From Thelephora terrestris (taxonomy: Eukaryota; Basidiomycota; Agaricomycetes; Thelephorales; Thelephoraceae): a stretch of DNA of 64,000 nt. Below, one piece after another: positions 1 through 64,000 of this stretch. The stretch is from the NCBI GenBank assembly GCA_015956445.1, contig WIUZ02000005.1, positions 310,001 through 374,000 on the forward strand, written 5' to 3'. Below the pieces are notes generated by a model. That model was not told the DNA's origin, made no database searches, and worked only from the letters and a program-made list of their open reading frames with translations. The first letter of the stretch is position 1; every line of letters starts with the position of its first letter. The translations under genes were made by a program, and so were the position numbers.

Positions 1-162
1 GTCCGACATCTTCCAGCTCACGTTGTGGGTACTGTCGGTCGTTTTCTCCGCCTTGTCGCACCACTCAAAACTCCTTCTGTTTTTTTCCAGCACCCACCGT
101 TCATCGCGCTGGTTCTCACCTCCGAAATACTTACCGGAGGCTCATTCGTTTGAAACTTGACC

Positions 163-541
163 ATGGCAACCCCAACTGTGAACGTCCGTCCCTGTCCGTT
201 CACGACGCGCACGACTGCGACCTGACCTCCCCTTCAGGTCGTCCGATATACAGCTCTTTTTACCGGCGTGTTTTACGGCATCTGGCACCGACGGACACTG
301 CAGAAATCCCATGACGAGGAGAAGGTTCACCATGCAAAACATGAGCGTGAGGACCTCATTGTACGCGCCAAAGAAGCTTGGAAGAAGCAACAGGAGGCTT
401 CCAAAGGTGGCGGTGAATCTCCGTTTATCCTTCTGATGTTCAAACGCCCCTGGCTCACACCTATGCACAGTTGTAACTGACCCTGAAGACCCACGCTTTG
501 ACCTGGAAAAATTCATTGCTTCATTGGAGGCTCAGTCTTGA
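163..541 (+). CDS. ATP21: Mitochondrial F1Fo-ATP synthase subunit e
   Basis: Subunit e is a small inner-membrane protein that helps ATP synthase dimers form and shapes cristae. Three exons (163-183, 238-412, 471-541) join in frame to give about 89 residues, the usual family size. The N-terminal membrane segment contains the GxxxG motif (GVFYG, residues 17-21) known to drive dimerisation. A charged helix rich in Lys, Glu and His follows (RRTLQKSHDEEKVHHAKHER), then a short conserved end (FDLEKFIASLEAQS). The start is the only ATG giving the short pre-membrane tail typical of the family. Both introns are GT-AG and under 60 nt. The product is a family-based identification. Confidence 0.9.
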
Positions 542-3500
542 AGAGACACGACAGGGTCCTACCATTACTTCACCGTCATCGTCAATAGAAACACGATATG
601 TTCCATAGCATCGAGCCTTTATTTCACTCCAGCGCCTACTGAGGGTCAAACTCAAACTCGGGATAGTTCCGATGAACACGGTCTCTGCATATTTGTTACA
701 ACACGAGATAATGCCCCCAATACTCCAGCGTGGGTTTGCCAAATAGCATTCCTGCTGGATTCGTACCGAAGGTGTTGTTGACTTTGGAACATTTTTATCA
801 TTCTGTCGGTCGGTCTCGGTCCTTCCGCATGATAATGGAAAAAAAAAACATTTTGGACTCGAATATACCTCGCGTCTTTTCGTGAGCTGGAATAGTGGAT
901 AGCGCTCGCGAAGCTGCGGCCATGGGAGGCCATGGGCCATGCCGCTTGCCGGTGCCGGTGATTGACGAGCATCTTGCAATCCTCCGTGCCGAGCGACGGG
1001 CTAGGCAGCCCAGGGCAGCCCGCTTGGCCGGGTGGCCCCGCTTAATGAAATGAAGGGGATCGAGCGCCCGACTCGTCGGCAGGCAAAAAAATTGTGCGCG
1101 CGTCAACCAGAATCCGCGTTCCCTGCTTTCGTTTTCGTTGGGGCCTAGTCGAATGTTCCAGGAGCGCGATCCTGTCCTCCTATTCTAGTTGCTACACAGG
1201 TTGTGCGGTTGCAGAAGCTATTTGTATGGATTACGTGAGAACTGCACCCCACCCACCCGGCCCTAGTTCGGACATCGGGGAGTCGTCTCAGGCTCTGCAT
1301 CCTGTAGCGGTTATATAGTCCCGTGCTGGGGACTTCAGCTCTTCCCTCGAGAAGAGGACCTGATTGCGACTGAGGCAAACGGTCAGGATGCTAAACAGTC
1401 CAATTTTAGGCAGCTTCTCCGGAGGCGAAAAGGCGTCCATAATTGTATCATCATTCCTATGCAAACTCGCAGTCTCCGCCGTTCCATATCCGAACTTGAC
1501 ATAAATTGGCGACCTGCACCCCGGTCTGAGTCATTGAGCCTCATGCACTCACACAAGGTGCAAAGGTCATGAAACAGGCTCGCTGTGCATAACTCTAGCT
1601 GCATCCACGCCTTCGCATGGCCTCCATAGTTTGGCAGACTTGGTAGGGGTGGAACAAATGAGATGGCGCACCAAACAAGGTGGACCCACAAATCCGCGGG
1701 GCGGTTTTGACTCAGATGTCGTATTTTATGGATTCCCGAGGGGTGACCATATCGTTGCACCGACCCAACAGTCGCGACGCCGGGGGGAGGGACCTTCCGA
1801 TTCGTTGATAAAGGTTTTGATATGTGGATTTGTGCGCGCACTCCAGGATAAGATTATTATGAACTGCTAAGTTATATATCGTCTGAATATTTAGACTAGA
1901 ATCAAGCTGGTGGGGGGACTCAAGTCGACAAGCCACTCGTGTCTCGCAGGGATAATCCCGAGCGGAGTAGAGCGGAGAGAGAAATGCGTGATGTGCAGAT
2001 CTGGTTCAAGATCTGAACTCGATCAGAACCCGGGCCTTGACTCGGAGGTGGTGCGGAGTACTCACCCTTTGCGCAGCGCGTGAGAGTTTTTAAAAAGAAG
2101 TACGGAATGTTCACATCGACCGACGGGATGTCGTTGTCGTCAATCCTTTTCCCTTTGAACGGATAAGGTTTTCCGTAAACGGAATGGTCGCACAAGGTAG
2201 TGCCAGATATCCTGATGCGGAAACAATCATTATCGTCTGAGTATCGCTTGGGTAAGTAATAGACTCGGGTTGTCAAGAACCTTTTTCTCTCTTTCTTGGT
2301 GTGGCAGCAGATGACAACACCACTCCATGAGGCACCCGGCTCTCGGAAACCTCTGGAAACCTTCGGATGATCCTGCCTTCATCTCGCGTTCAACCATCCA
2401 ACTCCTTCATCGAATCGATCATCCCTTCGACTTCCCCATTCAAAATCTTCTACCTTACTCGCTAACTCAGCGGACAGACCGCTGGCGCCCAGTTATGCTT
2501 CTGAATAGTCGTTGGCCCATCCAAATCGGATCCCAGCGGTCTCTGCACCGTGGAAAGGGTCCGCTACAAAAAGATAAACGGAGCTTTCGTGATACTGAAC
2601 CACTTTCGCGTGGCCACGTAGGCATTCTAGATCCTGGATATCTTCCTTACGAAAGGTGACCTGGGTCAGGCCGCCATTTAGGACTATCCCGGGCTATAGG
2701 CACCAACCATATATCCATGAAGCATACTTTCTAGGTCTATCGTTCCGCGATGCGTCACATCACGGAGAGTATAAAGGTTTGCGCGACCAAAGGACTGACA
2801 AACATCACATGTACCCCACATCTACAGGCCCCAACACGCTTTCCCAACTCCTCTCCGATTACTGTTGCCCAGCTGGGCCTCACCTGGATGTACCGCAGAC
2901 GCAATATGTTGCAGGGCAAGGATTGCGGCCGGACCCTTACCAACAAATGTCAGTCATGTTCAGGAAGGGGGGCGTCTGTGGGGTTCTTGTCTCGGACGGT
3001 TTGTCGAATAACCTCCGAGACCTTGAGAATTGCGACTGGCGACCTTTCGCCCATGTCCCGGACGTAAGTGACAGGGCGATGCTGAGGATAGAGGTAAGCA
3101 TTTGGACATCATAACACCATTGTCCCGCCTCATCATCGAGCGTTTCATCTGCAAGTGGCCAGGCTACGGTTCTTGGAGTCGACAAGTGAGTAAATCTAGT
3201 AGACGGTGATCAAGCTTTAATGTCCTAGTTTTGCACGCGAAACACGCACGGTTCCGTGACGCTGTCGTCCCTTGCACATCAAGTGTGCAAATCCATAAAC
3301 AATTTCATTCGAGTAAGTAGTCGATTCGGACTCCGGAGACTAAGAACTGTCGCTCAACAACCGTGATGCAGGAAATGGAACAACATCAGGGCATGCACCC
3401 GACCTGGCGTGTGGGGGCAAACACTGCCCTGGATATCAACAATCTCCTCCTCGTTTCGTTGGAGCGAACAACGCTGGGGTCGTGGATGGCCAACATTCGT

Positions 3501-4250
3501 GTGCTCTGAGTCTCAGTGGCATCATTAGAGGGGGGCCGAGACAACGCTGTAGGAACGATACATTTTAGATGAACGTATTCACCACTCCTCCTCCGACTTA
3601 GTATATACACATTGTTCCTACGAGACTCGGATGGTTCGGTTTCTTGTTGGACCCTACTCACCTGATCTGTATTTCAGGATTGAGCCTAAGATCCAGGAAA
3701 GAGGTGATATGCTAACCCACAAATTCTGCGTGGTTTGGGTTGTGAGGATCCGACATTTGACTTTCAAATTGACGCACGCCATGTCACCCACTGGAAGTTG
3801 TTCTGCGTAAGGCGCTCTAAGGCGATCAATACTAATAGAAAGTGGGGTAATTTCCTCACATGTGGTTCATACGTATACGTAAGATTTCGCTTTTCGCCCC
3901 TCGTAATTCAAAACCTGTTGCGCCTATGAGCCAGTGGATTTCCCTACGGCCGCCCTATAGAACAGAGGGATCTCGATGCAGGCCAGGACCCCGGAAATTT
4001 TTTGGCAAAAGTTCCGACTCTCAGGCGCTCGGCGCTTCTAAGTACGGGTGGGAAAAGGTGGGAAACGTAGCACGCCGATCCCGCAAGATCCACGGTGACG
4101 GTGAGCGGACCCTCCACCTCCTATACCACAACTCCACCATCAATCAATTTGCTCGCAAGGCTCCGTCGCTTCCCCGTTTGAATAAATATGTCGGAAAAAT
4201 ACACGTAATTAAAGTCAATTTTAATCAAAGAGACCTGCGGAGCCTCAGCA
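542..4250. other. Gene-poor stretch, no supported gene
   Basis: No reading frame here carries a family signature I recognise, and open frames are short and overlap on both strands. The longest plus-strand frames (2327-2659, 2656-3114 and 3860-4300) have no recognisable motif and do not join through convincing splice sites. The stretch may hold decayed genes or a fast-evolving lineage-specific gene. Gene spacing elsewhere in the window is mostly well under 1 kb, so this interval stands out. Confidence 0.5.
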
Positions 4251-5098
4251 ATGGCTCAAATTATGATCGAATTACTATCGCAGGTTTTTCCCGACATTGA
4301 GCTTGGTAAAGGTCCGGGGTGCGCGCAGCTTCCAAATGGGTTCTCGGAAGATATAGGGGAAAAGGTTTTCAGAGAGGCCGTGAATGTTTTCTTGCGGTGA
4401 GACGCTAGTAGTGACGAGGAGGATTGCAGAGGTCCCGCTCAACAGCTGAGGGTCTGACTAAGGTATGTGCAGCGACGGCAATTTCAGAATGATGCTGCTT
4501 TTGCTTTCTCTGTCAAGTCCTTCAGCGTAAAAAGTGTTTCGAAGCCGAGAAAAAAACAGTATGTCGGGCACATCCTCAAATAACTTGTGTTTGTTTGCCT
4601 TGTGCATCTTGCGTCCCCGAAGGATCATTCACAATTGATATCCATGCCCTGAACCACACCCCCACAGGATTTTTCCCCTTTGATGTGCCGACTCAGGTTT
4701 TGGACCCGGGGAGCTCCTGTGGAGCGCGACCAGTTTGATTGTGCAATATTTACAGACATCAAGAAACCTGTTGAGGACCCCATTGATCCACACATTCCAG
4801 CACTGGTTAACCTCTCCGAAGAGCCGTGAGATTTCTTCATCTTATAGTGCTGCAGAAAGTCGAGCACCCAAATTCAAACGTCATCCGACCGTGCGTGCGA
4901 GATCGCGTGACAACGCCGAACCCTCAATCCATGGCTCCTACCCTGCCATTCAAGTCTAAGGGGAACACCTTGTTGGGTATGCGAGTGCCACAGTCATGTA
5001 ACAAGGGGATACAAGCGGAGACGACGGATGTAAAGGACGAACCTTACTTCAGTGGCTCGCCGCAATTGAGCTCGACATATCTCTTGGACCCGTACTGA
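4251..5098 (+). CDS. Unresolved multi-exon reading frames of unknown function
   Basis: An ATG at 4251 opens a frame starting MAQIMIELLSQVFPDIELGK that runs to a clean donor (GCG|GTGAGACG) near 4397. Further exon-like pieces follow at about 4430-4460, 4490-4560 and 4620-4830, including frames containing FDCAIFTDIKKPVEDPIDPH, and then a frame ending near 5098. Composition resembles coding DNA and potential splice sites exist, but I could not assemble one continuous model: two frames compete at 4670-4760 and a stop follows LVNLSEEP. It may be a real gene with small exons or a decaying one. No family is recognised. Confidence 0.25.
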
Positions 5099-5461
5099 TC
5101 GAGGTTGGGGTGGCTTTCTGAAGGGGGGCTGCTGGTGGGAGTAGCCGGAGGTGACACGCAGAAGACGCAGAAGGGGTGGACATGCGCTCCCGTCACGATA
5201 AGTGATCCTCACGTACACAAGCCTCCATCCTAGAACCACCTTCAAAAAGTGAGAGGATACAGTTCCTATTCAAAGGAACAAGAGCGTGACAATTTGAAAA
5301 CCTTTGTCGAGGTGGAACGAGCTGTTCAGAGGGAATCGACATGGAGATCTGTGGCTGGATCGCCATTCTACAGGCGTCAAACCAGACGCGTGAAAGCACT
5401 GGCCAAATCCGCGTGATCACTGATTGGCTCGACGCGTCTGTCTCTTGCAAACACCACATCT

Positions 5462-7295
<1,834 letters not shown>

Positions 7296-7942
7296 ATCTT
7301 GCTAGTGAGCGATTATGCACATTTGGAATCATTAATACCAAGAGGGTGCTGTAATATGCGGTGCGAGAAGAAGGATTTACAGAAGCTGTTATACAGATGC
7401 GTCTCGGAGATATGCAGCATGATTGGAGGGGGTGCGAGCCCACCTCACATGAACAGCAATTTTGCCAATTCGAAAAACACTGGAGGAGCCGAAGCCATCA
7501 GGATCGTGTGTAGGTCGGACCGACTGGCCAACGATGTGACGAACCTCCGCCAATGAGCACGAACGCGACCATACCCAAAGCCCACGCGCTGATTCGACTT
7601 CTATTATCGAGTTTTTCCCTGCGTGATGGATTGACTGGGTTTTTTCCAGCCCGAACCTTGTTGGCGAATTGCTGGTTCTTGTGACGAAGCTCGAATTCGG
7701 TTGGCTGTTATAACAATTGGCGACCATATATTGAGTGAGCCTTAGAATTTGTTCAGTGCTCATATCGAGGGATTACGGACCATTGTGGACGGTGTTCTTG
7801 TGGGAGCAGGGGAAGGATGTGCTGGGGTTTCGGGTCTGGATTATATGAGCTCGGAGTTGTCAACGTGTCCACTTGCAAGGATCAAAACATGGTCGGCCCA
7901 GATTCCCACGCTTGCTACGCCTTCTTCCTCTACCCCCGTCAC
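7296..7942. other. Intergenic region between HAT2 and BMT5
   Basis: This holds the HAT2 3' flank and the BMT5 promoter region. The BMT5 frame stays open upstream to an ATG at 7817, but that extension lacks family similarity. No other gene or RNA was seen. Confidence 0.5.
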
Positions 7943-8967
7943 ATGGCAGGCAAAAAGAAGTCGTCGCTCCAGACGGCCCTGCTCAACCAACAGTCACGTC
8001 TCAAACAAAAGGCTCAGATTGCCCAGGCCGCCAAGACGAACGAAAAGATCAAAGCGGCAAAGAAACAGGCTGGGAGGAAGACCGTGACGATTCCATTTGA
8101 TCCGACGGATAAAATCCTTCTGATCGGGGAGGGAAACTTTTCGTTCGCGCACGCTTTGGCGGTGAATCCTCCCACTCAGCTTCAGCACCTCCCGCCGGAG
8201 AATATCACGGCAACGGCATACGATACCGAGGAAGAGTGTCTGGCAAAGTACGCAGATGCTCAAGAGAAAATCGACGCTCTGAGAGCCAAAGGCGTCGACG
8301 TCATATTCGGGGTGGACGCAACGAGGTTGGACAGGGTTTCCCAACTGAAAGGAAAACGGTGGAACAAAGTCGTTTGGAACTTTCCTCACGCAGGTTAGCG
8401 CGGGCACGGCCACTCTATTCGAGAGCGGATGATTTACTGGCGCATCTCATAGGGAAGGGCATCTCCGATCAGGACAGGAATATCCTCTCAAACCAACTCC
8501 TGATCTTGAATTTCCTTCGGTCCGTCTCTGGGTTCTTGGTCCGGGGACCACCACCGACACTCGGGAGTCGGAAAGGGAAAGGGAAGGCCCGGGATGAAGA
8601 GGAAAACTCGGACATAAACTCGGGCAAAGAGGATGAGTCGAATGGCCCCTCCAGAGGAACGGTTATCATTACCTTGCGCAACGTGGCGCCTTATACAGAA
8701 TGTAAGGGTTTCCTTCCATGTGAGGGGGCATCACTAACACCTCACAACGCAGGGGACATCTGTCGTCTTGCGAAGAAACCACCTCCCCCGACTGCAACGG
8801 GCCTGAAACATCCAAACCCTACCTACACCCTATTACGATCCTTCGTCTTCCACAGATGGGCGTGGAAGGATTACGAACATCGCACGACGAAAGGAGAGAA
8901 GGGCAAGACAGGTGAAGGAGGAGAGGATCGAAGCTGGGAGTTTTATCTAAAAGATAAAGATGGGTAG
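7943..8967 (+). CDS. BMT5: 25S rRNA (uridine-N3)-methyltransferase, BMT5-like
   Basis: The family (DUF2431, FDXACB1-like) methylates a uridine of the large-subunit rRNA in the nucleolus, using S-adenosylmethionine. A basic N-terminus (MAGKKKSSLQTALLNQQSRL) leads into motif I, ILLIGEGNFSFAHAL, the hallmark of the family. Then come the acidic residues of the SAM pocket (TAYDTEEEC, FGVDATRLD) and KVVWNFPHAGKGISDQDRN, which is completed only when the intron 8394-8452 is removed. A second intron (8702-8752) joins YTE to WDICRLAKK. The C-terminus (FVFHRWAWKDY) is conserved. ATG 7943 is preferred over 7817 because MAGKKK is the usual start. The last 60 nt and the 3' flank are duplicated further downstream. 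Confidence 0.9.
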
Positions 8968-9071
8968 CGATTCATAATCTAACCACCAGCCAACATCTAT
9001 CACGGTGCATGCAGAAAAACACGCTTGTGTCTGACATGAATCTGCGAAACTCCACAATCAAACAGTAAATG
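8907..9071 (+). repeat. Copy A of a diverged direct repeat (BMT5 tail and 3' flank)
   Basis: This segment starts with gacaggtgaaggaggag inside the last BMT5 exon and runs through the stop codon into the 3' flank. It aligns collinearly with 10255-10412: shared blocks include gacaggtgaaggaggag, gatgggta and tgcgaaa/gcgaaatt followed by ccaca. By eye about two thirds of positions match, with small gaps. Confidence 0.7.
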
Positions 9072-9297
9072 TTAATGGTGGGGAGCGTCAGCGAGCCTGG
9101 TTGATCGCTGGCGAACTTTCTGTCCCTGAAGAGCCCGTACGACAACGCACAGAGTTCAAGTCGCTATCTTCACTTTGCGTGTGAATCGGGTTGTGGTTCT
9201 TGTATGTTTTGGATGTGAATAAAATGAGACCTCCTTCGCTAAATCCCTCACTCGACCCAGACGCACAAAAAGCTCTCTCCTTCTAACGTCCGATTAG

Positions 9298-10279
9298 ATG
9301 CCTCCAAAAGAGAAGGACTACTACTGCCATTGCGATAGATGTAACGGCGGGAAGGCTGTCGCAAAATCCACGTTTTATCGCCACGGAGGCCGCCTTAAGA
9401 GGAAGCTCTCACAACGAACTAAGGATAGGATACTCAGCCTACCTGATACCCCTCCCCCAATTCGAAGACGACGAACTCGACGTAGGAACGGAAGAACTTC
9501 CACTGACGCATCCCTTCTATGTAACCGAGCGTCTGGATCAGCCTCGGTACGTATAAGATTAGATAACTCAATATATGCGTCGAATATCAAACAAAACTCA
9601 CCAAATTTACGTCCAGGGCGCTGGTTCCGGTGTAGGAAGTTCTCAAATCGATGGAATGCCCACAGAAATACACCCAAATTCCCTTCCCCAGAGCACTATC
9701 GACCAGGAAGCCGACTTGCGCTTTCCCCCACCTCCTTCCATCGAGGCCAGCGATTTTGACAACCGAGATCCTCATCCACCCAACTTACTCGATGTTGTCG
9801 GGGAAGAGAACCTTTCGCTTGACCAAACCTTCAATAATCTTGACACGGGTAATCGCACCTCTCACAACTCTGAGGATGAAGCACTGCCTGAAAATCTACT
9901 GCCGGTCATCGAGGATCCCATTGTCTTCCAGAAGATTGTCGAGTCGCTCCGGTTCATCGAGATGCCTGAGAACGCGACCCTCAAATCTCAGCTCACTCTT
10001 GAAGATCTTGACACACCCAGGAATCCGGCTCCCCAATCGTCTACTTCTTTGGATGATCCGGATCTCCTTCTGTCTATCTCGTGTTTCATCGACCTCTTGA
10101 GTAGCCCTCAGGACACTTATGAGAATATTCGCAGAAACATTCGGAGACTGTGGCCCTCAGTTGAGATGCTATCTTATCATCAAGTCAAATGCGTGGTTCA
10201 GGACCTCTGGGATCGTCACGCTGAAGGACGGTATGTGACTCAATCGAGTCATGGGACAGGTGAAGGAGGAGGCGATTGA
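9298..10279 (+). CDS. Truncated N-terminal region of a tnp2-like (CACTA/EnSpm) transposase
   Basis: One intron (9547-9616, GTACGT...GTCCAG) joins two frames into about 300 residues. The N-terminus has a small Cys/His cluster, YYCHCDRCNGGKAVAKSTFYRH, of the kind that opens basidiomycete tnp2 (Transposase_21) proteins. The middle is acidic and Pro/Ser rich. The segment near the end (ISCFIDLLSSPQDTYENIRR then LSYHQVKCVVQDLWD) resembles the region just before the catalytic domain in that family. The catalytic domain itself is absent: the frame passes into copy B of the BMT5-tail repeat and stops after TGEGGGD. It is probably an immobile relic, though the frame is intact, so a host use cannot be excluded. 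Identification is from remembered family patterns. Confidence 0.5.
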
Positions 10280-10412
10280 AGCCGGAGGTTCCGTTTAGAA
10301 GATGGGTAACAATTTGTATTCCAACGACCGGCCAATTCGATCACAGCGCGCGCAGTGAGATGTGCATGCGTCTAGCACGAATGCGCGAAATTCCACAAGT
10401 CAATAGTTGATG
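10255..10412 (+). repeat. Copy B of the diverged direct repeat (second BMT5-like tail)
   Basis: This aligns with 8907-9071 over its full length. Its first bases encode TGEGG in the same frame as the BMT5 tail, but the frame then stops early. It lies directly beside the 3' end of the convergent enoyl-CoA hydratase gene. Confidence 0.7.
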
Positions 10413-10420
10413 ACGAAACC

Positions 10421-11610
10421 CTATAACTTCGTGGAGGGATTGCCCCAGGCGGGCTTGCGTTTCTGTAACGTTATCAGCAAGATTTTTCAGGGCGTAAGAT
10501 ATGCCTCCCACCTCGAAAAATGCGCGCAGTCCCTCCTATGTGTGGAGTAAACACCCCGGAAACAAATCATTGCGGACGCAACTCACCTTCATATTTTCGC
10601 CAACCCATACCTTCTTGCTTGCTTCACTCCATGTATGGGATGTGAAAGCTTCCTCGACACCTCCCCGCAGTAGAGCAAGCATCAAGCCGTGCTTGGTCGC
10701 TTGAACAGCATCGGGAGAATTTTCGCAGATCTTCATTGCCCAGGCAATCGCCGTTTCAACGGATTTACCATGGGGAACCACTTCGTTTACGCTGTAGGTG
10801 CTCAGGGAGGACGGAGAAGTGTGAACTCGGAGCATCCTTACAATCGGAAACGGTCACGAGCCTCCACGGCCGTCACATTTCTGCCAAGCAGGAGCATCTC
10901 TGCAGCAAGTTGGTGGCCTGAGGTCCGGAGTAGCTTTGGGATACCTGCCAGGGGAGTAAGGCCAGGAAAGTAAGTGATAGCAAGGAATACACGATACCTC
11001 CCGCAGCGGCAATAACCCCGTGCTTTACTTCAGAGAACGCGAACTTGGCGTCTTCTTCAGCAATTACGATGTCGCAGTTGAGTATCATCTCTGTCCCTCC
11101 GCCGAACGCACCACCGTTCACTGCTGCGATGATAGGTTTGTTAAGATGATACCTTCGAGAGACGGAGCCGAAACCATGGGACATGGTAGCCAGCTTTTCT
11201 TGATCATTGGTTACTTGGAGACCGAAACCGGTGTAGTCTCGTTTAAGCCAGCTAAGGGGGTTTGGGATCGTGTTAACAAAGGATACGCACGGCAGACCAC
11301 TAAAGCTGCATTCACTCCACCAAGTCCGCGCCTGCGCAGAAGATCTTGCCATTACCGGAGATAACCGCCACCCTGATGATTGGGTTGTGTGAGCGCAGGA
11401 ATACTGTAGGGCTGACGACGAGGTGTACCAGTAATCGTCGTTTTCCTGGAACCAGTTCAACAAAGACGTCAAGTTGGCCTCCATCTCCCTAGACATCGCA
11501 TTCATCGCCTCCGGTCTGTTCAACAGGATCAAGAGGACGTGGGGTGCTGCATGAGAGGCCTGGATCTGAGTGGAGAGCTTGAAGGGGAGCTCGAGAGGGT
11601 GGGTCGACAT
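10421..11610 (-). CDS. Enoyl-CoA hydratase/isomerase family protein
   Basis: This is a crotonase-fold enzyme acting on acyl-CoA thioesters, probably in beta-oxidation or a related pathway. The spliced protein starts MSTHPLELPFKLSTQIQASH, then LNRPEAMNAMSREM, the oxyanion-hole segment VAVISGNGKIFCAGADL, and HGFGSVSRR...IIAAVNGGAFGGGTEM, and IVIAEEDAKFAFSEVKHGV. It ends EGLRAFFEKRKPAWGNPSTKL; that ending appears only after removal of a 49-nt intron in the last exon. At least five short introns are present. No clear mitochondrial presequence or C-terminal SKL peroxisomal signal is seen (the end is STKL). The exact substrate is unknown; fungal relatives include carnitinyl- and mevalonyl-CoA-type hydratases. 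Confidence 0.85.
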
Positions 11611-11923
11611 ATTGAGCTGGCCCTAGTGTTAATCGTCAAGAACAATACGTGTATTATGATTAGCGGCAAACCCAGAACACGAGCCTGGAACTCGGGAGGG
11701 ATGTACCTATTGTCCGAGTCGGAAGTTGCCGGATGGGTACAGTGGGCTCATGGAGGCTCATGGTCGCAGCGGCTGGCCGATCACTCTCAAATCACTTCAT
11801 CACCTCACGGGTGTATGCTGTCAACTGTGCTCGGGTAGGAACAGGTCAACTCAGTGAGTCCACGTTCAGACCTTTGGTATATAATTCTCATGCTGACTTT
11901 CCAGTAAGGACCGAGCCTTCAGG

Positions 11924-12851
11924 ATGCCCAGCACGGGCTCACAGCCATCCGCGAACGACGATACAAACATCTTCAATAAATGGAGTCGCAAGTTCTCAGT
12001 CGTAACAGGACTCGGGATCACGGAGGAAGACAGGCTGCGAGAGCTTGAGACCCACCAAAACAACGTCTGCAACCGATGGAAGAAGGAATTAATGAACCAC
12101 AGTGGGTTCGCATGTCTGCCCCCTTTTCTCGTTTATCGATCTTCTCAACGCGCGGTTCCAGGCCCGGCCGTCACGTTTATGTTGAAGCGACTCGAGCAGT
12201 CCGGATGCCCCGTCGCTCCGAAGCATCTAAGTTGTCAGCCATGCGGCTTCGACCGCTCCGGGGGGTTCGTGCCCAGCGCAGGTATCACAATACTATGCCA
12301 GGGTAAGTTCTGGAGCAAGACCCACATGGAACACACTCTCGTACACGAGTTGGTGCATATGTACGACCAGTGCATGTTTCAAGTCGACTGGAACAATCTA
12401 CGGCATCACGCTTGCAGTGAGGTGCGCATATGACAGTAACGCATGCGTGCGCCTTTTTTGGCGACTGACGGAAGACATGCGCGTCTTTCTCGTTCTAGAT
12501 CAGGGCCAATAGTTTGAGTGGGGATTGCAAATGGACTCGGGAGCTCCGCCGAGGGTTCTTTTCATTCACCAAGCAGCATCAAGTGGGCAAAATTTTCCTT
12601 TACGTTCCTTTCCACCCCTTATTCGAGCTATTTTCAGGCATGTGTTAGGAGAAGAGCTGTGCTATCGGTGGCCGCGAACCCTGCATGTCCCGATGTTGCG
12701 ACTGCGGAAAAGGCCGTCAATGAGGTCTGGGATAGCTGTTTCCCAGACACAAGACCTTTCGACGAGGTAAGCCGGCCCCACAGAACTGACAAATGCGAGC
12801 CGAGACTGATGCGGAGCGTTGTACCCCTATGATGTCTCCTAGATATACTAG
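11924..12851 (+). CDS. ATP23: Mitochondrial inner membrane metalloprotease ATP23
   Basis: ATP23 processes and chaperones ATP synthase subunit 6 in the intermembrane space. The zinc-protease motif HELVH is seen in MEHTLVHELVHMYDQCMFQV, with many cysteines around it (CPVAPKHLSCQPC, ITILCQG, HHACSE). After that come IRANSLSGDCKWTRELRRG and the conserved tail [20 protein letters not shown]. The tail is completed by a last exon of only nine bases including the stop (12843-12851). An intron of about 60 nt removes non-conserved sequence between MNHS and PAVTFMLKRL. ATG 11924 gives a short polar N-terminus, as expected for a protein imported without a classical presequence. It is divergent from the enoyl-CoA hydratase gene, with about 310 bp between starts. 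Confidence 0.88.
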
Positions 12852-12980
12852 AGCTAACTAAATAAACGAATAGAGTTCTTGAGGGGATTTTCGAGCACAT
12901 TCGAAACAACGGCAGGAGGACCGATCATGCGCATCACGCCGGGCCAAGTGATGCCGTGACATTTTGCCCTGGTTCCCGGG

Positions 12981-12990
12981 CATATAAATA
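12981..12990 (+). promoter_or_regulatory. TATA box of the Kre9-like gene
   Basis: The sequence catataaata lies about 105 bp upstream of the ATG at 13090, a normal distance for a fungal core promoter with a short leader. It suggests strong or regulated expression of the wall protein. Confidence 0.5.
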
Positions 12991-13089
12991 CTTTGAGAAT
13001 TCAACGTTTTGGTCCTTCGTCCTCCTGTCGTCGTCCCGCCAGTCACTCCTTACTTCCTCTTCCCTCCTGCGGATATCTCGTCTTTCGTC

Positions 13090-13896
13090 ATGTTCAAGAA
13101 GCTCAGGTAGGTCTACAATAAATCCTTGCGATGGTGATAAACCCGGGGAAGCTGACCTCCCTCTCGCAGCACACTTCTCCTCGCCCTCCCCCTCATCTCG
13201 GCCTTGACGCTCAACCAACCCACGACGCAAGTCTACTCTTCCAGCCAAATTGACGTCTCATGGACGGTTGCTTCTGGAGATCCCACCGCGTTCGACATTT
13301 GTCAGTTCCCCTTGTCTCGTGCCCCTAAAGGAATGAAACTAAACACACGTCCTTCACCCACAGACCTGGACAATCCTAGCTTCCGCAATACGTTCGCGGT
13401 GGCTAACAACGTCCAGACCTCAAATGGATCCATCAACATCACTCTTCCAGCAGTTCCAGAGGGGTGAGTTTCAGTTCTCTCAATCCCGGTTCATCGGGAC
13501 TAGGAATTTACACCCCGTGCAGACCAGGATACTATCTGCAAGCCTCCCCTGTAGGGAATGTCAACACCGTGCTTTCCCAGACCAGTACATTCGATATCGC
13601 TGCAGCCCTCTCTTCCTCGCTCTCCCCTACCTCATCTGGAACTGGCACTGTGTACGTGTTGCACTCATCAGGTCACCAGGCGAAACTAACTTACTTTCCC
13701 TCACAGTTCTTCTGGGACCGGCTTGAGCGCAACTACCCCGACGTCGACCCCCTTGAGTGGTTCATCCTCCTCGAGTTCCTCCACCGTCCTTCCTACCGGT
13801 TCTTTCAATGGTGGTAGTAACGGCGCTCTTACTTTCACTGGCATCGGTGCCACCGTTGTTGGTGCCCTTGTTGCTGCTGGAGCCTTCTTTGCCTGA
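13090..13896 (+). CDS. Secreted Kre9/Knh1-like GPI-anchored Ser/Thr-rich protein
   Basis: Spliced exons give a signal peptide (MFKKLSTLLLALPLISA) followed by one Kre9/KNH domain (PF10342 type): LTLNQPTTQVYSSSQIDVSW, then ASGDPTAFDIYLDNPSF, NGSINITLPAVPEG and GYYLQASPVGN. A Ser/Thr/Gly-rich stalk follows ([20 protein letters not shown]). The protein ends in a hydrophobic tail (GIGATVVGALVAAGAFFA) preceded by small residues, which fits GPI anchoring. Such proteins sit at the plasma membrane or cell wall; Kre9 itself is needed for beta-1,6-glucan, but that role is not proven for these shorter basidiomycete relatives. The first exon is just 17 nt, with the intron inside the signal peptide. The first ATG after the TATA box is used. 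Confidence 0.85.
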
Positions 13897-14140
13897 GCAT
13901 AGGTTTTCCCTGAAAGAAATGCGGACTTATCTCTCTACGAAATTCATTTAATGCATATGGACTCGGACTTTCACGCAGACATTTTGTTGTTGGTACATTC
14001 ACGGCCGATAATCAACTCGTTTCCAACCCCCCTAGCCAAGCTGAAAGGCTCGGATCAAGTGTCACTTTTTTCGGTGAGATAATTATGATTTTTTAGCAAA
14101 TGTAGGGAGGTGGACCGGACCGGACTACGCTGACTTATAT

Positions 14141-16197
14141 CTACCTGTCTACCTCGCTGTTTGGGAATGAATCTGTGAGCATTGTATCTGTAAGAGTGAG
14201 CACTTGCACGTACCCGAACACGAGATCCTGTGTGCGATGCCAGTGAGATCCCAAGAATTTCATGGAAGGTCAAGAATAGCTCACCATTGTACCAATGATG
14301 GCGACCGCGTCGGCAATGAGATGCTAGGAAAAGGTTAGCATAACGAAGTGAACACCCATCGCACAGGTATGAACATACGTCTGTAGAAGCATGTCAGGTA
14401 AGCACAATAAACAACAGGAAAGGACTCACGTCTCATCATGAAATCAGCACCAGCAAGGTGAGCAAAACCGGGGGCACGGATGCTACACCGGTATGGTCGG
14501 TTCGAGCCATCACTAGATAACCAAGCACTTTAGTGCCGTCAACAGGGAGCGAGGGGACTTTGGCTTACGACACGAGGTAGACTCCCATCTCTCCCTTGGG
14601 GGCTTCGATGGCAGAGTAAGTCTCGCCGGGTGGGACAGAGTAACCCTCGCTAAAGAGCTTGAAGTGGTGGATGAGAGATTCCATACTTTCCTTCATTGAA
14701 GCACGCGGTGGCGGCACGAGCTTGTGGTCGTCGACCCGGACGGCACCTTCGGTGATCTTGTTCAAACACTAGGAGGTTTCTTCAGTCAGCCGCGAGGCCA
14801 GACATCGGGGCGCTCAGGACGAACCTGATTAATGATCCTCAAACTCTCCCTGAATTCTTGTACACGACAGATATAACGGTCGTAGCAGTCTCCATTAAGT
14901 CCGATGGGAACATCGAACTCGACCTTTTTGTAGTGTGAGCACCCCGAAAGCGCAGAAGGCAAAGGAGACAATTCGGACCTCGTCGTACTTATCGTAGGGA
15001 GCGATCTTTCTCAGGTCCCACTTGATGCCACTACCGCGCAGCATGACTCCGGAGAAGCTGAAATCCATGGCCTCCTTAGCAGTAACAACGCCGATGCCGA
15101 CCGTCCTTTGTTTCCAGATTCGGTTTCCGGTTACAACCTCCTCGATCTCGTCCACTCGAGATGAGAACTGAGTAGCCCATTTGTAGATGTCTTCCAACAA
15201 TCCGTGGGGAAGGTCAAATGCAACTCCGCCTGGTCGAACGTACGCGGCGTGGAGGCGAGCACCGGATACACGCTCGTAGAATTCCATGAGCTTCTCGCGC
15301 TCTTCGAAACCCCACAAGAAGGGAGTCAACGCGCCAACGTCCATGGCATGGGTGAGGACGGCCATCAGGTCTAGTCACACGACTTGTCCTTAGCGGCTGT
15401 TCCAAGTCAAACGAGGGGTGAGAAAACGCACGATTGAGGACACGGGTGATCTCTCCGAACAGAGTGCGAATCCATTTGGCACGTTCTGGAACCTCAATGT
15501 TGAGCAACTTTTCGACGGCAAGCGAGTAACACAGTTCGTTCGTCACTGGTGGTGATTATTAAACGGAACATTGATAGAAGTGTGGATGTTCCTACTCATG
15601 GAGACATAATCAAGCCGGTCAAAGTATGGGAGGGCTTGGGTGTAAGTCTTGTACTCGATGAGCTTCTCCGTTCCACGGTGCAAAAGACCGATATGCTGGA
15701 AGTAATTTTGTTGAGTCGATTGTGACATTATTGCAAGGAGCCGTCTGGGCTCACCGGGTCGGCCCGCAGGATTTCCTCTCCGTTGAGTTCGAGAATTAAA
15801 CGCAACACTCCGTGAGCAGCAGGATGTTGAGGACTGAAACAGGTTTGCTCAGTAATAGCTCGATGATCCAGCCCGATTTCCTCACCCAAAGTTCACTGTA
15901 AACCAGGAAACGCGTAGGCAAATTATACGTTCTGAAGTCTGCCAGGTGAGGTGACGTACCGGTAAAATGCCTCATTTTTGCTTCTTTCCTAGAACCGGAT
16001 TCCGCCAAAATATCAGAGGCATGCATGCCATGCAAGTCTTCAACGGTGTGGCTATCGAAAACGTTCTTCGCTCCGGTTGTCTTGGCCGCCTGCTGTGCTG
16101 AAGAAAGCTGATGCAGAGCAGAGGTCGAAGAAAGAGACCTCTGAAAAATCCTTGGAGAACACGAGCATAGCTGGCGTCGCAGCACAGTGGACGCCAT
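14141..16197 (-). CDS. nuo-49: NADH:ubiquinone oxidoreductase 49-kDa subunit (NDUFS2)
   Basis: This is the matrix-arm subunit of complex I that helps form the quinone site. A mitochondrial presequence ([20 protein letters not shown]) is followed by [84 protein letters not shown] and [11 protein letters not shown]. It ends [15 protein letters not shown]...GTMDLVFGEVDR, the invariant terminus. About ten short introns split it. One exon is only 10 nt (15886-15895), supplying the VNFG junction. The last exon is also tiny and encodes EVDR and the stop. The gene is divergent from ATG27, with 113 bp between start codons. Confidence 0.92.
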
Positions 16198-16310
16198 CGA
16201 GGAATGCGGAACGTGTGTGGTCGGAGGAGGAAGTGGGAGGGTTCGGTTCGGAGTCGCAGCCCGCGTCCAATCAGCGTTTGGCTGTTGTTCCCTCCATCAC
16301 ACCTCCCACA

Positions 16311-17500
16311 ATGAAGTGCGCTACAGCGGCAACACTCGTCCTCCTCGCCCTCGCCGCGTCCGCGCGTGACGAAAAATCGTGCACGGTGCACGACAGCGAA
16401 GGGACGTACTACGATCTGAGTGGACTAACTGCGAAGTAGCAAGCTGTCCAATCGCGTTTCCGTGGATAAAGCAAACTGATTTCGGCTAGTGCAGAAAGGA
16501 CTATTCCTTTACGACGTTCGAAGGACGCGAATACTACATCAACGTTTGCAAAAGCGTACAAACAGAGACCTGGGCCCTCGAAGATTCTGGCGAAGTGGGT
16601 GGTTTCACGAGGAAGGATCGAGGCGATTTCTCGATAGGGTGAGTGTTCGATCTCATTTATCTTTGAACGCACGATTGAACCTGACGGTGTAGGAAAGTAA
16701 ACACCACGATTGACGTTAGAGATGGGCATCCGCTGCTGATAATGAAGGATGGATCAAACTGTATAGCCGGGGGCGATTTGAAGGCTTCGACTGCTATCAG
16801 GTTCATCTGCGACACTTCCGTAACTTCTACTGGTCCGTGCCGATGATGCATCTCCTATGGATCGTCACTTATCCTCGCTTTCAGGCCAACCACAGTTACT
16901 TGCGGAACTACCACCTCAGGATACAACTGCTTGCGCGTTCTTCATCGAATGGCGCACCAGCGTATGTCGCAGCCTCCACGCCTTCTGATTCCCAGCCTAA
17001 CACCTTTGCAGTACGCATGCCCGACCTCCGAAGGCGTCGGATTCTTCGGAGGAATTGGATTCATCATCCTTTCGTCAGTATTGATCTGTCACCCCGTCCA
17101 CACGAGCTAAAACCATGCTTCCAGAATCATCGCATTGATCGTGGCTTGGGCACTATTCACGGTCTTATGGAACCGCTTCATGCTTGGACTTCGCGGGGCT
17201 GACCAGCTACCGACAATCCCCTTCGACTCTGTGCCCAACGTCGATCTCTCCGCGGTCAAAGGCAGCGTCCGCAAATTTACTAGCCGAATGGGTCTCAACA
17301 TGGGCCGCTGGGGGAGCCGCAACAGCTTCCAGGGATTTTCTGGTGATGGGATTACGAGATCTGGGTTTTCAAGGCTGCCTTCGAGTCATGAAGAGGCGGC
17401 GCACATGCTGGGCGAAGACGAAGATGAAGAAGATATCGAGAGCCCGATACAAATTGTGAGACCACCGGGCATGGATTCGGAAGGAAATGTCCGTTTGTAA
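16311..17500 (+). CDS. ATG27: Autophagy protein ATG27-like type I membrane protein
   Basis: ATG27 is a Golgi/endosome/vacuole membrane protein that helps Atg9 traffic in autophagy. A signal peptide (MKCATAATLVLLALAASA) is followed by a lumenal MRH-like region with spaced cysteines: KSCTVHDSEGTYYDLSGL, YYINVCKSVQTE, LIMKDGSNCIAGG and IRFICDTSV. A second part includes TTVTCGTTTSGY and YACPTSEGVGFFGG. One transmembrane segment (FGGIGFIILSIIALIVAWALF) precedes a cytosolic tail with an acidic patch (EDEDEEDIESPI) and a terminal hydrophobic pair typical of sorting signals. Several 50-60 nt introns are present. The C-terminal exon from the membrane segment on is clear; the inner exon edges around 16830-17050 are less certain. 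Confidence 0.8.
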
Positions 17501-17648
17501 AGACTTCAAAGCTCTGTCATGTAGTCGTGTATCCGTGAAACTGCGGTGGTACCAAACAGGCGCTCTTTTGAGTGGCTGGCGTAGTCGATCGACGGTATAC
17601 CAAATCTGGATCAGTGTAAAAACCTTCTCATTCTCTTAGCCACCAGAA

Positions 17649-19445
17649 ATGCCTCCCAAGTCCATATTCCGACAACCAGGAGCGAGACACTTCCAGCTCG
17701 TCCATCGCTCGCAGCGAGATCCCCTGATTCACGATTCCGAAGCAAGCAAGCATGTCTTGAAGGAGTTCGAACGAGATAATCAGAAGGTCTGTCAGCCTTT
17801 GACCCTCCTCATCTGGCCGTTGCTGAAAAGTGCGCAAGTAGGGTAAAGCTCGCGCCGTATCTTTTGCTGACGATGACCTCGCCGTTGGCCCTGGAGAAAG
17901 GCCGAATGTCGGCGAAGCCGCAAACTATGGGATCTTCTACGATGATACCGAATACGATTATATGCAACATCTGAAGCCCGTGGGGCTACAAGAAGATGGG
18001 GTGGAGAGTGTTCTGATAGAGGCTCCTTCTGTGCAGAAGGGTAAAGGTAAAGCTGGAAGGGCACAAGCCCCAATCCAGCTTGTGGACGACCTACCGAAGG
18101 AGGCTTTACCCTCCAAACAGGAGCTACCTCGAAACTACGAATCGCAGGAGGCAATTCCCTCCTCGATCTCCGGCTTCCAGCCGGATATGGATCCCCATCT
18201 ACGGCAGACGCTAGAGGCGCTTGAAGATGATGCGTTTGTGAATGGCGATTTGGAGGATGACTTTTTCGGAGAGCTCCTCGCGGACGGCGAAAGGGGTTCT
18301 GATGAGGATCCTGGGTTTGAGTTCGGTGAGTGGGGTGCTGAGAATGGTGAGGAGGAGGAAGTGGGTGTTGAGGATTGGCAAACGGCTGTGAGGAAGTTCA
18401 AACAAGCTCAGAAGAACGGACCGGACGGTGCAGATTCGGATGAGGAGGGATACTCAGAGGGCGGAGATACTGTTGGTTCCATGCCACAGTTCTCTGTCAT
18501 TGGGGGGAAGAAGCGACGGAAGGGCTCGTCTGAGGCATCAGGCTACAGCATGAGTAGCTCGTCGATGTTCAGGAATGCCGGTCTCACGATGATTGACGAG
18601 CGGTTTGATCAGGTCTGTAGGTTTTCCTGAGCGATTTTTGTTGCTGATTCAAACCTCGCGATAGATCGAGAAAGAATATGCGTCGGACGAGGAGATCTCT
18701 GACTCTCAATCCCAAGGCACTGACGAGGCGCCTGAGCTGCTGGAAGCCCGGGATGACTTTGCGGCGATGATGAATGAGTTCCTGGACGAGTACGAAATCC
18801 TTGGTGGGAAGATGAAGCCGAAGCTGGAGGGCGATACCAATATTGAGAAATTGGATACATTCCGGAGGGCTCTTGGACCGGTTACCATCCGTGACTACGA
18901 TGAGAAGGATGATGGGGACTTGCCCATGCCAGTGGATATCGACGATGCGAAGGACACATGGGATTGTGAAACCATTCTCAGTAGGTTTCCACGACCAGAC
19001 CCCTCCGCCGTGAGCTTATGTTTGGCATCCCACAGCGACTTACAGTAATCTCGAAAACCACCCGCGGTTGATCAGGGCCCGGGATGCAAAGGCTATTTCG
19101 AAGATCAGGTTACACCCCAAAACTGGATTGCCTACCACCACAAAGGTGACTCCTCTGAAGATGGAAGACCTATCAGAGGAGGACGAGGATGATGGAGATC
19201 GGCGTATGTCATTTGCTTCCGTCAAGGTTAAGCTCGCTGACGTCAGATCAGCCCTGAAGGTTCCGGTGACCCGGCTAAAAGGAGAATCAAAGGAGGAAAA
19301 GAAATCTCGGAAGAACGCGGCAAAGGAGGAGCGACGGAACCGTCGGGTCGAGAAGAAAGCGACCAGGACGGAGTTTACCATCGAGTTGAAGAAACAGCAG
19401 ATGAGCGCGGCCCAAAAGGAAAAGTCGCGGATGAAGAAGCTTTGA
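17649..19445 (+). CDS. LTV1: Ribosome biogenesis factor LTV1
   Basis: LTV1 binds the 40S subunit precursor near Rps3 and Rps20, and is needed for late small-subunit maturation and nuclear export. The spliced protein starts MPPKSIFRQPGARHFQLVHR SQRDPL, the conserved N-terminus, then GIFYDDTEYDYMQHLKPVG, another family hallmark. The middle is strongly acidic (GDLEDDFFGELLADGE, EEEEVGVEDW). The C-terminus has DEFLDEYEILGGKMKP-type sequence, NHPRLIRAR and a basic helical end (KEEKKSRKNAAKEERRNRR...KEKSRMKKL). Three introns are seen, one each after DNQK, RFDQ and ETILS. The gene converges on the glutaredoxin gene with 86 bp between stops. Confidence 0.9.
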
Positions 19446-19531
19446 TTCTATATGCAAACGATTTACAGCGTGTAGATATTCGTGTGTGTACTCGGGATGG
19501 GTGGGATATTTCTAGAAGAGAGATAGGTGCT

Positions 19532-19955
19532 TCATGCGCTTCCTTCAACGAGAGCAACGAGCTGGCCCTGTTGCTGGATTGATATGAGTTTGTCGCAACC
19601 TGGGTAAGGCGGTCAGCAGGGAACATCTGAGAAGGGTTCAGTGGGAACGTGCCTCCTACGTGATCCTTGTTGATGAAGATGTTGGGGACGGTCTTCTGCC
19701 TAGTCTTCTCTGCGAGGTACTCCTGGATTGCGGTGCCATCATCAGCGAGATCGAGCCTGGGTCCTATAATCAGCTTTTCGAGTAGAAGGTTAGAGAAAGG
19801 GTGGCATACTCCTTCACGTAGATCTGGCCCTTCAAATGAGGGAAGGTGGTATTGATGAGGTTCTTTGCCCGCGTGCAGAATGGGCAATAAGACTTGGAGA
19901 ATATGGCGATTTTGTGGGCGGCGATGGCGTCTTCAACGGTTTGCTTGGCAGACAT
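19532..19955 (-). CDS. Dithiol glutaredoxin
   Basis: A glutathione-dependent thiol-disulfide oxidoreductase of about 100 residues. It starts MSAKQTVEDAIAAHKIAIFS, followed by the active site SYCPFCTRAKNL (CPFC instead of the more common CPYC). Then come YVKELDLADDGTAIQEYLAE, TVPNIFINKDHVGG with the cis-Pro TVP and GG-C-D motifs, and the end CDKLISIQQQGQLVALVEGSA. Removing the second intron (19600-19652) requires a GC donor (GGAG|GCACGT) and restores HVGGCDKL exactly. ATG 19955 is chosen over an in-frame upstream ATG at 20183 because a TATA box lies between them and the upstream part resembles no presequence. The protein is therefore probably cytosolic. Confidence 0.9.
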
Positions 19956-20010
19956 GGTTGTTGCGGGGGAAGAGGTTGCTAGTTTGGAGAAGATGGCCCC
20001 AAAGGTCCTG

Positions 20011-20018
20011 TTATATAT
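20011..20018 (-). promoter_or_regulatory. TATA box of the glutaredoxin gene
   Basis: Read on the minus strand, the sequence is catatataa, about 60 bp upstream of the ATG at 19955. It lies inside the 151-bp divergent promoter shared with NIF3 and argues against the longer upstream reading of the glutaredoxin frame. Confidence 0.5.
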
Positions 20019-20106
20019 GCCCTGGATCATGTAGGCTGAGCAAGCTGGCACGAGTGAATTATAAACGTGATTCGTTCGCTCGTGACCTCCTCGTGACCTT
20101 CCACCG

Positions 20107-21243
20107 ATGACAACGCCAGCCCAAATAATCTCGAGAGCATTCGAGAGGATCGCACCCCTGAGGCTTGCTGAGAAATGGGACAATGTTGGCCCCGTGCATC
20201 CCTTGCTGAGCGGTAATGAAGGCTGACAAACTTTTACCTCCAGGTCGGACTCATCCTTGGTACATACATCGTTCCATCCTTACGCCGAGCCATCTCTGGT
20301 TAATCCCGCTCAATCTTACAGAAGCTCCGATTTCCCGTCAGAACGCGAACAGGATTCTGCTTACCATTGAGTCAGTTACATCATCTCCTAGTGACTTCAT
20401 CCGCCCTCCCACCAACGTCGATCCTCTCCTGAAGCTTAACCTCTGCCGTGGTCGAAGAGGCGATAAGCACGCGAACTGCAGCAATCATTAGCTACCACCC
20501 GCCCATCTTCAAGCCCCTTTCATCTTTTACACTGACGAATCCTCTGCAAAAGTCCCTGCTTCTTTGCACGGCTCATGGTATCTCCGTCTTCTCTCCCCAT
20601 ACGGCATTGGATAGTGTCAAAGGAGGGATCAATGACTGGTTAAGTGATATTGTCCAAGCGGCTGCTCCAGGCTCCGTCGAGTATGTCGGGGCCCCAAAAG
20701 AAGATGAGCTCGGTGGTGAGGGTCGACTGGTCAGATTTCAACAACCAGTGGAATTGGGCAGTCTTGTGAACGTGATCAAAAGGGGTCTCGGTTTGTCAGC
20801 TGGTATGTGCCGAGCCATTGGTCACTCATTTATTTGCGGTCACTCACTTCCTCCACCATTCCGAAAGTCCAACTCGGCCGCTCGGCTCACCCGCGCTCAG
20901 ACAAGGTCACGTCGGTGGCTATATGCGCCGGTAGTGGTGGTTCTATGCTGCTTGGCGCCGACGCCGATGTTTACTTCACGGGAGAGATGTCCCACGTAAG
21001 TCTACCCGCTCGGTAATCTGGGACTCTACTTCGGGCTTATCTTGTCAATTGTAGCACGAGGTGTTGGCGGCTGTTGCAAGTGGTCGGCACGTAGTGCTAT
21101 GCGGGCACACCAACACAGAACGCGGATATCTGCCCACGCTTGCTGAAAAGCTGAGGGCTGAACTCAAGGACACCAACTTTGGGGGGGAGAGTGTAGAGGT
21201 TCACGTCTCGTCCAAAGATAGACATCCTCTGGACATTCTATGA
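20107..21243 (+). CDS. NIF3-like (GTP cyclohydrolase 1 type 2) family protein
   Basis: The NIF3 family has a toroidal hexamer fold with a dinuclear metal site; its cellular role in fungi is unclear. The spliced protein begins MTTPAQIISRAFERIAPLRL AEKWDNVG, the conserved opening. It continues with ILLTIDLTPSVVEEAISTRT, ISYHPPIFKPLSSFTL (metal-binding HP motif), GISVFSPHTALDSVKGGIND WL, and the second half DKVTSVAICAGSGGSMLLGA DADVYFTGEMSHHEVLAAVA. GHTNTERGYLP supplies the last ligands. Intron removal is needed at LGLSA|VQLGRS and at EMSH|HEVL. ATG 20107 is the first in frame. It is divergent from glutaredoxin. Confidence 0.88.
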
Positions 21244-22711
21244 ACGCTATGCAGTTACCCCGCTAAACGTGCATATAATAACTTTTCCGACGTTCCCTCG
21301 GGCAATGCAAGGTCACCACCGATTAGACCATCAACCCGTGAATGTGGTACCTTGACTTCTAGTATGGCTGATCCCTCTCTCACCCTTTAGAGCTCTACAG
21401 GGCCACTGAATTTCCCGGTCGGCAAAGCCTGAGATCCTCAGCTCTCAGTTGACATCCTTTGCCGCTACACGGGGGGATAAAGTTAGATAACGTTTTCTCT
21501 GCGGGTCCTTTCGCATCGTGACATCTATGATTCGCTGGAAATTTGTTTTGGGCACGTGGGTCCCACATAACGGTCCCGCAAAGGTACGTGCCTGTCGAGG
21601 GGAGTTCGTGGTTCTCAACGTTTTAGCAGCTGACGCGACAACTACCCAAGTTCTGGAACATATGATCCACTCATCACAAACCCTCCAAACCCTACAATCG
21701 CATGCCGTGTCGGTTGATCATCATGAAGGGTACCGTCCTTGCGCAAGCATCACGATAGGGTAATCGCAAAGCCTGCTGAGGTTCCAGCCACCCTAAATCT
21801 TACTGCCGGGCGCATTTGCGGTACTTCCGGAAGTTTGGTTTTTGCCATTACCATCGTCGCACCAGTGCAGTCCAAGGCCGGAGCGGGTTTTCCACCCCTC
21901 GCGCCCAGCCGAAACAGTGGTCGGGGTTATCACGAGTGCGGGGGCAACGCATACCATCCTTGTCCTCAACTTTTCTTTCCCCACCGTTGTGATCGATCAA
22001 TGTGGGCTGCGGAGGAATGCACAGGAGTGGACCCTCGAATTATCGCCTCCATCTATCCAACCACCCGGTCTCACCCCCCTCGTGTTTCTCCCCCGATCTC
22101 AGTCTGACGGGTTCCATTATCAAGGCTCGATTGGGGCGTGGGCGTGCCTGTTGTTCGAACGTGCACTTCGTTGTTAGCATATGCGTTTCAGGGCGTTTCA
22201 GAGGGCGACAATGGATTTGAGCCGGGACACGTGGATAAGCAGTCATTCACGCTCGGGAGAATCGGAGGCACGATCTCTGCACGCCCACGGGTGTATCCAG
22301 GCCCGGATGTGGCTTGGCTCGAAACCGGGAGGTGCTTGATGAGAAGATGGGCTTGGCATCTGGGGTATTGCAATTGGATTTTTGACCGCTTCGGATCTCT
22401 TGAAGAGATAACGTTGAACGTGGGGGATCTATAAAGCGCGCGCTTACTCCTAAACACACCCCTCAACATGAGATTGTGGATCTGTCGCAACCGGGATCTC
22501 AAAGGGGCCAGATAAGCGAGCAGCTGAGTGGGCGTGAAGCCAACGGCAAAGGAACCTTCCTGAACTGGGTTGTAACTTGTGAGTCGGTTGAAAGTCAGGA
22601 CTAATCCTTTAAGCGGAGACGAGGAGGTACATAAAACGTGGAGGTTGGTGAGTACGGTTTACCAGTTCCCGAACCAGTCCTTCCTTCATCTAAAACTCCT
22701 CTAAACTAGCG
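21244..22711. other. Intergenic region with unassigned frames
   Basis: About 1.5 kb without a recognised gene. Plus-strand frames at 21518-21763, 21842-22177 and 22138-22434 have coding-like composition in places, but no motif and no splice pattern that joins them convincingly. A TATA-like ctataaag (near 22429) and acataaaac (near 22630) lie upstream of the pectate lyase gene. No CaaX-ending short frame was found on the plus strand here. Confidence 0.4.
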
Positions 22712-24351
22712 ATGAACTGCTTTGTTTTTCTCCTCGTCGTTCTTGCTGGGCTGATCTCGTCCGCTGCCGCCAAGGTTCAAATCTACGGCCAATGTGGAGG
22801 TCAGTACCCGTCACTTTTCCTTGTTATTCGACGGCCTGCATGACCTCTGTTTCCTACTGCGATAGGCGCGGGATACAAGGGGGATGTGACTTGTGTCAGC
22901 GGCACTGTTTGCTTTGTAAGTTTTGACCTCTTCCTTGAGAACGGGTCTGATCGCACTCGGGCCCCGAAGGTCGTGAACAAATACTACTCTCAGTGTAACT
23001 ATCGCATACCGTTAATTAAGACCCCAATAGCTTACCGGAAATCTTCTAGGCAGAAATATCCCAGCCATCAGAGCCAGTGATACCGTTTCTGGCTATGCCG
23101 CGCTCGGAGGGTATGCAATATCAGCTGGTTATACCTCAATTCTCGCTGACTGCCTGACCGATTCACAGTACCACCGGAGGCGCTGGTGGGCCCACCGTTC
23201 GAGTCTCAACCCTAGATGCCCTCAAGGCTGCGGTTGCAGGAAACTCTCCCAAGACGGTTATTCTCACTTGTATGTCGGTTGTGATTTTCTATCTTCTGGA
23301 TGACAAACGCCTCGGTAGCTTCCCTCAGTGGAAACGAGTCTATTAAAATCGGCGCGAATAAATCCGTCGTATGTGTGACATCTGGGTTCGAGTCCTTGCT
23401 TGTAGCTCACAAAGTATCGATTAGTTGGGTGCAAACGGAGGGGTCACCCTTCACGGTGTCGGACTCCGGATCTTGGGGGTTTCAAACGTGATCGTTCGGT
23501 ATGATACTTCTGCCAGATACAATCGTGACATTCTGACCTTTGAAATCTGCAGAAACCTTAAAATATCTAAGGTCTTGGCATCCGCTGGGGATGCGATCGG
23601 AGTTCAGGTCCGTTGAATTGTTCAATGATTGTGATTGATGTCATAGATTTGATTTTCGGTTAGAAATCTTCTAGGGTTTGGGTCGATCATGTAGATCTTT
23701 TTTCGGACATGGACCATGACAAGGACTTCGTGAGTGCGGTGACACCTGGGATCGGCTTAATCCTTACTTTACGCAGTACGATGGACTTCTCGACATCACT
23801 CATGGATCCACCTTCGTGACTGTTTCCTGGTCGTACTTGCACGATGTTCGTCCCTCTCTTTATGACGATTCAATTGCTACTCACAGCCCAATAGCACTGG
23901 AAAGTCTCCCTCGTCGGTCACTCAGATGACAACGGCGCAGAGGACAAGGCCCTGACCGTGACATACCACAACAACTACTTCGCCAACGCCAACTCCCGTA
24001 ACCCTTCGTTTCGCTTTGGAACTGGCCAGTGAGCGTCACCCATCCGTTTCGAGACCGCGTACTTATGATCTCAGCATTTATAACAACTACTATGACAACG
24101 TCGGGGATGGAATCGATACCCGAAAAGGTGCTCAGCTTTTGGTTGAGAACAATGTGTTTGTCTCGACCAAGAAGGCCTTGTTTTCTACGGATAACGGCTA
24201 CGCTGTTGCCAGAGGCAACGATTTCGGTGGCGCCGTCAACGATGCTCCCGCTGGCACTCTCACTTCCGTTCCTTACAAGTACACGTTGTCTTCGCTTGAC
24301 TCCGTTAGGTCTGGAGTCCCCTCCGGTGCTGGTGCAAGTCTCTCTTTTTAA
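22712..24351 (+). CDS. Secreted pectate lyase (PL1) with N-terminal CBM1
   Basis: This enzyme should cleave polygalacturonan by beta-elimination outside the cell. A signal peptide (MNCFVFLLVVLAGLISSAAA) is followed directly by a fungal cellulose-binding module (VQIYGQCGGAGYKGDVTC, then YYSQC), a short linker, and a PL1 beta-helix. Landmarks are VSGYAALGGTTGGAGGPTVR, ESIKIGANKSVLGANGGV, NVIVRNLKISKV, VWVDHVDLFSDMDHDKDFYD GLLDI and TVSWSYLHDHWKVSLVGHSD. The catalytic region follows, with NANSRNPSFRFGTGHIYNNY and GIDTRKGAQLLVENNVF. Nine or more introns of about 50 nt interrupt it. Asp pairs and RxPxxR-like arginines fit an active enzyme. The CBM1 suggests docking on cellulose within plant walls. 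Confidence 0.88.
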
Positions 24352-24688
24352 GTCCTGACTTCTTAAGCCACGACATAAATGCATATCGCAGCTAGTCTCT
24401 CTCTTGACCACACCCCTTTTACCGCCTACTCTTTCCTTGCGTTGATCGCAGCGTTATATAAAATATATGTAAATCACCAATGTTTACCTCCGGTTTCCAT
24501 GGCGTTGGGAGGTTGAGCATTCAAATTGTCCCCAATCGATGGGATGACTGGCACGCCCATGAGACCGATCAAAACAACATATGGGGTATAGCATGGTTTT
24601 CGATGCGTATTTGCCTTTGTCAGCCCCTCCGTTCGACCGTTCGACCTACTTGTAGGCCGTTGTCCGCAGTTGACCAGACCGCCTTCAG

Positions 24689-25288
24689 ATGAACGGACAG
24701 GACGGCCACGACCCCTTTGGAGGGCAGAACAAGGCTTCTGCAATCCTCGTCACTCTCGTCATTGCATCATTCGCCGTCTGCACATTGTACATCGCTTATC
24801 GCCAGCTCAACCGCTGTTTGGAGGGGCGCGGTTCGCTCGACCCCCCTCTTACTATCTCTGCATCCACGATTGCCCTGGGTCAAAGGCCGATTTTGTGGGA
24901 CGTGCACATACAAAAGGAAAAGGTGGGGTGGCGCGGGTGGAAGGTCAGTAAATTCCCTAGTAGGCATCCATGCGACCTTCGTTGCCTCGTTCCCTCGCTT
25001 TTGACCCTCGCGTTTGATGACCGAATGTGCATTAACGGATTCTTCTGCCCCGCATAACAGCCTCTGTCTGCAGCTAGCGAGGTACTGTATGCTCCACCTA
25101 CGCTACCGCGGACGCAGAACCCCTCGCAGGGGTTCTCAGGGGGACAAGAAACGGTGCACGTGAGTGTAATTATCGTGCTTCCGTCCCAAAGAAAGCAGGA
25201 ATTGGACTACATGCAAGTGGAAGAGGTTGGGGACTGGGCTATTGGGATTACCGCAGTCCGGTGTAGGGGATCAACTCGGGGCCAGTAG
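24689..25288 (+). CDS. Small single-pass membrane protein of unknown function
   Basis: Two exons (24689-24943 and 25061-25288) join in phase 0 to give about 160 residues. A polar N-terminus (MNGQDGHDPFGGQNK) precedes one transmembrane segment (ASAILVTLVIASFAVCTLYI). A cytosolic region follows with RPILWDVHIQKEKVGWRGWK, a Pro-rich stretch, and a conserved-looking hydrophobic strand (HVSVIIVLPSQRKQELDYMQ) leading to GDWAIGITAVRC near the stop. I have seen similar short membrane proteins in agaricomycete genomes but know no function for them. It neighbours the pheromone receptor; whether the two are linked functionally is unknown. Confidence 0.6.
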
Positions 25289-26529
25289 GTCTCGGCTGTG
25301 TTTTGGGATAAGCCCAGATTTGTATTCCAACAAACATGGCACCATGTATCGTACGTTCCGTCGTTGGTGAGTGGTGTTTCTTCGGATCGGGCCTACAGTC
25401 TGATTTTCGCCTTTGTTTGCAGTATTACCTATTTTCTCGTTGCGGTTGGTGGTCGTGAACCACATGTCCTAATGTACTCACAAGGAATAGAAACCCATAT
25501 CTTGAAGTCCCGGGCCACTGGCTATGTCCATCCCCTCCAGCGGTCCGAGCCACCACGGCCTCCCTGTCTGGTTCATTTCTTGGGTGTCGTGAACTTTTGC
25601 CTAGGACAAAGCTCAGATTCCCCATTGGAGCGTACGTAAATTTTACCTGTACTGCGCTGTAAGGTAGGGTGCGCGACCAAGAGTGCAGGGGCACGTTACA
25701 TGAGGGGGTTCATTCTTCCGTTAGTTCATCCTCACTTGCACCCCAGTCCATGAGATGACTACATGTCCAGTGGTAACCCCCTTAGAGAAGGGTCCTCAGG
25801 CGACTAGATATAACAACTCGCTCCCCATACTCCAGAGACAGTCGCAAGGCTCACGAACCTCATCTCGCAAGTCTACGCGTTGCAGGGTAAAGTGCAGAGT
25901 CAGTCAGGGTATTGAATTGAACCTTGTATGACCGCTTCGCGTGCAGGATTGCTTCCTTGCTCCCTCAATGGCCAGCCTGAATAAATTCTGGTCAGGGAAA
26001 TACAAAGCTCGGCCGATAACTTCTACGACGGCCATCGGCAATAAATTGCAACCACCCGAGAGGCATTTATTACACGGTAGTATCAACTTCCTCTTAATCT
26101 ACGTGCTCACAATACAAATGGTAATGGCTGGTGCGATGTCACAGTATAAAGGAGAGAACCTCCGAAAGATGAACCGAGGCGGGGTTTGGCTAGGCAATGC
26201 TTCTAGGGAATCGAGAAAACGAAAGGATAGGAGACGCTGGATGGAGGGGACGAGGGCGCAGGACAAGAGAGATATACATGACATAATGAGATAAATAGAT
26301 GGCGTTGCGATGGTTTTTAGCTCTTCGAAGTGACATACCAGACAAGTCTCGTAGAATAAAATTGAAGCTTATCAGGATGTTGGTTGGCGGGAGGGGGAGA
26401 GTGGATGATATCGGTTTGGGTTGAGGATGGGCGAAGGTCAAATGATGGATTGGAGGAAAGGAAGATGGAAGTGTGCAAAGTATCGAAACCTTACGGAACA
26501 TCCACCTGGGGAAACCCATGACAAGGATT
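25289..26529. other. Intergenic region downstream of STE3
   Basis: A plus-strand frame at 25298-25639 has no recognised motif. The right part (about 26200-26529) is the 3' flank of STE3; blocks such as gagataaat, tttttagc and accagacaa recur in the broken copies at 28.7-28.9 and 29.5-29.7 kb. No pheromone precursor was recognised. Confidence 0.4.
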
Positions 26530-28004
26530 TCACACTTGGTCGTGGGCGTCGTTCAGACAAATAGTCCTAGTAGTGTCCGGCACAGACCCCCTCCTCAACG
26601 GGTGTTCGAGAGCGGGCTCTGGAACTTGTGGAATCACGTCAATCCACAGGTTCGATGAACTGGACGAGGTAGGCCGTTCCATGGAAGGGTGGGGTTGAAA
26701 TCTGGGGTCGCACTCGTTGACAGCGGCCGTGATACAGGGCTTCTCTGGGGACGATTCTGAATTCCTTCTTGACTCGGTTTGTTGAGTAGTAAGCGTACGG
26801 GAAGCGAAATGAATCGGAGGCATAGCGACGTCCGGGGAGCGAGTGGCCGCGCCTCCGGCGAATGCGCTGCATCCAGGAAGTTTGGCCAAAGTCGAGCCCA
26901 TAAGGCGGTAGTTCTTCTGTGCCTCATCGGCGAATCCAAAAAAAGCGAAGAAGACGAGCGCGCAGTAGACGGGGACCCATCTGTTGAGCTCGAGCGAGAG
27001 GACTTGAACCGGGTCCATCAAGACCCTAGGGTACTGGAAGACGCGGGAATACCCCCAATGGGTGTCAGCCCAGGAAACCCATGGGCTGACATGACCCCAC
27101 GAGACGTTTAATGAGATGTTCCAAGCGACGAGAGGGATGGTGATGATGTAATCAGTGGAGGCTAAGGCGATAAGACGCCAGTAGTTGCTGTAAGCGATAT
27201 CGACATTGAGATCCTTGAACTGTTTTCGCCTCCTAAAGAAGGCGCGGATTGTAAGACCTGGGTGTAGGAGTCCTGGATCAGTGCTTGAGGCAAAGGAAAT
27301 CTGATGAAGTCTTACCCCCGTAGCAAGCTGAGACAACTGAGATGATAAGTGGCCACGAGTAAACGAGGACGTAAGCAAGAGGGGTGTTCCAAGTGGCCGT
27401 ACCGCAACCGTAGTCCTCGTAAATGTTGAACCTATGCCCAGCAACGACGTACTCTGGGGCGCGAAGGAAACTCAGTCGGGTTGAATTCGTAGCGGGGTGA
27501 GAACTTACGCAAGACCATCTCCAACACTGGAATTCCTACTGTGATCAACAACTCGATGGTCATCTCACGGCGTATCTGTCGAGGAGTCAAGATTTTTGAT
27601 GAATATTTTGCGAAACACATTGTGATTCAAAGCGCACCCCATGCGGAGTTGTTATCACGGTGATGTTATAGACGCGGCGGATGATACAAAGAGCGCAAGC
27701 AGGCAATGCGACAGCAAATCCGGTTTGGATACGGGTGGCTAGAAAAGGTTTGAGAGGTTTGAGAGTCAAGTGAAGGGATACGCAACGTACCGATATCGCA
27801 CCACACTGGTGCCCAGTTGATTGCATTCCCGTTCCACACAATAGAGTCAATGAAGAACACGAGGCAAGTAAGTGCCGTCCAAATCAAGTACATGCTTGTC
27901 CCAGAGTGCACGTTCCACGACCGAAGATGCCACGATAGTGGAATGACTGAAAGGAAGAAACCGATCCCGGAGAATATTGTGAACGTGGTGTTGGAGGCAG
28001 TCAT
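26530..28004 (-). CDS. STE3-type pheromone receptor (class D GPCR)
   Basis: This is a seven-transmembrane receptor for farnesylated mating pheromones. From ATG 28004 the protein reads MTASNTTFTIFSGIGFFLSV (TM1), SWNVHSGTSMYLIWTALTCL (TM2), WNGNAINWAPVWCDI and QTGFAVALPACALCIIRRVY (TM3). It continues with a conserved RREMTIELLITVGIPVLEMV (TM4), RFNIYEDYGCGTATWNTPLA (extracellular loop), LVYSWPLIISVVSACYGG (TM5), RRRKQFKDLN with the next TM6, and WVPVYCALVFFAFFGFADEA (TM7). The tail is Ser/Pro rich and runs to the stop at 26530. Introns are short. An upstream frame extends to 28070 but adds nothing family-like. It is apparently intact. Broken 3' copies lie just upstream. Confidence 0.9.
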
Positions 28005-28689
28005 CTCGGCGTGCTCAGTTTTCTTCTTGAGAACTTGAGGCTCCGGTGTACGCGTCGAAAGCTCGGTCAATCGATAGACTGGGGGATTCTGAAAAGCCAG
28101 AGAGAATTCAGTTTGATATAAGGGAGGCGTTATCGTGGGCGACCATCCACAGGGCTAGGTTAGACCAGATATATATAGATCCGTGGAAGGAGGGTGCCAC
28201 TAGCCGAGTTCCACAGCGTTTCTGGCCCTACAGAGCGGCCGGGGTCCCTTCGCCTCCTTCTAAGTCCACAATGATTCGTCTGGATTTGAATGTGCACCGT
28301 GTAAACCTTACGGATAGTCGCCCACTTGAACGCCGAGCGGCGTCTCAAATTCTGTGTGGGTCCCTGAGTCTTAGCAGACAAAGTTCTCTTTCCACCCCAC
28401 AAAGGGAACCGAGATCCCGTGGCAATGATCACTATCAGTGGTCAGGGTCTTCTGGACCCATCATCAGACAAAGTCCCCCTGGGACCGGTTTGGGTCAATG
28501 GGGAGGCTACGATGTTGAGGGGAATGATCCCCTGGCAATAACGTCGGTCCTGACGCCTTGCCCTCGCAGGTTGCCTGCCTGGAGTCGTCACCAAGGAAAG
28601 GGTTGTCCGGAGAATGGATCCCGTCGTATGATTCCTGCAAGTAAGCATCAAACAAGGCCCAGAAAATAAACATCAATATTACCGAGAAA
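28005..28689. other. Region upstream of STE3
   Basis: It holds the STE3 promoter, with a TATA-rich run (agatatatatagat near 28168-28180) about 165 bp upstream of the ATG. A 207-codon plus-strand frame (28046-28669) starts with GTG, has arginine/serine-rich content and no motif, and is judged spurious. No CaaX frame was seen on either strand. Confidence 0.4.
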
Positions 28690-29130
28690 TCGCAGATACG
28701 TTTTTGCACAGTGGCTGTGGGGCTAGAGTAGGTGCGATCCTTCCCCCGAGAACGAGAATGGAAGGCAAGAAGGGGATAGAATAGGATGAGATAAATCAAT
28801 GCCAATACGAGGATTTTTAGCCCTGCGAGACGGTGCACCAGACAATATCCGTAAAGATAAGGTTGGGAGTTAGGCCGTTAGGATATTACCCATTGAATAT
28901 TGAGGGACGGAAGAGTGAGCGGCGTCGTCTTAGTTCGAGAGCATGACAGCCGCGCAGCGATTTCACACTTGGTCGAGCCTGGCGTTGTTTCGGTGAATAC
29001 CGTCTCCAGCGACCTCCCTGCCACCAGGGGAACCCTGGAACCTGCGGAGCCATCTCGATACGCGGGCTCAATAAACTGCACAAAGTCGGCCGTTTTATAC
29101 AAGAGTAAGGCTGGGGCTCGAGGTCGAACT
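28690..29130 (-). pseudogene. Broken STE3 copy: C-terminal tail and 3' flank only
   Basis: On the minus strand this matches the C-terminal cytosolic tail and 3' flank of the intact STE3 gene. The exact 17-mer gatttcacacttggtcg is shared between 28959-28975 and 26526-26542. Translated similarity includes SEFDLEPQPY..IKRPT against NECDPRFQPHPSMERPT, and MAPQVPG against VIPQVPE. The 3' flank shares gagataaat, gatttttagc and gcaccagacaa with the intact gene. All seven membrane segments are missing and the frame is disrupted. It has the same orientation as the intact gene. Confidence 0.7.
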
Positions 29131-29224
29131 CGCTGATGGTCTGCAACCGTCGGACTGCCAAGCGTCTCGTTGGGCCGCCGGGTCAGCCCGTGGTGGGATA
29201 CTCCCGCCAGGGTGACCTCGATGC

Positions 29225-29690
29225 TCCCCTTGATAGTATTAGATGGGCCATTGTCGTGTCCGCGTTTTGCTTCTTCGGTTTGTTTGGATTCGCTGACGAG
29301 GCAAAGAAGAACTACCGCCTCCTGGCTTCCACCTTGGCCAAATCTCTTGGATACACCGCGTTCACTGAGCGTGCGGCCACCTCTGGCCCGGGCGTCGATG
29401 TTTCTCTTCATTTTTCACCCCGTACGTTTGTCACCCAGCAAACCGAGTCAAGGGGGGCATCCAGGTTCGTTCTCGGATAAGTCTCGATTTCGGCCGCTAT
29501 AAACGAGTGCGACGTCAAGCGCTGACAGTGCTGATAGCCCAACTCTTGGGTGTATTTTACGAAACTTATCTAGTGTACATGTTTCACCTCGAAGGGCTAA
29601 AAATACTCGCGAAAACATTCCTTTGTCTTGTTCTATTTGATTATTGCCTTCCGTGTATCCTCCAGAGTTCCTCTCCTTTGTAAACCGCGA
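29225..29690 (+). pseudogene. Broken STE3 copy in opposite orientation: TM7 to 3' flank
   Basis: A plus-strand frame carries FGFADEAKKNYRLLASTLAK and TFVTQQTESRGAS, matching FGFADEAQKNYRLMGSTLAK and TLTTQQTESRRNS of the intact receptor. It stops near 29480, and a short further match (AAINECD against AAVNECD) follows out of context. The 3' flank (cctcgaagggctaaaaatac) then aligns with the flanks of both other copies. TM1-TM6 are absent and part of the tail is deleted. It lies head-to-head with the copy at 28690-29130. Confidence 0.75.
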
Positions 29691-30062
29691 ATCATATGCA
29701 CATAGATAAAGAAGAAAGGACATCGGTTCCGCTGTTGATGCCAGCCGTAGACTCGGGAAGTTATACGGTGAACCTTGGTTCTCACTAATCAAAACCAGTT
29801 CTTGCATACGACGCTCAGTTCAATACTCTGACTATCACAACTCCGTACTCCACGCTGCAACGCGCAGGCCTGCGTGATAGGCAGTGCAAGATGTCTCCTC
29901 GAGGTACGAGGAGTGGATTAATATACTAAAGATCTCGTCGATGGGTATGTAACTAAACCGTGCACCGGCTGGCTGCGATTCCAAGATCACGCAGCGGCCC
30001 TTCTAGAACAGGTCTATCTGAGGTCTATCTAGGGTAACATAAGTAGCAGTGTCTTTCAAAGT
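29691..30062. other. Intergenic region between STE3 relics and COQ1
   Basis: AT-rich flanking sequence with no frame of note. A short direct repeat (aggtctatct, twice near 30010-30028) is present. No CaaX frame was seen. Confidence 0.4.
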
Positions 30063-31600
30063 TCACCGAGATCGTTTCACAGCACGATCACAGAGCGCAT
30101 ATAACGCCGTTTTTGCTTCACTGTCTGGCAAGTGCGATAACAGCTCCTTGGATTTGTCAGCATAAGCTTGCGCGAGCTTTCGTGTGCGCTGTACGCCAGA
30201 CGAACGTCGAACGTAATCTCGGGCCTGTGAAAAAAATTCATGGTCAGTTGATGCTACAAGAAGTGGTGAAAATTGGACACTGACAAGTTCCACGTCTCCA
30301 GGTTGCTTGAACTTGCGCTGGATGAGCGGACCGAGTTCTGGATGTTCCTCCCACGCGAACAAAGCTGGGCCCGTCGCGATTCCGAGTTGTAAATCAGCCC
30401 CGCTAGGCTTGCCCATCGTACTTTCAGCGCATTCGTAATCCATAATGTCGTCCGCAAGCTACCAAAAGCATAAGATGTTTTAGACAAAGCCCAAACGGGA
30501 TACTTGTATGGGCTTACCTGGAAGGCAATCCCAAGATTACGACCGTAAGCGTACGCAACCTCCTTCCAAATCTCACCTTCCCTGCAACCTCCCAAAACGA
30601 CGGCGGCCCTAGCACCCTTAGCCATAATACTGGCCGACTTCAAATAAGTCTTCTGCAAATAAACGTTCCAGTTTTCCTTCCCAAGCGCGGGTCGAACCTG
30701 TTCGGATTCGTCCCTCCCATCGACGGCCTTCATTTGCAAAATCTCCCCCTCGACCAAATTCGCGACCACGCTCGAGATGAGCTCGACGACCTCCACAGAA
30801 CCCAGCCTCGACAACGCAGCGCTGGCCCTTCCCAACAGGAAATCTCCGCCCAAGATCGAGTACTTATTTCCGAACGCGGCAGGCGCGGACGGGACGCCCC
30901 TTCGCAGTGACGACTCATCGATGACGTCATCGTGCAGGAGGGACGCGACGTGTATCATCTCCAGTATCTGAGCAAGACGCATCTGCGTGGGCAGAATCGA
31001 AAGCGATGAGGAGACTTGACGGGGTTCGATGGGTAAGTGGAGTTCAGGAGGTGGTGTTTGGGGGGTCGAGGTCGGTAGGGTCGATCGTAAGGTGAAGACG
31101 GAGTCGAACGAGGTGCTATGCTCTGGCATGTTCGGATTCCAGTCGTTCAACACGTCGGGACGCGTCAGAGGACGATCGAGCTCATCCGCTTTACCTGCAA
31201 TCCCCCCATTCTCCGCAGCCCAAGACTTGAGTCTCCAGTCGTGGCCGAGCCCGTTCGTCGCTTGCGACCACAGCAACACGAGCAACGGCCTGAGCTGTTT
31301 TGACGGGTGCAGGAAGTAGTACCTCGCAATCTCAGTTAAACCCGGATGCGATGAACCCAGGAGGTTCAACAGCGACTCTCGCAGTTGCGCAATTTGAGGC
31401 GCGACCAGTTTGAAAGGGTCCACGTGGGATGATGTATTTTGAAGCGGTTGGGAGGTGGAGGGTGGAGGGGGGGAGGGAGTGACCATCTTCACCTGCGAAA
31501 CAGCTGCGGGAGTGTACTGACGCTGGAAAACCTTCCGAGAGGGAGAAAGGAGCGAAGCGGGGGTACGGAACCGCGGTATATGAGCGGGCCAGCGGCGCAT
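30063..31600 (-). CDS. COQ1: Polyprenyl diphosphate synthase COQ1 (ubiquinone side chain)
   Basis: This enzyme extends farnesyl or geranylgeranyl diphosphate with IPP to make the ubiquinone tail, in mitochondria. A presequence (MRRWPAHIPRFRTPASLLSP) precedes the conserved core: RYYFLHPSKQLRPLLVLLWS, the first Asp-rich motif LLHDDVIDESSLRRG (DDVID near residues 224-228), FGNKYSILGGDFLLGRASAA, VEGEILQMK, QKTYLKSASIMAKGAR and the second Asp-rich motif LADDIMDYE. It ends LYALCDRAVKRSR. A Pro/Thr-rich insert of about 70 residues between RPLLVLL and QMRLAQILEM is usual in fungal COQ1. Introns lie after LGIAFQ and after GDVEL. The start at 31600 excludes a Cys-rich upstream extension. It is about 470 residues. 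Confidence 0.9.
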
Positions 31601-31793
31601 TAGAACGGCGGTCAAGCCCCGAACGTCGAGGAGGAGGGGGGTCGAAACCGAAAGGATCGATGTTAACGAGGCGTCTACGAAATTTAGTCGCGTAATCTCC
31701 CGTTGGCCCCACAGCCTGCCGCATCCCCAACAAAAGTTAAGACAGTCATAAATGCATTCAAATAACGTATGATAACAAGATAGGACAAGGGCT

Positions 31794-32396
31794 CTAACGT
31801 GGCTTTGCTGCACGAGTAACCGGTGGTCGTACGTTGGGATTCAGAGGTGGAAGCTGAGCGACTCTCGTTGATAGCCTTCCTCTTAATCGGTTCACCGGCT
31901 TTTCAAGATGATAGACGAGTTCCTTGGCCTGAGTAATAGGGTCAGCGCAAACCGTTTCAGTCACGAGAGAGAGGCAACGCACTGAGATCCTTAACCTATC
32001 CCAGTCAACCGAGTCCTTTGCGTTGAGAGCTACCAACATAACCGGGTCTCCTTCGTCGGACGTTGGCTCCTTGCTCGTACTCCCGTTATCTTTTAGTGGC
32101 AAGACCGGAAGCACTATTATGCGACCAATCTGGGTTGCGGCGGTCAGCTTAAACCCATCAAAGTAGGCTTCGGCCTCACAGACCTCGCTATCGACCATCC
32201 CTATCCCGTGCTGTTTTGTCTCCTGCCACACCTCGCCACTGACCCCTACCAGCACTCGAATCTCATCCTTAGGCTTTGAAGTGTCGGACGCATAAGATAC
32301 CAACTGTCCCTCTGGCGTAAACAACACGGCCGTGTGCAACTCCGGAAGAGACAGCACTTGCTGGAGAAGATTGTGCAACGAAGACAGCAATAACAT
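31794..32396 (-). CDS. Roadblock/LC7 protein, LAMTOR2-like (Ragulator/EGO complex)
   Basis: LAMTOR2-type proteins form part of the vacuole/lysosome scaffold that holds Rag GTPases for TORC1 signalling. The frame begins MLLLSSLHNLLQQVLSLPEL, then TAVLFTPEGQLVSYASD, matching the first helix and strand of LAMTOR2. GVSGEVWQETKQHGIG, GRIIVLPV and LVALNAKDSVDWDRLRIS follow. The final helix is AKELVYHLEKPVNRLRG. A 54-nt segment between DRLRIS and AKELVYHL has good splice signals (GTGCGT...CTCAG) and is probably an intron that happens to stay in frame. A further in-frame segment before GRIIVL may be another insert. The basic C-terminal tail is extra. It lies 193 bp upstream of COQ1 on the same strand. 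Confidence 0.7.
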   Translation of the reverse strand: MLLLSSLHNLLQQVLSLPELHTAVLFTPEGQLVSYASDTSKPKDEIRVLVGVSGEVWQETKQHGIGMVDSEVCEAEAYFDGFKLTAATQIGRIIVLPVLPLKDNGSTSKEPTSDEGDPVMLVALNAKDSVDWDRLRISVRCLSLVTETVCADPITQAKELVYHLEKPVNRLRGRLSTRVAQLPPLNPNVRPPVTRAAKPR

Positions 32397-32618
32397 CTAC
32401 GCCACGGGAGAACCCGAAGAATGCAATCCCGATCCGCTTCATCCAACAACTTCCGTGTGATCCGGATATACCAAATAGGTGCAAGGAGAATCGAGCATCG
32501 AACCTGATAACTTATACTACGATAGTTTATCGGACAAACAAGGACTAATGTCCGTAATAGCAACGCGGACCGTTAGGATTGGACATACTCACGGAACTTT
32601 CAAGAAAGGCAATAGCAA

Positions 32619-35359
32619 TCACGACCGATTCTGCTTGACGATAGTGAACGGAAGCTCGCTTTCAGGATCGCGGCTTGCACTTACCTGATACGAAGGTTGT
32701 CCATACGTCGGAGCAGGACCTGATGATGGTGGGACCCCGTATCCACCAGACATCGGTGGGGGACCGGGTACTTGCCCATACCCTTGCCCGGAAGCCTGGA
32801 GCGCTGCCAACAGGTTTGGTGGAAGCCCAGGGTAGCTCGAGGGCGGTCCACTTTGAACGTGGGGCTGTTGTGTTTGGGGCGGGTACTGGGGAATTCCAGG
32901 GTAGTGGGCGGGAGGCTGCTGGTAGTACTGGGGTCCCGGAGGTGGTGGCTGCGGCGTCGTATTCGCCGTTTGTTGTGGGGTTCCACCAGTGCTCCCAGGT
33001 TGCTTGAGAGCTGCAAGGAGCTGTTGTACTTTACGGGCTTGTTCGAGTCGATCGTCGACAGCCTATATCATCATTGGTTCGTTAGAATGAAACGGGTCAG
33101 ACCTCGGGATCAGGTGACACTCACGGGAGGAGGAAGAACAGGTGGGCCAGGAGGGGGCGGGGCGGGTTGTGAGTATGAGGGCGTCACAGACTGGGGTGGA
33201 GCCGCGTAAGGGGTGTGTTGTTGTTGTGGCGGCGGTGGCGGCGGTGGTTGGGGGAGCATGTTGGAACCGTAATCTGGAGGGGGCCGTCCGTGTCCATAGT
33301 CTTGAGTTTGTCCACGTCCCCCACGTCCCCTTCCTCTCCCTTCGAATCGATTACCACGAACAGGTGGTCCACCACCGTTATATTCTCCGTCATAGGCGCC
33401 GGGGCGTCTATCTCTCCCGTATTCGTCCGCATCAGTTTTCTTGTCCCACTCGTCGTGGGAGTGGGGTCCTCCGAAGCCGCGACCACCCCTGCCTCTTCCG
33501 CGCCCGCGTCCTCTTCGCCCACCTCTATCTTCCCATTCTGGACGGTGGAGATTTCGTTCGTCCTTCATAGCCCTTTGATTATTCAAGTCAGCCGAATGTA
33601 TATGCGCGCTCAGGATCGCACCTACTTTGGGTCCCGCGGCTGCTCGTCTGCGTTCCAAGCGATTGCAATATCCATAACACCATCTTGTAGTCCTTGGTGT
33701 CTCAACCTGTCATACGACTCTTCGGCGGCCTATCACGGCATCAGTAACATGATTCCAGAGCGAGGGGTAGGGCAATGATTCACCCGCGTATCATAGAACT
33801 CAACGAGGCGTTCGTCATTCCTCTCGCCAGTAGTGACGGACTTGACATCACCAAACTGTTGGAATTTGCGACGAACTTCGTTGTCATCGATCGGCTGACC
33901 AGAAGCGGAGTTCCTCAAAGACACAATCAGAATGCCCTGGAGCGCCTAGTTCGGTGTGAGATGTAAATGGAGATATGGGCGAGTCACTCCACCTGATTTC
34001 TTTCACGGTCCTGCCCCTTGCTGTCATCCCGGGGGAGGGAGTAGTGGACGTCGATCTAAGAAGAGCTCAGCACATAATGAAGGGCGCTCGAGAGCTAAAA
34101 ACTTACTGGTCTACCGCTGATCTCTGATCCTTGCAGTCGTTCCCGTGCCCTCTCAGCCGCTCGGATATCATACTGTGAATCAGCACTCAGTTCCCCTCGT
34201 GCACAATGAAGCGTCGTTTTAGACCCACGTAGGTTACAAAAACCATGCCCCGGTTCGCGATAAGGTCAAAAAAGGTCTTGATATCACCGTGCTCCTCAAA
34301 CATCAGGCGAACATCATCACTGAGGGTTTCGTACTGTAGGCATTACGAAATCGCCGATCAGCCTCACATTACAAAAAGGGTATACCCTGCAAGGGAAACT
34401 TGAGACCACGGATTGGCTCAGATTTCCCCTACAGGAATAACCTCAAGGTGTAATTTACCTTGATGTTTCGGATGAACAGCGTTCGGCATGGGCGTTCACG
34501 GCCAATCCTCTCTTCAATGAGTGAGTCGTGGACTTTATCATCTCGACGCATTGGACGTTTTTGTTGATCACCGAATCCTCCTTGAGTGTAGCTAGGAGTT
34601 TGATCTGAACGAGAGGGAAGAAACCATAGTGAGCTGGGCGAAAAGGGTAGAGGTAATGGATGGGAGGGACATGGACACAGAAAAGTGGAAGCCACCAGAA
34701 GGGGATTCGAATGGCGATGAGATAACGAACTCTCAATAATGGCGCCTAAATGCTGACAGATCGTGGACAAAGCATGTTCACAACGTCATTGCGATTGGAG
34801 ATTGTCCTTACACCGAGAGGGAGGAGGAGCTCAAATGCCTTCTCAGGTGAATCTCATAGGAAATCCTCTGAGCATCGGTGGACTTGACGGAAGAGAAGGG
34901 AAACAAACGGCTCCTTGCGAAACGTGGTCTTGCGTCGAGACAGCGAAGAGCGAACCGTTGCAACTGACAAAAACCTCAATCATGGCTTCAAAGCGTACCT
35001 TCATAAGCTGGATAATCCTGATAGGGACCTGGCTGCTCTGCAACCGGAGGATACGGGGCAGCAGGAGGATAAGTCTGATAGTAAGGGTCTTGAGGTGGGG
35101 GTGGGGGAGGACCACCGTATCCGTTGTAGTCGGCTTGCATATGGCCTTGATCATAAGGAGTCGGACCAGGATCGTTGTACGATGGATAGGTTGGTGGTTG
35201 GTGACTCGGACCACCTCCTCTGCCACGGTAACCGCCTCTTCCTCGCGGGCCACCCCTATCACCATTGAATCTATGAGCCCTCTCTGGACCACCGCCAGGG
35301 GGACCGCCCCTGCGGCCTGGATTCTCGTAACCTCCGCCGTATGGGTGATGTCGATTCAT
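32619..35359 (-). CDS. RNA-binding protein with two RRMs and RGG/Pro-rich regions (Mei2-like)
   Basis: The N-terminus (MNRHHPYGGGYENPGRRGGP) is a Gly/Arg and Pro/Tyr low-complexity region. RRM1 contains PCRTLFIRNIK, MFEEHGDIKTFFDLI and RGMVFVTYYDIRAAERARER; RRM2 contains ILIVSLRNS, VRRKFQQFGDVKSV and RLVEFYDTR followed by AEESYDRLRHQ. After them come an RGG box (GGRRGRGRGRGRGGRGFGG) and a long Pro/Gln/Tyr-rich tail with polyproline. The RRM pair resembles fungal Mei2-like and Csx1-interacting proteins, so a role in mRNA control is likely, but the exact orthologue is not settled. The first intron (34605-34998, 394 nt) is unusually long here. A 54-nt in-frame intron probably precedes the final NRS stop. 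Confidence 0.75.
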
Positions 35360-35732
35360 AGTCTCAGTAGAAAGCACTTATTGAGGGGAAAGAGATTCCC
35401 AACGACGCGTGTGTGCGGTTCGCTGAAAAAGTACTCTGACAACGGAAAATTTGACCAATGACCTGGCCTTTTCACGGGTAGACGAGCAGGGCGCTGGACT
35501 CAAGAAAACCGGGACAAACGCAAGAGTTGTCGTTGATGCCTGTGGTGCGAAAACCGGCTTTACTTTGGGAACGGTGGGTTTGATGGAGAGACAAGTCGTG
35601 GTAGGAGAACAAGAAAAGAGAGAATTTTGCGGCGGGACGCGAAATAAATTCCCAGAAAACCACGTGGCTCCCGCCCGCCATTATCCTTCCTGACCACACT
35701 TCCAGCCTCCCTCGACTGCGGATTCAAACGAA

Positions 35733-36754
35733 ATGTCGAAACAATTCCAGTTCAAGCTCGTTCTCCTCGGTGTGCACACATCTCGTACCCTTTGGTTGAC
35801 AATTAATATTGCAATTGCAGGAGAGTCCGCTGTCGGCAAGTCGAGGTGCTTCCCACTCCCTCACATCCGTCCGCCACACTCGCGCACTTCAGAGACTCAT
35901 CCGCCCTCAGTTTGGTTCTCAGATTTGTTAGAGATCAGTTTGACGATTACCGGGAAAGCACCATCGGAGGTTAGGAACGTTCCGGCTCTTGTGCTGCAGT
36001 CCATCGCTGACGAGCTTCGATGTACCCTCAGCTGCATTCCTGACGCAGACTGTAACGCTTGATGATAGTACGACGGTCAAGTTCGAAATCTGGTATCCGC
36101 GTTCTCACAGATATCTTTGGGTGATTTTCTAATTACCGCTCTAAACAAAGGGATACCGCTGGACAAGAAAGATACAAGGTGAGAGCATTTGCTATGTCCC
36201 TCCGACGACCGCTCACAACGCCCCGCAGTCACTCGTGCGTACTCCCTCACCGACCCTAGGCCGAGGTTTCTTAAACCATGTTCCAAGGCACCCATGTACT
36301 ACCGAAACGCAAATTGTGCCGTGGTTGTATATGACATCACCCAGTCCACCTCTCTTGACAAAGCTCGATCGTGGGTCAGGGAGCTCCAACGTCAAGCCGA
36401 CCCCTCCATCGTCATCGCGCTGTGCGGAAACAAGACCGATCTGAACGCTCGTCGTCAGGTCTCGCAGGAAGAAGCGAAGAAATACGCTGATGAGGAGGGA
36501 CTGATGTGGGGAGAGACCAGCGCGAAGTCCGGCGAGGGCGTTTCAGACATCTTCACCGCGATCGGTCAGAGAACCTTCCGAATTCGTGCGATTTCCTATG
36601 GATGCTGATCGTCGCTGTAGCCAAGAAGTTGCCCTTGTCTACACCACAATCCAGGCCTGGTGCCAGCCGTGCATCCGCCCCCGGAACACAGGGCGGCGTA
36701 GACCTTAACAGACGACTCGGTGCAACCGAGCAAAGCGACGCGTGCAACTGTTAG
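35733..36754 (+). CDS. RAB5-type endosomal small GTPase
   Basis: Rab5 (yeast Vps21/Ypt52 group) governs early endosome fusion. Splicing gives MSKQFQFKLVLLGESAVGKS S (P-loop), LVLRFVRDQFDDYRESTIGA AFLTQTV (switch I), [20 protein letters not shown] (switch II), then VVVYDITQ, CGNKTDL (guanine specificity) and GETSAKSGEGV. The tail ends in CNC, a double-cysteine geranylgeranylation signal. The residues SL of YKSLAPMYY come from a 6-nt exon (36229-36234, tcactc) between introns of 50 and 53 nt. Six introns in total are needed. It is divergent from the RRM gene, 373 bp apart. Confidence 0.9.
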
Positions 36755-37365
36755 ACGCGTCTCACGTCTCGCCCTTCGCCTTGACACGCCCCAACCCATT
36801 CTGCATTTCAAGGTGTAACTTCCTCTCCACGTACCACTGTTTAGGTTGTCCGGGTCTAGTCTACTTCATTACCAGTTTCCATGCCTGTTGTACATATGCT
36901 TGCGCGTTTAATATACATTATACGGACACTCTATCACAGTCTATGGCCCTGAACACTGTAAAATCATAACGGCTGGAACTCAGTGTTACAAACCGACCGA
37001 ATCAAGTCGCCTTCAAGTGGGCGCCCACCCTCAGTTTCCACTGAATGAATCTAAGCCGCAGAATTTTTCACAGCAAGCTTCGTCGTTACTAACGTGTTGT
37101 TGGGATATAGGCCACCCCAACCTGCGATCTAAGAACCGCCCAAGGTGCGTCAGTCTGCGAGAGTGTTGCGATAGCATTTAGTCTGACTCTACGTATAGTA
37201 CTTACCCAGCAAGTAGAGTTGATGAAGGAAGCAGAAGGAAAATAATTACAGCCGAGCATAAGGATAATATGAGCAGTGAAACCAAGGGACCACAGTGACC
37301 AGAAAAGTTGAGAGTTGTACTTGAAAAGAAAGAAGCTAACGAGGGATCAACCACTCCCGAACCAC
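36755..37365. other. Intergenic region between convergent RAB5 and RasGEF genes
   Basis: Contains both 3' flanks (for example tataatatacattatac-like AT-rich runs near 36910). No frame with a recognisable motif. Confidence 0.4.
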
Positions 37366-40008
37366 CTACACCATCTCCTGTTGAGCGACCTCCCTACTCC
37401 TCGTCTGCAAAAACTCAGGAGCCAACCCCATCGCGGTGACCAAGTTCCCCTCGATGTACCCCATCGTTTGCGGGACATCCACAAACGCGTACGGCCTGTT
37501 CTGGAACCTGAGCATCTGTTCCAGGATATCGTACCACTTGGCCCGCTTCGAGAAGTTGATCAAACTTGAAGTCGCGAGGTCTCGGTTGTTTGAGGGTACT
37601 GTGTCCGGATAACTGTCGCCGATCTGCGCGATTTCCGTCAGCCACATCCCGATGTACGGCACACAGGGTCCCTGACAAGCCCAAACGGCGGCCCTATATG
37701 TGGCAAATCGGTTTGCTGGGTTAGTGAAGTTCAGAAGTTTGTCGAAGACGGCGGCTTGGGTGGCATGAGCCCAGGTCTGGTCCAGGCGCGAGATAACGTG
37801 ACTTGAGAGTGCGTTGACTATGGCGTGCGATGAAGAAATGTTGTTTATCACTCTGCATTTCTGTTGGTGAGTCGGTCATTAGCACAGAAAACGACCGCCA
37901 CGACGAAAATGACGGCAGACCTCAGCACAAGTTATCCAAAAGTCGACCAACTCTGCTCGCTTCGTCACGTGGGGAAGATTCAGGATGCTCATCTTCACCC
38001 AAGACGCCAGTTTATCATGGGTTGACGTGAATTCGTGCAACATACCCCCCGTGCGTCCCCATTCCCAGCACTCCTGTACGCGTATCTTCGCATACAGCCT
38101 GTGCTCAATCAGAGTTAACTGTTGAGCGACCTCTTGGGCATCCATCTTCGCAAACTCGGTGACAGGGAACCTAGGTTGCCTCCGTCGCCTTGGGGTCTGT
38201 GCAGGCGTAAGAGGTGTCATGGGAGCAAGAGGAACATGACTCTGGGGGGTGATGTCAGAGAAAGATTCGATGTGGGGTGACCGCGGTGCTCACCAATCGT
38301 TCGACTGCCTCAAGGATCAATTTGGCTGGGATTGCCAAGGGGTGTGGGTCAGTGATCGTCTGAAGGAACGCCTGTAGTCGGTAGACGATATGGGGGTCTT
38401 CCTTGATCAGATTGTGATCCTCAAGCCACATGGTAAAGACGGTCAACACGCGTTGCTGAGTTGACTTTTGCTTCTTCTCCCTCCACTCCCCGATCTCGTC
38501 CTCGGATAAATACACCGGCGGGGCCATCTTGAACCGACCCACTAGTTGATCAAAAACCATATCTGCTGTTGTGAACGACTTGAAAGTGGTCAGAAACGCG
38601 TGTCGGAATTTGATCTCCTGGGAGGGTTCTGGCATCATTAATCATTAACGGTCAGGCCTTGGCTGATGAAGCGAACGGTGATTGGAAGGCATACTCAGGT
38701 AATCCAGTGTCAGGCGCTCTACCAGGGCAAGCAGCGTTCCGGCCTTGACCGTTCCATCTTCATCATGGCTGATGTCATCGTCATCGTATGTGGGCCTGAG
38801 AAACCAGCTGGATGCGGTGCGGTCCTTCTTGCTATTCTGCCCAGAGGGTGGCGGGAAAGTGGCGGATGAGAAAGGCGGCATTGACCCCTGCTTTGGTGTC
38901 TTGACGCGCCCAGTTCTCAGCGGGGGTGACTGCAGAGCAACTCTATGGAAAGCGTCGAAAGATTCGGTCACGACAGGGCTCTTGGAGAAATTGTCGATCT
39001 CGGTCAGGTCGTTCGACTCGATGAGGGTCGAAAGACGAGAGAGGTGTGACCTATCATCTAACAGCATCGGCCGCCTACGCAGATGCCTACTTCCAAGCGT
39101 GACAGGAAGAGTCTCTGATCGGCTGCGGTGATGGTGGGCATCCATGGGAATGTCGGTGGTAGGGAGGGAGAACGGTCTTGGGGAGACCGGTATTGGGGAG
39201 TGAGCCGAGCCAAACAGCGTCCTCTCAGTCGGAACGGGGAGCGGGGTGGTCGGCGATGGAGGTAACTTTGGACTTGAACCTGGAGAAGGCCACAAGGTTG
39301 CAGGCGAAGTGGGATCGTCGAATCCACCCTCTCCACCTGGGTCGCCTGATTCATCATACGGTTCGACAACGGTTGGGAGCGGGGACTGTGAATCCGGATT
39401 TCAATCGTGGGCAGCCGCTCGAATACCGATGAGAGATGCGTACCCTTGCGAACCAGCTATCCCTCTTGGTGAGCGAGATCCGTGAAGCGGGGGAGGCGAG
39501 GTCGTACGCCTCCAAAGACCTCGCAGACTCTGGAGTGGGAGCGAATATTATTTCGTATTCGTATGACCTTGAGGAAGCAGGAACGTAGAGGAGTCTTTCT
39601 GCAACTGAGTCTATGAGCGGCTCAACAAAAGCACTTCGCTGAAGGGTCAGAATTCCGCAACGTCTTTGTAAAGTATCGCCAGACTCACCTGGAGATCCAC
39701 CCCACCGTATCTTCGCCCGGTTTTATGGCAGCCCACCAGCCGCTATCCTCCTGAGCGACAATCTCCAGAATTTCATTCCGGTTGAAACATAGATGGGTGG
39801 GGTCGTCCGAGAAGTAGTCATGCAAACATAGCGCGTAGCAGATTCTGTAGCCTTGGCTGCCTGCAGATGTTTTCGAGGAGCTTGCAGAGGTTCCGGTGCT
39901 GCGCGGCGAGCCAGAGTCTGGAGCGTTGAACGGCTGGACCTGGAGGTGGTAGGGAGAGGCGTCGATAGAGAGGCGGAGGGAACTACGCAACCTGGCGTTG
40001 CCCTTCAT
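37366..40008 (-). CDS. CDC25-type Ras guanine nucleotide exchange factor (SH3-RasGEFN-RasGEF)
   Basis: It should load Ras with GTP at the plasma membrane, upstream of cAMP or MAPK signalling. Near the N-terminus is an SH3 domain (ALCLHDYFSDDPTHLCFNRN, then EDSGWWAAIKPGEDTVGWIS). A long Ser/Pro-rich linker follows (SGDPGGEGGFDDPTSPATLW onward). The RasGEF N module has AGTLLALVERLTLDYL, FRHAFLTTFKSFTTADMVFD QL and VLTVFTMWLEDHNL. The catalytic domain has DAQEVAQQLTLIEHRLYAKI, FTSTHDKLASWVKMSILNL, VNALSSHVISRLDQTW, and ACQGPCVPYIGMWLTEIAQI GD with SLINFSKRAKWYDILEQM. All key blocks are present in order. The ATG at 40008 is the first in frame, but an upstream exon cannot be excluded; exon edges in the 39.1-39.6 kb linker are not fixed. 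Confidence 0.82.
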
Positions 40009-40583
40009 TTTCACGGTTTGCCAGAGCCCGGCTTGAAATGTGACGGAGAACGCTTGCCAGAAGCAGACTGAGAGGGAACGTCCGATATGATTAAGCCAGC
40101 TTTAGCTTGTCACCGGGTTCAGGTTCAAAGTTATTGACGATCGGTTTGGTCGCGCATCTGATCTTACAGCACCTGGCATCATCTAGCAACTGCTGCTCGA
40201 GGCTAAGTGCCACTGGGCGTATCATCGTATGCGGATGCATGAGATAGGAGAAAAAGAATTCTCAGAGAAATCGCGATTACCACAGACATAGACTCGGTCA
40301 TGAAATTTTGGAATTTGACAGCCCGACGTCTTAGGTTGAGCATCACGATCGGTATCCCCCCTGGAACAGCTGCCACTCGAGACAGACTGATATTCCATCC
40401 TTGACATCAGATCGTCACTCGAGCCTCAAACTTCTGTCAAGTCCCTGATTGGAGCACAAAAGTAACGCCTATTTTCGTCGAAACGACTCGCTGCGGGCGG
40501 CTGAACCGCAGCCCCGATCAGGTGGTGGGCGGAGTGATCTGGAATGATAATAGGCTGAGGGATCTTCAATACGACCATTGAAC

Positions 40584-41786
40584 ATGAGCAACCAAGGGAG
40601 AGTTACCTGGAACTCGTCGAAGGCCAAAGTCAGCGGTTTGCCACTTGTTCTTACCAAATTCGAGCCCTGACGTGATCCTCAGGTTCAAACAAGGTACTCG
40701 GTCGCTCTTTTCCGCAGCCAGGTATCACATAGCCGACGTCTCTTCTGAATAGACTGTCTATCCAACGTCTTCGAACGCTCCAGGAGAAAAAGGAAGCACA
40801 AGCGAAGAGCGCCAGGCGAGATATCGCCACACTTTTAGAGCGGGGAAAGCTCGAGACGGCAAGAATCAAGGTTGAGAACAGTTGAGAACAAAGTCTTATC
40901 GACCACCTCGGAAGTAGCACGCTGATTGCTTGGGAACAGTAATCAACGAGGACATCTACGTCGAGTTGCTGGAGCTCCTTGAGCTACATTGCGAACTCAT
41001 CATCGCTAGATTTGGGCTCTTGGACCAACCGTGAGATGCCCCCGGACCTCATGAAACTCTGCGCTTCTGAACTCCGCCGAACAGCGTGAAGGATCCTGAC
41101 CCACGCGTTCTAGAAAGTATATGTAGCGTCATACATGCTGCGCCGCGGACAGAACTCAAAGGTTGGCATATCCCCAAAAGGCTCTACTTTCCGTATTCAC
41201 ACCGCGTTTCTGATACCCAGAGCTGAACGTGTTAAGGGAGATGCTGATGCAGAAGTACGGCCGAGAATTCTCGTTGGGAGCCATGGAAAATCGGGAGAAT
41301 TGTGTCGGTGACAGGGTGAGGCTTGCTTGACCCCGACCGCGATGTTACGTGACGGACGTCGATCTGATCCCGGGAAAGGTCATGAAGAAACTCGTGCTGT
41401 CCACGCCCCCACCTGAGCTAGTGGACGCGTATCTATTCGAAATTGCCAAAGGCTACGGTGTCAGCTGGACTCCTCCAACACCCCTCGAGAAGGAGCACGA
41501 GGGTGACGTTGAACCGAAAGAAGATGAAGGGGTTGAAAAGGTGCACCCTATTTTCTGTCGCCCGTGCCCTTTTAATATCTCGAATCTACGCTAACATGAC
41601 CAACAGAAGGTCGACGACAAGGCAGATGTATTGGACAATGTGAAGGCGAAAGTAGAGGCTGATGTGAAGGTTCACAAGCTGCCTGATATACCTCCCGCCG
41701 AGGGTTCAGAGAAGGCGGAGGGAGATGAAGTCGTGGACGAATTTGAAGCGTTGGCGAGACGGTTTGAAGCGCTGAAGAAGCGGTAA
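40584..41786 (+). CDS. IST1: ESCRT-III-associated protein IST1
   Basis: IST1 regulates Vps4 and endosomal membrane scission. Exon 1 encodes MSNQGRVTWNSSKAK; an 11-nt exon (40683-40693) supplies VQT and part of R. The conserved helix LSIQRLRTLQEKKEAQAKSA RRDIATLLERG then leads into LETARIKVENIINEDIYVEL LELLELHCELIIARFGLLDQ. RVLESICSVIHAAPRTELK and MLMQKYGREFSLGAMENREN complete the IST1 fold. An acidic linker follows, and the last residues FEALARRFEALKKR fit a MIM1-type MIT-interaction motif, as expected for recruiting Vps4. Six or more short introns. It is divergent from the RasGEF gene. Confidence 0.88.
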
Positions 41787-42042
41787 GGGTGATAATTCTC
41801 GACGGAGATAACCCTGTAGGGCGTCGTTGAGCACTGTATTAACGGATGGATGAATATTTTCTCCCGTCATTGCATCCAGTCCGGAGAGGGTGGGAAATCC
41901 GGCGCAATGATGTTTATTTTTATTATACGAAACCACTTCACCTTGGCAGGCATCGGCGGAGATGTGCACTAGCCCCCAACCCCCCCCTCCCCAAGGAAAA
42001 TATATACCTCGCACTCTCAGTAATTTGTAAACATAAACCCCC

Positions 42043-43511
42043 ATGACAACTTTCTCGCCTGCCTCACCCCGTTCCCGTCTCGCAATGTCCTGGGCAGATA
42101 TCATGGACGTCGACATGTGTGCCAGTTCTGACATTGATACCGCGAGCGTGGTCTCTTTCGAACCCTTCGGCAACGGTTCCGTTTCTTCTGCAACCGACAT
42201 GCAAGACCAAGCGTCGATGTCCTCTGGGGCATCCGTCTTCTCAATGTCCAGCTCTATTCGCGCTCAATCATTCAAGCACGAATATGGACGCGATCTCAAC
42301 AACTATTCAGAAGTGTACCAGCTCCCAGCCGATGACGAGGAGTTGGATCGGCTAGGTTAGTCTACCAAGGGCTCGACTCGATGCGCACAGGGACTGAACG
42401 CTCGATTAGATAGACAGCATACAATGTTCAAGGAGGTCATGGGCCGATATCCACCCCCAATGTGGAGGGTGCTTGCGGAACCACCTCCTGGAGAACAACC
42501 AGTAGCTTGTCTCGATTTGGGTTGCGGGAGCGGTTGTTGGTGCGCCCCCATCTACATCGGAACTCTACTCACAATGCTGACCTGCCAACCAGGATCTTGG
42601 AAGTAGCGAGGGATTTCCCTCATTGCTCTTGCGTTGCGGTTGACCTCATTCCCATGCAAGTAGTGTGAGTCGCCATCGCCACAACCTCTTTCCTCGTTGA
42701 TGGTCTAATGTGCCTCTGTTCCAGTGATCTTCCCCCTAACTGCAGGTGAGCAATCACCGAGTGCTTGTTTCCTTTTCTGACACGATTGGACCGGACAGGA
42801 GCGAAATCGACGATATCAATCTTGGTCTACAGCATTACCAGGATGAGTTCAACGTGATCAATGCTCGCTTGGTCGCTTCCGGAGTAAGTAGCCCAATTGC
42901 ACATTTCGTCAGCACTGTTCTCATCGGACCCTAGGTAAGGGATTACGCCGGCCTTGTTGACCAAGCCAGCCAGGCCCTACGACCCAACGGACTGATCGTT
43001 TTCACCGAATTTGACTTCACCGTATGCGGAACTGATAAGAAGTCAATCGTGTTTGATGTTCCCGAGCTCTCTCCGCCCTACTTGCCTCGATGGATGTCTA
43101 TGGTCAGGGCAGCTGTTATAGAAAGGGGCGGAGAGGTCGATGCTGCCAATCATCTCTACCGATGGGTTTCTGAACATCCGCTGTTCACCGATGTCGTGTA
43201 CAGGAGCTTTTTATTCCCTACTTCCCCGTGGTTTCCCTCAGACCATCCCGACGCCGCAAGAATGAACCGCGCGGGGTCCCTTATGCGAGAGGACATTCAG
43301 GCACGTCCCTTCTTTTTTGTGACGCGCTCAGGTCATCTGATGGAGCTCATGGCAGACATTCTTGCGTGGAGCTCGGCCCTTGCTCCTTAGCGGCGGAATG
43401 GACGAAGCCTTCGTCGACGCTTTTGAACAAAAGGCCGACGAAGAACTTCGAACCGCGAGGCTTCCGCACTTCATTCACGTCCAGAACGTGTACGCACGCC
43501 GTCGTCCTTGA
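42043..43511 (+). CDS. Class I SAM-dependent methyltransferase, LaeA-like family
   Basis: The N-terminus is Ser-rich and disordered (MTTFSPASPRSRLAMSWADI). The conserved part begins RQHTMFKEVMGRYPPPMW and carries SAM motif I, VACLDLGCGSGCWILEVARD F, then CVAVDLIPM, DLPPNCRSEIDDINLGLQHY, FNVINARLVASGVRDYAGLV and LRPNGLIVFTEFD. The C-terminus is GARPLLLSGGMDEAFVDAFE, then FIHVQNVYARRRP. That ending needs a GC-AG intron at 43301-43355 (CAG|GCACGT...GGCAG), which joins MREDIQ to TFLRGARPLLL. LaeA relatives are common and varied in agaricomycetes; most have no assigned substrate, so a regulatory role is only a possibility. Confidence 0.8.
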
Positions 43512-44192
43512 ATCGATTGCGCTCCCTTGGACTCTCCTTTCCTATCATTCGGAACGGTACTTTTGGGTGGACTCCTCGGTTGAATAGGAATGATGTACGC
43601 TTCTCGTTACTAGAATTGTAATCCTCACGTTCTCCCGTGACGGTCGTCTGTTGTATATGATATAATATAATACTCCGAATAATTCTTCTGAGCTCGGCTG
43701 GCTCATGGTCAATTATCCAATCACCACGTGTAGGGAAGAACGGTTTCTTCGAGCTGTGTAAGGCTGTGTAGTGAAGAGTTTTGAACGACCTCCGCTTCGC
43801 TTGAGTTGCGCCACTTTTTTCAAACGGTACTTTCATGATAGACGAGGAAAATTTACCCCCGTCGCTCGGATGTTCAAACCACCGATTGCAAATCACACCC
43901 TCTGCTATATTATTTCGACCCACTCTTGAATTAAAACTTCATCGTGACTTGTCGCATATCATTAAGATACATTGTGAAGCGCTCAGAAACCCCATACAGA
44001 TACCCAGCCTCCGCCGACCACACCAGAGGACCAGAGCCTAGGGGCCCGGGGGCCGCCGCCTGTCAAACAGCGGACGGAGCTCTGCCGCTCTTGGATCGGT
44101 AAATCCGATCAACAATCATACACTGCCGCTTCTCACCCGGAACGCCCATCTCTCATCCGCCGCTGCCTGAAAGCCCCCGACAATTCCCCGTA
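43512..44192. other. Intergenic region between methyltransferase and SKI2
   Basis: AT-rich near 43655-43675 (atgatataatataatac), probably the methyltransferase 3' end. A G/C-rich run (ggggcccgggggccgccgcc, near 44041-44060) lies about 130 bp upstream of the SKI2 ATG. No gene seen. Confidence 0.4.
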
Positions 44193-47100
44193 ATGGACGT
44201 CGAGGCGCAAGCGAGGCTCATCCAGAACATCGTCTCTCCTAGCCCAGAGTGCGCCGCTCGGTTGTTGGACGGCTTGGGTCTTTCGGAGCTGCCGTCGAGA
44301 CAACGGATCCACGGAGAGATCGAGGACAGGCTTTTGCTGCCGAAACAAAAAATCCCGGACCATTGGCTGCCCAAATATCAAATGTGAGCAACATCCGATG
44401 TTTCATCTTCGTGTGTTGGTTGTGGGGCGTGTGTTGTGGTCTAGATCGCCCACTGCTTGGCTATAAGCAAGTGGAGAGTTCTCTTTATTGATTTGAGGGA
44501 AATTCTACTTGTAGACATTGGCAGAATGAACTGTCGATCCCTTCATTGATCAAGCATGAACCTTCTCCTCAACCGACAAGTCTCTCGTTTATTCGCACTG
44601 GACTTGATGGAAGAGTCACGGGTTACAAAGAGGTGCTGCTCTCCTAACGCCGCCGAGCCCTTAATTCTTCACGGATCCTTGACGATTACGCCCAGACCTC
44701 CAACCCCCGAACGTCCACAGGCCTGACGTCGACCTCCCTCGATCGCGCCCCTGGACCGAGCAAGAACTTTGTACGTGGGAAAACCGGGAATGTGCCGTTC
44801 TGGCCGGGAGGATTGGAGGGTGCGAATTCTGGTATTCCCGAGGAGTTGGAGGATGAAATCGCGGCGGAAGGGAAGGGGATCAGAACTATCCCGCCAGGGT
44901 TTACCAGAGGTTTACGATTGCCTGGGGAGGGAGAAGATGAGGCTGGGTTGGACGAGCTGGATAGGATTCAGAAACACTCGGCGGTGGGAGGAGATGTGGT
45001 AAGCACAACCCATTCAAAGTTGGACCTGCTTGACTTGTGTGCTTCTCTTAGCCGTCGTCTTCGCGTTCAGAATATGAGGTGCCGTCGCTCATTGGGAGCT
45101 CGGAAATCGATGACCTACTGCCGACGTCTGTGAGTGGGCAAAGTTTCTCTCGATTGGTGTGTCAACTAATCGACATGCACAGCGTGCCCAACTAGCACCC
45201 CTCAGTGCTGCTCACCGCTCCACAAGACGCACGCACCTTCAGAAACGCGAATGGGCTCGAACGGTGGACATAACTAAACCGATGAAGAACTTTCACGAGC
45301 TTGTGCCGGATATGGCTCACAAAGTGCGTAGCTTTTCTGACGCGACCTCAGCCTCAAAGTTTTGCGTCCCGCTTATCGTTCCATTGTAATAGTATCCGTT
45401 TGAGTTGGATACCTTTCAGAAGGAAGCAATTTACCATTTGGAGATGGGTGACTCGGTATTCGTGGCGGCCCACACATCCGCTGGCAAGACGGTCGTGGCA
45501 GAATACGCGATCGCATTGGCTAGCAAGCACATGACGAGGTAGACTGGGCATGAACAGGTCTAATCGCGAAAGACTTACGGCTCGGATTTTCTACCACCAG
45601 GGCGATCTACACGTCACCGATAAAAGCGCTCTCGAACCAGAAGTTCAGGGACTTCAAGCAAACCTTCGGTTCGACCTCTGTCGGGATCCTGACCGGGGAC
45701 GTCCAAATCAATCCCGAGGCGAACTGTCTGATCATGACTACGGAGATTCTCAGGAGCATGCTTTACAAGGGTGCGGATCTCATCCGAGACGTGGAGTTTG
45801 TAATTTTCGACGAGGTCCATTATGTCAATGATGCGGAGGTGCGTGGACAGTATACTTTTCACGCTTCGCTGTACTCTCCTGACAGTTTCACTCATTTTGT
45901 TCACATACCCGATCGCACCGTTCACAGCGAGGAGTGGTTTGGGAGGAGGTCATAATAATGCTACCCGATCACGTCAACATAATCCTGTTGTCCGCCACGG
46001 TGCCAAACACCAACGAGTTTGCAGACTGGGTCGGGTGAGTGACGTTTGCCGAGCTTTCACGTCTATTACAACGTTTCCGACCCTTGGCCCCAGACGGACC
46101 AAGAAAAAAGACATCTACGTGATTTCTACCGCCAAGCGCCCCGTTCCGTTGGAGCATTACCTGTACGCTGGGCGGGAACTGTGGAAGATCGTGGACGCCT
46201 CGCGCAGTTTCTTGGGGCAGGGGTGTGTAAATCCTCCCTTTTTCCTTGACCCGAGTGTTCATGGCCCCTTATTGATTATCAGGTACAAAGATGCCGGCGA
46301 GGCGCTGCGACGAAAGCAAGATAAGGAACGGGAGGCTGCGGGCCTTCCTCCGGTCCAGCGCTTGGGGGCGCGAGCTGCGGCTCCACAGCGTGGTGCTCGT
46401 GGGTTACCCACGGGAAGGGGAGGTGGTTCTTCAACCAGAGGAAGAGGTCAGGTATCGAGGGGTTCCGCTCCATCCCGCGGTGGGGCTCCCACGAAGACCG
46501 CTCACGATAAGGGGTTATACGTCCACCTGATGGGCACCCTGAAGAAGAAATCGCTCTTGCCCGTCGTCGTATTCACGCTGTCAAAGAGAAAGTGTGAGGA
46601 GAACGCGTCGACGTTGATGAACCTCGACTTGTGCACCTCCACTGAAAAGAGCGAAGTTCACGTCGCGATCGAGAAGGCGCTTGGGAGGCTCAAAGGTGCG
46701 TTGTTTGCGATGCTTCGTTTGGCGTCCCCTTTTTGTATGTGAATTGGGGGTGGTCTGATGTGATCAATTGCTTATCCCATTCATGCCATTGATCGTTTTC
46801 GGGGTTATACTAAAATGGTGCTTCTCTCCAGAACCTGACAGGAAGCTACCACAGATCAGGCGCATGAGAGACTTGCTGACAAGGGGTATTGGGGTCCATC
46901 ACGGCGGTTTGCTCCCGATAGTCAAAGAGGTCTGGACCCCCCCCTCCACTGCTTTAACGACGTCAATAGCGCTAATTATATACTCTTTTTCCGCAGATTG
47001 TTGAGATACTATTCGCGAGGGGCTTGGTCAAGGTGCTGTTTGCAACCGAGACGTTTGCCATGGTGAGTTTTCACAAACGTGCGATCTTCATCATCCCCCG

Positions 47101-49658
47101 TCTTGTTCCTTTTTTGTTTTTTTTGGGGAAAAGACTGAATGCGCCTCGTGTCGTTGCACCGCCTCATTCGACCTCCCCGTTATTGAAATGTTCTGATCGG
47201 CGATTATGTCTTCAGGGCGTCAACATGCCAACCAAGTGCGTTGTGTTCTCAGGGATCAAAAAACACGATGGCCGGAGTTTCCGAGAGATTCTGGCCGGAG
47301 AGTATACGCAGATGGCAGGTCGAGCCGGAAGGCGTGGGCTGGACACAACGGGTACCGTGATCATCACGGTCGGCGACGAATTACCTGAGGTGCGTGAGCT
47401 AAGGGCGTTTCCCGATCCTCCCCTATTGAGATGGACCTTTTGCTTAACTGATTGCTTTGACTCACTGGGCCGTGGATTTCCATTGGCGGCCGCGCGCGTC
47501 TACTTTATTTTGGATGCATCCTCGCGTCCACAGCAAGGGATATTGACGCAGATGATATTGGGTCCTCCGTCGAAGCTGAGGTCCCAGTTCCGACTGACGT
47601 ATAACATGATCCTGAACTTGCTACGCGTGGAAGCGTTGCGTGTGGAAGAGATGATCAAGCGAAGTTTTTCGGAAAACGCGTCCCAAAGGTTGCTTCCCGA
47701 TCAACAGAAGAAAGTTCTCGAGGTATGGGGAGTTTTCGCGGAAGTGTTTTCCGTGAAGCCCGAACCCCATCTTACGTGTGTGTGTGTGTTTCGCGTAGGG
47801 AGAGAAGAAGCTGTCTCAGATGCGGAGGTTGGAATGCGATGTATGCTTACAGGATCTCGAAGACTATTACGACACGACGGTGAACATAATCGATCACAAC
47901 CAACGGTTGCTTTCCATGGCCGCCGGTAGCCCTCACGGAACGAAGGTGCTGTCGTCTGGTCGGGTCGTGATCCTTAGAGATGGCGTGAGGCAGACGGCGT
48001 TTTGTCAAACAACGGACCGGAGCGGCTTACCAGAAATTTGCCCCACTCTTCTAGCATTTCGGATCTAACGTCGCGGTGCTGCTCAAACTCGCGCCGCACG
48101 CTTCCGAAGGATCGAAGATGTACTGGGTTTTGGCATTGGTGGATTCCATTACCAAGTCAAAGAAAAATGGTGAGAAAACTGCCAAGGCTTGTGATCGACA
48201 CAGCTGACCCCGGAATCAAATTTACTCCCTGGCTAGACAAAGACGCTGAGGCGGTCGTACCGTGGTGGTCCCATAATCCCGAAGAACTGCTGGTTAGTCA
48301 ACCGGAGTACGAGCTGACCAGGGTTTCTTTGTCAAGCATCAGCCTCGTGACCACGAGGACCATCAAGGTGAAACGCCGTGCCCTTCTAAACACGATCGCG
48401 GAAAGGTCCATTGCTAACACGGGTTGCACGGCTAACCTTACTGGTTCATTTAGGTGGAGCCGGATTCAATCGTGGAACGCCATCTTATCCGTCCCATGCG
48501 TGAGGCAGTCGGGCTTCTGCAGGAAGTGGTCAAGTCGTGGATCGTCGAATCTGAAAAGGGAACTTCAAACCGGAAAATCCCTGAGGTGGACTGGCGGAAA
48601 ATGAGGACTTTGGAATTCCAGGAAACCCTCCGATCTCGGGAGGCGTTGGAAGGAATAAACAACGGAAGGTCGAGCCTGCTTTGCCCGGATTTTGACATCC
48701 ACGTGAGTTCATTTGTTCGCTCCGGAACGGGTTGTAAGTGAGCGTGTGAACTTAACCGGCCCGTTCGACGGCTTTCTGGATATAGTATGAAGTCCTTCAT
48801 GGAGAGAAGGTCCTGCAGGAAACGTTGGACCACCTTCGACTGGCAATTTCAGATCAGAACCTGGAATTAATCCCGGACTACGAACAGAGACTAGACGTGT
48901 TACGGGAGCTCCGATTTATTGACGAGAATTCCACGGTGCTGCTGAAAGGCCGGGTAGCGTGTGAGGTGGGTCGGAAAGTCGATCCGTTAGTGGTATTTGG
49001 CATGTTGACAACCCGCCCGGGCCATTCCTCCGTGCGGTTTCGTGATTTTTTAGATCAATTCTGCCAACGAGCTCGTCCTGACAGAACTGATCTTGGAAAA
49101 CACGTTCGGAGAGTACGAGCCGGAGGAGGTCGTCGCGTTGCTCTCGTGTTTCGTGTTTCAGGAACGGACGGAGGGTGACCCAATCTTAACCCCTCGGTTG
49201 GAATCGGGTAGAGAGGCGATCCTCGCCATTGCAGATCGCGTGGGGAGGGTCCAGGACAAGAACAAGGTGGTGGCGGAAGAACACAAGAAGGATCTCAAGT
49301 TCGGGCTGATCGAGGTAGTGTATGAGTGGGCCAAGGGCACAGTGAGTGATCATCTCTATTGTATTGACGGAAAGGACTGATAATGATCGCGTCCAGCCGT
49401 TTGAAAAAATAACAACTCTGACGGACGTTGCGGAAGGGACGATTGTCAGAGCTATTACGAGACTGGATGAGACCTGCCGCGAGGTTCGGGACGCGGCACG
49501 GGTGATTGGGGACGCTGAACTGTTCAAGAAGATGGAAGAAGCGCAGAACAAAATCAAGAGAGACAGTGAGCGCAAGCTTAAATAAAATCAAAGTTATCCC
49601 GGAAACGTGCTGACCGGATGTTTTAACAGTTGTGTTCGCAGCGAGTTTGTATTTCTAG
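44193..49658 (+). CDS. SKI2: SKI2-type DExH RNA helicase (Ski complex)
   Basis: SKI2 feeds mRNA 3'-5' into the cytoplasmic exosome. The spliced protein begins [19 protein letters not shown] and has an N-terminal region with FWPGGLEG. The helicase core has [37 protein letters not shown] (Walker A), [51 protein letters not shown] (DEVH box), [42 protein letters not shown] and [15 protein letters not shown]. The Ski2-specific insertion follows, then the C-terminal helical domain ([24 protein letters not shown]). A final intron joins KIKRD to IVFAASLYF, the family's usual end, placing the stop at 49656-49658. Some exons in 47.9-48.5 kb are uncertain. An RG-rich stretch lies within the core. Confidence 0.9.
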
Positions 49659-50111
49659 AGTCGAGCCACGTTCGTCCGTTTGGAGGAATCAGCGCAAAGA
49701 GTTGAGGTGGGGTGTACGCATAGGGACAGGGCCGGTGTATGGTGCTGATGACGAGGGTTTGAAGGGTCCTGTGGTGCAGAGAGATAAGGCCGAGGACGAG
49801 CTGGGACTAGCCTGAAGGTGGGATACTTAGTACGAATAGCGGGAAGGAACTGTATGTTGTGATAGACGCTGGGGGTTTTGCATCCATCTCGATAACGGGC
49901 TGAGCGTGGCGAGGGTGACGGCCGAGGGAGGTATAGATTCCAAGATTAACTTGGTTCTCTATGGGCCAGCCGCAGAGATATGGGACCGGATATAATTCGC
50001 TACCCAACAATCCGGGGGAGGTGTTCCTCCAGTACTTAATACCCTGGCTTGTATCCACCCGCTCCCGCCTCTTCCCTCCCTACCAAGGCACTGCTTCCCG
50101 CTCACCTCACC
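49659..50111. other. Intergenic region between SKI2 and a Pro-rich gene
   Basis: No frame with a recognised motif. It should hold the SKI2 3' flank and the promoter of the next gene; no clear TATA box. Confidence 0.4.
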
Positions 50112-52154
50112 ATGCTCGCTGGCCCTTATCCTCCAACGCACGCTTCCTCCTTCTCCTTCAACGACGCTATGGAGCGGCGCGGTAGGTCTCGTGCCGTACC
50201 CACCACCACCGCTATCCGCAAGAGCTACCGCCACCAACGGCAGCTCTACTATTCACACAACCCGGTTAGCCCCCCTTCTCCGTCACTTTCACCCGCCGGT
50301 TCCCCACGGTACGTACTATCAAATCCCCCGCGCTTTTTTCCACGTATATTCTCGCTTACGACCAGCCACCTCACCAGGTCGGACGACTCGACTTCCCCAC
50401 AATCTACTACGCTAGAAATACTCACGCCACCCGAATTCTCGCTTGACTATTACGACTCTCCTCCGAGCCCACCCCAGTCCCTCGAAGACCAGATCCACGA
50501 GGCGTACGCCCTTGACAATATCCACCTCGCAAAGATTCTCTACCTTAAACTCCAAGGCGTTCAAGTAGTCGACGACTCTGATCCTCGGATCGAGCAAGTC
50601 CAAGAGGAAGATTTTCCTTTTGGAAAGCTTATTCTCGATGAAGAGGACGAGAGGTCGTTGAAGGAATGTCAGAAGAGAGAAACCCATCGCAGGCGTGACC
50701 AACAGAGAGCAAACAAGCTGATTCAATGCGAACGGGCTTGGGATCAGTCCATCGTTGAGTACCGTCAACAATGTTTATTGGTCCAGCAACGCAAACGAGT
50801 AGCAGCTCTCGTTCTCGACGCTGCGGATTGGGAGCGGGGGCATCGCGCCCCAGAGCATTCCCCCAGGTCCGGCGCTCGCAGCCTCCTATCCCACAAGTCA
50901 CCCTACAGTGCCCCTTTGCAATCGGTTCCGAGCGGCCCGTACCCTTTGGAATACTCTGTTCCCACAAGCCCAACATCCCCCGTTGATATCCCTTCACGAT
51001 CGCCCAAGACATCCTACCTATGCCGAGGACCCCCGATTTCCAGCCCTTCCCACCCCATCCCGTTCCGACAGGTGTCCGCATGTATGAACGGCTCCCTATT
51101 CTCCGACGATGATGCGCCAAGCGAGCTTGGTGCTCGTAAGCGACAGTCACATGCTCACACCACCCTCCTCGAGCTCCTTCTCCAACCTGTTACTTGGGAA
51201 CGGGGAGAACGCTCGGAGGCAAGGGTCAGAAGAAGAAGCTCGCTACCCTCCTTCGGCACTTGGTCGTCTAACGCAACCCTTTGCTCGGCTTGTTCTCCTC
51301 CTTCGGGAACCCCTTCCACGATAGCATCATCCCATTCAGCCCATCAATTTGTCAGCATCCCGCGACCCACAATTTCCCTCTCCAAACCCATCACCTCCGC
51401 GCCGTCCGCTCGGGCGCGTCTATCTCTTTGTGGCGCTCACTCTCTAACCCCAATCGATCTCCAAGAGTGTCCTCTATCTTTCCCGAGCCAGCCCCAACCC
51501 AATGCTCCACTTTTCGTCCAGCAACCAAAGTCTCGATCTCGTTTCGCTAAACGTCTTGCCCGGAAAATCACTTCCTCCGTTTCTGCTCTCGTCGATGTTG
51601 CCGCGCAATTCCAGGCCTCGTATCTAAGAACCGCTGGCTCCATCATCCAATACGAGGCCGATTCATTTTTCGATGAAACAGCCGTGTCTTCATGGGGCGC
51701 TAAGCCTCTCGTCGGTTCTGCAAAGGCAAAGACCTGGCTTCCGTTTAATCCCGCTAATCCTCGGGCGAATATCAGCGAAGTCACAGCCTTTATGGAGGGG
51801 TCTGCATGGTCCGATTTAAAGGAGGACGTATATCCCGAACAAGAACATTATACTCTCGTAGAGCTCCTCTCCCCTTCTGAACGGTTCCTACCCCCTCCCT
51901 CCACCTCAGAGTTCGTGACCCCTTCCCCGCTAAGGCCTCGAGACGCCTCTATCAGCCTCCGATGCAGAATTCGACCGATCGCAAATCCGGTCCTTCTCAG
52001 ACTGAAGGCATTGCAGAACGTCTGTGCAGACCAGGGTTTCGAATGGGAAGGTCGGGCGAGAGAGGGCGCTCTTGGATTCGGGCGTGATCGCCTTCAGGGT
52101 GTCGCGTTCGAAGGGATCGGAAGGAGTAGGTTGAGCTGGGAGGTCTCCTTCTAA
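50112..52154 (+). CDS. Large Ser/Pro-rich protein of unknown function
   Basis: A nearly uninterrupted frame of 680 codons from ATG 50112; the frame is open upstream, but only from a TTG. A 69-nt segment (about 50309-50377, GTACGT...CACCAG) has strong splice signals and is a multiple of three, so it may be an intron. The first third is disordered and Pro/Ser/Tyr rich. A helical, charged region follows (SLEDQIHEAYALDNIHLAKI LYLKLQGVQVV...LIQCERAWDQSIVEYRQQ). Basic patches (RFAKRLARKITSSVSALVD) precede a more conserved-looking C-terminal part (SWGAKPLVGSAKAKTWLPF, ANISEVTAFMEGSAWSDL). It has no signal peptide or membrane segment. No family is recognised. Confidence 0.7.
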   Translation: MLAGPYPPTHASSFSFNDAMERRGRSRAVPTTTAIRKSYRHQRQLYYSHNPVSPPSPSLSPAGSPRYVLSNPPRFFPRIFSLTTSHLTRSDDSTSPQSTTLEILTPPEFSLDYYDSPPSPPQSLEDQIHEAYALDNIHLAKILYLKLQGVQVVDDSDPRIEQVQEEDFPFGKLILDEEDERSLKECQKRETHRRRDQQRANKLIQCERAWDQSIVEYRQQCLLVQQRKRVAALVLDAADWERGHRAPEHSPRSGARSLLSHKSPYSAPLQSVPSGPYPLEYSVPTSPTSPVDIPSRSPKTSYLCRGPPISSPSHPIPFRQVSACMNGSLFSDDDAPSELGARKRQSHAHTTLLELLLQPVTWERGERSEARVRRRSSLPSFGTWSSNATLCSACSPPSGTPSTIASSHSAHQFVSIPRPTISLSKPITSAPSARARLSLCGAHSLTPIDLQECPLSFPSQPQPNAPLFVQQPKSRSRFAKRLARKITSSVSALVDVAAQFQASYLRTAGSIIQYEADSFFDETAVSSWGAKPLVGSAKAKTWLPFNPANPRANISEVTAFMEGSAWSDLKEDVYPEQEHYTLVELLSPSERFLPPPSTSEFVTPSPLRPRDASISLRCRIRPIANPVLLRLKALQNVCADQGFEWEGRAREGALGFGRDRLQGVAFEGIGRSRLSWEVSF

Positions 52155-53167
52155 GCTGTTCCGCTTCTTCTGCCCTGATCCTGCCACGTGACGGGTAGAG
52201 ACGCTCATATCTCGTTTGATTCTCCCCAGTGGCTGGTCTACTGACGTTTTTCCTCTGTTATCGTCTCACCTGGCTTTTCTTCTGTCAACCCTCACTTTTT
52301 GTGTTCCTTAAACGGTTCACATTGGCCCTCTCACATGTTCTGCCACCTACTTCAGGTTCTGATCCTAATCTTCTCTTCCTGTTTTTTTTTTGCACCACAT
52401 CTGAGTTCGTGCGTGTTTGGCTAATTTCCGCCCTTGTGGATATCCGCCCCTGCCCATTTCATACCAGCTTCACGATCACCATCTGCCTCCTTCCAGTGTA
52501 CCCTTATTGCATCCTTTATCGTCTGCATTATTTTCCGGCCGACACGCACGCACACTCATTACTCGCCTTCGCACTTAAAGTCACCATCTTCCCATAGACG
52601 CGCTTTATCCCCTGATTCTTCTGGTTCTTTTGCGCTATGGTACATTTCCCCTCTATATTGACCTTGCTAGATGTGTCTAACCTCCTCCCATCCACCGGTC
52701 CCTGGTTCTTCTTTCATTCTGTGAAGAGGTTTCCGGGCTGGTCGATGATAATTGGTTTGAGCTTCGGTCTGAAAGGCTCTTTGGGCCTTTGTTAATTTGG
52801 TGGTGTCCTGTATATAGTTTTCAAACTTTGAAAATATATGCTTCTTCTCTCTCTCTCGAGGACGGCAAAGTGCGACCGGGTTAGACTTGATGCCTGGACC
52901 CTGACGTCCTATTCAATCCCGGTGTCTGCGGTCGAAGTGGAAGGGGGGCTTCTTTTCGGAAGAAGTTGTATTCTATATGGAGATTTCATAGCAACACGGA
53001 TAGCAACAAACAGTGGTAAAACCAACAGCAGCCACATGCCCATTTATAACCCTCCCATAGGTGAAGGCGAAGGGCAGGGGGGGTGTGGACGTATGGGTAT
53101 CGAAAATCAAAATTACCGGCCGTTATCCAATGGGATAGACGGTCCTAATCCTGTACGTCAGATAGTG
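52155..53167. other. Pyrimidine-rich intergenic region
   Basis: Over a kilobase without a supported gene. The left half is strongly T/C rich on the plus strand (including a run of about ten T near 52383 and tctctctctc near 52848), consistent with 3' flank. A frame at 52229-52597 is hydrophobic only because of that bias. Confidence 0.4.
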
Positions 53168-54640
53168 TCAGTCCCAATCAGCGACGTTATTGACGGTGCC
53201 CCCACCACCAGTGAACCAGGGTGCTGGGGGCGCACCTCCCCTCCCTACAAGCCTCGAACCAAACACTCCAGAAGCCCTGGACGGACCCGCTCCTCCTCCT
53301 CCTCCTCCTCCTCCTCCACGGCCCAAACCTCCTCCGCCTTGTTGCTGCTGCTGCTGCTGTTGATGTCCTCCGACTTGGTTGTCCGGATTCCGGAGGATGT
53401 TGAGTGTGGGTGATGGAGCGAGGTTTAGCGCCGGTGGGTTGTTGAGCATCAATCCGGATGGAGGCGGCCGTGGACTTCTCGGGATCGTGGATAACACCGG
53501 GGTCGCAGTCGGCGTGCTTAGAGTAGGGCTCGTCGTCGTCGATGTCGAGAGCGATATTGGGAGCGAGGGCGGACGTAAAGACGAAGAAGAGAAAGAAGTC
53601 GAGGCGGATGACGATCTCGTCGAAAGGGACGACGAGGACCCAGATGAGAGGTATCTGTCTCGTTCGCGCTCCTCATCCGCGAGCAACCCGTGCTCGCGAG
53701 CTGAAACCTCGTCTATACCGAGCATTTTGCGGAGTCGCTCGTTCTCCACTTCCAGCCTTTGAATCTCAGTTTCCCTGTCCACCATCCAATCGTGGTCCTC
53801 GATCAAAGTTAACAGGGCTTCATCGGATTCCGTGTCCTGTGGATTTTCAGAGAAGTCCACATCGGGATTAGTTTCCGCCTTGTCGATGGGGTCTTGTCCT
53901 GGAGAGTCGGGCTCTGCCCTTCCGGCCATGGTGAGGATGAGGTTACGCAGGTTATGTGATAAGTGGGAAAGTGGCATCGCGGTGGCGGTGGGGTTCGTGA
54001 TGTTTGGTTGGGATTCTTGGGCGAGCAGGGTGTCGTAGTGGCGAACGATGTTGGATTCGTGTTGTTGGGCGGCAACCTTACACCGGAATGGTCCTAGTTT
54101 AACAAAGAGGGAGGTGGTACTTTAGGCGAGGAGACTCACGGTGTAGCTCCGGAATTTGTTCATGACGCTCCCTATTGCATGTTCGTACTCTTTCAGCAGA
54201 AGACTTAGCTGCCGGTTTTCCTGGAGGAGGGCGTGATTTTCGATGACTGTTGCCGCATTGGTACGTTCCTGTTCGGACTCGAATCTTTCTGTTACGCAAA
54301 CACGTTAGAAGACCGCGGATTGCAAATGACCGGGTGGTCGTATGCCAGAGGATACAGCACACACCTTTCGAAATGTCCGTGTTAAACCTGCGTAGATTGT
54401 AACCGGATGCCGAAAACTGTCCAGCCTCAGCCTACAGATGGAAGGATGTAATTTCAGACAACCACAGCATCGAAAAGCGGCCTTCGGGTTCGTGAGGTGG
54501 GGTCTGACCTGTAACAGCCCCGCTTGCGAAGCCAGTGTAGATATCATTTTCTGGTTGTGGGCCAGCTGTTCGCTGAGCTCGTGAATGAGCGTCCACGCGC
54601 GGATAAACTCGCTGTCCATGTCCGGAGCTTGGTGGTACAT
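53168..54640 (-). CDS. SIKE/FGFR1OP2-like coiled-coil STRIPAK subunit (SCI1-type)
   Basis: SIKE/FGFR1OP2 proteins, called SCI1 in Sordaria, are small coiled-coil members of the STRIPAK phosphatase-kinase complex, which in fungi controls hyphal fusion and fruiting. The N-terminal half has [37 protein letters not shown], then [20 protein letters not shown] and the family-like coiled coil [31 protein letters not shown]. The second half ([20 protein letters not shown] onward) is long for the family: an acidic stretch, another short coiled coil ([20 protein letters not shown]), Ser/Thr/Pro-rich sequence, then polyGln and polyGly near the C-terminus. Start options are 54640 and 54619. The conserved part supports the call; the extended tail may be lineage-specific. 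Confidence 0.7.
53289..53368 (-). repeat. Coding polyGly (CCT)n and polyGln (CTG)n trinucleotide tracts
   Basis: On the plus strand a run of about ten tcc units (53289-53318) and a ttgctgctgctgctgctg run (53340-53362) encode nine glycines and eight glutamines in the STRIPAK-like protein. Such tracts are prone to length change. Confidence 0.8.
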
Positions 54641-54769
54641 GAGTTCCTGGTGGTGGATGGCCAGAGCTGCGTGTGTATGAAGGAGGGTGGAGGGGAAATT
54701 AAGCTTCCGTTGTGCTTGAAAGAAAGCGGCGTTCGGCAACGCGCGTGGCGCCTGTTGCCAGATTCCCAA

Positions 54770-56008
54770 ATGGTCCTCGTCGCAGCTGGTGAGTATTCGG
54801 AAACCGGATATCGTGATGCTTATTCGTGTTGCTAACTATTACAGGCCAGTTTTGTGCGAAAGCGGCACTCAGTAAGAACCTAGAGGCCGTTTCTGGTATC
54901 ATCACGGATGCTGCGAGAGCTGGGGCGAAGATGATCTTCCTCCCCGAGGCGTCAGATTTCATCGCGAACAATGCAGATGAATCAGCGTCCTTGACGAAGC
55001 CACTCCCCCAAAATGAGTTCGTTCAAGGGGTGCGTGCGAAGGCGAAGGAAACAGGGGTTTGGGTTAGCGTTGGCGTACATGAGACGGTTCGTGCCCTCCC
55101 TCGAATCATACGACCCCACAGTCATATCGGACATCCGGTTACTAACCTTTGCTGTTTTACCAGAGTCTTGACCCGAAACGTGGGTTTAATTCTCACCTAT
55201 TGATTGATTCATCTGGGGAGGTAGTGTCCAATTATCACAAGATTCATCTATTTGTACGTCTCAAGTCGGGTTCTCGTCGGACATTTGATTGTACCCTGCA
55301 TGATCGATTAGGACGTCGATATCCCCGGAGGAACAAGGCTCATGGAATCCGACACGACTATGCCTGGAGACAGGCTCCACGATCCCATTGAAACGCCCGC
55401 TGGAAAACGTGAGTCCATCTCAGTTTTCAGGGTTGCCATTGTGCCTGTAAACGAAGTCATAAGTAACCCGCCATTGTCGCACCATTCAAACGCACCCGTG
55501 CGTCTCCGTGCATAGTAGGCCTCCTGACTTGCTACGATATCAGGTTTCCAGAGGCCGCGCAGGTTTTAAAGTCACGGGGGGCAGAGATATTGGCGTACCC
55601 CAGCGCATTCACGGCTAGGACTGGAGCGGCTCATTGGGAAGTTCTCCTGCGAAGCCGTGCGATCGAAACGCAGAGCTATGTGATTGGCGCTGCAGCCGTT
55701 GGACAGCATTCACAAACCCGAACAAGTTGGGGACACGCCATGGTACGTTGGCTCTAATACTCTTATCCACGCCTTTAGGGGTAGCCCCGCAAATTGGATA
55801 TTCGTCATTCTCGGCTTCATCGCTGATTTTCGTGGTCTCGCGACAGATCGTGGACCCGTGGGGAACGATCCTGGCGCAGTGCACCGACCTTTTTCACGAA
55901 CAACCGACTTTCTGTCTTGCGAACGTCGATTTGGGTGGCGTGCGAGAGATCAGGACGCGGATGCCCGTCGATAAGCAGAGAAGAACGGATATATACCCCA
56001 CGGTGTAG
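54770..56008 (+). CDS. Carbon-nitrogen hydrolase, NIT1-type deaminated glutathione amidase
   Basis: Nitrilase-superfamily enzyme that repairs the side product deaminated glutathione. Exon 1 is 19 nt (54770-54788, MVLVAAG). The spliced protein has AGAKMIFLPEASDFI with the catalytic Glu, YHKIHLFDVDIPGG with the catalytic Lys, and GLLTCYDIRFPEAAQVLKSR with the catalytic Cys. SPSAFTARTGAAHWEVLLRS-like sequence (here YPSAF...) and RAIETQSYVIGAAAVGQHS follow, then TSWGHAMIVDPWGTILAQC. The tail VREIRTRMPVDKQRRTDIYP TV resembles NIT1/yeast Nit2 more than omega-amidase NIT2. No fused Fhit domain is seen. It is divergent from the STRIPAK gene, with 129 bp between starts, so the promoter is shared. Confidence 0.88.
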
Positions 56009-56799
56009 GTCGATCCAGAGCCACGGCGGTAATCCAAAGGATTGGTATGGTTATTATCACCGCACCATGACATTCGATGTCCAGTGTTCCAGGTTTTCCC
56101 CTGATCAGACGCGGACGCTGATCTTCCTTCCGCCCGTCATGTTCAAGGCCGAGAGTCCGAGCGCCGTGCGCGGTGAGCCGACTTCTAGTCCGCACCCTTC
56201 TCGAAGTGGGGGTACTGAGTGGCCTGGATGCCGCCAGGGTCGGCTGCGGCGTGCGTGGCACCGGTCCAAGCACCCTCAAAGACTCGTCGATACGTGGCGG
56301 TGTTCTACCATTGAGAGGAACGTGGCACAATTGTATCTCATGCAATGCAATCTGAGAGCGCCGGGCGTCAAGGCGATCACAGATTGTCTATGCGTCCCTG
56401 GCTCCCCCGCAGACCGATCGAAGCCGCACTGCTTTGTAACAACTTTTCGGTTGGCACAGACAGTGACACACGCCTCTAATGAATCTCCTGAGACCCTCCT
56501 CGATGATCCTGAGCCTCTAGTCTGTCGCTAAGCATTGTATTTGCCGAATGTCTTTTGTGAGCGGAGAGAATTCAGCTCAGCTGACGCCACAACCGAGCGG
56601 CATTTTCCGACAAATCGTTCTTTTCTTCTCACCAGCTAATTCGCTTCGCCACCTCATAACTTTCCAGTATCTTAATTCTCGCTTAGCACATACCCACCAC
56701 AGGTAACTGCACCTGCCTTCCAGCCATCCTCGACCAAAGCCTCGATCGTTTCTTTTTTCCCCTGTCCCTTAAGCTCCTTTCTTCGGATTCCTTCCAACC
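56009..56799. other. Intergenic region with an unassigned open frame
   Basis: The plus-strand frame 55917-56531 overlaps the end of the NIT1-type gene and runs on to 56531. A similar length is open on the minus strand. Neither shows a known motif. The part 56540-56799 is pyrimidine-rich, like a fungal promoter, before the next ATG. Confidence 0.35.
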
Positions 56800-57685
56800 A
56801 TGGCCACTTCACTCACCCAACTTTCTGCTTGCGTCACACGCATTCTTTCTCTCACTGGATTCCCGAAAGAGCTGAAGACGAGGGATATCCAAGCCTCTTT
56901 TGCAGAGTGGGAAAGCGTCGGGGGAGGGTTTAAGATCAAGTGGATCGATGATACCAGCCTCTTGATCGTCTTCCAAGACGCCACGGTTGGTGAGTTGCTC
57001 GTCGTTTTGTTGCGCGTCCAGAGGCTGAGCTAATTCATTGCCTTTGTCCATGGTTCGCGTAGCCAAACGTGCTTATCTCCATGCACTTGCCTTTCCTCCA
57101 GCCATTCTCTCCAAACAGGCTCCTGAAGCCCCGACCATCATCAGGCCTTACGACGGAGCGGACGCGCAAAACGTGATTCAATCCGTCAATTCTCGTCATA
57201 TGAGCTCTGGTTCCAGGGCTCACAACTCGAGGGGATCAGTTTCGCATGGTCGCTCTGCTTCCACCATGAGCACATCCAATTCCTTCCGAAACGGTGTCCT
57301 TTCCGGACTGAACGGTTCTGCATCTATTCCTGAACACCCGCCGGCTTTCCAGATCCCTACCAATATCTCTCCGAGGGACCGAGAACCCTCGCCAACGCTC
57401 CCCAACTTACCCTCTCACCCTACCCTGAATGCACTCATTTCATCCACGTTGGGTTCCCCGGATTTAGATAACGCTCCGCCTTCCGATCCGGCCATTCTTG
57501 CATTTGGAGGACCGGCGCTAGATACTTCTGAGAGTGTCAGCAGCCCTCCGAGGATCGGAGACCCTGGAAGGAGGATGCTGGGTGCGGCGCTTGGAGTTCG
57601 TCACCCAGGACTTGGGCCGAGGGTCATTGGTCAGAAACCGTCTTCATCTGGCGGACCATCACCCGTCGCTGTAACCGCAGAGTAG
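56800..57685 (+). CDS. R3HCC1L-like protein with an RRM-like domain
   Basis: Two exons joined over an intron that starts GTGAGTTGC near 56990 and ends CGCGTAG at 57060 encode about 270 residues. Residues from about 15 to 75 (LTGFPKELKTRDIQASFAEW, GGGFKIKWIDDTSLLIVFQD ATVAKRAYLHAL) match the C-terminal RRM-like domain of R3HCC1/R3HCC1L, where FDIKWVDDT is typical. The rest is Ser/Pro-rich and disordered (SRGSVSHGRSAS, SPRDREPSPTLPNLPSHPTL), ending near SSSGGPSPVAVTAE. Metazoan relatives carry an R3H domain in front, which is absent here. An RNA-related role is likely but unproven. Confidence 0.7.
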
Positions 57686-58542
57686 ACACATGGTGTGCGT
57701 TGCCCTGATCGAACAAGCGTGGAAGCAATGTTTGTTTATGGCCCTTTTTTAGGTTTCACCTTGTGGTCTTTCATTCCGTCTTGTTGGAATCGCGGCGTTT
57801 TTTGTTCCCTTGCGTTTTCAGCTACTTATATCGTTTCGTCTCGTCCTGTCGTTTGTATGTTTCTAGTCAGCGGAGAATACGATTTTGATTTGAAATCGGA
57901 AGCGCCCCTGTGAGAGCCACGGAGTGAATTTTGCAGTTTGCAATTCACTGTTGTGGTCGCACGCCGCGCAACGCCATGACCGATTGTTCTTCGGCTGAGG
58001 TCGTTTCAAGCTTTGGATCGTCCCATCTGCCGAGATTCGACGGGGAGATGCAGGTGTCATCTATTCTTTGTATCTTGTTTCCGCCGTGCCGCCTTACATG
58101 TACAGATCATGGGACCGGGCCTACAATAGTTGCATCTGTTGGATGCAACACACTGGTTGGTATAAGTACAAGGGCCTTAGCGCGTTCTGTTCCCCTTTGC
58201 CTCCCCTAACCCTCCTTCCCCGCCTACGCAGTTACAGATGCCTTCAGTCGCACGGCAGTCACAGTCTCAGAAGACCGCTACCGAGAGGCGCGGGTGTAAT
58301 TATCCACCTAATAAGCGAATGATGAATGAAGTGTGGCGACGAGGGAAGCATGAGGCAACTGTACGTGATCCTTTCTTTCCGACTCGTGGATACAACTGGG
58401 ACTGAGCACTGTCCTCTTTTACATTATCAGACGCTGGATTCAAATAACGTTCAGCTCAGTCACCGTTCCGCAGTCACCGTTCGAGAACGTGCCATCGCTA
58501 ATGTGTCTGCTGATCTCCCGATCTGCAATAAGCACCATGGGA
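57686..58542. other. Intergenic region upstream of a Pro-rich orphan gene
   Basis: A T-rich first part (57720-57860) looks like 3' flank. The frame of the following gene is open upstream to 58326 but carries no conserved sequence there. No other gene seen. Confidence 0.4.
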
Positions 58543-58550
58543 CATATAAA
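58543..58550 (+). promoter_or_regulatory. TATA box of the Pro-rich orphan gene
   Basis: The sequence catataaa lies 56 bp upstream of the ATG at 58599, followed by pyrimidine-rich DNA. It supports starting the next gene at 58599 rather than at the upstream in-frame ATG at 58326. Confidence 0.55.
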
Positions 58551-58598
58551 ACACCCCCTGGTTTTGTCCCATCCACAACTCTCTTCCCAACCCCCGCT

Positions 58599-59378
58599 AT
58601 GCCTTCCTCCTCTCGCAGGTTCGCTCCCTATCCACCGTCAAAACCTCACCCCGCCATCGATTCCCGCCATTCACACCCAACTTCTCTTTTCGCTACCACA
58701 ACAAACCAACGGTTCTGGTCAGCTCCGAACACCACCCACACGACCGGGTTCGAATCCCAACAGACTTACCCAGCTTATTGGGAACCATGTCCGCTCGACT
58801 TGCAAACCTCCTGGCTGGCTCCTGGCGCTCAATCAGGGTCCCCGTGTTCAGATGATTCAGCAGTCACGACACCGGTTTCAGCTGTGTGCCAATTACCGCC
58901 TCAACCCTTGATTCGCGGCGTCGACTACGGCGTCCCAGGATCACTCGAGCACGGCCTGCATCCGGCATACTATATCTTTCAATCAAACAATGGCCATATG
59001 GCTCTCCCCGCGTCTTATTCCGAATCTATTGCGAATGTGGCACAAGTCAAGGTCCCGATTGATTACCACCAACCACAACTGGGATCCTTGGATGATTCTT
59101 ACTCCCTCCATCACCAAATACCGATAAAGGTGGCAGTCGACGGAGATTGTTCCTTCGCCAGGACGTCACCACAGTTCATCTCCCCCTTCTCGGACTCCGC
59201 CGTCACTTCCCAACCCCAGTTACTCCCGCTCTACGCCCCGAAGCCGGTGCGACCGATCCCCAAAGTTTGCTTCACACCGCCCGAAGACGACCCGTTGCCG
59301 TCGAACTCGCTTCTGTATCAGCCCGTGTCGAGGGCGGTGAGGGAGACCACATTCCCTGCGCCGCAGAGACGGCTTTGA
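58599..59378 (+). CDS. Pro/Ser/Tyr-rich orphan protein
   Basis: A single-exon frame of 259 residues beginning MPSSSRRFAPYPPSKPHPAI. It is rich in Pro, Ser, His, Gln and Tyr, without membrane segments, signal peptide or any known domain. The C-terminal part KPVRPIPKVCFTPPEDDPLP carries a clustered Pro/acidic motif. Low-complexity composition suggests a disordered regulatory protein. The same frame stays open 91 codons further upstream, but the TATA box at 58543 favours the shorter form. No family is recognised. Confidence 0.6.
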   Translation: MPSSSRRFAPYPPSKPHPAIDSRHSHPTSLFATTTNQRFWSAPNTTHTTGFESQQTYPAYWEPCPLDLQTSWLAPGAQSGSPCSDDSAVTTPVSAVCQLPPQPLIRGVDYGVPGSLEHGLHPAYYIFQSNNGHMALPASYSESIANVAQVKVPIDYHQPQLGSLDDSYSLHHQIPIKVAVDGDCSFARTSPQFISPFSDSAVTSQPQLLPLYAPKPVRPIPKVCFTPPEDDPLPSNSLLYQPVSRAVRETTFPAPQRRL

Positions 59379-59961
59379 TCGACCTTGTTCGAACGTAATT
59401 GATGGTTTCCCATCGCTCCCGGGGGAGCGAGCGACAGGATCCGTTCCTGGCACGGACACTTTGTTCCACATTTTCTCCCTTGGGTCCGGTGGCCCTTCCC
59501 TCGACCTTGGTCACGAAGCTTTCTGTTTGCGTCCTAGTCTAGTCTTTTTCTTTTCCGCATCCTTATCCACTCCTTTTCTTGACCCAATTCGTCGTTCTTT
59601 TGTATCATTCTTGATTTCGCATTTGTAACATCATTTCAATCATTCCGCTCCAAACCAAACTCTTAGAATATGTACATACGGTCGCACGCTGTCGAGGGTT
59701 TTTCGCAGGTCGTCTTGTATCACTGTAATTCCTCTCGATACTTTACCACACATCCAACTATCCAAGCCCGTTTAATTGGAATAAGGCTTCGTAGGCTGTT
59801 GTCCAAATTCTCGACGTTTCCAAGGATTCCCTGCAGAAGCTTGATCGGCGCCCCCGCCTGATTCGGTTCACCACGTCATTCCATCCGCCACAGCCACCCC
59901 ACCACCAAACGGGCGTGCATGCAAACTACCACGACACCGAAGCAAAAACTGTAGAGGTGCC
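59379..59961. other. Intergenic region between orphan gene and PH-SMP gene
   Basis: T-rich stretches at 59520-59640 fit 3' flank; no frame with a motif was found. Confidence 0.4.
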
Positions 59962-62900
59962 ATGTCGCTCAAAGCACTGGTCTACGCCTACGTTATCGGT
60001 GGTTTCACCTTCATCCCGTTGGCTCTCGCTTGCGCTATCTTCTACGCCGCCTACACCTCGGTGCCAGTGCCGAACCCTGATGACCCGACACCGCATGGAA
60101 CCGAGGATATCGAACAGAAAGATCCAGCTACGGCTCTCGCTTCACCTCCACTACGGGCCAACGACTTGTCGCTCCCCCCCGATGCGCGCGAGCCACCCAA
60201 AGTCCGGAAAGCGTGGTTGACCGTCCGAAGGACGTTCGAGGAGCCAACCTCAGACGCGTCCTACGTTACCCTCATGCGGTCCTTTTTGGATTCCAGGTCC
60301 AAAGATCCGAAACGATCCCGACCGAAGGATATGTGGTACGTCGCCCTGAAGGGCAAGGTGTTGTATTTGTACGAGGACGAGGGGATGACGGAGGTGGAGG
60401 CCGCGATTGAGTTGGGAGGATACGAGGTGGTGATTTATCCGGAGGGGTTGTTGGATGGGGAGCTGTTTGCTAAGCGGAACGCTATCTGCCTTAAACCGAA
60501 ACTCGACGCCGATGGTCGGAAGGCTCATTCCAAGAGGAACAGCTTTGGATCTGGTTCCAGCGAGGGTGAGGAGAAGAGAGAGACCGTTACCCCGTCCACG
60601 CCTTGGTTCATTTTCGTCTCGAACATCGTCGAGATGGAAGACTGGTACCTCAGCATGATCCACGTATCTGATAACCATCCCAGCCAACCCCCACTCTCAC
60701 CTCTCGCGCCTGTGTTCGACCCAAATGACATGTCTCACCTTGTCGAGACCCTGGACGAACAACCGGATGTGATACCCATGCGCTGGTTCAACGCCCTCAT
60801 CGGTCGAGTTTTCTTCAGCTTTTATCGGACGCATATACTGGAGGACTACATCATCGGTCGATTGATGCGGAAGCTGTCCAAGGTCAAGCGCCCTGCCTTC
60901 CTCACCGAAGTCGTCGTCACAGAGGTATCTGTCGGGAACACCGCCCCCACGTTCAGTAAACCGATGTTGAAAGAGTTGACTAAGGAGGGAGATGCCTCTC
61001 TAGAGGTGCGGGTCCACTACAAGGGTGAAATAAGGATTACCGTACAGGCCGTGGTGACCATCAACCTCGGTGCTCGGTTCAAGTCGTATTCTGTAAAACT
61101 CGTGTTGGCGGTCGTGTTGCGCGAACTGGATGGGAACTTGCTTATGAAGGTCAAGCGGCCTCCGAGCTCTCGGATCTGGTACGCGTTCACTCAGATGCCA
61201 AAGATGGTGTTGGACGTCGAACCCGTCGTAAGCGACCGTCAGATCACATGGAACATGATTCTCGGTCAGATAGAGTCGAGGCTGAAGGAAGTTGTGCGTC
61301 TGCTTCCCCCCCTGTTTTTTTTTTCCTGCGTGTATTTTGTGCTCATTGAATGATAGATCATGGAGTCGGTCGTCATGCCGAACATGGATGACATTTCGTA
61401 TTTTGGCAGTACGGAGTATGCGCATAGGGGCGGTATCTGGGCCGACGCTGCTCGTCGCGAGCGGCAGCCCACAACTATCAGTGAATCTCCAGATCCAAAC
61501 GCGCAGCTGCCACAAGTCCAAATCGAGACCGGTCCCGAGTCGTTGTCCACCACCCTCGTTTCTCCTCCCCCTCCTACGCAGGACCCGAACCTCCCCACCC
61601 TGCTCGTCGAAGAAAATAGAGACCGGGATCAAGAAAGCGTCGGTGAAGGCCAACAGAGGGACGACGGTTTTGAAGCGTCGTCGTCTCCCCCTCGCTCCAC
61701 CACCTCGGGAGTCTCACAGGCCCGTTCTGTTTCGTCTGGTACGACGAAACGGAGATCCTGGTTCATGTCCGCGCGTGATGAGGACTCAAATACCGAGTCG
61801 GAGCCCTCGCCCTTTCACGGGGATGATGAAGCCAGAAGAGGGCGATCTGAAGAGCCCGCTTCTGACCTTTCCTCAAGTTCCCGATCAGTATCCTCCCACT
61901 CGGATACCAGGCTCATCTTCGGCTCTACACAATCAGCACCTTCCTCGTTGCCAAAGACTCCACCCCCACTTCCTCCTCGTAGGACACCACCGAACCAACC
62001 GTACGATCTGGATGAGACAGTCCCTGCTCCTTCCCGGTCCCCCTCATCGCTCTTTGGGAGAGTGGGAACGAACGCGAGTGTCAATTCGAACGGCTCCTCG
62101 ACCGGTTCGTTTTTCTCGACGCTGAAAGCCCGTGCGGCAGACAAGGAGGGTCTGAAGGACTCCGCTAAGGAGGCGATGAAGAAGTGGAGCGCTAACTGGG
62201 CCAGCTTGAAGAAGGGCGGTTCCGACGAACCCGCACCAGGAACAGATGACGGGCAAGCCAAGGCTTCTTCTTATGCCGAGATTCGGAGGCACGTTGAAGA
62301 ACGCCATAGGAAACCCACCTCGCCAGGACCTTCAATAGAGGCTCAAAATTTGGGTACCTCAGATCGGACTTCTCCATCTCTACACACACGGAGAGGGTCT
62401 AGAAACCCGTCGATCTCGAGTAATTTGCCTGGGACATTCGCTTCCAATCCCGACTCAGACACACCCTCGGTGAACCAAGACACGCCGATCGATCAAGATG
62501 ACGGACCCCGTGACCGAGAGGTCGAAACGGATGTGACGCCCCTTCCGGCCCCTGCCCCCCATCCGATCTACACACAACCATCAGCCCCGAAAATGATGAT
62601 GATCCCAGGAATCCACGCCAGCCACAGAGGAGAGCCTCAAAGTATGGGCTATGTTGCGCCCACACCCGAACCGGCGGAACCTAAATTGAAGGCGCCGGTT
62701 ATCCAAAGCGTGTACCGATTATGGAAGAACCCTGGATCGAGCCAATCGACGCCTACGAGTAGGGAGCCGGCGGAATCGTCAGGAATGGGAGACGGAGATT
62801 TCGGGACACCGTCATCTCCACCATCACAGAGCGATTCGCTCATCCCGACATCGTCGACGTCGACGTCGCCTAATCCAAAGCGACTGATGCCACCTCCGCT

Positions 62901-63111
62901 CCCACCACGGACTGCGGCGATACGACCGCCCGAGATGTGTGTGACCAAGGCCTCACCGAACCCAGCGGAGTTTGGGAACGTGACCGCTTCTGCAGCGCTC
63001 AAGTCAATCGCATCTCTGGACGATAACAGCAGAAGGCATTCATCATCTTCATTTGAACACGTCGAAAATAGTTTGCAGTCGCCAGAGGTAGTAGCGACCG
63101 GTAACTCATGA
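59962..63111 (+). CDS. PH-SMP lipid-transfer protein (Nvj2/TEX2-like)
   Basis: These ER-anchored proteins move lipids at membrane contact sites. An N-terminal membrane anchor ([27 protein letters not shown], residues 5-31) is followed by a PH-like domain ([57 protein letters not shown]). The SMP domain comes next ([60 protein letters not shown]), then [35 protein letters not shown] and [15 protein letters not shown]. One 63-nt intron (61294-61356) splits the last motif. A disordered tail of about 560 residues has many SP/TP and PPLPPR motifs ([21 protein letters not shown]), possible SH3 ligands. The total is about 1,028 residues, with the SMP signature complete. Confidence 0.88.
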
Positions 63112-63608
63112 CAGGCCCGTTTATTGTATTTACGAACCTTCCCAACCTCCCATCATGTACAATTATCCCTACAATCATGTCGAGTATCCACACGGCCATT
63201 CACGCAACGTTGCATCGTGACTTCTCACTCTTGATAAGTTTTTGCCAAGGGAGGGAGAACGAGAGGGATGGGTGATAAATTGTAGGTGATGAAATCAAGA
63301 GGTTCAATTCTAACGACCATCAGGTGACCGGTAGGGGGGAATTGCGGAGTTCGTGGATGTCCATTAGGCCGTCTAATCGACGGGAGATTGACTTATTCCT
63401 GTCGTTTCAGCGTCTGGTAGTGGGGCAGTGCAGAGTAACGGAGTAAATTGACAGCCACGACTTGGAGACGGAGAAGTGTGCGGATGATGGGCTTGTCCAG
63501 GAAGTCACGCTAATTTGTAAATACTCGCCTTCAAGTCGCCCGGCCTCTTACATACGAAGGTGTCCCTCCTTTTTCCATCCCCGTCCTGGGTGGGGGCAGC
63601 CTCCTGAC
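63112..63608. other. Intergenic region before the last partial gene
   Basis: No frame with a motif. It should hold the PH-SMP 3' flank and the promoter of the gene at 63609. Confidence 0.4.
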
Positions 63609-64000
63609 ATGAACGTCGCGACAGAGACAGAGCGATTTCCGACCCTCACGAGCTTGGTCATATCTCCGAACCTTCAGGCACTCCTCGAGTATGATGATCG
63701 GTTACGGGCTCCAAGCGAAAGCCACAAGCGGCCCGAGGGAGCACCTGTAGGTCGCGTACAACATGTGCGGTACCCTTCCTGGAGCGAGCAAGAGGTCCCG
63801 ACGGTCCCGTTACCCCCACCTCGGAGGAGGAAGAAGAGTGGGTTGACGATGTCACCCAAGACGATATCCGAGCTGGAGAGCGCGTCGCCGTCGACGGACG
63901 CCTTGCCCGGAGCTGGAGGACTCGAAGTCCCTGAGGAGGTCGTGTTCACGAGACCGGAGGATATACTTGAGGAGGTTGAGGTGGAGGATTTGATGAACCC
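63609..64000 (+). CDS. Partial gene of unknown function, cut by the window end
   Basis: An ATG at 63609 opens a frame of at least 130 codons with no stop before the end of the window. It starts MNVATETERFPTLTSLVIS. The visible part is hydrophilic, with a basic patch (PPPRRRKKSG), Ser/Pro residues and an acidic end (PEEVVFTRPEDILEEVEVED). No domain is recognised; the rest of the gene lies outside the window. Confidence 0.55.
   Translation, partial: MNVATETERFPTLTSLVISPNLQALLEYDDRLRAPSESHKRPEGAPVGRVQHVRYPSWSEQEVPTVPLPPPRRRKKSGLTMSPKTISELESASPSTDALPGAGGLEVPEEVVFTRPEDILEEVEVEDLMN

Follow-up and report, generated by a model that had tools for sequence, protein, structure and literature searches.

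In mushrooms, STE3-like receptors also exist outside mating. In Flammulina velutipes, the non-mating STE3-like pseudogene FvSTE3.s2 is described as lying 6.7 kb from FvSTE3.s1 (PMC3140503). The STE3-family receptors Brl1-Brl4 of Schizophyllum commune are thought not to recognise mates (PMC8161036), and in Trichaptum STE3.1 and STE3.3 are putative non-mating copies beside mating receptors (PMC8970355). Non-mating or receptor-like STE3 copies have been described as well in Pycnoporus (PMC4101180) and Pleurotus (PMC13108863).

We analysed a window of 64,000 nucleotides from Thelephora terrestris, bases 310001-374000 of contig C45, in a genome of 40.6 Mb and 60 contigs, whose STE3 genes with their exon pattern and whose pheromone precursors suggest a mushroom-forming basidiomycete. 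The window holds an intact STE3-family receptor gene, called R2 here, and two receptor relics, F1 and F2, which meet head-to-head upstream of it. As in Flammulina, where the transmembrane part of FvSTE3.s2 is described as damaged, a dead and apparently non-mating STE3-like copy lies near a relative. However, the Flammulina account concerns one pseudogene, judged to be its neighbour's copy, whereas here there are two unlike relics, neither copied from the nearest intact gene. Exons of 67 and 138 bp are common to the S. commune receptors (PMC8161036) and to those of C45, but three of the four brl genes are placed at the B locus, while the receptors of C45, closely paralogous among themselves, are located away from the contig that bears the pheromone genes. 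Relics are not mentioned in the PMC8161036 passages on the brl genes. Trichaptum and C45 both have STE3 copies judged non-mating; in Trichaptum, STE3.1 and STE3.3 are reported inside MATB near pheromone precursor genes, with their status taken from population data, whereas the C45 copies are judged from the sequence of one genome. In the titles, abstracts and passages of the literature consulted, no description of a head-to-head pair of STE3 3' relics was found. Dead STE3-like copies are already precedented, and the arrangement here is unusual but explicable.

Features of the locus

The features of the window (window coordinates) are as follows.

25862-26529, minus strand: 3' flank of R2, partly common to F1, F2 and R3 (repeat search, self-BLAST and comparison of the R2 and R3 blocks)
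28004-26530, minus strand: R2, intact STE3-family receptor gene with 5 exons, 415 aa and a C-terminal DQV
About 28134-28327, strand unassigned: MITE-like element with imperfect 14-bp terminal inverted repeats (inverted-repeat search)
28388-28604, minus strand: distal upstream region of R2, resembling the region upstream of R3 (C45:396247-396461)
About 29139-28750, minus strand: F1, receptor relic with C-terminal tail, DQV-stop and 3' flank, without a transmembrane region
29140-29160, no strand: point where F1 and F2 meet head-to-head, with about 21-24 bp that neither profile end covers; approximate, from two nhmmer profiles
About 29161-29937, plus strand: F2 as a whole, TM7 exon and 3' flank with most of the tail deleted
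29161-29520, plus strand: F2 coding part, R3-like, with the TM6-TM7 loop carrying small deletions, followed by the TM7 exon and the beginning of the tail
29526-29937, plus strand: F2 3' flank, R3-like
30063-31840, minus strand: polyprenyl synthetase gene, separate from the relics (PF00348 in two ORFs, E 3.8e-40 and 5.6e-7)

The spliced model of R2 has exons at 28004-27791, 27738-27638, 27575-27509, 27453-27316 and 27257-26530 (214, 101, 67, 138 and 728 bp), separated by introns of 52-62 bp that are all GT/AG. The spliced protein matches the STE3 profile PF02076 over positions 1-292 of 292 (E 2.5e-88), and this whole-profile match places R2 in the family. The first-pass annotation had already read R2 as an intact receptor on the minus strand, and the splice model and full-length match bear this out. 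No relative of R2 with a solved structure was found at E up to 1.

The distal upstream region of R2 and its counterpart upstream of R3 gave a local score of 76, against a maximum of 44 in 500 mononucleotide shuffles. Between this region and the gene, about 130 bp from the R2 ATG, sits the MITE-like element, whose ends read GTGGGCGACCATCC and GGATAGTCGCCCAC. It has 22 matches in the genome, itself counted, and is a diverged relative (69-84% over the matched parts) of a family with a related 168-bp form, of which there are 12 young copies, 97.7-99.4% alike and with inverted ends. The receptor profiles also matched weakly, by their upstream part, at C45:292.7k and 296.6k (E 0.017-0.055); because C45:292.75-292.81k aligns to the part of the R2 upstream region that holds the element, both matches may be read as copies of it.

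F1 was located by a DNA profile of R1, R2 and R3, the three intact receptors of C45, which matched 29136-28750 on the minus strand (nhmmer E 1.4e-36); with a second profile that also included R6, a receptor of contig C1, the match began at 29139. Local alignment scores of F1 were 63 against R1, 41 against R2 and 49 against R3, with maxima of 27, 31 and 29 in 200 mononucleotide shuffles each. The same-orientation, tail-only fragment first placed at 28690-29130 is recovered, and its similarity to the receptors is not confined to the 17-mer noted for it and R2. That 17-mer, GATTTCACACTTGGTCG, is indeed present both in R2 (26526-26542) and in F1 (28959-28975). It is complementary to the final codons with the stop (...DQV-stop) and to the 3' bases that follow at once, and so represents the C-terminal end conserved in the receptor family; the R1 and R3 proteins end in DQV too. 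The tail frame and the DQV codons of F1 are out of frame with each other, a net frameshift judged from the ORF list and the position of the 17-mer. Pfam gave nothing for the F1 ORF at E up to 0.01, and F1 is thus not a complete STE3 (PF02076) member.

The coding part of F2 matched the R1/R2/R3 profile at 29161-29520 (E 2.8e-85) and its 3' flank at 29526-29925 (E 1.8e-22), with similarity to the R3 3' flank reaching 29937. Immediately ahead of the flank, F2 lacks tail and 3' sequence that amounts to about 285 bp in R3. The frame of F2 shifts into a stop at 29478-29480, as seen from the ORF end and the alignment with R3, and its ORF matches PF02076 at positions 266-292 only, with 22.4 bits against a cut-off of 29.2, so that F2 is not a complete member either. 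The type and opposite orientation given for this TM7-to-flank fragment in the first-pass annotation stand, but its limits (29225-29690) have to be widened to about 29161 to 29937. Likewise, the block gctaaaaat proposed for all three 3' flanks is exact in F1 and F2, whereas R2 has gctaaaaac. F1 and F2 are pseudogenes, each combining homology with truncation and frame damage, and both lack TM1-6. Both are cut on the 5' side at the junction, with transcription directions pointing away from each other; their edges are approximate, as looser local alignments continue at low identity.

Elsewhere in the window, 8907-9061 and 10255-10403 form a direct repeat (about 155 bp, 70% identity).

The receptor cluster

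A genome search with PF02076 gave 29 matches, which were assigned by position to 12 loci, of which C1 and C23 have four each, C45 three and C15 one. The receptors and remnants outside the window that bear on this analysis are listed here.

C45:220k: R1, intact by transferred splice sites, exons of 214, 101, 67, 138 and 710 bp
C45:395k: R3, intact by transferred splice sites, exons of 214, 101, 67, 138 and 728 bp
C45:219227-219414, R1's strand, upstream of R1: F0, a tail-only STE3 relic (nhmmer E 1.5e-24)
C45:397477-397552, R3's strand, upstream of R3: R1-type 3'-flank piece of 76 bp, 80% identical (BLAST E 5e-14)
C1:431k: R6, in frame to the end of TM7, with a tail beyond the reach of the transferred splice model
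C1:446741-447894: R10, a partial STE3 copy and relic that groups with R2's clade

R1, R2 and R3 are 66-68% identical in protein, and the exons of 67 and 138 bp recur in all three and in R6. Their dN/dS is 0.32-0.38 over the whole coding sequence and 0.25-0.31 in the seven-transmembrane part; in the tail it is 0.40-0.86. Each of these intact receptors has a 3' remnant upstream on its own strand, namely F0 beside R1, F1 beside R2 and the R1-type flank piece beside R3. F0 is 84% identical to R3 over 55 bp. nhmmer gave weaker values for the R1-type piece, which is flank and not coding (E 0.0038 with one profile and 3.3e-6 with the other). Beside R6 the profile search, run over C1:401-461k, gave no remnant, which leaves the pattern at three of four receptors. 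F0 and F1 were also considered as one inherited relic, and this was rejected on a mutual score of 24, below the shuffle maximum of 28.

Several other repeats were noted around these genes. The blocks beside R1 (C45:223.4-233.6k) and R3 (397.0-410.7k) have in common a multicopy gene family with units of about 2 kb, in partly inverted order and up to 91% identical; such blocks could mediate an inversion of the intervening 163 kb. At E up to 0.01, Pfam gave no match for six ORFs, three of this repeated family and three others upstream of R1. A same-orientation duplication (71-76%) at C45:217150-217889 and 222095-222928 flanks the F0-R1 pair. On C23, a lone STE3 piece at 537179-537586 has 77% protein identity to the receptor at C1:420k.

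Origin of the relics

In a genome-wide DNA search with window bases 28680-29690, the coding part of F2 was 88% identical over 281 bp (the TM7 exon) to R3, an intact receptor about 55 kb away (E 4.5e-96). It was 77% identical to R1, 77% to R6 over a shorter stretch and 74% to R2. An alignment of shared tail and 3' flank, in which F0 and F2 overlap in four columns only, gave the same picture for F2, which was 78% identical to R3 and 56-62% identical to R1, R2, R6 and F1. F1 in that alignment was 60% identical to R1, 58% to R2, 60% to R3, 51% to F0, 52% to R6 and 62% to F2. The corresponding tree joins F2 to R3 (support 91.4/89). An attempt to place F1 by the same tree was given up, F1 remaining alone among forks of which several are weak; it has no close intact relative. 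Since F2 groups with R3 while F1 stands apart in both identities and tree, the sequences show that the relics stem from two different receptors and not from one inversion of R2. The earlier proposal of two further receptors rather than a simple inversion is upheld here, F1 being 51-62% identical to every other row.

F2 and R3 have 29 differences at 279 aligned sites, spread 8/4/17 over codon positions 1/2/3, and the intact pair R3-R1 gave 19/16/36 in the same comparison over 279 sites. Because the two spreads are alike, the comparison shows that F2 was coding for a good part of its history, and no more than that, R3 itself being constrained. For F1 the differences were 6/14/9 against R1 (100 sites) and 8/14/9 against R3 (98 sites), with no third-position excess, and the intact pair R1-R3 gave 8/6/12 in the tail over 98 sites. 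F1 may be the older relic, although the weakly constrained tail keeps this from being firm.

Pheromone precursors and the mating locus

The first-pass annotation took the site for gene turnover at a B-type mating locus. This part of its reading is not supported: the 204 kb of C45 that were scanned yielded no pheromone precursor, and three occur on C23.

C23:1363.7k, 1372.2k and 1494.4k: CaaX pheromone-precursor genes near STE3 receptors (PF08015 and CaaX scan)

The precursor profile PF08015, at E up to 10, has five matches in the genome. C23 has three of them, including the only two that exceed the family cut-off, and C56 and C58 have one apiece; on C45 and C1 there is none. In a relaxed scan, ORFs of 30-110 aa with a C-terminal CaaX were sought; it recovered all three C23 precursors and counted 13 such ORFs over 204 kb of C45, where 10 mononucleotide shuffles gave 6-18. 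Six of these lie within 12 kb of a C45 receptor; none is precursor-like, and one is an overlapping frame inside R2. A strict CaaX scan gave none on either C45 or C1; five shuffled versions of C45 gave 1-3. The 3' flank common to R2, R3 and F2 was considered as the site of a pheromone gene and dismissed, the CaaX scans giving no precursor-like ORF there.

The precursors on C23 lie within about 5 kb of R7, R8 or R9, and this region is likely the true P/R locus. If both contigs belong to one chromosome, the nearest C45 and C23 receptors are at least about 1.45 Mb apart. In the receptor tree, R1, R2, R3, R6 and R10 stand apart from the C23 receptors R7, R8 and R9, so that the C45 receptors do not group with the precursor-flanked ones, although the forks concerned (94/94 and 94/99) are below the programme's mark of 95/80, which one of nine inner branches reaches. 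No C45 receptor has a detected precursor gene next to it, bearing in mind that such short, variable genes can escape detection. R1, R2 and R3 are intact and constrained and no linked pheromone gene was detected, as would be expected of non-mating receptors. The R2 family probably does not decide mating type, the absence of precursors in this single genome being evidence rather than proof.

History of the locus

The history that we favour, and think reasonably probable, is one of birth and death in a non-mating STE3-like cluster, with a divergent pair of receptors losing both 5' halves in one deletion. R2 is an intact, constrained and probably non-mating STE3-like GPCR gene within a small cluster of paralogues that arise and die. 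Upstream of it there would once have been two divergently transcribed receptors, F1 on R2's strand and F2, of R3 type, on the opposite strand. A single deletion, the simplest account, would have removed their 5' halves with the intervening space, fused the two 3' ends head-to-head and stopped short of R2's upstream region; about 145 bp separate the end of the F1 3' flank from the part of that region which R3 has too. F2 has lost most of its tail as well, and both relics have decayed. Selection keeping the R2 promoter would account for the survival of the neighbour's 3' end only. It is the tight F1/F2 junction alone that suggests one deletion; separate truncations, or an inversion whose other breakpoint was lost, would look the same.

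An inversion with breakpoints inside two tandem receptors would produce exactly the head-to-head 3' arrangement observed, and inverted paralogous blocks about 163 kb apart do exist in this region of C45. Such an event should also have fused the 5' parts tail-to-tail elsewhere, but no fused 5' halves appeared in the genome search with PF02076 or in the nhmmer searches of C45:210-414k and C1:401-461k. All nine PF02076 matches that include the profile start (genome, E up to 0.001) belong to loci that have a 3' part too. No lone receptor 5' half was found by nhmmer across 204 kb of C45 and 60 kb of C1, or in genome DNA searches with R3 and R2, the latter a weak test in which few candidates were scored and the relic R10 was missed. 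Such a fusion could have been lost, and we regard the inversion as possible but rather unlikely. That the relics are a recent partial inverted duplication of R2 might be suggested by their position beside R2, by the 3' end that they have in common with it and by a 166-nt inverted repeat, 72% identical, connecting F2 and R2. Against this, F2 is nearer to R3 (88%) and R1 (77%) than to R2 (74%), and F1 is about equally far from R2 (58%) and from R1 and R3 (60%); an origin of F2 as a copy of R2 is ruled out by its closeness to R3, and the duplication as a whole is scarcely credible.

Turnover of mating-specificity genes at a B-type (P/R) locus would agree with the clustering of STE3 receptors and relics at the site, and STE3-like genes are described immediately outside the matB boundary in Pleurotus ostreatus (PMC13108863). 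It is made decidedly unlikely by the lack of PF08015 matches on C45 and of precursor-like ORFs near its receptors in either CaaX scan, by the placement of the three precursors on C23, and by the protein identity of R1, R2 and R3 to R7 and R9 (41-46%) and to R8 (27-31%). At all three C45 sites a 3' remnant of another type precedes the intact receptor on its strand, and for this reason a receptor-swapping site outside the mating locus was considered, where a newcomer repeatedly lands at the 3' end of a resident that is then deleted to its tail; we hold such stereotyped swapping to be quite improbable. The remnants might instead have been retained for a function, for instance in a truncated receptor product or in a transcript with an antisense or regulatory effect on R2 or R3. 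The TM7 frame of F2 is partly open and no more than about 150 bp lie between the end of F1 and the conserved region upstream of R2, but with frame damage in both relics, TM1-6 missing and the inverted repeat with R2 only 72-74% identical, retention for function seems very improbable.

Conclusions

A cluster of STE3 genes should not be called a B locus before pheromone genes have been looked for. At the locus described here, relics beside intact copies suggest that the cluster gains and loses receptors while some stay under selection. Such turnover is as expected of a changing ligand or of a role in self-recognition.
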